NCBI GenBank assembly: GCA_013388555.1
Contig: JACAFD010000049.1
Location: forward strand, 1 to 35,833
Length of the DNA stretch: 35,833 nt
Reading direction: 5' to 3'
Source of the DNA: Nitrospirota bacterium
Lineage (GTDB): Bacteria > Nitrospirota > Nitrospiria > Nitrospirales > Nitrospiraceae
A program made the position numbers and the translations under genes. Of the stretch, positions 1 to 35,833 are shown in pieces (the stretch's first letter is position 1; every line of letters starts with the position of its first letter). A model generated the notes under the pieces. It saw only the letters and a list, made by a program, of their open reading frames with translations. It was not told the DNA's origin and ran no database searches.

Positions 1-173
1 AGCGGAAAGAGACGGGCGAGGTCCGCCAACGGCCCAGGACAGAGCAGATCGAGCGACCAGCGCGGATACCGGGCCGCGAGTGACGCGATCACCGGCAAGC
101 TCTGGACTAGATCTCCCAACCGGGCCAGTTGGATCAGCAGCGCACGCGCTCTGGCTTCTTCATCACGCCGCAT
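1..173 (-). CDS. Glycosyltransferase family 9 (heptosyltransferase-like), N-terminal part
   Basis: This is an open frame read leftward from an ATG at 173 to the window edge, so only 57 residues are visible. The segment LLIQLARLGDLVQSLP, followed by LDLLCPGPLADLARLFP, matches the N-terminal Rossmann strand and helix of family 9 glycosyltransferases (ADP-heptose:LPS heptosyltransferase type). In that family the G-D after the first strand lies by the acceptor/donor cleft. The gene begins inside the last codons of the radical SAM-glycosyltransferase fusion (11 bp overlap), so it is probably translationally coupled and part of the same glycan operon. A start codon closer in the same frame is not seen. 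The family call rests on a short N-terminal match; the acceptor sugar cannot be inferred. Confidence 0.72.
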   Translation of the reverse strand, partial: MRRDEEARARALLIQLARLGDLVQSLPVIASLAARYPRWSLDLLCPGPLADLARLFP

Positions 174-3100
174 GATGATGTGTAAGGACCGGCTCGTTTT
201 CCTCGACGGCGCTGGCCAATTCGTTGAGACCGTCAAAAGCCGGATCCAGCAGCCGGATCGAATCATATTCGTGCCGGGCATCAGTCCAACGATTGAGACG
301 GAGGAAGACACCTGCCAGAGCAAAGCGAAGACTGAGGTCACCGGGATTCCTGGTGACATACTGGTTCAGCAGAGGTTCCAACTGCTCCCATCGTTGCAAA
401 GCTGTACCGGCTCGCAGCAGCCAGTGAAATGTTTCCGCATCGTCAGGATATTCCCTCACCACATCAAAAAATATCTCCCATGCGCTGAGGGGTTCGGCCA
501 ACCCCATTGCAGCCATGCCAAGCCCCAATTTTGCTTTGCGGCGATCTGCCCCACAGATTACTGCCTGTTCAAAGGCCGTCTTGGCCTCGGCAAACTGCTG
601 CCGCTGCATCGACAGGATGCCGGACAACAACAGGCCCTCTCCATGCATCGGGCTACAACTCCGTAGCTCAGCGAGGAGACGCTCCGCCTCATCGAGCCGG
701 CCTTCTTCAAGGGCAGCCTCGGCCAACACTGTGTAGCCATGTACATCCGGCTCGATCGCCAGAACTCGTTTCCAAAACGAAAGCCGCAGAGCCGGCGCAT
801 TGACAAAATGACACACCAAGGCTCCCCAACGAAGCACCCATGCGTCATTCGGCCATTGATCGATGCAACTCAGGAGAATCTTGACCCGCGCAAAGTCCTT
901 CCTCTGTGCGGCAGACTGGGTATCTGCCACGAACTGCCACGCGGCCCGATCGGCATGAGAGTTCAGCGATTCGAGTTGGGTGTGAAGCAAGCCATCCTTA
1001 CTGGTGCAGACACGGCAGGAAAGCCCATCCCCCATGTACAAGACGTCTTCGTCCGGGATCCACCACTTGTGGGCCCAGCGCTCGAGCAACCGACGCGCAT
1101 TGTCTTTCTCGTGCGCTTTCCGGCCGGGCGTTTGACTTTCCAGGTGATAGACGACGCTGTCGGGCCGATAGATGATGTGCCAACCCTGTTCGCGAATTTT
1201 CAGACAAAGATCGACGTCTTCGAATCCGTTCTTGAACCCTTCATCGAACCGGCCGACTTGTTCAAAGACGTCTCGTCGCACCAGCATGCAGGCCCCGGTA
1301 ACAGATTGGAATTCACGCCGCCGATTGACCATAGGCGAGTCGGCTGGAAATTGACGATAGATATGATACGGCAGCAACACGACCCGCGAGAATGCGACGC
1401 CGGCATGTTGAATGGTGCCGTCTTCGTACAGCAGCTTACTGCCGACTACCGCGACATCGGGGTGATGTTCAACCTCATCCACCAGAGCATTCAACCAGCC
1501 CTCGGTCGGGATGGTGTCATTGTTCAAGAAAACGAGAAATTCTCCCCGCGCCGCTTTGGCTCCCTGGTTACAGGCGACGGCAAAGCCATAGTTTTCAGGA
1601 TTCCGGATGACCTGCACGTCTCCGCCCAACGCAGTGAGAAACTCCGCTGTGCCATCGGTTGAATCATTGTCCACGATGATGACTTCATATTCCGCCAGCG
1701 TGGTCACTGAAGCCAGCGTGGTGAGGCATTGGCGAGTCAGCTCGATCTTATTGAATACGGGGATGATGATCGAAGTCTTGAAACGAGCGTTCGACGACGC
1801 GCATGCTGTGGCGGACGGGATGGAGCCCACACCCTGTTCTACAGCTTCGCAGATGCCCCATGCATAGGCGGACTGTAAAAGCGTTTGATAGACAGGAAAG
1901 AGCACGCGTTGGAGATAGGTCCGGTCAAACCGTTCCGCGCCGGAGCGGATCAGCGCCAATTGCTGCAGATTGGGCTTTTCCAGCTCTTGTGCAACTTGCA
2001 TGATCCGTGCGATCTGAGCCTCCCCGAGTGCGTGACGTGAGTTGAGAGCATCGTCGATTTTCAGATAGGTACGCCTCAACCCAGGATGTTTACGTGCCAG
2101 AACGACCGCCATGTGGCCGGCCTTGCGCTGTCGTTGGACGAATCCTGCTAAGGTGATCTCATGGTGGTGACAGGTTACAGCCATGGCGTTGTAATGCAGC
2201 TGCAGACCTTGAGCACTCAAACGGTATCCCAACTCCACATCGTCATAGGCTGGATAGGTGAAGTCTTGATCGAAGAGAACGGGCTGATTGAGCAATAGAT
2301 CTCGCTTCACCGACAGATTGCTGGTGTAGAAGAGTCGAAAGTCGGCCTTTCCTTCCCGCACCTCATGGAACGCAAACTGCTGGCCTCCTTCCGGGGAAAC
2401 GATAAATTTCATGAAGGGGGTCACTGAAATTTCGGGAGACCAATCGATAAAGCCCAGCATGGCATCCATTTCACTCGGATGACGCTCGTGAAATGTCGCA
2501 TGCGCCTCGAGGAAGGACGGCTCCGGAATCATATCGTCGCCCGTGATGACGACCACACGGCCTTCAGCCCCTCGAATGCCGAGGTTGCGGGCCGCATTGG
2601 CACCGGCATGCTCTGCCGCCAGAACGCGAAGGGCGAAAGGAGCCTTGAACTGCCGGAGCATCGCGACCGTGTCATCGGAGGATCCATCATCCACGACAAT
2701 CACTTCAAACTGTTCAGGCGCAAAGGTCTGAGACATCAAGGCCAGCAATGTTTTCCGTAAGATGGCTCGTCGATTGTATGTCGGGATCACGACGGTGAGA
2801 GCGAATCGCACAGGAGAGGGAACTTGCCGTGCAGCATGGTTCACAGTGGGCTGTGGGCTGGTTTGCGGCAACTTCGGGGCCGCCGCAAGTAGGTCACGAA
2901 GTTGCGCAACCGGTCTGTCGAGACGATAGGCCCACCGCAACAACCGTTCATAATGTTGTTGTGCCATCGCCTCCAAGGGTTTGGAATGCCCACCGACTTG
3001 CCGCCTCTGTAGAAGCGCGAAGCCTTCTTCTAACAACTGCTTGCCCGCCTCCATGTCTCCCCTGGTCAAATTGGGCGTGTGCATGGGAATCTGGTGACCG

Positions 3101-4335
3101 CCGTAGTCTTTCCATTGCTCTGAATCGATCCAACCCTCGCGAAGGCCTTCCTTGTGAAGCGGTGTGCCGGGGTAGGGAGTAATGATCGTGACGCCGATCG
3201 TGTCCGGTTTGTATCGCTGAATCAAGTCGTAGGTGGCGACGAGCGATTCGCGGGTTTCTTGTGGAAGTCCGACGATGAAAAGAAAATGAAGACGGATCCC
3301 GAGCAGGCAGGTCTTCTCGCGCAGATGGGCCAGCATCGGGATTGTCAGGCCCTTTTTACCCTCTCTCAGATTCATAACCTGTTCATCGCCCGTCTCCACC
3401 CCGACCAGCAGACCGACGCAGCCGGCTTTGCGCATCTTCTCCAGCAAGGTATCGCCGAGACAATCAACTCGCGTTTCACACACCCACTCGAGCGCCCAAC
3501 CGGCGGCGATAATGAGGTCACAAAGCCTGGCGATCCGCTCCTGATTGAGCGTGAAGGTCGCATCGCGAAAATAGATCTTGGTAATGCCCTGCCGTTCGAC
3601 GACGTCTTTTAACTCGGCAAAGATGCGCTCGGGCGTTTGCGATCGCCATTTGACCCCTTCGACCAACGGATAGGGACAGTAGTACCCGCAGGGATAGGGA
3701 CAGCCCCGGCTGGTTTGTAATGTCGCGACGGAAGTGCCGAGCAGCGGATAGCGATAGCGCTCGTTGGGAAGGAGATCGCGGGCAGGAAACGGGAGCTGAT
3801 TGAGGTCCTCGACCGGCGATCCCTCATCGAAGTGGAGCGAGGGGGCGGTATCAGCCGAGCCTGATTCGAGCCAGGCAGTGCCGGCTGTTCCCCGACCGTA
3901 GACAATGTCGGCGATCGTGAGGTCTGCTTCGCCATGAATCACCAGATCGGCCTCGCTTCTCTCCAGCAGCGCCCTCAATACACCATGGTCACGGACCAGG
4001 GTCTTTCCAACGATTCTTGCCCCTGGATGTCGACGGCGAAGCTCCGCGAGAAACACGGCATCTTGTTCCAGGGTGGGAAGCGATACGGTTCCCACCACAA
4101 CATCCCATTGATGGCCTTCCAATCGGGCATAGACCGCTGCTGCATCCAAGCCCAACGGGTCGGCGTCGATCAGATCGACCGTTTCGCCTGTCCGGAGCAG
4201 AGTGGCGGCCATGACGGCCAGGTCCAGCGGGGGCAGCAACATGTCCTCGTTGCCGTCAAAGCCGAGGCCGCCCGCCATACTCCGACTGACCGGACGGACC
4301 GAGAGGGAGGGGCTGTTGATTAGTGCGATACGCAT
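163..4335 (-). CDS. B12-type radical SAM / two GT2 glycosyltransferases / TPR fusion protein, 1390 aa
   Basis: A four-module protein. Residues 1 to about 180 look like a cobalamin-binding Rossmann domain. A radical SAM core follows, with its cluster cysteines at 212, 216 and 220, in the context RGCPYPCGYYC. That spacing is CX3CX3C instead of the usual CX3CX2C. A first GT2 domain starts near 511 (VVIPTYN, then VVDDGSSDD, and TGDD near 600). A second starts near 850 (SIIIPVFNK, VDNDSTDGT, and LNNDT near 938). Residues from about 1180 to the end are TPR-like helices. The frame stays open further upstream, but the ATG at 4335 has GGAG just before it, overlaps the upstream gene by 16 bp, and begins the recognisable MRIALINSP strand. 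It probably builds and modifies a glycan, for example C-methylating a sugar or lipid carrier and transferring two sugars. Substrate unknown; the domain calls are firm. Confidence 0.85.
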   Translation of the reverse strand: MRIALINSPSLSVRPVSRSMAGGLGFDGNEDMLLPPLDLAVMAATLLRTGETVDLIDADPLGLDAAAVYARLEGHQWDVVVGTVSLPTLEQDAVFLAELRRRHPGARIVGKTLVRDHGVLRALLERSEADLVIHGEADLTIADIVYGRGTAGTAWLESGSADTAPSLHFDEGSPVEDLNQLPFPARDLLPNERYRYPLLGTSVATLQTSRGCPYPCGYYCPYPLVEGVKWRSQTPERIFAELKDVVERQGITKIYFRDATFTLNQERIARLCDLIIAAGWALEWVCETRVDCLGDTLLEKMRKAGCVGLLVGVETGDEQVMNLREGKKGLTIPMLAHLREKTCLLGIRLHFLFIVGLPQETRESLVATYDLIQRYKPDTIGVTIITPYPGTPLHKEGLREGWIDSEQWKDYGGHQIPMHTPNLTRGDMEAGKQLLEEGFALLQRRQVGGHSKPLEAMAQQHYERLLRWAYRLDRPVAQLRDLLAAAPKLPQTSPQPTVNHAARQVPSPVRFALTVVIPTYNRRAILRKTLLALMSQTFAPEQFEVIVVDDGSSDDTVAMLRQFKAPFALRVLAAEHAGANAARNLGIRGAEGRVVVITGDDMIPEPSFLEAHATFHERHPSEMDAMLGFIDWSPEISVTPFMKFIVSPEGGQQFAFHEVREGKADFRLFYTSNLSVKRDLLLNQPVLFDQDFTYPAYDDVELGYRLSAQGLQLHYNAMAVTCHHHEITLAGFVQRQRKAGHMAVVLARKHPGLRRTYLKIDDALNSRHALGEAQIARIMQVAQELEKPNLQQLALIRSGAERFDRTYLQRVLFPVYQTLLQSAYAWGICEAVEQGVGSIPSATACASSNARFKTSIIIPVFNKIELTRQCLTTLASVTTLAEYEVIIVDNDSTDGTAEFLTALGGDVQVIRNPENYGFAVACNQGAKAARGEFLVFLNNDTIPTEGWLNALVDEVEHHPDVAVVGSKLLYEDGTIQHAGVAFSRVVLLPYHIYRQFPADSPMVNRRREFQSVTGACMLVRRDVFEQVGRFDEGFKNGFEDVDLCLKIREQGWHIIYRPDSVVYHLESQTPGRKAHEKDNARRLLERWAHKWWIPDEDVLYMGDGLSCRVCTSKDGLLHTQLESLNSHADRAAWQFVADTQSAAQRKDFARVKILLSCIDQWPNDAWVLRWGALVCHFVNAPALRLSFWKRVLAIEPDVHGYTVLAEAALEEGRLDEAERLLAELRSCSPMHGEGLLLSGILSMQRQQFAEAKTAFEQAVICGADRRKAKLGLGMAAMGLAEPLSAWEIFFDVVREYPDDAETFHWLLRAGTALQRWEQLEPLLNQYVTRNPGDLSLRFALAGVFLRLNRWTDARHEYDSIRLLDPAFDGLNELASAVEENEPVLTHHHAA

Positions 4336-5660
4336 AGGCTCTCCTGGGGTCGCATGGGTAGCCGGCCGAGTGCGATCAGCCGTTCTTCCGATCCACCGGC
4401 ATACGCTAGGGCAATGGCTTTGGTCAGCCATTCGTAATCCGTGTCTTTCATCTTGGCTTCGTTCGGCGTTCGGTTGGATCCATTGAAAGGGTCCACCATC
4501 GTCAATCCCTTCTTCTCCACCTCCTCCGCCATCCCGCTGCCTGGTGTCGGCGTAAAGTAGCTGCTGCTGAGGTGGTCCGGTTTGATCTTCCACACCATAC
4601 GGACTGTGTCCATGACTTCCGCTCTGGTTTCCGTCGGGGCGCCGAACATGATATTGGCCCAGACTTTGATGCCATACTCTTTGCAAATAGCGGCAGCCTT
4701 CAGGTTTTCCTCGACCGTGGTTTCCTTCTCGAACATATCGAGTATGCGTTGGCTGCCGCTCTCGAACCCGATCATGGCCCATGCCAGTCCAGACTCGGCC
4801 ATCTGCTTGACGACGTCAGGATACCGGCACATCAAATCGGCGCGCATCTGACAGATATAGGGCTCCGTGAAGCCGGCGGCTTTATATTGGACACAGAATT
4901 CACGGCTCCAACGGTGGTTGATGAAGAATAGATCATCGTGTGCCATCCAGCTGTTGAATTTGAATCGTTCTTTCAGATACCTCAACTCGCCGATGACGTT
5001 CTCCTGACTCCGCATCTTGATCCGATTGCCGAACACGGCCCGTTCGGCCGGTTGACAAAAATTACATTTGAACGGACAGCCTCTGCCTGCATTGGTCGTC
5101 ACAAACGGTGTTGGCATACCCGGCATCATCGGTGTGGCCAGTTCGCCGCTCATATCGAACAGGTCGCGGTCTACCCAGGGAATTTCATCCAGGACCGGGC
5201 CTTCGCCGATGATGAGGCGGTCTGCCGGCTTCCCCGCTGCAAGTGCGTTGAGCAATTTGACGAAGCTGATCTCCCCCTCCTGCGTAATGATATGGTCGAT
5301 GAGACGATTCGCCATCACTTGTGATGTCTTGATGGTGGCATGGACCCCGCCAAGCACGACGATGGCATCTTCCCGCTCTTCCTTCAGGATCCTGATCGCA
5401 CGAACAACGTCAGGGTAGTGAAGACTCCAGGAGGTCAGGGCCCAGATTTTAGACGCCCGCCGGCGAACCTCTTCCCGGAAATGACTCCAGTCTCGCAACG
5501 TGCGGAGATCGATCAGATCGACCGTATGACCGGAGGCCTTTGCTGCTGCGCTGAGTGACGCAAGACCATGGTCGATAAAGTTGGCATCGATGGTCGGCTT
5601 CTTCCGGAAACTGTCGAACCCCGGCAGTGCGATCCCTGGGAAAATCATGGTCACATGCAT
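4320..5660 (-). CDS. B12-binding-domain radical SAM protein, 446 aa
   Basis: Residues 1 to about 150 have the alternating strand-helix look of a cobalamin-binding domain (VDLIDLRTL, VVLGGVHAT). The classical DxHxxG base-off motif is not visible, as in many class B radical SAM proteins. The iron-sulfur motif RGCPFKCNFC (CX3CX2C) follows near residue 195, then a TIM-barrel radical SAM core with GFESGSQRIL and NIMFGAPTET. Such proteins often methylate unactivated carbon or phosphinate centres, or rearrange lipids and sugars; which one cannot be told here. The ATG at 5660 has GGGAG seven bases upstream and overlaps the epimerase by 10 bp; the downstream fusion gene overlaps its end by 16 bp. The tight coupling suggests one pathway. 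The carboxy-terminal 60 residues are poorly conserved-looking. Confidence 0.85.
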   Translation of the reverse strand: MHVTMIFPGIALPGFDSFRKKPTIDANFIDHGLASLSAAAKASGHTVDLIDLRTLRDWSHFREEVRRRASKIWALTSWSLHYPDVVRAIRILKEEREDAIVVLGGVHATIKTSQVMANRLIDHIITQEGEISFVKLLNALAAGKPADRLIIGEGPVLDEIPWVDRDLFDMSGELATPMMPGMPTPFVTTNAGRGCPFKCNFCQPAERAVFGNRIKMRSQENVIGELRYLKERFKFNSWMAHDDLFFINHRWSREFCVQYKAAGFTEPYICQMRADLMCRYPDVVKQMAESGLAWAMIGFESGSQRILDMFEKETTVEENLKAAAICKEYGIKVWANIMFGAPTETRAEVMDTVRMVWKIKPDHLSSSYFTPTPGSGMAEEVEKKGLTMVDPFNGSNRTPNEAKMKDTDYEWLTKAIALAYAGGSEERLIALGRLPMRPQESLCVSH

Positions 5661-6703
5661 GCCATGGCTCCCGGTTGTCGGCGCAAGGCCGCCAGAAGAG
5701 CCGGCAGCTGGCCGCTTGTGTCATACCACTGCAGGGTCGCCGCGAGTCCACGAGACAGAGACCAGCGTGCGTAGGGGCCGATCTCCGCGCGAAGCCTGCT
5801 GTTGTCATAGCAACGGTGGCACTGGTCCTGAGAGCCCATCAAGACATAAGCAAAGTCCGGCGCAATCGGAAGCGACCGTCCGGGCGGTGCGACGGGCACG
5901 CGCATCAGCTGAACGCGATCTGTCAATTGCGTAAGGCTTGCAAGTTTGGTGAGATAGCCCTCGACCGTAACCTGCTCCTCCCCTGTTATGTTGTACGTGC
6001 CGGCAAGCTCACGATCGAGGGCTCGACGCAGGCCTTCGACGAGATCATCGATGAACAACGGTTGAAACATCCGATGTCGGAGCCTGGTCCAGATAGTTCG
6101 AATCGGCGTGGCCCCCAGCAAGGCCAGGAGGGAGGGGTGAAGAAACCAGGCGCTCCCCGGCCCATAGATGTTGCCGATGCGAAGCACGAGCGCCCGATGG
6201 CCCGGCAGCGATCCCCACTCGGTCATGAGGGCTTCCGCCTGAACTTTCGACTGTCCATAATCGGAAATCGGGCGACAGGCCATGTCTTCCCGAAGAGGAA
6301 TCTCGGATTCTGATGCGAGGCCCTGCGCCTCGATGCTGCTCGCATACACAACGTAGGGAATGGCCAGCGCATCCGCCAGAGCGAGGACCCGGCTGGTGCC
6401 ATCGACATTCGCGGCCCTGAGCATAGGGCTGCTGACAGAGACATCCGCCGCAAAGTGGAGCAACGCGTCGGCCGGTTCGAGCATCTCCGGGCGCGGGATG
6501 CGATGCGCATCGGCAACATCGCAGGCGACAACCTTGCACCCCTGCTTGGCAAGCGCCTCCGCCCGTGGCGCCGACACATTCCGCGTGAGTATGGTGACAC
6601 GCGTCTTCTCTTTCATGAGGCGGGCACTGATCTGTGAACCAATGAAACCGGCCCCTCCCGTGATGATCACGTGGCGCAGACGTTTTGCTGGGCTTTGATG
6701 CAT
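5651..6703 (-). CDS. NAD-dependent epimerase/dehydratase (extended SDR), 350 aa
   Basis: The nucleotide-binding motif TGGAGFIG is at residues 15-22. ADVSVSSP follows strand 4, and the catalytic pair Y-x-x-x-K is seen as DYGQSK near residue 148. IGNIYGPG marks the substrate side. This is an extended short-chain dehydrogenase/reductase of the nucleotide-sugar epimerase/dehydratase type, cytoplasmic. The exact sugar is not inferable. The frame is open up to a TTG at 6760, but the ATG at 6703 has AGGA seven bases upstream and starts just before the Rossmann strand, so it is preferred. It heads the operon epimerase, radical SAM, radical SAM-GT fusion, GT9, and a good sigma-54 site lies about 50 bases upstream. 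This fits supply of an activated sugar for a surface or flagellin glycan. Confidence 0.83.
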   Translation of the reverse strand: MHQSPAKRLRHVIITGGAGFIGSQISARLMKEKTRVTILTRNVSAPRAEALAKQGCKVVACDVADAHRIPRPEMLEPADALLHFAADVSVSSPMLRAANVDGTSRVLALADALAIPYVVYASSIEAQGLASESEIPLREDMACRPISDYGQSKVQAEALMTEWGSLPGHRALVLRIGNIYGPGSAWFLHPSLLALLGATPIRTIWTRLRHRMFQPLFIDDLVEGLRRALDRELAGTYNITGEEQVTVEGYLTKLASLTQLTDRVQLMRVPVAPPGRSLPIAPDFAYVLMGSQDQCHRCYDNSRLRAEIGPYARWSLSRGLAATLQWYDTSGQLPALLAALRRQPGAMACM

Positions 6704-6755
6704 TGACAAGTCCTGTTGTGAACTCCAGACATGACTCAAACTATTGGCAAGCAGG

Positions 6756-6771
6756 TGCAAGGTCTACGCCA
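6756..6771 (-). promoter_or_regulatory. Sigma-54 (RpoN) promoter for the epimerase/radical SAM/GT operon
   Basis: Read on the minus strand, TGGCGTAGACCTTGCA matches the -24/-12 consensus TGGC-N7-TTGC exactly in both conserved blocks and in spacing. Transcription would begin near 6745, about 40 bases before the epimerase ATG. No other gene lies between. An enhancer-binding activator (FleQ-like) would be needed and is not in the window. Confidence 0.65.
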
Positions 6772-6886
6772 CCTGTTGCGAGATTGAACGGAAGGAAAAT
6801 AGGCCTCTGGTGGCGGGTTGGGGCGAGGCGAGCATCTGAGAGAGAGATCCTGCAGGGCAAGAATTACCTAGCTATCGGCAAATCCG

Positions 6887-7621
6887 TCATGGTTCTGACG
6901 TCGGCGTCAAAAATCCCCAATCGGTTTGCCGCTGCATCACAGAGTACTCAATGGCTTTTTGCACGTTCCCTCCCCATCCGCGGAACTCGATGGACTCTTT
7001 CCCGTCATAGCGAAACTCGATTCCAAGCAGGAGGGTGCCGTCTCGTTCTGCAATATTCTTGATCGCGCCGGCAAGTTTCGAGATATGCCCGATCCCGATC
7101 AGCTCGAACTCTAAGTAAACCGTGGCACCTAACACCAGCTCGTCGGGTGCCCTCTTCAGCATAATCCGGCAACCGGACAGGCTGAGGTCTTGCAACAAGC
7201 CGCCGATGGGGGCCGGCCCATGCGCCAGGGTAAGCATCGCACCGCTTTGGGTAGTTTGACTCAGGAGCAACGGTTCGTTGCTGGCGACACGGGCGTGCTT
7301 ACGCAGATGGATCTCCTCGGTCCTCCGGGGAAATGCGAGGTACAGAAGGGGAAGCGGGGACATCTGCGTCATGCAGACTTCGCTCTGATACGCGACGAGC
7401 TTGCCGGCCACCATAGAACGAACGAGGCAGCGGGTTCCCGTTTCGCATGGAACCGCTTGCCCGAAATGGAACGGCCATTCGCAAATCAGCCAGGCCCGCT
7501 CTCTCCATCCCAGCAACGTGGACCCGCAGTTCACTGTGTCTTGACCGGATCCGATGACCAGCTGAAGTGGCAATCCAACCTTGAGAATAGAGGACTGTGC
7601 GGGAGCATGCTCTGGTTCCAT
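6887..7621 (-). CDS. YcgR-like PilZ c-di-GMP receptor, 244 aa
   Basis: The N-terminal ~100 residues form a beta-rich domain like the YcgR N-terminal domain. A PilZ domain follows with the two ligand motifs: R-x-x-x-R as RKHAR near residue 107, and D-x-S-x-x-G as DLSLSG near 144. Both motifs are intact, so c-di-GMP binding is likely. Proteins of this build act as flagellar brakes or as adaptors for c-di-GMP. The ATG overlaps the stop of the upstream HD-GYP gene by one base (TAATG), with AGGAAG eight bases ahead, so the two are translationally coupled. Its neighbour could lower the same ligand. The C-terminal 30 residues carry no recognised feature. Confidence 0.82.
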   Translation of the reverse strand: MEPEHAPAQSSILKVGLPLQLVIGSGQDTVNCGSTLLGWRERAWLICEWPFHFGQAVPCETGTRCLVRSMVAGKLVAYQSEVCMTQMSPLPLLYLAFPRRTEEIHLRKHARVASNEPLLLSQTTQSGAMLTLAHGPAPIGGLLQDLSLSGCRIMLKRAPDELVLGATVYLEFELIGIGHISKLAGAIKNIAERDGTLLLGIEFRYDGKESIEFRGWGGNVQKAIEYSVMQRQTDWGFLTPTSEP

Positions 7622-8844
7622 TATGCCGCTTCCTTATCAAGATAGGCGCGGGGATCGATCCCCAAAGTGGCCGGATCGAGGATCGACGCGATCGCCTGCT
7701 TCGGATGGTGAAACCGGGCTGCAAGGTCGAGATCGAGAGGAGTGGATCGATGGTGCCCGGCTTCATCCGTGATCAGTACGATCAGGGGTCGGAGTGGAGC
7801 CTGGTGATTGTATTGCTTCACAATCGCCCTCTCCCCGGTATTGAGCGAGACACAGGAACCGACAGGGTAGACCCCTACAACCTGCACGAACTGCTGGACC
7901 AATGTTCCGTCCACATGGCCTTGAGTTCCCAATTTATAGAGCATCTGAAGTGTATCGTGCGGTGTTTTCCCTTTGTGATAACAACGGTCACTCGTCACGG
8001 CATCGTAAATATCAACAATGGCGGCAATGAGACCGAACTGACTGAGGTCTGCTTTGGATCGTCGGTTGGGATACCCCGTCCCGTCGACGCGCTCATGGTG
8101 TTCCAGCGTGGCCTTCAGAAACATATCGTTGAGTCCGGTGGTATTCGACAGGATCTCCGCCCCGCGCAGGACATGTTGTTTCATGATCTCGAACTCGCCG
8201 GCCTCGTAGCGCCCCGGCTTATTCAGAATTTCCACCGGGATGAGTGTTTTGCCGATGTCGTGCAACAGCATGCCTGTTCCGAGCTGAAGCAATAGCACGC
8301 GCTCATACCCAAGATGTCTTCCGACCGACAGTGCCAGAGCCGACGTGTTGACGGAATGGAAGAACGTGTATTCGTCAAACTGCTTGAGGCGCGTCAAGCT
8401 GGTGAGTGCATCAGGGTTGCGCAGGATACTATCGGACATGTTTTCGACAACTTCACTGACTGCCTCCATATTCAACGCGCGGCCCATCCGGACGTCTTCC
8501 ATCGCCTGTTGGATGATCAGCTTTGCGGCTGTGTAGGCTCGTCTTGCCGCCGGCAGCTCTTCGACAAACGGGATGGTCGACGGTTCCGGCTTTAGGGGTG
8601 GCGCGATCGGCTGGGAGGGTTCAACCTCCGCAAGCATCGCCGGCGTGGCCGAGCCGGATTCCAGATCCACGCCGTCAGCCTCGACATCGAGATGTTGGAC
8701 ACCACTGGCATACAGTTGCTCGATTTGTATTGATGACGTAATCCTGAACCGATGACGCAAGAAGGGCGTAGCCAGCCAGGAGCGGTCAAGTTTCTCGACC
8801 GTCATGCCGATTTTCAGCTGATCGATGGAGATTCGCTTGCGCAT
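7621..8844 (-). CDS. HD-GYP domain c-di-GMP phosphodiesterase with N-terminal DUF3391, 407 aa
   Basis: The N-terminus (RKRISIDQLKIGMTVEKLD) is the DUF3391 domain often fused to HD-GYP proteins. The HD-GYP domain is complete: HDIGK at residues 195-199, HHERVDGTGYP starting at 249, then DIYDAVTSDR. All metal-ligand and GYP residues are present, so hydrolysis of c-di-GMP to pGpG or GMP is expected, in the cytoplasm. The C-terminal ~90 residues form the beta-rich tail usual in this subfamily. It overlaps the PilZ gene and faces a paralogue across a 369-bp divergent region that holds putative FliA promoters for both. It is likely a late motility-linked regulator. Confidence 0.88.
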   Translation of the reverse strand: MRKRISIDQLKIGMTVEKLDRSWLATPFLRHRFRITSSIQIEQLYASGVQHLDVEADGVDLESGSATPAMLAEVEPSQPIAPPLKPEPSTIPFVEELPAARRAYTAAKLIIQQAMEDVRMGRALNMEAVSEVVENMSDSILRNPDALTSLTRLKQFDEYTFFHSVNTSALALSVGRHLGYERVLLLQLGTGMLLHDIGKTLIPVEILNKPGRYEAGEFEIMKQHVLRGAEILSNTTGLNDMFLKATLEHHERVDGTGYPNRRSKADLSQFGLIAAIVDIYDAVTSDRCYHKGKTPHDTLQMLYKLGTQGHVDGTLVQQFVQVVGVYPVGSCVSLNTGERAIVKQYNHQAPLRPLIVLITDEAGHHRSTPLDLDLAARFHHPKQAIASILDPATLGIDPRAYLDKEAA

Positions 8845-8856
8845 CGTAACTTCTCG

Positions 8857-8934
8857 GGTAGATAGGCTGAAGGGGTTCAGGCTGAAGTATTCGGAGCTCC
8901 GGCCTTCAGCCTAAAAGCCCTCAGCCTATCTACC
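8857..8934. repeat. Intergenic inverted repeat, GGCTGAAG family
   Basis: A 14-bp perfect outer stem pairs 8857-8870 with 8921-8934. An inner stem pairs AGGCTGAAG at 8879-8887 with its complement at 8904-8912. The arms contain the short unit AGGCTGA more than once. It lies in the leader of the minus-strand HD-GYP gene, and the same unit recurs at 17476-17545. Function is unknown; hairpin formation in DNA or RNA is the direct reading. Confidence 0.75.
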
Positions 8935-8973
8935 TGTTAGGTACCATCGAACACCAACATGTCCTGATGGACT

Positions 8974-9000
8974 CTATCGGTGTCGAAGGGAGAATCTTGA
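8974..9000 (-). promoter_or_regulatory. Putative sigma-28 (FliA) promoter for the minus-strand HD-GYP gene
   Basis: On the minus strand, TCAAGATT, an 11-base spacer and ACCGATAG compare with TAAAGTTT-N11-GCCGATAA (6/8 and 6/8 or better). The start would be near 8967, giving a ~120-base leader that carries the inverted repeat at 8857-8934. Weaker than the csrA and flgM sites. Confidence 0.4.
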
Positions 9001-9071
9001 GTGGGCGGCAGGCAGGCAGTGTCTGTCCCGTTTTCCTTCTTCTGTCGCGCTTTTCCCGCCAGCCTTGCCCG

Positions 9072-9099
9072 TTAAGTTCAGCTCGCTTTATCCCGATAG
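9072..9099 (+). promoter_or_regulatory. Putative sigma-28 (FliA) promoter for the plus-strand HD-GYP gene
   Basis: TTAAGTTC, a 12-base spacer and CCCGATAG resemble the FliA consensus (6/8 in each half). The start would be near 9107, immediately before the hairpin at 9110. It is divergent from the site at 8974-9000. Both could be false positives on their own; the paired arrangement in front of two paralogues is the stronger argument. Confidence 0.4.
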
Positions 9100-9109
9100 C
9101 ATAGTGCGG

Positions 9110-9143
9110 GGACAGGCGCCGCCGACTGCGGCAGTGCCTGTCC
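9110..9143. repeat. GGACAGGC palindrome (REP-like) in the leader of the plus-strand HD-GYP gene
   Basis: GGACAGGC at 9110-9117 pairs with GCCTGTCC at 9136-9143, and inside it GCCGC (9118-9122) pairs with GCGGC (9128-9132). Related GACAGG and CTGTCCC words lie at 9023-9033 and 9157-9167. This looks like a repetitive extragenic palindrome and not a terminator, since no T run follows. Confidence 0.6.
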
Positions 9144-9177
9144 TACTGCTCCTCAGACAGGGACAGGGGCCAAAAAG

Positions 9178-9211
9178 AAGGCCGCCAGTCTCCAACAGAC
9201 CTAGGCGGCTT
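9178..9211 (+). promoter_or_regulatory. Hairpin overlapping the ribosome binding site of the HD-GYP gene at 9214
   Basis: AAGGCCGCC at the left pairs with GGCGGCTT at the right, with AGTCT/AGACCT as an imperfect inner stem. The right arm holds AGGCGG, the only Shine-Dalgarno-like word before the ATG at 9214. Folding would hide it. Whether this is regulatory (attenuator, thermometer) or chance is open. Confidence 0.4.
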
Positions 9212-9213
9212 AC

Positions 9214-10566
9214 ATGAGACGAGTGAAAACAATCACGATTGACCAACTCAAGCCAGGCATGTTCATTGTTGGAATGGACCAGCCTTGGTATCGAACTCCC
9301 TTCCTCATCCATAAACGATTCATTCGCGATACGAAAGAGATCGACCTGCTCCGACAGATTGGGGTCAGACAGCTGAAGATCGACTCCTGCCAAGGCCTCG
9401 ATGTGGAGCCGGAACCGTCAGTAGGCGCGGACCCGTCACCAGATACACAAGAAAAAACAGCCGTCGCTCCCCAGCTAAACCCTGTAGCGCAGCCTGCCTC
9501 GCCAGGAAAACTTTCACAACCCGCCTCCAACACCGAGCGGAGTGCAGCTCAGCCGCACGCGCCTGCCGCTCAGCAAGACACTCCGACCACATCGATCACA
9601 AAGGAACAGGCCGCAGCTGCCCAACAGACATATCACCAGGCGGTCCGGTCGATGGAACAGATGTTTGAAGAATTAGAATCAGGAAGAGTTCCCCGGCCGG
9701 ACAGGTTGCAGTTGGTCGTCTCGGATGTACTTACACGAGTGCTGGATGATGATGCCACCATGCTCAATATGCTCTCTCTTCAGAAGATGAAACGGTTCGA
9801 TCGCACATTGGCGTCGCACGCACTCGATGTCTGTACCCTCGCGCTCATTGTGGCGCATGACTATGGGATTGTGGAGGCAGAGCTGGAAGTGCTCGGCGCC
9901 GGTGCGTTGCTGCATGACATCGGCTACATCCGGTTGCCGCGGAATCTGTACCGTAGGAGCCACGACCTCACCGATCAAGAGCGCACAGTCATGCAACAAC
10001 ACCCTGCGCTGGGACTGGCGATCTTACGGGATGCGAAAGAGGACAGGAGCGCGGTCGTCCGGATTGTCATGGAACATCATGAATGCTGCGACGGGAGCGG
10101 ATTTCCGCATAAGCTTAAGGGAGACTCCCTCTCGATCTTGGCACAGCTGGTCGGCCTGGTAGATATCTATGACGGCATGGTGAGTCGCCGTGGAGGGCGC
10201 CCGGCGATGCTGCCGCATGATGCCATCCGACAGTTGTTTCGCCTGGGAGATACAGGACACTATCCAAAGGATCTGCTCCAAACTATGATCGGCAGTCTGG
10301 GCGTATATCCGATCGGCAGCCTGGTTTTGCTGAACACGGGAGAACGGGCTGTGGTTGTGGGAATGAATCGCACGCAGAGGCTCAAACCGGTCGTCAAAGT
10401 GATTACAGGGCCGCAGGGAGGGGCTTTTATCGTGCCGATCCGCATCGATCTTGGAGCGCAGGCGTCAGGGACATCAGCCCGGGCCATTACGAAGGTGCTG
10501 GACCCCCTGCATGAACGGGTGAATGTGGCCATGTTTCTTGACGGTATCCACGCAGAGGCGGCCTGA
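9214..10566 (+). CDS. HD-GYP-like protein with altered catalytic motifs, DUF3391 N-terminus, 450 aa
   Basis: Same architecture as the HD-GYP protein across the divergent gap: DUF3391 (RVKTITIDQLKPGMFIVGM), a Pro/Ala/Gln-rich linker at about residues 65-130, then HD-GYP. The motifs differ from a canonical enzyme. HDIGK reads HDIGY (234-238), and the HHExxDGxGYP stretch reads HHECCDGSGFP (288-298). The metal-ligand H, D and HHE residues remain, but the lysine and the GYP tyrosine are replaced. Activity may be reduced, or the protein may be a binding partner or sensor. Its stop overlaps the histidine kinase start (TGATG), so the two are coupled. The start is the first ATG, with AGGCGG six bases upstream. 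Confidence 0.85.
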   Translation: MRRVKTITIDQLKPGMFIVGMDQPWYRTPFLIHKRFIRDTKEIDLLRQIGVRQLKIDSCQGLDVEPEPSVGADPSPDTQEKTAVAPQLNPVAQPASPGKLSQPASNTERSAAQPHAPAAQQDTPTTSITKEQAAAAQQTYHQAVRSMEQMFEELESGRVPRPDRLQLVVSDVLTRVLDDDATMLNMLSLQKMKRFDRTLASHALDVCTLALIVAHDYGIVEAELEVLGAGALLHDIGYIRLPRNLYRRSHDLTDQERTVMQQHPALGLAILRDAKEDRSAVVRIVMEHHECCDGSGFPHKLKGDSLSILAQLVGLVDIYDGMVSRRGGRPAMLPHDAIRQLFRLGDTGHYPKDLLQTMIGSLGVYPIGSLVLLNTGERAVVVGMNRTQRLKPVVKVITGPQGGAFIVPIRIDLGAQASGTSARAITKVLDPLHERVNVAMFLDGIHAEAA

Positions 10567-13439
10567 TGAAACACGCCTCAAACAATCGCGTGAAGACATC
10601 TCGTTCTTTGCGATCACCCATAGCCCAGAGCCATCTGAACCCTGCTGTGCTGGACACGCTCCCGATCGGAGTGCTGCTGCTCGACAGCCGTCTTTGCATC
10701 ATCTCTATGAATGCTGAGGCCGCCCGCCTCCTGGGGCACTCGGCTGATTCCTGCCCATCCAAACCGCTTCAGGCAGTATTGCCGCAGCAATCTGGGACAC
10801 TCAACCACAACATCGCGACACGGATTCAAGCATCCCGTTCCGATGGTTCCCCAATACAAGGAGCCAGGACCACGCTCGCAAGTTCTACGCATGAATCACA
10901 TCCGGTTGAATGGAGTTATGTCCCATTAGATGAAGCTGATTCAGGCGGGGTGCTGACGATTCGCGATCTGACTCGTGAGAGGGAATTGCAGCAAGATTGC
11001 GACCGCCTGGCACAGGTGGCAGAAGAAAGTCCTTCCCCCATTATCGAGTTGGACTCCGATGCCAATCTCGTCTATGCGAATCCAGCGATGGCGCAATTAC
11101 TGCAACGGTTTGGTTATGGCGCGAGCGGATTTCCTGCCGTCTGTCCCGGCGGGCTGTCGAAGCTCGTCCAACGCTGTCTCGAGTCAGGACAGGAAATACG
11201 GGGAGAAGAAGTCCGGTTAGCTCAGGCAAGCTTCTCGTGGATTTTCTGCCCGGTCCCCTCGCATCAGTTGGTCCGTGGCTATGCGGTCGATATGACCGAC
11301 GTCCAAGCAGCACAAGAGGAGCTACGCCGGGCAGCAGAGCATCTTCACACCAGCAATCGCCAGTTGGATCAGGCGCTCCAGGCAGCGCAGAATGCTGCTC
11401 GAGTGAAAGATTCGTTCCTGGCGACTGTAAGCCACGAGTTACGGACGCCGATGAACGGAGTCATTGGAATGACCGGTCTCTTGATGGACACGGAGCCATC
11501 TGAGGAACAACAAACCTATATTGAAACCATCCGTCAGTGCGGCGAGGCATTACTGAACCTGATCAACGATATTCTTGACTATGGAAAAATCGAATCCGGC
11601 AAACTCGACATGGAGTGTATCGACTTCAACCTTCGCGCGACGGTGGAAGATGTCTTAGGCCAATTCGCGGAGCGGGCGCAAACGAAAGGGCTGGAAATCA
11701 CCGGCCTCGTGCATGCGGCCCTTCCGACAGGCCTCCGCGGCGATCCGGGGCGGCTTCGTCAGATCCTGACAAATTTCGTCGGCAATGCGATCAAGTTTAC
11801 CGAACAGGGTGAAGTGACGGTTCAAGCCTTCCTTGAGAAGGACCTCGCCGATGCGGTGGTCGTCCGATTCGAAATCACGGACAGCGGAATCGGTATCCCC
11901 CCGGAGGTACAGGCTCGACTGTTCCAACCGTTTACCCAGGCTGATAGCTCTACATCACGCAAATACGGGGGAAGCGGTCTGGGGCTCGCGATTTCGAAGC
12001 AATTAGTCGAGCAGATGGGCGGCAACGTCGGCATCCTCAGCCAACCGGGGCGCGGCAGTACATTCTGGGCCACCGCCCGCTTTCTCAAACAAATGACCTC
12101 CCCTCTGGCCATCATGCCGTCGGCTGAGCTGACCGGACGCCGCATCCTTATCGTAGACGACAATGAATCGAACCGGATCATTCTCCATCACCTGGCCACA
12201 GGATGGGGGATGGTTGATGATCAAGCCCAGGATGCAGCCTCAGCCATAGCATTGATCGAGCAGCAGGCAGAGAAAGGCCTATCGTACGATGTCGCTGTTG
12301 TTGATATGTTGATGCCTGGGAAGGACGGGCTCCAACTCGCCAAAGAACTAAAAATGCACCCGGTTGGATCTCTCGTCCGTCTTGTCGTCCTGACCTCGCT
12401 CATTCAACGAGGGCATGCCGAACTGGCACGCCAAGCCGGGTTTGTCGCCTATCTCACCAAACCGGTCCGCCACGACCAGCTTGCAAACTGTTTGAGAACC
12501 GTGCTGGGGTTGCCGGCACTTGTGGGGCAAGGGACAGTGCCGCCGGTTACTACGCCCGCGCCGCAACTTATTACGCGGCACACTCTAGCGGAGACGGGGT
12601 CGGCTCTGCGAATTTTGGTGGCTGAGGACAATCTGATCAATCAGAAACTCACTGTTCGCATGTTAGAGAAACTCGGCCTTCAATCGGATGTTGTGGAGAA
12701 CGGTCAGGAAGCGCTGAGAGCCTTAGCCCGAAGCTCCTATGCCATCGTCCTCATGGACTGTCAGATGCCGCTCGTCGATGGCTTCGAGGCAACCAGACTC
12801 ATTCGCCAGCGTGAAACGGCGCTTCAGGAATCTGCTGCGGCCGATACCCCCGAGACATACCATATTCCAATCATTGCGGTGACGGCCAATGCCATGCGTG
12901 GAGATCGAGAGCGCTGTCTCGCAGCCGGAATGGACGACTACCTCACCAAACCTCTCCGGAAAGAAGATCTCAAGGGAGCCCTTGACCGCTGGCTTCCAGT
13001 CTCCAGTCAATCGAACGTCTACCATGCCCGGGAGGCAGAAGAGAATGCAGAAGGACACGATAGCAGGTCTCTCCCTGTCATCTTTGATGCGGCTGCGATG
13101 ATACGAAATATCGGAGGCGACCGCGCATTAATGGAGGAGCTGGTTGACCTGTTCTTGCAGCGCTATCAAGGCATGTTGGAGGGAATCCGCGCCGCCCTGG
13201 CCGACGGAGATCGGCAGGCTGTGGAGCAGGCAGCGCATCTACTCAAAGGGACAGCCAGCAACCTCTGCGCATCGGAGGTGGTATCATCTGCTGGTCAATT
13301 GGAAGCGCTGGGGCGACTCGGCACGCTGGTTGAAGGCCCGATCCTCTATGTTCAGATTGAAAAAGCGGTGCTACGCCTCGTTCAGATTCTGGAGGAGCAA
13401 TGCCAGGCGCAGACCAAGTCTCGGAAGCGAGCAGCCTAA
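10566..13439 (+). CDS. Hybrid sensor histidine kinase: PAS-PAS-HisKA-HATPase-REC-REC-HPt, 957 aa
   Basis: Two PAS-like segments (residues ~20-140 and ~150-250) and a short coiled coil precede a HisKA domain whose phosphorylated histidine is H290 (SHELRTPMNG). The ATP-binding domain has N-box NFVGNAIKFTE, G1 DSGIGIPPE and G2 GGSGLGLAIS. The first receiver has DDNESN and D580; the second has EDNLINQ and D731. Both carry the YLTKP lysine. A C-terminal HPt domain has H891 (AAHLLKGTASN). This is a BarA/TorS-type phosphorelay kinase with one more receiver than usual. No transmembrane segment is seen, so it is cytoplasmic. The output regulator is not in the window. It starts at the TGATG overlap with the HD-GYP-like gene, implying that the two act together, and it ends convergently 43 bp from fliW. 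Confidence 0.92.
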   Translation: MKHASNNRVKTSRSLRSPIAQSHLNPAVLDTLPIGVLLLDSRLCIISMNAEAARLLGHSADSCPSKPLQAVLPQQSGTLNHNIATRIQASRSDGSPIQGARTTLASSTHESHPVEWSYVPLDEADSGGVLTIRDLTRERELQQDCDRLAQVAEESPSPIIELDSDANLVYANPAMAQLLQRFGYGASGFPAVCPGGLSKLVQRCLESGQEIRGEEVRLAQASFSWIFCPVPSHQLVRGYAVDMTDVQAAQEELRRAAEHLHTSNRQLDQALQAAQNAARVKDSFLATVSHELRTPMNGVIGMTGLLMDTEPSEEQQTYIETIRQCGEALLNLINDILDYGKIESGKLDMECIDFNLRATVEDVLGQFAERAQTKGLEITGLVHAALPTGLRGDPGRLRQILTNFVGNAIKFTEQGEVTVQAFLEKDLADAVVVRFEITDSGIGIPPEVQARLFQPFTQADSSTSRKYGGSGLGLAISKQLVEQMGGNVGILSQPGRGSTFWATARFLKQMTSPLAIMPSAELTGRRILIVDDNESNRIILHHLATGWGMVDDQAQDAASAIALIEQQAEKGLSYDVAVVDMLMPGKDGLQLAKELKMHPVGSLVRLVVLTSLIQRGHAELARQAGFVAYLTKPVRHDQLANCLRTVLGLPALVGQGTVPPVTTPAPQLITRHTLAETGSALRILVAEDNLINQKLTVRMLEKLGLQSDVVENGQEALRALARSSYAIVLMDCQMPLVDGFEATRLIRQRETALQESAAADTPETYHIPIIAVTANAMRGDRERCLAAGMDDYLTKPLRKEDLKGALDRWLPVSSQSNVYHAREAEENAEGHDSRSLPVIFDAAAMIRNIGGDRALMEELVDLFLQRYQGMLEGIRAALADGDRQAVEQAAHLLKGTASNLCASEVVSSAGQLEALGRLGTLVEGPILYVQIEKAVLRLVQILEEQCQAQTKSRKRAA

Positions 13440-13456
13440 TAGCCGATCGAGCCGAG

Positions 13457-13480
13457 CGTTTCACGCCTAACGTTTCACGC
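13457..13480. repeat. Direct repeat CGTTTCACGC in the convergent hybrid-kinase/fliW gap
   Basis: CGTTTCACGC occurs at 13457-13466 and 13471-13480, between the ends of two converging genes. It is the minimal form of the GCGTGAAACG family seen at 22116-22186 and 24141-24272. No T-run terminator is visible here. Confidence 0.6.
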
Positions 13481-13482
13481 TC

Positions 13483-13962
13483 CTAGGCCGGAATCGCCTC
13501 GGCAAGCGGAAGGATCCGGCCACGCTCGGCATGTCTTGAAGCGGAAAATACTGGATATCGAGTGGGATAGTCCTCGGAAAGCACAAGTTGCTTGCAGAGG
13601 CGTGTGCGAGGATTCATGAGCAGCGGGCCACGAAGGTTGGCGGTCACTGCTGACGGATCATCAGATGGAATGGTCAGAATAACCGCAAGGCCCAACTCGT
13701 CAGTCTCACTCCCCTCCACCTCGCCACGCGCCTCCGGCGAAATTGTGACTTGATAGTTCTCATTGAACAACACGGGATCGATGACCACGAACGCAAGGGA
13801 CGCCTCTTCCGCACAGTGCAGCCATTTGAACGGCGCATCGGTATCATGATCGAGAATCACATAGCGGGTCCATTCTGGAAACCCGAGCAGGCCTGACGGA
13901 AAGATCAGCAACGATTCAGCAGAGACATTCAATTTACCAAAGCGAGTGGATGCAACAATCAT
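13483..13962 (-). CDS. fliW: Flagellar assembly factor FliW, 159 aa
   Basis: The FliW fold is recognisable from FGKLNVSAESLLIFPSGLLG at the start, FVVIDP, and LAVILTIP. FliW binds flagellin and also antagonises CsrA, so flagellin secretion frees FliW to release flagellin mRNA from repression. csrA lies 19 bp upstream, the usual pairing in bacteria that use this switch. The frame allows a GTG at 13965, but the ATG at 13962 has GGAG eight bases ahead and is preferred. Length is typical (about 150 aa). Flagellin itself is not in the window. Confidence 0.93.
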   Translation of the reverse strand: MIVASTRFGKLNVSAESLLIFPSGLLGFPEWTRYVILDHDTDAPFKWLHCAEEASLAFVVIDPVLFNENYQVTISPEARGEVEGSETDELGLAVILTIPSDDPSAVTANLRGPLLMNPRTRLCKQLVLSEDYPTRYPVFSASRHAERGRILPLAEAIPA

Positions 13963-13980
13963 CACGACGGCTCCTTACGT

Positions 13981-14217
13981 TCAAGCGATTTTCCTGCGCA
14001 ACAATCGTTGAAAGACATCGAGCGGAACCACCGGCGTCCGTGCCGCGAGCTGGTTTTCCTCCTGAATCCTGACACAGACCTCATCACGATGCACTTCGAT
14101 CGTTCGTGGCGCTTCAACACCCAGGCGAACCTGCCCATTCTTAATCCCTAACACCACGATCCGAATGTCCGGACCGATGGCCACACCTTCACCACGTTTT
14201 CGTGTCAGGACCAGCAT
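13981..14217 (-). CDS. csrA: Carbon storage regulator CsrA, 78 aa
   Basis: [15 protein letters not shown] followed by [20 protein letters not shown] and EVHRDEV is the complete CsrA dimer fold. The conserved RNA-contact residues L4, R6 and the region near R44 (V-x-R-D-E) are in place. It binds GGA motifs in mRNA leaders and represses translation, in motile bacteria notably of flagellin. The 78-aa length includes a longer tail than E. coli CsrA (61 aa). It lies between flgL and fliW and has its own FliA-type promoter at 14257-14282. The leader has three GGA words within about 20 bases of the start codon, suggesting autoregulation. Confidence 0.96.
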
Positions 14218-14236
14218 CCGTGCAGTCCGATCTCCG
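14215..14236 (-). promoter_or_regulatory. Probable CsrA-binding sites in the csrA leader
   Basis: On the minus strand, three GGA words precede or touch the csrA start: CGGAG, CGGAC and CACGGATG (the last overlaps the ATG). CACGGAUG resembles the ACARGGAUGU consensus. No standard Shine-Dalgarno besides these is seen, so CsrA bound here would block its own translation. Confidence 0.5.
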
Positions 14237-14256
14237 CCGAATCACCCACCAGACTC

Positions 14257-14282
14257 TGTCGGCGTTTGCATTCAAAACTGTA
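14257..14282 (-). promoter_or_regulatory. Sigma-28 (FliA) promoter for csrA-fliW
   Basis: The minus strand reads TACAGTTT, an 11-base spacer, then GCCGACA, against the consensus TAAAGTTT-N11-GCCGATAA. Only two bases differ in the two blocks, and spacing is exact. Transcription would start near 14250, 33 bases before csrA. This places csrA and fliW in the latest flagellar class along with flgM. Confidence 0.75.
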
Positions 14283-14319
14283 AAATCGGAACGTTCTCGA
14301 GCCTCCAACATTCTTGTTC

Positions 14320-14350
14320 GCTCAACCTCAACCTTAGCCTCAACCTATCT
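14320..14350. repeat. One-sided AGGYTR hexamer array after flgL
   Basis: On the minus strand, directly after the flgL stop, AGGTTG/AGGCTA-type hexamers run for about 30 bases. They are the same unit as in the inverted repeats at 16794-16880 and 25101-25180. The complementary arm is not present, so this looks like half an element. It sits beside the csrA promoter. Confidence 0.6.
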
Positions 14351-14361
14351 CAGAACGGCTG

Positions 14362-15252
14362 TCAGCGGAGAAACCTCAGAAGCGAGAGATCAAACAGCCG
14401 TGAGAACGTTTGGCTGGTCGCTTCATACGCCGTTTCCTGAAGCTTCAGCTCAGTCAGCGCCGTCGCCAGATCTGTGTCGGTTTGATCTGAGAGTACTTTC
14501 TGAATGGCCTCTGACACCACCAGCGAGATCCCGTACGCCTGGTCGAGACGATTGGCAATGGCACCGATCTGCCCTTGGGCAAGACTGATTTGACCGATTG
14601 CCTCGTCGAGATCTCCGATGCCCACTTCAATCCCGGCCCCATTGTTCGTCTCCAAGGCGGCAAGTAGGTTGCTGAGATCGTCAAAGATGTTCGTGGTGGT
14701 ACCCGTGAACACCTGATCGCCGGGAAGGACGATCTGTGTGGTTTGGTTCGGGCCGACCGCAATGGACTGACTCTCGCTATTGCCCTGATAGGAGACAGCG
14801 TCGCCGACGCCTAACACGAATGGAGCGGCATCAATCTTCGTTCCGGCAAATACCGGTTGGCCGTTGACTTCAGTATTGGCAAGCTGGACCAATTGCCGAT
14901 GCAGTTGACGAACCTCCTGAGCGATCGTCACCCGTCCCTGCGCAGACGTCGTGTCGCTCCTCGCTTGCACGGCAAGTTCTCGTACGCGACTGATCAGATT
15001 TTGAGTCTGCCCCAGGGTCTGATCGGCCACTGCGACACGCGCGGTCCCGAATTCTATATTTCTGAGCCACTGACCGTTGTCGGCCAGCGCGGACTTCTCA
15101 AGGATGGCCTGCCCGAACACGCTGGGATCATCAGAAGGTTTGGCGATACGTTGCTGGGACGCGATCTGTTCATGCACCCGGACAATATGTTCCTTAATGC
15201 GCTGTAAGCTCCCGGTCGTCGAACCGAACAGCTGTTGATCCGCCACTCTCAT
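14362..15252 (-). CDS. flgL: Hook-filament junction protein FlgL (HAP3), 296 aa
   Basis: The N-terminal flagellin-like helix (MRVADQQLFG, QIASQQRIAKPSDDP) and C-terminal helix (YEATSQTFSRLFDLSLLRFL) are the D0/D1 segments of FlgL. The shorter central domain separates it from flagellin. It caps the hook together with FlgK and receives the filament. It follows flgK by 118 bp with a good GGGAG seven bases before the ATG. Length is close to the family norm (about 300). Confidence 0.93.
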   Translation of the reverse strand: MRVADQQLFGSTTGSLQRIKEHIVRVHEQIASQQRIAKPSDDPSVFGQAILEKSALADNGQWLRNIEFGTARVAVADQTLGQTQNLISRVRELAVQARSDTTSAQGRVTIAQEVRQLHRQLVQLANTEVNGQPVFAGTKIDAAPFVLGVGDAVSYQGNSESQSIAVGPNQTTQIVLPGDQVFTGTTTNIFDDLSNLLAALETNNGAGIEVGIGDLDEAIGQISLAQGQIGAIANRLDQAYGISLVVSEAIQKVLSDQTDTDLATALTELKLQETAYEATSQTFSRLFDLSLLRFLR

Positions 15253-15272
15253 GGTCAGGCTCCCTTTTTTGA

Positions 15273-15363
15273 CAGGATAAGGTTAAAGCTCAGGCGGAGA
15301 CTAAGCTCCGGAGTTTCGCTCAACCTTAACCTCGACCTCAGCCTATCTCGCGCAGCTATCCTG
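15273..15363. repeat. Degenerate inverted repeat between flgK and flgL (AGGYTR family)
   Basis: CAGGATA at 15273-15279 pairs with TATCCTG at 15357-15363. Inside, one arm has GATAAGGTTA and the other its AGGYTR-type complement (CTCAACCTTAACCTC at about 15319-15333). A small CTCCGGAG palindrome is at the centre. Pairing is patchier than at 16794-16880, as if decayed. Confidence 0.6.
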
Positions 15364-15370
15364 CGCGTGT

Positions 15371-16762
15371 TCATCGCTTGATAGATAAGATGGTTTGAAA
15401 CATCTCATCCGCCATGACAATCATGCGCGAAGCCGCCTCAAAACTCCGCTGATACTGGAGAAGGTTGGCGAGCTCTTCGTCCATCGATACTCCAGAGATG
15501 GACGCACGTTGAGACGTCAACTGGTCATGAAGAATCTGTTGCGACTTCAGATTCGCTTCGACTCCCTGTACGGTCGAACCGAAACCTCCAGCGATCGTGC
15601 TGTAATACTCTTGAAAGGTCGCATTGCCGAAAGAGGCGAAGTCCATATTCCTGAGACCGGCCAAAGCCAGGGCATTGGCATTATTGCCCGGGACTCCTAT
15701 CGCAGTCGACGACGCCGCGATCTGGCGGACATTGGTCAATGAGACGGCCATCGTACCGGCGGTTGTTCCAGTCGGCGTGAACAAGTCCTGATTGGTAGAG
15801 CCATCTAGTCCGAACCCCAATCGATGCTGTTGATTGACCTGCGTAACAACTTCCGAGGCCAATGTATCGAGAGAGACCCGCAACAACGGAATGGTGTGAT
15901 CGCGCACGTCCAGGAGCCCTTTGAGTTTCCCGCTTTGAATCACTGACGACAGATTCGTGGTGGGCCCAGCTCCTGCGTCATAATGCACATCCAGCAGTCC
16001 ATTGTTGCCGAGATCCGGAACCCCGACCAGTTGGTAGACCCGTTCCTTGTCCACCAGAACCTGTCCACGGCCGGCAAATACCGTCAATTGGCCGGTGGCA
16101 TCTTCGATCGATGACACCTCGATCAACTCGCCCAAACCTGCGAGGGCAACTCCTCGTTGATCGCGCAAGTCATTGGCATGTTGTCCACGGGACTCAGCGT
16201 CGGCAATCTTGGTATTCAAGTCCGCAATCTGATTGGCCAGCCGGTTCGCATCCGTGATGGCCTGGCCGACTTGACGATCAATCGACTCCTGTGCCGAAGT
16301 CAAATCCGCGGCAGACTGATTGAGTCGTGCGGCGAGCGCAGTGGCTTTTGAGAGGAACACAGTTCGCGCAGACAAGTCGCTCGGGCTGGTCGCCACATCC
16401 TGAAGAGCAGCAAAAAATTCATTGAGCCCCGCCCCGATACCTTGATTCTTGGCATCCCCGAACAGCGGCTCCAGTCGCGCCAGGGTGTTGCTCGAAGCGG
16501 TAAACTCTCCCATCCGTTCACGCGAAGCGAGGAGCTGCGCATCGACAAAAGAATCGAATGCACGTCGAATCGACTCGGCATGCACGCCGGTGCCGATCTG
16601 GCCAGGAGATCCGTTCTCCGGCCTGTTCTCAGCCAGAGTGACCTCTTGTCGGGAATATCCCGGCGTATTGACGTTCGCAATGTTGTGGCCCGCGACGGTG
16701 ATGGCTTGCTGGGCGGTAAACAAGGCGGACTTGCCGATGTCCACCAGTCTGTTAATGGCCAT
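15371..16762 (-). CDS. flgK: Hook-associated protein FlgK (HAP1), 463 aa
   Basis: The N-terminus has LFTAQQAITVAGHNIANVNT then PGYSRQEV, and the C-terminus has GVSMDEELANLLQYQRSFEA, both diagnostic of FlgK. It joins hook and filament outside the cell. The frame extends to 16813, but the ATG at 16762 has GGAG six bases ahead and starts at the conserved AINRL; the upstream part is translated repeat DNA. Central domain is shorter than in enterics (553 aa there). flgN, encoding its chaperone, is the previous gene. Confidence 0.95.
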   Translation of the reverse strand: MAINRLVDIGKSALFTAQQAITVAGHNIANVNTPGYSRQEVTLAENRPENGSPGQIGTGVHAESIRRAFDSFVDAQLLASRERMGEFTASSNTLARLEPLFGDAKNQGIGAGLNEFFAALQDVATSPSDLSARTVFLSKATALAARLNQSAADLTSAQESIDRQVGQAITDANRLANQIADLNTKIADAESRGQHANDLRDQRGVALAGLGELIEVSSIEDATGQLTVFAGRGQVLVDKERVYQLVGVPDLGNNGLLDVHYDAGAGPTTNLSSVIQSGKLKGLLDVRDHTIPLLRVSLDTLASEVVTQVNQQHRLGFGLDGSTNQDLFTPTGTTAGTMAVSLTNVRQIAASSTAIGVPGNNANALALAGLRNMDFASFGNATFQEYYSTIAGGFGSTVQGVEANLKSQQILHDQLTSQRASISGVSMDEELANLLQYQRSFEAASRMIVMADEMFQTILSIKR

Positions 16763-16793
16763 GTGGCACTCCACCGGGTTGCCGCACTTGAAG

Positions 16794-16880
16794 AAGGTTG
16801 AGGGTAAGGTCAAGGTTGAGCAAAGATCGGATCTTCATCGTTTCACTCTCTGTCTCAACCTTAACCTCAGCCTCAACCTT
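16794..16880. repeat. Inverted repeat with hexameric arms between flgN and flgK
   Basis: Left arm 16794-16820 and right arm 16854-16880 are 27 bases each and complementary at 24 positions. Each arm is four tandem degenerate hexamers of the form AGGYTR. The loop is 33 bases. It would form a strong stem in the transcript between the flgN stop and the flgK start. No T run follows. Confidence 0.85.
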
Positions 16881-16892
16881 CCCCTCACGCCG

Positions 16893-17402
16893 CTACCCCT
16901 TTTGACGAAACATCATGGCACCCATACCACAGTCACGAGGTTCTCCGGAGTTTGAGTAAAGCCCCAGAGGAGCCGTGGCCTGGCGCACGACGTTCAGCCC
17001 TTTTCTGATGAAAATTTGAAGGCTGTTCAGGATGCCGGCATTGATCGATATCTCGTGTCGAAGCGCGCGGATCTTCCCGGCCATCCTTGTATACAGTGTT
17101 TCCAACCGCTGAGCCTCTCCTGTCTCGAGCCGTTCCAGAATAACGCTCAGAGAAATGGTCGACGGAGCGAGATTCCAGTGACCAGCCAACTGCGCCACCC
17201 ACGCCGTTCGTTCCGTTTCAAGCTGATGAAGACCATTCAACAGCTCGGCTCGCTGATGATTGACCTCGGCCATATCCGTTAATTTCAGTGCGCGAAGGAC
17301 TTGTCGTTCTCGCTGAATATTGTGCGCCAGCGCATCGCACTGGGCCTCTTCACGGCGTAGGATGTGATCGAGTTGCTGGAGAGCCGTCACAATGTCCTGC
17401 AT
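16893..17402 (-). CDS. flgN: FlgN-type flagellar export chaperone, 169 aa
   Basis: A nearly all-helical protein with heptad-like leucines (LQQLDHILRREE, RQVLRALKLTDM, LLNGLHQLETERT) matching the FlgN family, which binds FlgK and FlgL in the cytoplasm and brings them to the export gate. Location between flgM and flgK supports this strongly. The family is weakly conserved, so the call depends partly on position. ATG at 17402 with a weak GGA upstream. Length typical (about 140-160). Confidence 0.8.
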   Translation of the reverse strand: MQDIVTALQQLDHILRREEAQCDALAHNIQRERQVLRALKLTDMAEVNHQRAELLNGLHQLETERTAWVAQLAGHWNLAPSTISLSVILERLETGEAQRLETLYTRMAGKIRALRHEISINAGILNSLQIFIRKGLNVVRQATAPLGLYSNSGEPRDCGMGAMMFRQKG

Positions 17403-17475
17403 GGCTTTGGTATCCGTGGAGTGTGAGAACGTGAAGCGTATCTCGTTTTCGCGCGAGACTCGCGAGGCGGGGTGA

Positions 17476-17545
17476 AGGCTGAAGACTGAAGGCTGAAGTG
17501 TTCGGATCTCCGATCTCTAGCCTTCAGCCTGCACCCCTTCAGCCT
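17476..17545. repeat. Inverted repeat, GGCTGAAG family, between flgM and flgN
   Basis: AGGCTGAAG occurs twice at 17476-17484 and 17490-17498. Its complement occurs twice at 17522-17530 and 17537-17545, so each arm contains a direct repeat and the arms pair. It shares the unit with 8857-8934. It begins 11 bp past the flgM stop. Confidence 0.8.
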
Positions 17546-17555
17546 TTCCAACCTA

Positions 17556-17858
17556 TTAAAGAACCGCGTCGGTGAGCGTCTGACGTATGAGCGCGTCGGC
17601 AACCTCTTTCCCCGACACTGAATAGGTGCCGGCATCCACTGCCCGGCTAATCCTCTCGATCCGCTCCTCTCGTGCGGCATCCGGCTGATCGGCCAGCGCT
17701 TTGATCCGCTGGATCTCTTTGGCCCGATCTGAAATCTGCACACGATCCTGGCGTCCATCCTGTTGGGTCCGCTGCTTTGCACTGACCACCTCGGTTTCTT
17801 GGATCCCGAGTAGGAGCTTGGCAAGATGATCTGGCTTACCATGACCGGAGATCTGCAT
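17556..17858 (-). CDS. flgM: Anti-sigma-28 factor FlgM, 100 aa
   Basis: The C-terminal half has the FlgM sigma-binding pattern: VQISDRAKEIQRIKAL, then RIERISRAVDAGTYSVSGKEVADALI. The N-terminus is basic and disordered-looking. FlgM binds FliA until the hook is complete and is then exported. GGAG lies eight bases before the ATG. A FliA-type promoter lies 84 to 111 bases upstream, so it would be made by the factor it inhibits, as in enterics. It heads flgM-flgN-flgK-flgL. Confidence 0.92.
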   Translation of the reverse strand: MQISGHGKPDHLAKLLLGIQETEVVSAKQRTQQDGRQDRVQISDRAKEIQRIKALADQPDAAREERIERISRAVDAGTYSVSGKEVADALIRQTLTDAVL

Positions 17859-17941
17859 AACGGTGGCTCCTCTCTATTCGTTCCTCTATTGGTGCACTCC
17901 AGCACTCTCGAGAGGGTGGGAGGCGATCCTTGTCGGTTACA

Positions 17942-17969
17942 GTATCGGCTACCGATTCTGAAAACTTGA
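17942..17969 (-). promoter_or_regulatory. Sigma-28 (FliA) promoter for flgM operon
   Basis: TCAAGTTT, a 12-base spacer and GCCGATAC match TAAAGTTT and GCCGATAA at 7 of 8 positions each; the spacer is one longer than the usual 11. The -10 block overlaps the flgJ stop codon. The start would be near 17935, with a ~77-base leader. Confidence 0.7.
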
Positions 17970-18296
17970 GGGAGGGAGCATATTTTCTGTATACTCCTGA
18001 ATCATTTTTGCCAAGCCAAGCCCCCCTGCCTGGGAAGCCAATCGACCGATTTCCTGGTCATAGAATGAGTAAAAGTAGGTCCCTCCCTTGTTCTCCAGTG
18101 CTCCCTTTGGGACTGTTTCTCTCATGACTTTCAACAGATTAGAGATAAAGTAGGCTTCAAATTCATGGGCTGCCCCCTGTAGGTCCGCCAGTTGATCCTT
18201 CCGATCCTTAATACGTATCTCTGGAGTCATCAACAGGCCATGTTGAGTCTCAGCTATCTTACCGATGGAGCTGAGAGCCGTCTCAGCGTAATTCAA
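17949..18296 (-). CDS. flgJ: FlgJ rod-binding domain protein without muramidase domain, 115 aa
   Basis: The segment LQGAAHEFEAYFISNLLKVM through YFYSFYDQEIGRLASQAGGLGLAKMI is the FlgJ N-terminal rod-cap domain. The C-terminal peptidoglycan hydrolase domain of enteric FlgJ (313 aa in all) is absent; another enzyme must cut the wall. Single-domain FlgJ is common outside gamma-proteobacteria. The first in-frame start is TTG at 18296 with GGTGA close ahead; an upstream stop prevents extension, and the next ATG would be within the conserved region's approach, so TTG is kept with some doubt. Confidence 0.85.
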   Translation of the reverse strand: MNYAETALSSIGKIAETQHGLLMTPEIRIKDRKDQLADLQGAAHEFEAYFISNLLKVMRETVPKGALENKGGTYFYSFYDQEIGRLASQAGGLGLAKMIQEYTENMLPPSSFQNR

Positions 18297-18341
18297 GATG
18301 TCACCATAAAGTCAGTAATACGCTACAAATCAGTATCTTGG

Positions 18342-19475
18342 CTAAATTACGTCAAGATTAGCTTGAAGTGCTCCGGCTGCTTTGAGGGCAGATAAAATCG
18401 CCACCAGGTCCCTGGGGGTCACCCCGACCGCATTCAACGCTGCTACCACATCTCCCAGCGTCACAGTTTCATCCATGACGATCAGTCTGGACTCCTGCTC
18501 CTTTACCTCTGTCTGAACATCGGTCGTGACCGTGGTCTGTCCACCGGTGGACCCGATTAACGGAGCGGGAGGCTGGGAAACGTTTTGCGTGTTCTTTACT
18601 GAGATCGTGAGATTACCATGTGAGACGGCGCAGGTAGAGATACGGACATGTTCTCCCAGTACCACCGTCCCGGTCCGCTCATTTACGACGACCTTGGCAG
18701 GCAGGTCAACATTGACATCCAATCCTTCGATCGTGGAGATGTACTCGACGACTCGGCCACGGAATGTCGCAGGAATCGCGGCCCGGACAAGTCCGGCATT
18801 GACCGGTGTCGCGCTCCCTTTGCCGAACACCCCATCGATCGCTTCCGATGTCCGGATCGCCGTCGTAAAATCCGGGTGACGCAAGAGCAGCGACACGGTC
18901 TCCCACGATTCAATCTCGATGCCTGCGTCCTTTTCGATGATCGCACCTCCTGGTACGATCCCCGCGGATTGATGGTTCTTGGTCACGGTGGATCCGCCGG
19001 CCCCGCCCGTTCCACCCAAGAATCCTCCGATTGATACCGGCCCTTGCGCCACGGCATAGACCTGCTGATTCGCCGCCTTCAGCGGAGTGAGCAACAATGT
19101 GCCGCCTTGCAGGCTCTTCGCATTAGCCATCGACGAGACGAGCACATCGACCGTCAAGCCTGGCTTCGCGAAGGGGGGCAATTTGGCCGTCACCATCACC
19201 GAGGCGATATTGCGCGTCAGCAACTGGATCGGATCGATCACGAGATTGATACCCATCTTGTTCAACATCGACATCATGGCCTGAATCGTGAACTGACCGC
19301 CGATCACCTGATCACCGGTCCGATCCAATCCGACGACAAGGCCGTAGCCGATCAACTGGTTGTCCCGAACTCCTTCGAATGATCCCACGTCCTTAATGCG
19401 AACCGCATGCGCCGGTATCGCCCAGAGGAGGCTTCCCAATAGCAACAATCCGATGCTCATCCTTGCTCGTATCAT
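18342..19475 (-). CDS. flgI: P-ring protein FlgI, 377 aa
   Basis: A signal peptide (MSIGLLLLGSLLWAIPAHA, cleavage after about residue 24) precedes VRIKDVGSFEGVRDNQLIGYGLVVGL, the FlgI signature. The C-terminal VTLGDVVAALNAVGVTPRDL is also diagnostic. It forms the periplasmic P ring around the rod, in a Gram-negative envelope. The frame extends to a TTG at 19538, but the ATG at 19475 gives a proper signal peptide. No clear Shine-Dalgarno precedes it. It overlaps the stop of the small upstream ORF in ATGA, which suggests coupling. Length typical (about 365). Confidence 0.95.
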   Translation of the reverse strand: MIRARMSIGLLLLGSLLWAIPAHAVRIKDVGSFEGVRDNQLIGYGLVVGLDRTGDQVIGGQFTIQAMMSMLNKMGINLVIDPIQLLTRNIASVMVTAKLPPFAKPGLTVDVLVSSMANAKSLQGGTLLLTPLKAANQQVYAVAQGPVSIGGFLGGTGGAGGSTVTKNHQSAGIVPGGAIIEKDAGIEIESWETVSLLLRHPDFTTAIRTSEAIDGVFGKGSATPVNAGLVRAAIPATFRGRVVEYISTIEGLDVNVDLPAKVVVNERTGTVVLGEHVRISTCAVSHGNLTISVKNTQNVSQPPAPLIGSTGGQTTVTTDVQTEVKEQESRLIVMDETVTLGDVVAALNAVGVTPRDLVAILSALKAAGALQANLDVI

Positions 19476-19780
19476 GTCGTGTGTCTCGCATGGGTAAAAG
19501 GTGAACCGACCCGTCGACGAACAAAGCGGCTCAACCAACCCAGTTCATCGGTGATCACGGCCGGCATAGATCTGGGTGCCGATTCTTCCGAATCTGCTTT
19601 AATGCCCACAGGATCGTCACAATGTCGAAGGGGATCTACCTCTGCATGTCGCAGAACTCTGTTCATTACCATCAACTCCAATGATCGTGTCACGACCGCA
19701 CGGTGCCAGAGATCCCAACGGATGCCCTTTGTGCGCCGCATGACATGTTTCATGGGGCCTGTGTCCTTACCCCTCACCAT
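19472..19780 (-). CDS. Unrecognised small protein between flgH and flgI, 102 aa
   Basis: An open frame fills the flgH-flgI gap completely. Its ATG at 19780 overlaps the flgH stop by 7 bp and its stop overlaps the flgI start in ATGA. Both overlaps look like translational coupling, and flgI has no good ribosome site of its own. The protein is basic (many Arg and His), with no signal peptide, membrane segment or motif I recognise. The middle has ELGWLSRFVRRRV. Codon third positions are less GC-rich than in its neighbours, which argues against a long-established gene. An upstream TTG at 19792 would add four residues. Could be a genuine accessory P/L-ring gene, or a degenerate remnant. Confidence 0.5.
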   Translation of the reverse strand: MVRGKDTGPMKHVMRRTKGIRWDLWHRAVVTRSLELMVMNRVLRHAEVDPLRHCDDPVGIKADSEESAPRSMPAVITDELGWLSRFVRRRVGSPFTHARHTT

Positions 19781-20487
19781 GGACTGATCCAATCAAGTAT
19801 CCGGACGAGCCACCCAGGGCGTTGGACATCGTCCAGAACTCCCAGCCCCGAATACTCGATCTTGGCATCGGCAATGGCGGACGACAGCACGGTATTCTTG
19901 GTATTGACATCAACCCGCCGCACAATGCCCGCGATCGACATCAATTGCTTCTCGCTATTCACCGTAACTTCCCGGCGGCCCTCTACTCGAAGATCACCGT
20001 TAGGTAGCACTTCCATAACGACGACGGAAATGGTTCCCGTCAAGGTCCCTTCCCGGTTCGTGGCGCCCTTGCCTCCAAACTTGTTCGAGGCGCTCGCGTC
20101 AATGCCTAGCCCCCGTCTGGCTTCGCCCCCAAGGCGAAAGCCGGGAATACCGACATATCCAATTGCGCTGCCGGCCAGACTGTTTTGGATCGTGGAATCC
20201 CGCTCGGCCGAAGTGTCGGCGGACTTCGATCCCTTATGGTTTTCAACAATTTTAATCGTCAGAATATCTCCGACGCGCATCGCTCGCATATCTTCATAGA
20301 GGTAGGCACGGCCATTTTCTTCTTGCCAGAGAGAACCCAGCGTCTTCGGCGCAGGCAAGGGAGGAACCATGAGCTTTGAGGCCGCTTGTTGCGACGATGA
20401 CGCGCAGCCATAACTTAGAACCGCGACTCCCAGCAGAATCAGCGTCATCGGCGCAAGGCATGTGAACTTAGCCTTAGAATTCAACAC
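19774..20487 (-). CDS. flgH: L-ring lipoprotein FlgH, 237 aa
   Basis: The N-terminus is a lipoprotein signal with lipobox LSYGC (Cys28), then SLWQEENGRAYLYEDMRAMRVGDILTIKIVE, the FlgH signature. The C-terminal half has NGDLRVEGRREVTVN. It forms the L ring in the outer membrane. The frame opens to 20541, but the GTG at 20487 has GGGAG seven bases ahead and overlaps the flgA stop by 14 bp, which is the coupled arrangement expected. Length typical (about 230). Confidence 0.95.
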   Translation of the reverse strand: MLNSKAKFTCLAPMTLILLGVAVLSYGCASSSQQAASKLMVPPLPAPKTLGSLWQEENGRAYLYEDMRAMRVGDILTIKIVENHKGSKSADTSAERDSTIQNSLAGSAIGYVGIPGFRLGGEARRGLGIDASASNKFGGKGATNREGTLTGTISVVVMEVLPNGDLRVEGRREVTVNSEKQLMSIAGIVRRVDVNTKNTVLSSAIADAKIEYSGLGVLDDVQRPGWLVRILDWISPW

Positions 20488-21280
20488 GAACAGCTCCCGG
20501 TCCGACAATCTTCGCACGCAGCTCTTTACCTGAATCGGCATTGGCGACTGTGACGGTCTGCCCGACTTCCCCGCTCGATCTGGTCACGCCGACCGCTTGG
20601 ATCGAGAGCCCTCCGCGCCTCGCTTCGATGGACACGCGATCCCCCTTGCGGACAGCGTACGGCCTTTTCACCATCCCGAGACGAATTGGGTTGTTGGTCT
20701 GCAATGGGCGCGCAACGCTCCTCCCGATGACATCCCTCACATCGACAATGAACTGATGGTCCAAATCCGTGAGTTTGACGCGATGAACCGTGACATCCTC
20801 TGCCTCGAGCACCGTGTCGATCGGGAGGACTCGTGTCGGAACGACGGCGTCGATGGATGCCGACACATCCGCGATGGCGTCAATCGTCTGCCATGGCTTC
20901 CCATTGATGTTGACCTGCACATGAAAGTTCCGCCGCCCGAGACCCTCTCCATAACCGTTCGAAGAGATCCTCAGGTCGATGGCACCCGAAGGGACCTTCA
21001 TCGGATCAAGCGGGTCTACCATGGCAATATGGACGGCACGGACTCGCCCCGCCATCTCCTGCTCAAGCACTCGCTGAATACTTCGATGGATTTGCTCCGG
21101 ATGCAATTGGTGCACGGCCAGCCTTGATTCGCTTCGCTTCACGCCGGAGCGATCTTCCGACCCGGCCTCCCGAACGGACACTGCTTGAGACTGTTGCAGA
21201 GCAGCAGCTTCTGTCATGAGCGGACCGAGACACAGTACGGCCAGCAGGGTGCACTGAATACATACACGAGGTACAGCCAT
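20474..21280 (-). CDS. flgA: Flagella basal body P-ring formation chaperone FlgA, 268 aa
   Basis: A signal peptide (about residues 1-26) leads to a SAF-type domain: VLPIDTVLEAEDV, then DVIGRSVARPLQTNNPIRLGM and GVTRSSGEVGQTV. This is the C-terminal half of FlgA, a periplasmic chaperone for FlgI. GTG at 21304 is possible, but the ATG at 21280 has GGGAGG ten bases ahead. Spacing from flgG is 26 bp. The N-terminal half is poorly conserved, as usual in this family. Confidence 0.9.
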   Translation of the reverse strand: MAVPRVCIQCTLLAVLCLGPLMTEAAALQQSQAVSVREAGSEDRSGVKRSESRLAVHQLHPEQIHRSIQRVLEQEMAGRVRAVHIAMVDPLDPMKVPSGAIDLRISSNGYGEGLGRRNFHVQVNINGKPWQTIDAIADVSASIDAVVPTRVLPIDTVLEAEDVTVHRVKLTDLDHQFIVDVRDVIGRSVARPLQTNNPIRLGMVKRPYAVRKGDRVSIEARRGGLSIQAVGVTRSSGEVGQTVTVANADSGKELRAKIVGPGAVRVEF

Positions 21281-21306
21281 AGGAAAGATCCCTCCCTGGA
21301 TCACAA

Positions 21307-22098
21307 TTACCGCTTCAGATTGTTCGCGATCGACATCATTTCATCAGAAGCTTGAATCGTCTTTGAGTTTATCTCATAGCTGCGTTGCGCAATGATCATG
21401 TTGACCATTTCCTCTGCCAGGTTCACGTTGGAGCTTTCCAGAAAGCCCTGTTGGATCGTCCCAAATCCTGTCGAGAAGCCACCGGTGCCTTGCAACGGAG
21501 GACCGGAGGCAAAACTGTCGAGAAAGAGGTTGTTTCCCGTCGCGACAAGCCCGGACGGATTGTCGAACCGGGTCAGTTGGATCTGCCCCACTTGCGACGC
21601 TTGGGTGACGCCGGGAAGCAATACGGATACGGTGCCGTCTTGGCCGATATCCAGTTTCAATGCCCCTGACGGAATCGTAATGACGGGATTGAGGAGATCA
21701 CCGTCTCCGGTCACCAGATTCCCGACATTGTCACGCTTGAACGAACCGTTGCGGGTGTACATGACCGTTCCATCCGGCCGCGAGACCTGGAAGAACCCCG
21801 CCCCATCGATCGCGATGTCCAATTCGTTGTTTGTCTGCCGCATATTTCCCTGTATCCATTCCTTAGCCACCGTCACGGGACGGACTCCTGCCCCGATCTG
21901 GATACCGACGGGAAACACACCGACATTTGATGCATTGGTGCCCGGCATACGTTGGACCTGATACAGCAGATCGGCGAACTCCGCGCGACTACGCTTGAAC
22001 GAGTTCGTATTGACGTTCGCCAGATTGTGCGCAATCGTATCGACATTGATCTGTTGGGCGGTCATTCCGGTGGCCGCCGTCCACATCGCTCGAATCAT
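21307..22098 (-). CDS. flgG: Distal rod protein FlgG, 263 aa
   Basis: MIRAMWTAATGM, then HNLANVNTNSFKR near the start, and NVNLAEEMVNMIIAQRSYEI with SIANNLKR at the end are the rod/hook N- and C-terminal motifs in FlgG form. It makes the distal rod through the P and L rings. GGAGG lies five bases before the ATG. Length typical (260). It follows flgF in the operon; the gap is filled by an inverted repeat. Confidence 0.96.
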   Translation of the reverse strand: MIRAMWTAATGMTAQQINVDTIAHNLANVNTNSFKRSRAEFADLLYQVQRMPGTNASNVGVFPVGIQIGAGVRPVTVAKEWIQGNMRQTNNELDIAIDGAGFFQVSRPDGTVMYTRNGSFKRDNVGNLVTGDGDLLNPVITIPSGALKLDIGQDGTVSVLLPGVTQASQVGQIQLTRFDNPSGLVATGNNLFLDSFASGPPLQGTGGFSTGFGTIQQGFLESSNVNLAEEMVNMIIAQRSYEINSKTIQASDEMMSIANNLKR

Positions 22099-22115
22099 AG
22101 AGTCCTCCTGCGTCT

Positions 22116-22186
22116 CTCGTCGTTCGTGAAGCGTGAAGCGTCAGAATCCGAAAACGAACGACGCTTCACGAGATACGTTTCACGCC
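22116..22186. repeat. Inverted repeat, GCGTGAAACG family, between flgF and flgG
   Basis: An 11-bp stem pairs CGTGAAGCGTC at 22132-22142 with 22160-22170. Outer copies of CGTGAAG / CGTTTCACG extend the arms. The unit GCGTGAA(A/G)CG repeats within each arm. It is the same family as 24141-24272 and 13457-13480. It ends at the flgF stop codon. Confidence 0.75.
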
Positions 22187-22957
22187 CTACAGCACTCGAC
22201 CGATGTCTCGAATCGAAAGTTCCGCCATATGATCCAGGGTCTGAATCAGCTTCTGCGACGACTCGTAGTTCCGCGTACCCTGAAGCATTTTGACCATCTC
22301 ACCGATTGCATTGACGTTCGACTCCTCGATGTGTCCCCCCTGGACTTGCGGATTCTTCGCCGGTGTGGCGGCATCGGATGCAAAGAGTCCTTCGAGATGC
22401 TTTCCCGGCATCTGATCCACAGGGAAATCCATCACTTTGAGCGTCGCCACCGTTTGCCCATCGACATGGATCGCCCCTTGCGAACTCACTTGGACCGTGC
22501 CGGGCGGGACCTTGATTTCCCCCTTTGTGCCCATGACCGGATAACCCAGGTTCGTAACCAACCGGCGCTGAGAGTCCAGCGAGAACATGCCGTTCCTGGT
22601 ATAGCGAATTCCCTGGGGAGTCTTGATCTCGAAAAATCCACTGCCCTGGATTGCCGCGTCGAGAGGATTCCCGGTGATTCTGATCCGGCCCGCCTCAAAT
22701 GATGTGCGAACTGCGTGGGGTGCTGTGAAAACTCGCTCAGCGGGGCCGAACGGAGTGACGCCGATCTGCTGACCCAATCCTGCTGGATACGCAAAGATCG
22801 GGGCGGCAACCTGGACTCGCCCCATCACAGCCTTAAACGCCTGACCATCCTGCTTGAATCCGGCAGTATTCACATTCGCCATATTATTGGAGAAGACCTG
22901 CATCTGGCGTTCTTGCGCCAGGGCGCCGGACAGGATGGGATAGATGGCTCGATTCAT
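22187..22957 (-). CDS. flgF: Proximal rod protein FlgF, 256 aa
   Basis: NRAIYPILSGALAQERQMQVFSN then NMANVNTAGFKQ, and near the end EESNVNAIGEMVKML with HMAELS, identify a rod protein. The shorter body and 'Y(x)8 ALAQ' type start suit FlgF, with flgG next in order. Rod proteins FlgF and FlgG can be confused; position and the separate FlgG make FlgF likely. AAAGG precedes the ATG by six bases. A sigma-54 site lies just upstream, so it heads the rod/ring operon. Confidence 0.9.
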   Translation of the reverse strand: MNRAIYPILSGALAQERQMQVFSNNMANVNTAGFKQDGQAFKAVMGRVQVAAPIFAYPAGLGQQIGVTPFGPAERVFTAPHAVRTSFEAGRIRITGNPLDAAIQGSGFFEIKTPQGIRYTRNGMFSLDSQRRLVTNLGYPVMGTKGEIKVPPGTVQVSSQGAIHVDGQTVATLKVMDFPVDQMPGKHLEGLFASDAATPAKNPQVQGGHIEESNVNAIGEMVKMLQGTRNYESSQKLIQTLDHMAELSIRDIGRVL

Positions 22958-22997
22958 CTGTGGCCTTTCACGTTGGACCGTTCGACCCTGTCACTTC

Positions 22998-23012
22998 GCA
23001 ACATATATGCCA
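22998..23012 (-). promoter_or_regulatory. Sigma-54 (RpoN) promoter for flgF operon
   Basis: The minus strand reads TGGCATATATGTTGC, matching TGGCAYRNNNNTTGC throughout. The start would be near 22986, 29 bases before the flgF ATG. It would drive flgF-flgG-flgA-flgH-X-flgI-flgJ. Confidence 0.78.
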
Positions 23013-23223
23013 ACCATCCATGCCTGTCGTTCTACAAGTTGTCCGAACCGCCTGCCGGTCAGGACGCTGTAAAAACAGGGCGATCGGCTGGTCCCACCGT
23101 TCACGTGAGCCCCGCGCTCATCGAGAGAAACATGGGAAGGAATAGGCCGGGCTAGGAAAAGATTGCCGGAGTGGGAAGAAAGTCACGAGCTATAAGGTAT
23201 TCGACGAAGGACAATTCTGCGGA

Positions 23224-24009
23224 TTACGGAAGGAGTCCTGCAAAAGGAGAAGACACTGGCACTGGTTCAGAGGATGATACGGCCACGGTAGGCGAAGCAA
23301 ACTGAACAGCCTGCCCCTCAGACTTTGCTGCCTTCACCGCGCGCATAGCCTGTTTGATCAATTCGTCGGGTTCCGTGGCATCTTGAGGGTACAGTGCGAC
23401 GCCAATGCGGCATGTCAAAAACAGCTCTTGCCCTTCCAGGGTGAGAGGGAGCCCCACAGTAGCCTGCAGTTTTTCTACAATCGCTGTGACTTCCCCGGGG
23501 GAAGTGAGGTTGTCGAGAATCATCGCGAGTTGATCCTGTGCCAGACGAGCGACGGTTTCCGTGGAACGTATGACGCCCTTGACCCTGGCTGCCTGAACCC
23601 TCACCAGCACATTTCCATTCGCCTGACCTTGACTCTCTGCCACCATCCGGAAGTGATCCAGTTCTACCACAAGCAACGCAAGGGGGCGTCCGGTCTTGCC
23701 AGCACGGCCTATAGCTTGTTCCAGCAGCGTCCCGAATAATCGTCTGGTGGGCAAGCCTGTCACATAATCATAGGTCGATGACAGATCGGTGGATTTTTCC
23801 GTGGATTTTTCTCGAGGGCCTCGGGAGTTTGGATAGCGGCCCATCAGCCACAGCCCTCCAACCACGAAGAGACTGACGATACATAGAGCTATGGCCGCTA
23901 CAAGAGGAGACATAACGATGGTAGAAAGGTCCGCGCTGGGCATCAAGCCATTCTGGGAACTTATAGAGGCAGCACTGGATAAAGACATTGGCATCGTAGT
24001 GGCAACCAC
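23224..24009 (-). CDS. Membrane-anchored degenerate GGDEF protein, 261 aa
   Basis: One membrane segment (about residues 36-56) is followed by a GGDEF fold: DYVTGLPTRRLF (cf. D-x-LTGLPNRR), LALLVVELDHFR, then VARLAQDQLAMIL where VARLGGDEFAVIL is expected. The signature is therefore AQDQL at 157-161, and the inhibitory-site RxxD is RSTE. Diguanylate cyclase activity is very unlikely; it may bind GTP or a partner protein. FliA's gene lies 263 bp upstream and flgF downstream, so this looks like a flagellar accessory protein. The tail is Ser/Pro/Val-rich. The first start is GTG at 24009 with no good ribosome site; ATG at 23994 is an alternative. Confidence 0.82.
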   Translation of the reverse strand: MVATTMPMSLSSAASISSQNGLMPSADLSTIVMSPLVAAIALCIVSLFVVGGLWLMGRYPNSRGPREKSTEKSTDLSSTYDYVTGLPTRRLFGTLLEQAIGRAGKTGRPLALLVVELDHFRMVAESQGQANGNVLVRVQAARVKGVIRSTETVARLAQDQLAMILDNLTSPGEVTAIVEKLQATVGLPLTLEGQELFLTCRIGVALYPQDATEPDELIKQAMRAVKAAKSEGQAVQFASPTVAVSSSEPVPVSSPFAGLLP

Positions 24010-24140
24010 GGGTTCTACTGCCTGATCAAGGGGAGATCAACCATGCAAGTGTGTCGGTTGATTCCGGAGCAGACTTGAGAAGTGTGGGACGAACAGAAAC
24101 CGATATCAGCGGAATAGAACGAACAGGGGCGGCACTCCGC

Positions 24141-24272
24141 TGCGTGAAACATCGTTCGTGAAGCGTGAAACGTTTTTCGTTCCGGACTCAGAGGCTTCAC
24201 TCGCCGGAGGCGTTTTACGCATCTTTCGCATCTTGCCTGGCGCTTCACGCTTCACGAGATACGCTTCACGCG
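24141..24272. repeat. Inverted repeat, GCGTGAAACG family, between fliA and the GGDEF gene
   Basis: The left arm (24141-24172) has GCGTGAAAC, TTCGTGAAGCG and TGAAACG in a row. The right arm (24240-24272) is a close complement, including two copies of CGCTTCACG. About 26 of 31 positions pair. A ~67-base spacer separates them. The right arm ends at the fliA stop codon. No gene is seen in 24010-24272. Confidence 0.8.
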
Positions 24273-25046
24273 TCATTGCAGCACTTCAAGCATTCCCTTT
24301 AGGTGAAGGATCGCTTTTGTATGGATCTGACAGACACGAGATTCCGTGACCTTCAAAATTCCGCCGATTTCCTTCATCGTCAACTCTTCATAATAATACA
24401 TGGTGAGCACGAGCCGTTCCTTTTCCGGCAATTGATGAATCGCATCGGCCACCCGTTCACGCTCTTGACCGTTGAGGATGGTCGCAAGGGGATCGGGATG
24501 ATGCGTATCCGCAAGCATGTCGAGAATTTTGGGCCCGTCCGGCTCATGCAGATTGATGTCATCCAAGCTGACCAGGACGGCTCCCCGGGACCGTACAAGG
24601 AATTCATCCAGTTCGGCTGGAGACAGGCTCATCTCCGCCGCAATCTCCTCATCTGTCGGAGGGCGGCCCAGTCTGTTCAATAATTTGGTATGTGTCCGCT
24701 GCAACAACGTAACGCGCTCGTGAACCGACCGAGGAATCCAATCCATGGAGCGAATTTCGTCCAACATGGCGCCCCGAATACGAAACTCTGCATAGGTCTT
24801 GAACTTCGCTTCCCGGCCTGGATCGTACTTATCCATCGCATCCATCAAACCCATAATACCGACCGACACAAGGTCCTCCGCATCCATATAGGCCGGGAGA
24901 CGGTAGGCCAGACGATAGGCCATTGCCTTCACGACATGCGCGAACTCTTTGATGATCGATTCGCGGTGCGAGTCGGACGCATGGCCCATGTCTCGGTTTC
25001 GCTGCATCGTTCCATTGCTCATAATCGGTGCGCCTTCTGTATCCAC
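24273..25046 (-). CDS. fliA: Flagellar sigma factor FliA (sigma-28), 257 aa
   Basis: Sigma region 2 is seen as DAEDLVSVGIMGLMDAMDKY with FKTYAEFRIRGAMLDEIR and SMDWIPRSVHE. Region 3 has RPPTDEEIAAEM. Region 4 has TMKEIGGILKVTESRVCQIH. This is the FliA/WhiG type that reads TAAA-N15-GCCGATAA promoters, several of which are in the window. FlgM here is the anti-sigma. Start is GTG 25046 or ATG 25022; the latter has GAAGG ten bases upstream and is equally plausible. A repeat element fills the gap to flhG. Confidence 0.94.
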   Translation of the reverse strand: MDTEGAPIMSNGTMQRNRDMGHASDSHRESIIKEFAHVVKAMAYRLAYRLPAYMDAEDLVSVGIMGLMDAMDKYDPGREAKFKTYAEFRIRGAMLDEIRSMDWIPRSVHERVTLLQRTHTKLLNRLGRPPTDEEIAAEMSLSPAELDEFLVRSRGAVLVSLDDINLHEPDGPKILDMLADTHHPDPLATILNGQERERVADAIHQLPEKERLVLTMYYYEELTMKEIGGILKVTESRVCQIHTKAILHLKGMLEVLQ

Positions 25047-25067
25047 ATTGATATGGCGTTTCCTCTA

Positions 25068-25227
25068 GCAGTATGCTGAAAAAGACCTCCAGCGTTATCG
25101 AAGGTCAAGGTTGAGGCTAAGGCTAAGGCTGAGCAAACACGAACCTGTTCGACGCTTAACCTTAACCTCGACCTAAGCCTACTTCATTCGCTGCGGCCTT
25201 GCGGGACGGCCTTTTTGAGCATCCTGT
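25068..25227. repeat. MITE-like element, copy A, with AGGYTR arms inside
   Basis: The ends are inverted: the left end has GCAGTATGCTGAAAAAG, and the right end has CCTTTTTGAGCATCCTG. Between them are AGGYTR-type arms at 25101-25134 and 25154-25180 (about 20 of 27 pair). Its first ~58 bases match the complement of copy D with about five differences. It fills most of the leader of fliA. No reading frame of note. Confidence 0.8.
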
Positions 25228-25302
25228 ACTACTTGAGCGTCAGTTCCACATGAACGCGTTCTCACGGTGTTTTGTGCATAAACCGAGTTTTTCCGCAGAT
25301 TG

Positions 25303-26163
25303 CTAGGGCATGGGTATCAATTGCTGCCACAGAAATTGCACGGTACTCTTCGGCAGCTGAGGTTCGGGCCACTCAGCGATCGTTTTTGCCAACTGGACAA
25401 AGGCTCGAGCGGCAGGTGAACAGGGGAAACGCTCGGTCACGGCCTTCTGCTCGACGACGGCCATCGGCAGATAATCGTCGAGGGGGATGAAGCCCAGGTA
25501 CTCAAGGCTGACATTCAGAAAACGCTCTGCGGCGACATCGAGCTTGCGAAATGTCTGAGTCGCTTCACGTTGACTTTTCACCATATTGACCAGCACATGA
25601 AACCGGCGTTCACGATGGTCCCGGCATAACACCTTGATCAGCGCATACGCGTCAGTCAGCGACGTCGGCTCCGGTGAGATGATGACGATGATCTCTTGGG
25701 CCGCGGAGGCGAAATACGTGACATTGGGCGACACGCCGGCTCCCGTATCGATCAACAACACCTCTGCCCTGTCGGCGACATTCTCCAATTCGCTTTGAAG
25801 AATCAGTTGCTGTAAGTCTGTCAAGGAGGTAAGTCGCGGCAGGCCGGAGCCTGCCGGCAACACATGGATTCCCGCCGGCCCTTCAATGATGATGTCGGAC
25901 AGGTGGTGGGATCCGCTCAGCACATGCTCTAACGTATACCGAGGCACCAATCCCAACAGCACATCGATATTGCCCAGTCCCAAGTCTGCATCCAACACTA
26001 GCACTCGTTTTCCGGCTCGCGCCAATCCCACTCCGAGGTTGGCAACCACGTTAGTTTTCCCTACCCCACCCTTCCCACTCGTCACGGTAATGACCTTGGT
26101 GCATGGGCTTTCTTGAGCCGCTGGCGGCATTACTGCCTCCTGTTCGCTGAATCTGTCCTTCAT
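25303..26163 (-). CDS. flhG: Flagellar number regulator FlhG (FleN, MinD-like ATPase), 286 aa
   Basis: The deviant Walker A SGKGGVGKT is at residues 29-37, with DADLGLGNIDVLLGL after it and LLIDTGAG as Walker B. This is the ParA/MinD family member that limits flagellar number and, with FlhF, sets position. It follows flhF by 14 bp. GGGAGG lies six bases before the ATG. The N-terminal 20 residues lack the DQAxxLR motif that activates FlhF GTPase in well-studied FlhG. That motif could be diverged (SEQEAVM) or absent. Length is typical (about 280-295). Confidence 0.93.
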   Translation of the reverse strand: MKDRFSEQEAVMPPAAQESPCTKVITVTSGKGGVGKTNVVANLGVGLARAGKRVLVLDADLGLGNIDVLLGLVPRYTLEHVLSGSHHLSDIIIEGPAGIHVLPAGSGLPRLTSLTDLQQLILQSELENVADRAEVLLIDTGAGVSPNVTYFASAAQEIIVIISPEPTSLTDAYALIKVLCRDHRERRFHVLVNMVKSQREATQTFRKLDVAAERFLNVSLEYLGFIPLDDYLPMAVVEQKAVTERFPCSPAARAFVQLAKTIAEWPEPQLPKSTVQFLWQQLIPMP

Positions 26164-26177
26164 GCAAGACCTCCCTA

Positions 26178-27527
26178 CTACGCTTGTTGCGGCATCGTTC
26201 CGGCCACGGACCCAGCCAAGTGGCGTCCGACGGATGACGAGAGGCCTGATGGTGTAAATCGGGCTGATCCCCTGTCGAGCAATAGATCTGCCAATCTCGC
26301 AGAATCCGCCAGCTCGAAATCATCCGGCACCCGCGGGCCATTGCTCCAATAAGACAGGGGCAAGGTAGTCTGGTATGCCAGTTCAAAGAGATTGCCGTAT
26401 TCCTCCGTCTCGTCCAGCTTGGTAAAGAGCAGACGGGAAGGAGCGCAGGCGACGTGCTGCGCCACGGTGCGACGGAGGTCCTGCATACGCGTGGTGGCGG
26501 ACAAAACGAGATGCGTATCGATCGAACCGCACATATCTTTAAGTCGACCGAGATTCATGAGCTGCGCCGTTTCATGAGAACCAAACCCGGGCGTGTCGAT
26601 CAGGATCAGGCTGGCCTGACGATAGCGGCGTATGCCATCGACCACATCAGCCATGGTCTGGGCCGTCTCCAGAGGGACTCCCAGAACATTCGCATACATG
26701 CGGAAATGCTCGACGGCAGCCACGCGGCAGGTATCGAGTGTGATCAGGGCGACCGATCTGTTTTCTTGAAGCCGGTAGTGGGCCGCAAGCTTTACGATTG
26801 CCGTAGTCTTGCCCACCCCGCTCGGCCCGACAAACATGGCGACCTTGCAATCGTTCGCCGCATTCAGCAAGGGGCCACTGACCCGGATCTGCTCCACGCA
26901 AAGACGGTGCAAACCATCCTGAATTTCGTGATCCAATTGGAGAGACTCCTGGGAGAGATGTCGGCGAAGCAAGAGACAGAGACTTTCGGCCGTTGAAGGA
27001 CGCAATCCCTGTGCAACCAGAAGACGGCAGGCTCGGGCCAACGGTGCAGGGAGGCTCAATCCTGCCGTCTGCGATTCATCGGGCAACGAGGATGTGAGGC
27101 GTTGCTGCAGGTCAAGGAGTTCGTTCTTGAGCTGGCGAATGCGCCCCCGCGGGGCCGGTCGTGGCTCCTGCTTTGTGGTAGGCGGGGGGATCTGGACGTC
27201 CGCCGCCCCAGACTCCGCTGGTTTGTTGGAGTAAAGCAAGGCGCTCAGCGTGTCCTGAAATGCAGGAGAGTGCTCTCGCTGCTGCTCGACAGAAGGCGGC
27301 TCCTCCTGGGTGACAGGAGGAGCCGATTGAGGACCGGCAACAACCTGCTCGGCAATCGAATCGGTCGCAGCAGTCACCTCCAAGAGCGATCGCCCGAAAA
27401 TCGAGAACGGCAGGCTCCCTCGCCGCACCCGCTTCGTAGAGAGGATGAGGGCATCCGGCCCCAACTCTTCCTTGATGGCTCGAATGGCGTCATGCATGGT
27501 GTCGACATGAAACACTTTCATCTTCAT
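26178..27527 (-). CDS. flhF: Flagellar SRP-type GTPase FlhF, 449 aa
   Basis: The start KMKVFHVDTMHDAIRAIKEELGPDALIL is the FlhF B domain. The GTPase has G1 VGPSGVGKTTAIVKL near residue 235, then DTPGFGS and TKLDETEEYGN. It places the first flagellar components at the pole. ATG 27530 and 27527 are both possible; GAGG gives better spacing to 27527. It follows flhA and precedes flhG, the standard polar-flagellum order. The linker at residues 55-150 is Pro/Gln/Ala-rich, as usual. Confidence 0.95.
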   Translation of the reverse strand: MKMKVFHVDTMHDAIRAIKEELGPDALILSTKRVRRGSLPFSIFGRSLLEVTAATDSIAEQVVAGPQSAPPVTQEEPPSVEQQREHSPAFQDTLSALLYSNKPAESGAADVQIPPPTTKQEPRPAPRGRIRQLKNELLDLQQRLTSSLPDESQTAGLSLPAPLARACRLLVAQGLRPSTAESLCLLLRRHLSQESLQLDHEIQDGLHRLCVEQIRVSGPLLNAANDCKVAMFVGPSGVGKTTAIVKLAAHYRLQENRSVALITLDTCRVAAVEHFRMYANVLGVPLETAQTMADVVDGIRRYRQASLILIDTPGFGSHETAQLMNLGRLKDMCGSIDTHLVLSATTRMQDLRRTVAQHVACAPSRLLFTKLDETEEYGNLFELAYQTTLPLSYWSNGPRVPDDFELADSARLADLLLDRGSARFTPSGLSSSVGRHLAGSVAGTMPQQA

Positions 27528-27535
27528 CATTCACC

Positions 27536-29629
27536 TCACGGTAGAAGAGCTTCTCCGTCCAGCCTGATGGTATCCACCGACTGAAGCCGGACCATCGAAT
27601 CGAGTTCATTGAATCCCACCACTGGGACGGCATGGAGGATTCGATCGGTCAATCGGCGGATATGCCGCCGGAGTGCCGGCGAGCAGAGCAGGACAGGCTG
27701 ATGACCACGGGCGGCGACACGTTCCACGGTCTGTTTCATCGCCGCCAACAATGTATGGGAAAGGCCAGGATCCAAGTTCAGCATGCCCCCTTGGGGAATC
27801 GCTGCAGCCTGCTCGCTCAACGACCGATCGAGCCGTGGATCGAGCGTAATCACGGGCAGCGTGCCGTCCGGAGCCTGATACTGACGCGTAATCGTCCGTC
27901 CCAGCGCCTGTCGCGCCATCTCCGTGAGCAGTTCAGGGTCTTTGGTGGTGCCCGCGTGATCGGCCAGGGCTTCAATGATCGAACGGAGGTCGCGGATCGG
28001 AATCCCTTCGTGCAGCAGATTGCCAAGAACACGAACAACCGTTCCCAGCGGCACCAGGGTGGGAATCAGTTCTTCCACCAGTTTGGGATGGACCTTCGCC
28101 AGTTCGTCGAGGAGCGATTGCACCTCCTGTCGGCCCAACAATTCATGCCCGTGACGCTTAATAATTTCCGAGAGGTGTGTAGCGATAGCCGAACTGGCAT
28201 CCACGACGGTATAGCCGGCCAGTTGCGCTTGTTCGCGCATGGATTCCGGCACCCACAGTGCCGGTAACCCGAACGCCGGTTCCTTTGTGGCCACACCATG
28301 AATGAGGCCGCGTTGGGCTGTTCCCGGATCAATGGCCAGTACGTGCGACGGCAACACATCGGCCTTCGTGAGCTCAACACCTTTGAGCATAACTGCATAC
28401 TCGTTCGGACGCAGTTGAAGATTGTCTCGAATATGAATGGGCGGCAGGAGAAACCCCATCGTATCCGCAAACTGTTTTCTGAGCCCCTTGATCCGATCGA
28501 GTAACGCGGTTCCATGTTTGCCTTCCACTAACCCGATGAGTCCATACCCGACCTGGACTTCCATCAAATCAAGCGGAGCCAGTTGAGGCGTGGAGTTTTC
28601 AGCGTGCGGAGCATCGGGTACAGATGCCGGCTCGGAGGGCGTCTTTGCCTCCTGCGACAAGCGATAGGCTAACCAGGCCGCGCCCGCCCCCAACCCGAGA
28701 AACGCCAGATGGGGCAGACCGGGGACAAGTCCGAGGGCCAGCAAGATCCCGGCAGCCGTGCCGACGGCTTTGGGTGACAGCAGCATCTGTCCGGTGATCT
28801 GGTTTCCGAGATCGGCATCCGCCGCAGCGCGGGTCACCACGATGCCGGCAGCAGTTGAGATGAACAATGCGGGAATCTGCGCGACCAGTCCTTCTCCGAC
28901 GGTCAAGAGCGTATAGGTTTGCGCGGCCAATCCAGGGCTCATGCCCTGTTGCAGGACTCCGATCGTGAGCCCGCCGACGATGTTGACCAGCACGATGATG
29001 ATCGCCGCGATGGCATCCCCGCGAACAAACTTGCTGGCGCCGTCCATGGAACCGTAGAAATCGGCTTCTTCCGAGATCTCCCGCCGCCGCCGCCTCGCTT
29101 CCGTCTCGTTGATCAGCCCGGCATTCAAATCGGCATCGATGCTCATCTGTTTGCCGGGCATTGCGTCCAAGGTAAATCGCGCAGCCACTTCAGCAACCCG
29201 TCCCGCGCCTTTCGTCACGACCACGAAATTGATGACCACCAGGATCGCGAACACGACAAGGCCCACCGTGTAGTTCCCGCCCACGACGAAATTGCCGAAT
29301 GCACGAATGACCTCACCCGCTGCAGCCGCCCCTTCATTCCCGTGCAGCAGGATCAATCGCGTCGACGCAATGTTGAGAGACAAACGGAACAATGTCACGA
29401 TGAGGAGAATGGAGGGAAAGGCCGAGAACTCGATGGGACGCCTGACTTGCAATCCCACGAGCAGGATGATGACCGACACCGTAATATTGAAGGCCAGCAG
29501 CAGGTCCAAGAAAAACCGCGGCAGCGGCAGGATCATCAGCATAATGACACCCACCACGCCCAGCGACACAAGAATGTCCGGATGTTTGATGAATGCCGAG
29601 GGAGACAACGTTTTGGTTTCAGTCGCCAT
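27536..29629 (-). CDS. flhA: Flagellar export gate protein FlhA, 697 aa
   Basis: The N-terminal membrane part has LPLPRFFLDLLLAFNITVSV and RPIEFSAFPSILLIVTLFRL, then the FHIPEP-type loop DAMPGKQMSIDADLNAGLI. About eight membrane segments fill residues 20-340. The C-terminal cytoplasmic domain has DRSLSEQAA and the cargo-binding fold. It is the ion-coupled export gate of the type III system. AAGGAG is three to five bases from the ATG. Length typical (about 690). It is separated from flhB by a MITE-like element. Confidence 0.97.
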   Translation of the reverse strand: MATETKTLSPSAFIKHPDILVSLGVVGVIMLMILPLPRFFLDLLLAFNITVSVIILLVGLQVRRPIEFSAFPSILLIVTLFRLSLNIASTRLILLHGNEGAAAAGEVIRAFGNFVVGGNYTVGLVVFAILVVINFVVVTKGAGRVAEVAARFTLDAMPGKQMSIDADLNAGLINETEARRRRREISEEADFYGSMDGASKFVRGDAIAAIIIVLVNIVGGLTIGVLQQGMSPGLAAQTYTLLTVGEGLVAQIPALFISTAAGIVVTRAAADADLGNQITGQMLLSPKAVGTAAGILLALGLVPGLPHLAFLGLGAGAAWLAYRLSQEAKTPSEPASVPDAPHAENSTPQLAPLDLMEVQVGYGLIGLVEGKHGTALLDRIKGLRKQFADTMGFLLPPIHIRDNLQLRPNEYAVMLKGVELTKADVLPSHVLAIDPGTAQRGLIHGVATKEPAFGLPALWVPESMREQAQLAGYTVVDASSAIATHLSEIIKRHGHELLGRQEVQSLLDELAKVHPKLVEELIPTLVPLGTVVRVLGNLLHEGIPIRDLRSIIEALADHAGTTKDPELLTEMARQALGRTITRQYQAPDGTLPVITLDPRLDRSLSEQAAAIPQGGMLNLDPGLSHTLLAAMKQTVERVAARGHQPVLLCSPALRRHIRRLTDRILHAVPVVGFNELDSMVRLQSVDTIRLDGEALLP

Positions 29630-29646
29630 GATCTCCTTGCCCCTTA

Positions 29647-29772
29647 GCAGGATGCTGAAAAAGTCCGCCAGCAGCGTTCTCGCATCGTTCAGACCCTCAA
29701 CGTACCCCAGAGGGTACGCCTCGGTCCTTCACTCGCTGCGGCCTTGCTGGACGGCCTTTTTGAGCATCCTGC
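29647..29772. repeat. MITE-like element, copy B, between flhB and flhA
   Basis: Inverted ends GCAGGATGCTGAAAAAG and CCTTTTTGAGCATCCTGC enclose 126 bp. Inside is a hairpin: GTACCC at 29702-29707 pairs with GGGTAC at 29712-29717, and GACC/GGTC flank it. The flank on the flhB side (to about 29840) resembles the flank of copy C. It lies in the flhB-flhA gap of 219 bp. Confidence 0.85.
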
Positions 29773-29848
29773 GGGAATGCCCTCTTTGTTACGCCACACA
29801 TACGGATCATAGAAACTCTCGCGTGCAACATAATTTTTCCGCAGACTG

Positions 29849-30937
29849 TTACCGGGTGACTCGTTCAGATGCTAGCCCCCGCGCGCGAAACACGAACGCG
29901 AGAATCTCAGCCACCGCACGGTAGAGATCGGCAGGGATTTCCCTACCGGTCTCGACGAGCTTATAGAGTGTCCGAGCCACGAATTTGTTCTCGACGATGA
30001 CAACCCCGTGCTGTCTCGCCACTGCACGAATCCGTTCTGCGAGGTGACCGGCGCCCTTGGCGACGACGATGGGGGCGGAAATATTCGCCTGGTCATATTT
30101 GAGCGCAACGGCAAGGTGTGTGGGATTCGTCACGACGACATCCGCAGTCGGCACGGCAGCCATCATGCGTTTTCTCATCATGTCCCGCTGAACGGTCCGC
30201 ACGCGGCTCTTTATCATCGGATCGCCTTCCGCGTCTCGATGTTCTTCCTTCACCTCTTGACGGGTCATCCGAAGTGAACGCTCCCATTCATACCGTTGAT
30301 AGACAAAGTCCGCCCCTGCAACGACGGCGATCGCACCCGCGATCATGATCGCCATCTTCAACGTCAACCATCCCATCACCGTCAGGAGTCCCCACATGTC
30401 ATAGTGCACAAGCTCCGGAAGACGCCGCAGGTCCTGCCCGATCACGAATGCGCCGATGCCTCCGATGATCGCAATTTCAACCAACGCTTTGATCAGCTCT
30501 GAGACTGATCGGAGAGTAAAGAGACGGCCGAAGCCCTTGATCGGGTTCAACCGGCCGATGTCGAAGGGAAGGGACTCTTTCCAAAGGAACCCAGTCTGAG
30601 CGAGAATGGCGCCGGTGCCGACGAGCGCCAATGCTGCGAGAAACGGCAACATGAGCAGCAGGCTTGTGAGACCGTACTGCATGAGCAGCCCGTGAATCTG
30701 TTCGATCGTCAGGCTGGCACGAACCACAGGATCGAACGACATCGTGAGACCCAAACGGGTCACATCGGTCAACTTATGCAAGCCGGGGCCAGCCAACAAA
30801 GCCAGAAGCCCGATGGCGGCAAGTAGGAGGGCCGCGGTCGTCACATCGCGGCTCACCGCAATATTGCCTTCCCGGCGGGCGTCCGCCTTCCGTTTCTCAC
30901 TGGCCGGTTCTGTCTTGTCGTTGGCGCTTTCAGCCAT
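29849..30937 (-). CDS. flhB: Flagellar export switch protein FlhB, 362 aa
   Basis: The start KTEPASEKRKADARREGNIAVSRD is the FlhB signature. Four membrane segments lie in about residues 30-215. The autocleavage motif NPTH is at 271-274. Cleavage switches export from rod/hook to filament substrates. The C-terminal cytoplasmic domain follows in full. The ATG overlaps the fliR end by 8 bp with GAGGA nine bases upstream. Length typical (about 355-380). Confidence 0.97.
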   Translation of the reverse strand: MAESANDKTEPASEKRKADARREGNIAVSRDVTTAALLLAAIGLLALLAGPGLHKLTDVTRLGLTMSFDPVVRASLTIEQIHGLLMQYGLTSLLLMLPFLAALALVGTGAILAQTGFLWKESLPFDIGRLNPIKGFGRLFTLRSVSELIKALVEIAIIGGIGAFVIGQDLRRLPELVHYDMWGLLTVMGWLTLKMAIMIAGAIAVVAGADFVYQRYEWERSLRMTRQEVKEEHRDAEGDPMIKSRVRTVQRDMMRKRMMAAVPTADVVVTNPTHLAVALKYDQANISAPIVVAKGAGHLAERIRAVARQHGVVIVENKFVARTLYKLVETGREIPADLYRAVAEILAFVFRARGLASERVTR

Positions 30938-31718
30938 GTCCCAGGATCCTCACTAACCTCTCGATCGTATCGTGCAATCCGATAAACTCTCGTTCAAACA
31001 GCGAGACTGTGTAGGGCAATGCCAGGCCTAACACCAATAGCCCTCCCAAGATCGTGATGGGAAAGCTCAACACAAAGACGTTGATCTGCACGACCGCTCG
31101 CCCCAACATGGCCAGCAAGACATTGATAAGGATCATCACCACCAGTACCGGCGCCGCCAGTTGCAGGGCAACCACAAACATGTGCTGGGACAGCTGGAGC
31201 ACTTCCTCACCGATAGCCGGAGACAGCCTCGCGCCGAATGGCGGGATAGTCTCGTAGCTCGACACGATCGCGCCCACGACGGCCATATGCGCATTCAGCG
31301 ACAGAAAGACCAGCATGGCGATGATTCGAAAGTATTCGCTGATCACCGATGAGTGTTGCGCCGTCATGGGATCCAACAGCTGTACTGCGCCGAAACCCAT
31401 CTGGACCCCAAGCAGATCGCCGGCTACCTCCAGCGCTCCGAACACCAATCGAACGGCGAGTCCGATCACCAGGCCGATGAGCAGCTCGCTCACAAGTCCA
31501 GCCGTCATTTCGATGGCGTCTTGAGACAGCGGCGGAAGCCGGATGAGCGGCGAGAGTGCGATGCCTAACATCACGACAAGCGCGATCTTGATTTTGTGCG
31601 GAACCGTCCGCCCGCCTATCATCGGAAATGCCGCGACGATGCCCCCGATACGGGACACCAACACGAGAAACGCCTGGAATTCAGGCAAGACAAGATGAAG
31701 TGCGGGCGCCGTATTCAT
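30930..31718 (-). CDS. fliR: Flagellar export gate protein FliR, 262 aa
   Basis: Six hydrophobic segments and the conserved pattern FLVLVSRIGGIVAAFPMIGG, then DLLGVQMGFGAVQLLDP, identify FliR. It makes the FliP5Q4R1 core channel. It follows fliQ by 33 bp and overlaps flhB by 8 bp. GAGAG precedes the ATG. Length typical (about 260). Confidence 0.96.
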   Translation of the reverse strand: MNTAPALHLVLPEFQAFLVLVSRIGGIVAAFPMIGGRTVPHKIKIALVVMLGIALSPLIRLPPLSQDAIEMTAGLVSELLIGLVIGLAVRLVFGALEVAGDLLGVQMGFGAVQLLDPMTAQHSSVISEYFRIIAMLVFLSLNAHMAVVGAIVSSYETIPPFGARLSPAIGEEVLQLSQHMFVVALQLAAPVLVVMILINVLLAMLGRAVVQINVFVLSFPITILGGLLVLGLALPYTVSLFEREFIGLHDTIERLVRILGHG

Positions 31719-31751
31719 AGTGCTCTCGTGATCGATCCCCTGGATGCCTCG

Positions 31752-32021
31752 TCACTGCCCATAGAGGGGGATATTCAGAAACACCTGCGTCATAAAGGAT
31801 GTGAGCACGCTCAACATCCAGGGTAAGAAGAAGATAAATGCGACGAACACGGCCAGCACTTTCGGCACGAACGTGAGCGTCGCTTCGTTCAATTGGGTCA
31901 TGGCTTGAATAACACTGACGGCAAGCCCCACGATCAGGCAGAGCCCGAGGATAGGCGTTGCGATGATCAGCGTGGTTTCAATGGCTTGGCGGCCTAATTC
32001 TGCGACCATCTCTGGTGTCAT
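31752..32021 (-). CDS. fliQ: Flagellar export gate protein FliQ, 89 aa
   Basis: Two membrane hairpin segments with TPEMVAELGRQAIETTLIIA and IVGLAVSVIQAMTQLNEATL are the FliQ pattern, including the conserved QxxTQLNE. It forms the channel with FliP and FliR. AAGGA lies about nine bases before the ATG. Length exactly as usual (89). Confidence 0.97.
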   Translation of the reverse strand: MTPEMVAELGRQAIETTLIIATPILGLCLIVGLAVSVIQAMTQLNEATLTFVPKVLAVFVAFIFFLPWMLSVLTSFMTQVFLNIPLYGQ

Positions 32022-32046
32022 CTCGTTGCGTCCTTTCCGGTCTCAC

Positions 32047-32850
32047 TCATTGAAAGCTTTTCACCAGCGATCCGACGACCAAGTTCCACCCATCGGCCAA
32101 CACGAAGAGAATGAGTTTGAACGGGAGGGAAATCATGGCCGGAGGCAACAACATCATACCCATAGACATCAAGATGCTGGCCACCACCATGTCGACGATC
32201 AGGAACGGTATATAGATGAGAAAGCCGATCTGAAAAGCGACGCGTAATTCGCTCAAGATATAGGCGGGAATCACCACATGGATGGGAACCTGATCGACCG
32301 TTTCAGGCTTAGGAAGCTTGCTGAGATCGATAAAGAGTTCGAGATCTTTGTCGCGTACTTGCTTCAGCATAAAGCCCCGAATCGGCTGGATGCCTTTTGT
32401 CCACGCTTCCTCGTACGAGATCTGTTCCGCGAGCAGAGGCTGCACGGCCTGGCTATAGACGGCCTCCCCCACCGGAGCCATCACAAAGACCGTGATGAAC
32501 AGGGCCAGGCTGATGATGATCTGGTTGGGCGGCACCGCCTGTGTCCCGATCGCCTGGCGAAGGAAGGAAAGGACGATCACGACTCTTGTGAAAGACGTCA
32601 CCATGATGAAGAATGCCGGCGCGAGAGAGAGCACCGTCAACAGTGCAAGAATTTGGAAGACGACGGCCGTCTGTTTAGGGCCCGTCTGACCGAGATCAAT
32701 CGTGACAGAAGGATTGGCCCCACCGATTGCATCCTGCGTCATGCCGAGAAACAGGCAGAACAGGGCGACAGGTAAAAGACAGGCTCGATAGCCCCGGTGT
32801 CGTCGTGCAGGAGAGATCAGCGGTGAGCATGCGCGGACATCAGTCGACAT
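32047..32850 (-). CDS. fliP: Flagellar export gate protein FliP, 267 aa
   Basis: A cleaved signal peptide (about residues 18-40) comes before VFQILALLTVLSLAPAFFIM and TSFTRVVIVLSFLRQAIGTQ, then PPNQIIISLALFITVFVMAP. The C-terminus has GMMLLPPAMISLPFKLILFV. All are FliP. GTG 32856 is possible, but the ATG at 32850 has AGAGG five bases ahead. It overlaps fliO by 11 bp. Length slightly longer than enteric FliP (245). Confidence 0.96.
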   Translation of the reverse strand: MSTDVRACSPLISPARRHRGYRACLLPVALFCLFLGMTQDAIGGANPSVTIDLGQTGPKQTAVVFQILALLTVLSLAPAFFIMVTSFTRVVIVLSFLRQAIGTQAVPPNQIIISLALFITVFVMAPVGEAVYSQAVQPLLAEQISYEEAWTKGIQPIRGFMLKQVRDKDLELFIDLSKLPKPETVDQVPIHVVIPAYILSELRVAFQIGFLIYIPFLIVDMVVASILMSMGMMLLPPAMISLPFKLILFVLADGWNLVVGSLVKSFQ

Positions 32851-33196
32851 GGCCACCTCTGCTCTCTGCCGTCCTGTCGCGCACGACCGGCCGACCGGAT
32901 GTCGTGGCCGAAAGAAACTGTTCGACTCGTTCCCGGTCTGTGATATGGCCGAGGGAGACCAACTCTGTTTGGGTCATGCCGACAGCGAAAAATTCCCCTG
33001 CGACCGACACCAGAGAAATCGTCTTGCGTGGACCGATGTATCCGCTGGCGAGCACCTGGACCACTTGTCCCGACACAGGTGCGCCCAACCTGGTGCCGGT
33101 AAATCGACGGATCACATAGACGAGTCCGCCTATGAGTGCGAGCACAAGCGCCAGCGCTGACACCATTCGTATGAAACTGTCCCAAAAATCGATCAC
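32840..33196 (-). CDS. fliO: Flagellar assembly protein FliO, 118 aa
   Basis: One membrane segment (SALALVLALIGGLVYVIRR) is followed by a small cytoplasmic domain with GQVVQVLASGYIGPRKTISL and LVSVAGEFFAVGMT, the FliO pattern. It assists FliP assembly. The frame is open to 33280, but that extension is translated repeat DNA (Arg/Pro/Asp run). The GTG at 33196 has AGGAG five bases ahead. Position between fliN and fliP fits. Family is short and weakly conserved. Confidence 0.88.
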   Translation of the reverse strand: MIDFWDSFIRMVSALALVLALIGGLVYVIRRFTGTRLGAPVSGQVVQVLASGYIGPRKTISLVSVAGEFFAVGMTQTELVSLGHITDRERVEQFLSATTSGRPVVRDRTAESRGGHVD

Positions 33197-33212
33197 ATGA
33201 TCTCCTAAGTCT

Positions 33213-33296
33213 CGTCTATCTGGTCTATTCGGTCTGTCTGGTCTTTTTGGTCGTCGGACGAAACTGACCAGATAGACCAAAGAGACTAGATAGACC
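33213..33296. repeat. Inverted repeat with GGTCTATC-type arms between fliN and fliO
   Basis: Left arm 33213-33243 and right arm 33266-33296 are 31 bases each and pair at about 26 positions. Each arm is a run of degenerate GTCTATCTG / GGTCT words. The loop is 22 bases. This unit occurs nowhere else in the window, but the architecture is that of the AGGYTR and GCGTGAA families. Confidence 0.85.
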
Positions 33297-33303
33297 GGCT
33301 GCT

Positions 33304-33684
33304 TTACGCGAGCTGCTGAACACGTTCTGCCGCGCTGATCACGTCGGTGAGGCGAATGCCAAATTTCTCGTTCACCACGACGACTTCGCCCCTCGCTACC
33401 AACTTGTTGTTGACGAGCACTTCCATCGGTTCTCCTGCGAGCTTTTCGAGTTCGATTACCGACCCCTGCCCGAGCTGCAGTAATTCTCGAATCACCATCT
33501 TGGTCGATCCGACCTGCACGGTCACTTGCATCGGGATGTCGAGGATAAAGTCTATGTTCTTAGGCGCAGGGGCCGCGCCCCCCCCGTCAAGCGAGGGAAA
33601 TGACGCAGGAGCCGGTGGAGGAGACTGAGCAGTGTCGGAAGCGTTCGTCTTTGCTCCGGAGGTAGCTATTTCATTGTCGGCCAT
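33304..33684 (-). CDS. fliN: Flagellar switch protein FliN, 126 aa
   Basis: A Pro/Ala-rich N-terminus (about 40 residues) precedes the SpoA domain: FILDIPMQVTVQVGSTKMVI, LLQLGQGSVIELEKLAGEPM, VLVNNKLVARGEVVVV and FGIRLTDVI. It forms the C ring base with FliM. GGAG is eight bases before the ATG. Length typical (about 130). Confidence 0.96.
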   Translation of the reverse strand: MADNEIATSGAKTNASDTAQSPPPAPASFPSLDGGGAAPAPKNIDFILDIPMQVTVQVGSTKMVIRELLQLGQGSVIELEKLAGEPMEVLVNNKLVARGEVVVVNEKFGIRLTDVISAAERVQQLA

Positions 33685-33713
33685 GGACGGTTCTCCTCAG
33701 ACATATACGTCGT

Positions 33714-34688
33714 TTACGCGATCACCTTTTCAATGCGGCAGGCGTGGTTCCCCTTCGAGACGCCGGGGCTCCCTTGAAACTTCAAGTACCCTTCGACAAA
33801 ACAATCGAGCGGATCGCCGGGCCGTTGATCTAACAGGATGAGATCTCCCGGAGCAAAATCCAATACGTCCCGCACCTTGACCGAGACGGTGCCAAGCCGG
33901 ACCGTCACGGCGACAGGACATTCCTGCAGTTTTTCATGAAATCTGTTTGCCCAGCTGCCATCTTGCTCGACCTGATCCGAGACGATGCCCGAATAGAGTT
34001 TCTCTTTAATGGGCTCGAGCATCGAATAGGGGTACACAAGAAAGAAGTCGCTGGTGGTTTCGCCGAATTGCACCTGGAGGGTGGTGACGAAGACGATTTC
34101 CGATGAAGACACCACCATGGCAAACTGAGGATTGACTTCTGAACGGACCAGTTCGGTCTTAACAGCAAGCACGGCGCGCCAGGCTTTCTCCATGTCTTCA
34201 AACGCCGATTGCACAAGCTTCTTGATAATCCGCAACTGAATCGGAGTGAAATCGCGACCTTCAGGCTTGACATGCGTTTGCGCCTTCCCCCCGTAAAAAT
34301 AGTCCACGACGAGGTACACTAAGAACGCATTCATGACGAACAGACCGTTCCCCCGCAACGGTTCCATTCGAAACACGTTCAGCGAAGACGGAATCGGAAC
34401 GGTCTTCAGGAACGCGCCGAACTTCATGATTTGCGTTCCGATAATATTGAACTCCACCTTCGTATTCAGCAAAAGGCTCCAGGACAAAGACTGGTGCCTG
34501 GTAAACCGGTCTGTCACCAGTTCGAGCGTGGGCATACGCCCGCGAATGATGCGTTCCTGATTGAAGAGGTCGTACGATTTGATGCCGCCGGCTGGTTGCC
34601 CCTCTTCACCTGCCTGGGTCTCAACTTCCCCGGAGGCGACTCCCTTCAACAGTGCATCGATTTCGTCTTGTGAAAGTATTTTTTCCAT
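33714..34688 (-). CDS. fliM: Flagellar switch protein FliM, 324 aa
   Basis: MEKILSQDEIDALLKGV is the CheY-P binding N-terminal peptide. The middle has PLRGNGLFVMNAFLVYLVVD (cf. GGxG region) and the C-terminal SpoA domain has VTVRLGTVSVKVRDVLDFAP. It links chemotaxis signals to motor direction. The frame opens to 34835, but the ATG at 34688 starts the conserved peptide, 20 bp after fliL. No clear Shine-Dalgarno is present. Length typical (about 330). Confidence 0.96.
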   Translation of the reverse strand: MEKILSQDEIDALLKGVASGEVETQAGEEGQPAGGIKSYDLFNQERIIRGRMPTLELVTDRFTRHQSLSWSLLLNTKVEFNIIGTQIMKFGAFLKTVPIPSSLNVFRMEPLRGNGLFVMNAFLVYLVVDYFYGGKAQTHVKPEGRDFTPIQLRIIKKLVQSAFEDMEKAWRAVLAVKTELVRSEVNPQFAMVVSSSEIVFVTTLQVQFGETTSDFFLVYPYSMLEPIKEKLYSGIVSDQVEQDGSWANRFHEKLQECPVAVTVRLGTVSVKVRDVLDFAPGDLILLDQRPGDPLDCFVEGYLKFQGSPGVSKGNHACRIEKVIA

Positions 34689-34707
34689 CGTGACGAGGTG
34701 CTTCCCG

Positions 34708-35253
34708 CTATTGCACGACGAAATCCGTGAAGTAGGCTGCCCGAACCCCTGGCTTGGGAAGCAGACTGTTGACGCGTTGAGTGATCTCGTCGCGCAACTG
34801 AAATTTACCCTGAGGGGTGCGGATCGATGCCGCATCCTTGCTTGTCAGAAGGACAAGGATCGTGTCGCGTACTTGTGGGACACGGCTGGCAAGTTCGGCC
34901 GAGGCGTCCTGATTTTCGAGTTCCAGCTTCACCGTGAGTTTCAGATAACGTACCTCCGGCGTGTCGGCGAGGTTCACGATAAACGGCTCTACCTCGTAGA
35001 TTGCGCCAGGGCTACTGGCTTTGCCGCCGCCATGCTTGGCTTCCGTTTCGCCAGGACCCGCCGCCTTCGCGACCGACGCCTCGGCTTTCTGACTTTCCCC
35101 TCCATGCTCTCCCGCCATGAACTTAAACATCACGAACGCCCCTCCAAGCCCAAGCGCGAGTGTCCCGGCAACGATGATGATGACCATTTTTACCGGAATT
35201 CCCGCCGCAACTGGCTTTGGCGCTGGTGGTGGCGCGCTTTCTGGCTCTGCCAT
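34708..35253 (-). CDS. fliL: Flagellar basal body protein FliL, 181 aa
   Basis: A Pro/Ala-rich cytoplasmic tail (about residues 1-20) precedes one membrane segment (MVIIIVAGTLALGLGGAFVM). The periplasmic domain has YEVEPFIVNLADTPEVRYLKL, typical of FliL. It stabilises stators. GGAGG lies five bases before the ATG. It begins the block fliL-fliM-fliN; a sigma-54 site lies ~250 bp upstream. Length typical (about 155-180). Confidence 0.93.
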   Translation of the reverse strand: MAEPESAPPPAPKPVAAGIPVKMVIIIVAGTLALGLGGAFVMFKFMAGEHGGESQKAEASVAKAAGPGETEAKHGGGKASSPGAIYEVEPFIVNLADTPEVRYLKLTVKLELENQDASAELASRVPQVRDTILVLLTSKDAASIRTPQGKFQLRDEITQRVNSLLPKPGVRAAYFTDFVVQ

Positions 35254-35268
35254 ATGCTCCTCCTCTAA

Positions 35269-35406
35269 CAGGATGCTGATATCCGGATGCTGAAAAAGTC
35301 CGCCAGCAGCGTTCTCGCCTCGAAAGCATCCTCAACGTAGCCAGAGGCTACGCCTCCGGTGCTTTCATCGACTGCGGCCTTGCTGGACGGCCTTTTTGAG
35401 CATCCT
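35269..35406. repeat. MITE-like element, copy C, in the fliL leader
   Basis: The ends are GGATGCTGAAAAAG and CCTTTTTGAGCATCC, with a short extra copy of GGATGCTGA at the left tip (35270-35279). Internal hairpin: GTAGCC at 35337-35342 pairs with GGCTAC at 35346-35351, and GAAAGCA (35322-35328) with TGCTTTC (35360-35366). Its flank (35407 to about 35475) resembles the flank of copy B. Confidence 0.85.
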
Positions 35407-35707
35407 TCGTGCGATGCCCCTCTTGCCCAAGACATTCAGACCAATGAAACTGTGGCTTGCCATACGGTTTTTGATCCACTAATCGAACGATGAGAACGAA
35501 TGGGAGTTTTGCAATGGCTATGCCATCGACAGAGAGGAGGAAGCGGATGAGGCATCAGCCTGAACAGGGCCACTGGCGTGCGAATACGAAGGATGGTGGG
35601 CCGGAGAGGCGACAGGCACCCGAGCCAGAGTCTTGACGATGTCAATATAATGACACCAGACGGCGGTGTGGGAGAAGAAAAGAGTCGGCGATCGGAGCGC
35701 CGAGAGA
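35407..35707. other. Intergenic region upstream of fliL
   Basis: Apart from the sigma-54 site at 35511-35525 and the copy C-like flank at 35407-35475, I see nothing coding here. A 69-codon frame at 35436-35645 has no conserved feature and overlaps the promoter; I do not call it a gene. Confidence 0.6.
35511..35525 (-). promoter_or_regulatory. Sigma-54 (RpoN) promoter upstream of fliL
   Basis: The minus strand reads TGGCATAGCCATTGC, which matches TGGCAYRNNNNTTGC fully. The start would be near 35499, about 245 bases before the fliL ATG, so the leader would contain MITE-like copy C. Confidence 0.7.
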
Positions 35708-35815
35708 CAGGCTGAGGTCGAGGTTAAGGTTGAGCAAAGATCTGATTATCTTTATCTCAACCTTAGCCTCAACCTTGACCTTCGATAGCGCTGGCGGACT
35801 TTTTCAGCATTCTGC
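35708..35815. repeat. MITE-like element, copy D (reverse orientation), with AGGYTR arms
   Basis: Arms 35708-35734 and 35756-35782 (27 bases each, about 21 pair) are made of AGGYTR hexamers. They are followed by a MITE end, GGACTTTTTCAGCATTCTGC, at 35796-35815. Its complement matches copy A for about 58 bases. The opposite MITE end is missing inside the window. Confidence 0.8.
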
Positions 35816-35833
35816 TACCGCTTGAGATTCACG

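Follow-up and report, generated by a model that had tools for sequence, protein, structure and literature searches.

Tandem-word palindromes in the intergenic gaps of Nitrospira-type bacteria and their possible DNA-level origin

The gaps between genes in Nitrospira-type genomes contain hairpins with a recurrent anatomy: a G-rich arm of degenerate tandem words of 6-9 nt, a short loop and a complementary C-rich arm. These hairpins are concentrated in the gaps, and orthologous gaps of different species carry hairpins of different words, sometimes nested in one another. Their mismatches show no wobble bias. One of the words, AGGYTR, also forms palindromes in a wide range of phyla. The variety of words in the same gaps, together with the presence of AGGYTR in distant phyla, points to the writing and spreading of hairpins at the DNA level, and not to a signal tuned in RNA. 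The explanation preferred here, and held with about even confidence, is that palindromes arrive in gaps as DNA and then decay. Most copies probably have no selected RNA role.

Hairpins of the window and of its genome

The window, meaning the whole 35,833 nt stretch that was analysed, is contig C201 of the host genome G000 (3.52 Mb). A preliminary description had named five AGGYTR places in it. All five are present as described and four of them fold with negative z, the array at 14320 being unfolded (Table 1). The palindrome that prompted the description lies within a gap placed by gene calling at 16763-16892. The 14320 array has lost its 3' partner arm in G000, but the arm is retained in the G005 ortholog. 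However, the original list of hairpins, although real, was incomplete, since the window has more tandem-arm hairpins made of other words. For most of the window hairpins tested, the RNA folds are far better than those of shuffled sequences.

Table 1. Tandem-arm palindromes and MITE-like elements of the window (no strand is assigned to any of them).
Feature	Position	Location	Pairing, fold and remarks
GGCTGAA tandem-arm palindrome	8857-8934	divergent gap	27/31 pairs
One-sided AGGYTR array	14320-14350	flgL-csrA gap	not folding, z +0.5
Partly decayed AGGYTR palindrome	15273-15363	flgK-flgL gap	fold z -4.1
AGGYTR tandem-arm palindrome	16792-16881 (preliminary description, 16794-16880)	flgN-flgK gap	25/28 pairs; fold -57.7 kcal/mol, z -8.7
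GGCTGAA tandem-arm palindrome	17469-17544	flgM-flgN gap	
GTGAARC palindrome	22126-22183	flgF-flgG gap	weak fold alone in G000 (z -0.84, stretch folded)
GTGAARC tandem-arm palindrome	24142-24271	between fliA and GGDEF gene	
MITE-like element TATGCTGAAAAAG ... GCCTTTTTGAGCATCC around AGGYTR core	25072-25224	flhG-fliA gap	
AGGYTR palindrome, core of the longer MITE-like inverted repeat	25101-25180		fold z -5.1
MITE-like element, other core, no AGGYTR	29650-29769	flhB-flhA gap	
GGTTYRTYT tandem-arm palindrome	33213-33295	short flagellar gap	32/39 pairs
MITE-like element without AGGYTR core	35285-35405	upstream of fliL	
AGGYTR palindrome	35708-35782	upstream of fliL	fold z -7.6; followed by one MITE-like end at 35790-35812

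The window has two other notable features. Sigma-28-like promoters (CAAGTTT-N11-GCCGATA) lie upstream of flgM (17944-17969, minus strand) and of csrA (about 14255-14280), and both can be aligned across most species. The hairpins of G000 and G005, and a hairpin in G019, are added directly upstream of the csrA promoter. At 7621-10566 there are two divergent genes for HD-GYP proteins with DUF3391, and their common gap has word hairpins in most of the species compared.

A search of G000 for three exact AGGYTR units gave 91 matches and the paired-arm pattern gave 46, while the reversed-word control gave none in either case. The genome-wide search for paired arms suggested in the preliminary description thus has a positive outcome. 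The association with flagellar genes is incidental; copies are found genome-wide. AGGYTR clusters fall in gaps in 51 of 53 cases, even though genes make up 80% of those loci, and an opposite arm lies within 60 nt at 30 of the 53 places. The earlier statement that the copies are intergenic is supported.

AGGYTR hairpins belong to a wider class: the genus, Nitrospira in the broad sense, has tandem-arm palindromes of at least eight kinds that are interchangeable with one another. Sampled stretches of Nitrospira-type genomes, some picked for flagellar synteny or for proximity to AGGYTR matches and the rest not, were scanned for inverted repeats of at least 15 pairs irrespective of word. Gaps contain 0.9-1.4 of these per kb, compared with 0.06 per kb in genes and 0.03 per kb in shuffled DNA. 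The contrast between gaps and genes (about 20 times) is also seen in a larger sample that includes nearly 500 kb of coding sequence. There, strongly tandem arms with periods of 6, 7, and 9 are present in 46 of the 93 inverted repeats found in gaps and in none after shuffling. The recurring words are AGGYTR, GTGAARC, GGTTYRTYT, GGCTGAA, GGCGAGA, GTTCTGA or GTGCTGA, GTGATGA, AGCTAATAGC, and GTTTCTGG. Their variable letters are mostly transitions. A strict GTGAARC pattern has few exact matches because its units are irregular. Further degenerate arrays of the GGAGGTTGG / CCTCCAACC type adjoin AGGYTR arrays in L032-L068 (e.g., L035, L054).

Two aspects of the arrangement recur among these hairpins. 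Of 82 hairpins with tandem arms in gaps, 78 have the G-rich arm (G>C) on the 5' side. In addition, 46 hairpins are closer to the upstream stop codon and 16 to the next start, which fits a role at the 3' end and avoidance of promoters alike.

Some AGGYTR palindromes are associated with a longer repeat. Its ends, GGATGCTGAAAAAGTCCGCCAGC ... GGACGGCCTTTTTGAGCATCC, have about 118 matches in G000, and AGGYTR arrays lie close to such an end at about 24 of their 53 places. The repeat has terminal inverted ends, and A5...T5 flanks G+C-rich stems on both strands. It is therefore best described as MITE-like with terminator-like ends. Among the AGGYTR copies of the window, 25101 is inside such a repeat and 35708 is beside one end, whereas the hairpins at 14320, 15273, and 16794 are bare, with no MITE-like ends. 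This bears on the earlier remark that the palindromes lack T runs. It is correct for the bare hairpins, but not for 25101, which is enclosed by A5...T5 ends on both strands, nor for 35708, which is adjoined by one such end.

Comparison between species adds to this picture of the outer repeat. The flhB-flhA gap holds a MITE-like copy in G000 and is only 14-34 nt long in five other species compared. Conversely, the flgL-csrA gap of G005 has an extra composite of MITE-like repeat and AGGYTR that is absent from G000, and GGGCG...GGGTG at this insertion may be a target duplication. Terminal inverted repeats, high copy number and insertion polymorphism were found together for the outer repeat only, and no target duplication was seen for the bare hairpins. 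In L049 (1973-3229), a gene of 283 aa has a composite element on either side. The two elements are inverted, nearly identical and alike in their loop, which could permit inversion of the enclosed gene.

Different words in the same gap, the same word in different phyla

The flgF-flgG gap illustrates how freely the words vary. Between the flgF stop codon and the flgG ribosome site, every species except G004 has a hairpin (17 of 18), and at least six words are used: GTGAARC in seven species, GTGATGA in four, AGCTAATAGC in three, and GGCGAGA, GCGAGACG, and GGTTTGTTT in one each. This near-full occupancy hints at selection for a hairpin there, in a gap that was picked after looking. The flgK-flgL gap has GGTTYRTYT in most species, AGGYTR in G000, GTGAAA in G042 and no hairpin in G023 or G004. 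Other orthologous gaps likewise vary in their hairpin word.

How might one word give way to another? One clue is nesting. At the gap orthologous to 8857-8934, other species have a GGCTGAA hairpin, and in G019 its arms enclose a GTGAAGC hairpin. G013 provides a second case, a GTGAAGC hairpin with a GTTTC hairpin inside it. Nesting may offer a direct route to word replacement, with the order of events deduced from the sequences.

Occupancy by hairpins is clustered by gap (P 0.003). However, with each distinct word in a gap counted as one arrival, 11 repeat arrivals were observed and 10.9 are expected from random throws, so the idea that conserved positions are re-filled by new words was rejected. 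The clustering is explained by shared ancestry. The re-filling counts do not support positional selection of hairpins.

The AGGYTR word reaches well beyond Nitrospira. A species-level collection was scanned for AGGTTRAGGYTR-N6-36-YARCCTYARCCT, for which about ten or fewer chance matches are expected in the whole collection (our own arithmetic, with equal base frequencies). Among the matches listed are Nitrospirota, Desulfobacterota and Geobacter relatives, Bacteroidota, Firmicutes, Chloroflexi, Aminicenantes, Omnitrophota, WOR-3, Latescibacterota, Nitrospinota, and others. Eighty loci from the matches listed were examined; most have further AGGYTR units beyond the pattern, and a rough gene call places 70 of the 80 palindromes in gaps. 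Two cultured Bacteroidota, Chryseobacterium taichungense and Anaerophaga thermohalophila, have AGGYTR hairpins, which argues against a binning artefact. The AGGYTR loci of other phyla also have hairpins of still other words. Palindromes with tandem arms of AT-rich words (AATTTTG, AGCTTTC, AGTCAAT) occur in other phyla as well (L131 66-170 and 5952-6030; L174 1050-1150; L180 6499-6570).

Transcript signal or DNA process

Selection for pairing in the transcript predicts that G-U mismatches outnumber A-C mismatches on the sense strand. Over 93 hairpins from co-directional gaps, there are 123 of the former and 125 of the latter (P 0.95), in a test that has no internal positive control and takes its force from general knowledge of RNA helices. 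Scored by element, the bias is to G-U in 39 and to A-C in 37. Therefore, RNA pairing is not visibly under selection, and a wobble asymmetry indicating RNA-level selection is absent. Divergent gaps are not occupied less often than others, albeit in a small sample (10/26 divergent, 9/23 convergent and 68/259 co-directional).

The arms themselves can be compared with their orthologs. In the same columns of four orthologous sets, mismatch within hairpins and difference between species are 0.21 vs. 0.22, 0.11 vs. 0.11, 0.13 vs. 0.13, and 0.05 vs. 0.02. Arm mismatch is thus not below the species difference, being equal in three sets and larger in the fourth, and concerted change of the arms is not visible. 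The best hint of such change is in the flgK-flgL set, where five pairs have double changes and there is a mild excess of G-U (21 vs. 12).

What if the hairpins act in the mRNA after all? They could be intercistronic RNA structures under selection that separate or stabilise segments of operon transcripts, with any stem-forming word sufficing and words being exchanged. The occupancy of the flgF-flgG gap by at least six words, folds that mostly far exceed shuffles, and the nearness of hairpins to stop codons would all agree with this. However, the sense strand does not prefer G-U over A-C, divergent gaps are equally occupied, gaps are not re-hit by words more often than at random, and one arm has been lost singly at 14320. 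This reading is considered rather unlikely, and the mRNA stabilisation or expression tuning proposed in the preliminary description is not borne out by the same counts. Transcription termination, in one or both directions, is quite improbable as a general explanation. It would suit the MITE-like outer repeat, whose G+C-rich stems have A5...T5 around them on both strands, and the hairpin between the flgL stop codon and the sigma-28-like promoter of csrA. Yet just 6 of 93 hairpins have TTTT in the 12 nt that follow them (2 of 93 on the other side), a T run directly after the stem is characteristic of the outer repeat only, divergent gaps are not depleted, and many copies separate co-directional flagellar genes. 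The earlier view that ordinary terminators do not explain the palindromes is upheld to the extent that terminators alone are insufficient.

Slippage is the usual idea for heptamer repeats (PMC4692102; PMC4679880), and tandem arms of 6-9 nt units invite it. In this scenario, a short palindromic seed has its arms lengthened by repeat slippage while correction of one arm by the other preserves the pairing; the preliminary description likewise proposed arms that grow or shrink by slippage with pairing maintained. The data speak against it, since the 14320 arm was lost alone and arm mismatch is no smaller than the species difference in the four sets compared; words common to distant phyla are also not expected from a local process. 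Such an origin is improbable. A chromosome- or RNA-binding protein that reads arrays of G-first words might account for the same AGGYTR word in many phyla, and convergent G-rich arrays are known from Xanthomonas too (PMC4692102). However, the words lack a common core, differing greatly both among species and inside a single genome, and there is no candidate protein, which makes protein binding sites very improbable.

The explanation preferred here is DNA-level arrival followed by decay. New hairpins would arrive in intergenic gaps, where some would settle in an existing hairpin's loop or form the core of a MITE-like repeat. Arrival would probably take place at the DNA level, with one arm serving as the template for the other, through either fold-back or a mobile process that recognises structure. 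Pairing would then be lost through ordinary mutation, mostly transitions. Genes would stay free of hairpins through selection against gene damage, and the position just past the stop codon may result from avoidance of promoters and ribosome sites. Several observations do not fit easily. There is no match over the cut-off to a mobilising enzyme (Y1 transposase) in G000 and no target duplication at bare hairpins, and the flgF-flgG occupancy (17/18) hints in the other direction. Likewise, the flgK-flgL double changes and mild G-U excess count against DNA-level arrival, and the stop codon proximity (46 vs. 16) is also expected from a function at the 3' end.

A bolder and improbable version of DNA-level arrival is that bacteria share a conserved, so far undescribed process by which G-first tandem words are written into gaps together with their complement, such as fold-back copying or templated, telomerase-like synthesis. 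If true, this would explain why one degenerate word forms hairpin arms in many unrelated phyla and why one genus has several words.

Relation to known repeats

The outer GGATGCTGAAAAAG...CTTTTTGAGCATCC repeat resembles MITEs in its terminal inverted ends, its many copies and its presence or absence between sister species. In contrast, copies of the bare AGGYTR hairpins have no common ends beyond the words. REP and REPIN elements with their RAYT transposases are also abundant extragenic palindromes. They are characterised by a conserved palindrome with a fixed tetranucleotide guide. The present hairpins have no conserved element sequence: the arms are tandem words, copies have only the degenerate words in common, and loops and flanks vary. 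G000 has no match to the Y1 transposase family (PF01797) over the cut-off, and a RAYT/REP origin was rejected on this ground. A lone Y1-transposase-like fragment below the Pfam cut-off was noted at a contig end (L031 / L069, G000 C138).

Closer relatives are found among tandem-word repeats. The GGGAATC heptamers of Xanthomonas (and GGGGA(C/T)T of Nostoc) are degenerate tandem words, about 90% of them intergenic, and 70-75 cases per genome are convergent G-rich arrays that form inverted repeats (Rehm et al., 2015; PMC4692102). They lie closer to the 5' neighbour ORF (28 vs. 160 nt). Sister species have them in the same gaps with varied length and sequence, and they have no known function. That work describes one word per lineage with G3 tracts, focuses on G-quadruplexes, and reports under-representation between divergent ORFs (PMC4692102). 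Tandem degenerate 6-9 nt intergenic words and convergent G-first arms (78/82) are common to both. Here, however, at least eight words occur in one genus, orthologous gaps carry different words, and hairpins nest within each other as well as inside a MITE-like repeat. Most words are without G3 tracts, the units of AGGYTR, GTGAARC, and GGTTYRTYT having G1-G2 only. Divergent gaps are not short of hairpins as they are in Xanthomonas (10 of 26 occupied, not fewer than others, in a small sample).

Two further systems share single traits. The P6b stem of the Nostoc trnL(UAA) group I intron is built of degenerate heptamers whose classes are exchanged as whole blocks between lineages, with side stem-loop insertions (Kaasalainen et al., 2015; PMC4476775). 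It is like the present hairpins in its word-built stem and word exchange, but it is a single site in an intron RNA and not a genome-wide feature of gaps. The TAACTGA heptamers of Beggiatoaceae are intergenic and common to distant phyla with no evident mechanism of transfer (MacGregor, 2015; PMC4679880). This matches the cross-phylum spread of AGGYTR. Unlike the palindromes, they are direct repeats just upstream of starts and almost never inverted (PMC4679880).

A literature search for the AGGYTR string found no related description; subscription journals were mostly outside its reach, and a prior description is possible. What seems to be new is the combination of many exchangeable words in one genus, nesting, palindromes of one word over many phyla and no RNA signature. 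Tandem-word repeats have so far been described per word and per lineage, as in Xanthomonas, Nostoc, and Beggiatoaceae. Many words per gap, a cross-phylum word, the G-first rule and the missing wobble signature suggest instead one general phenomenon with a cause at the DNA level. The long-standing puzzle of intergenic heptamer repeats thereby becomes testable by comparative genomics and simple genetics.
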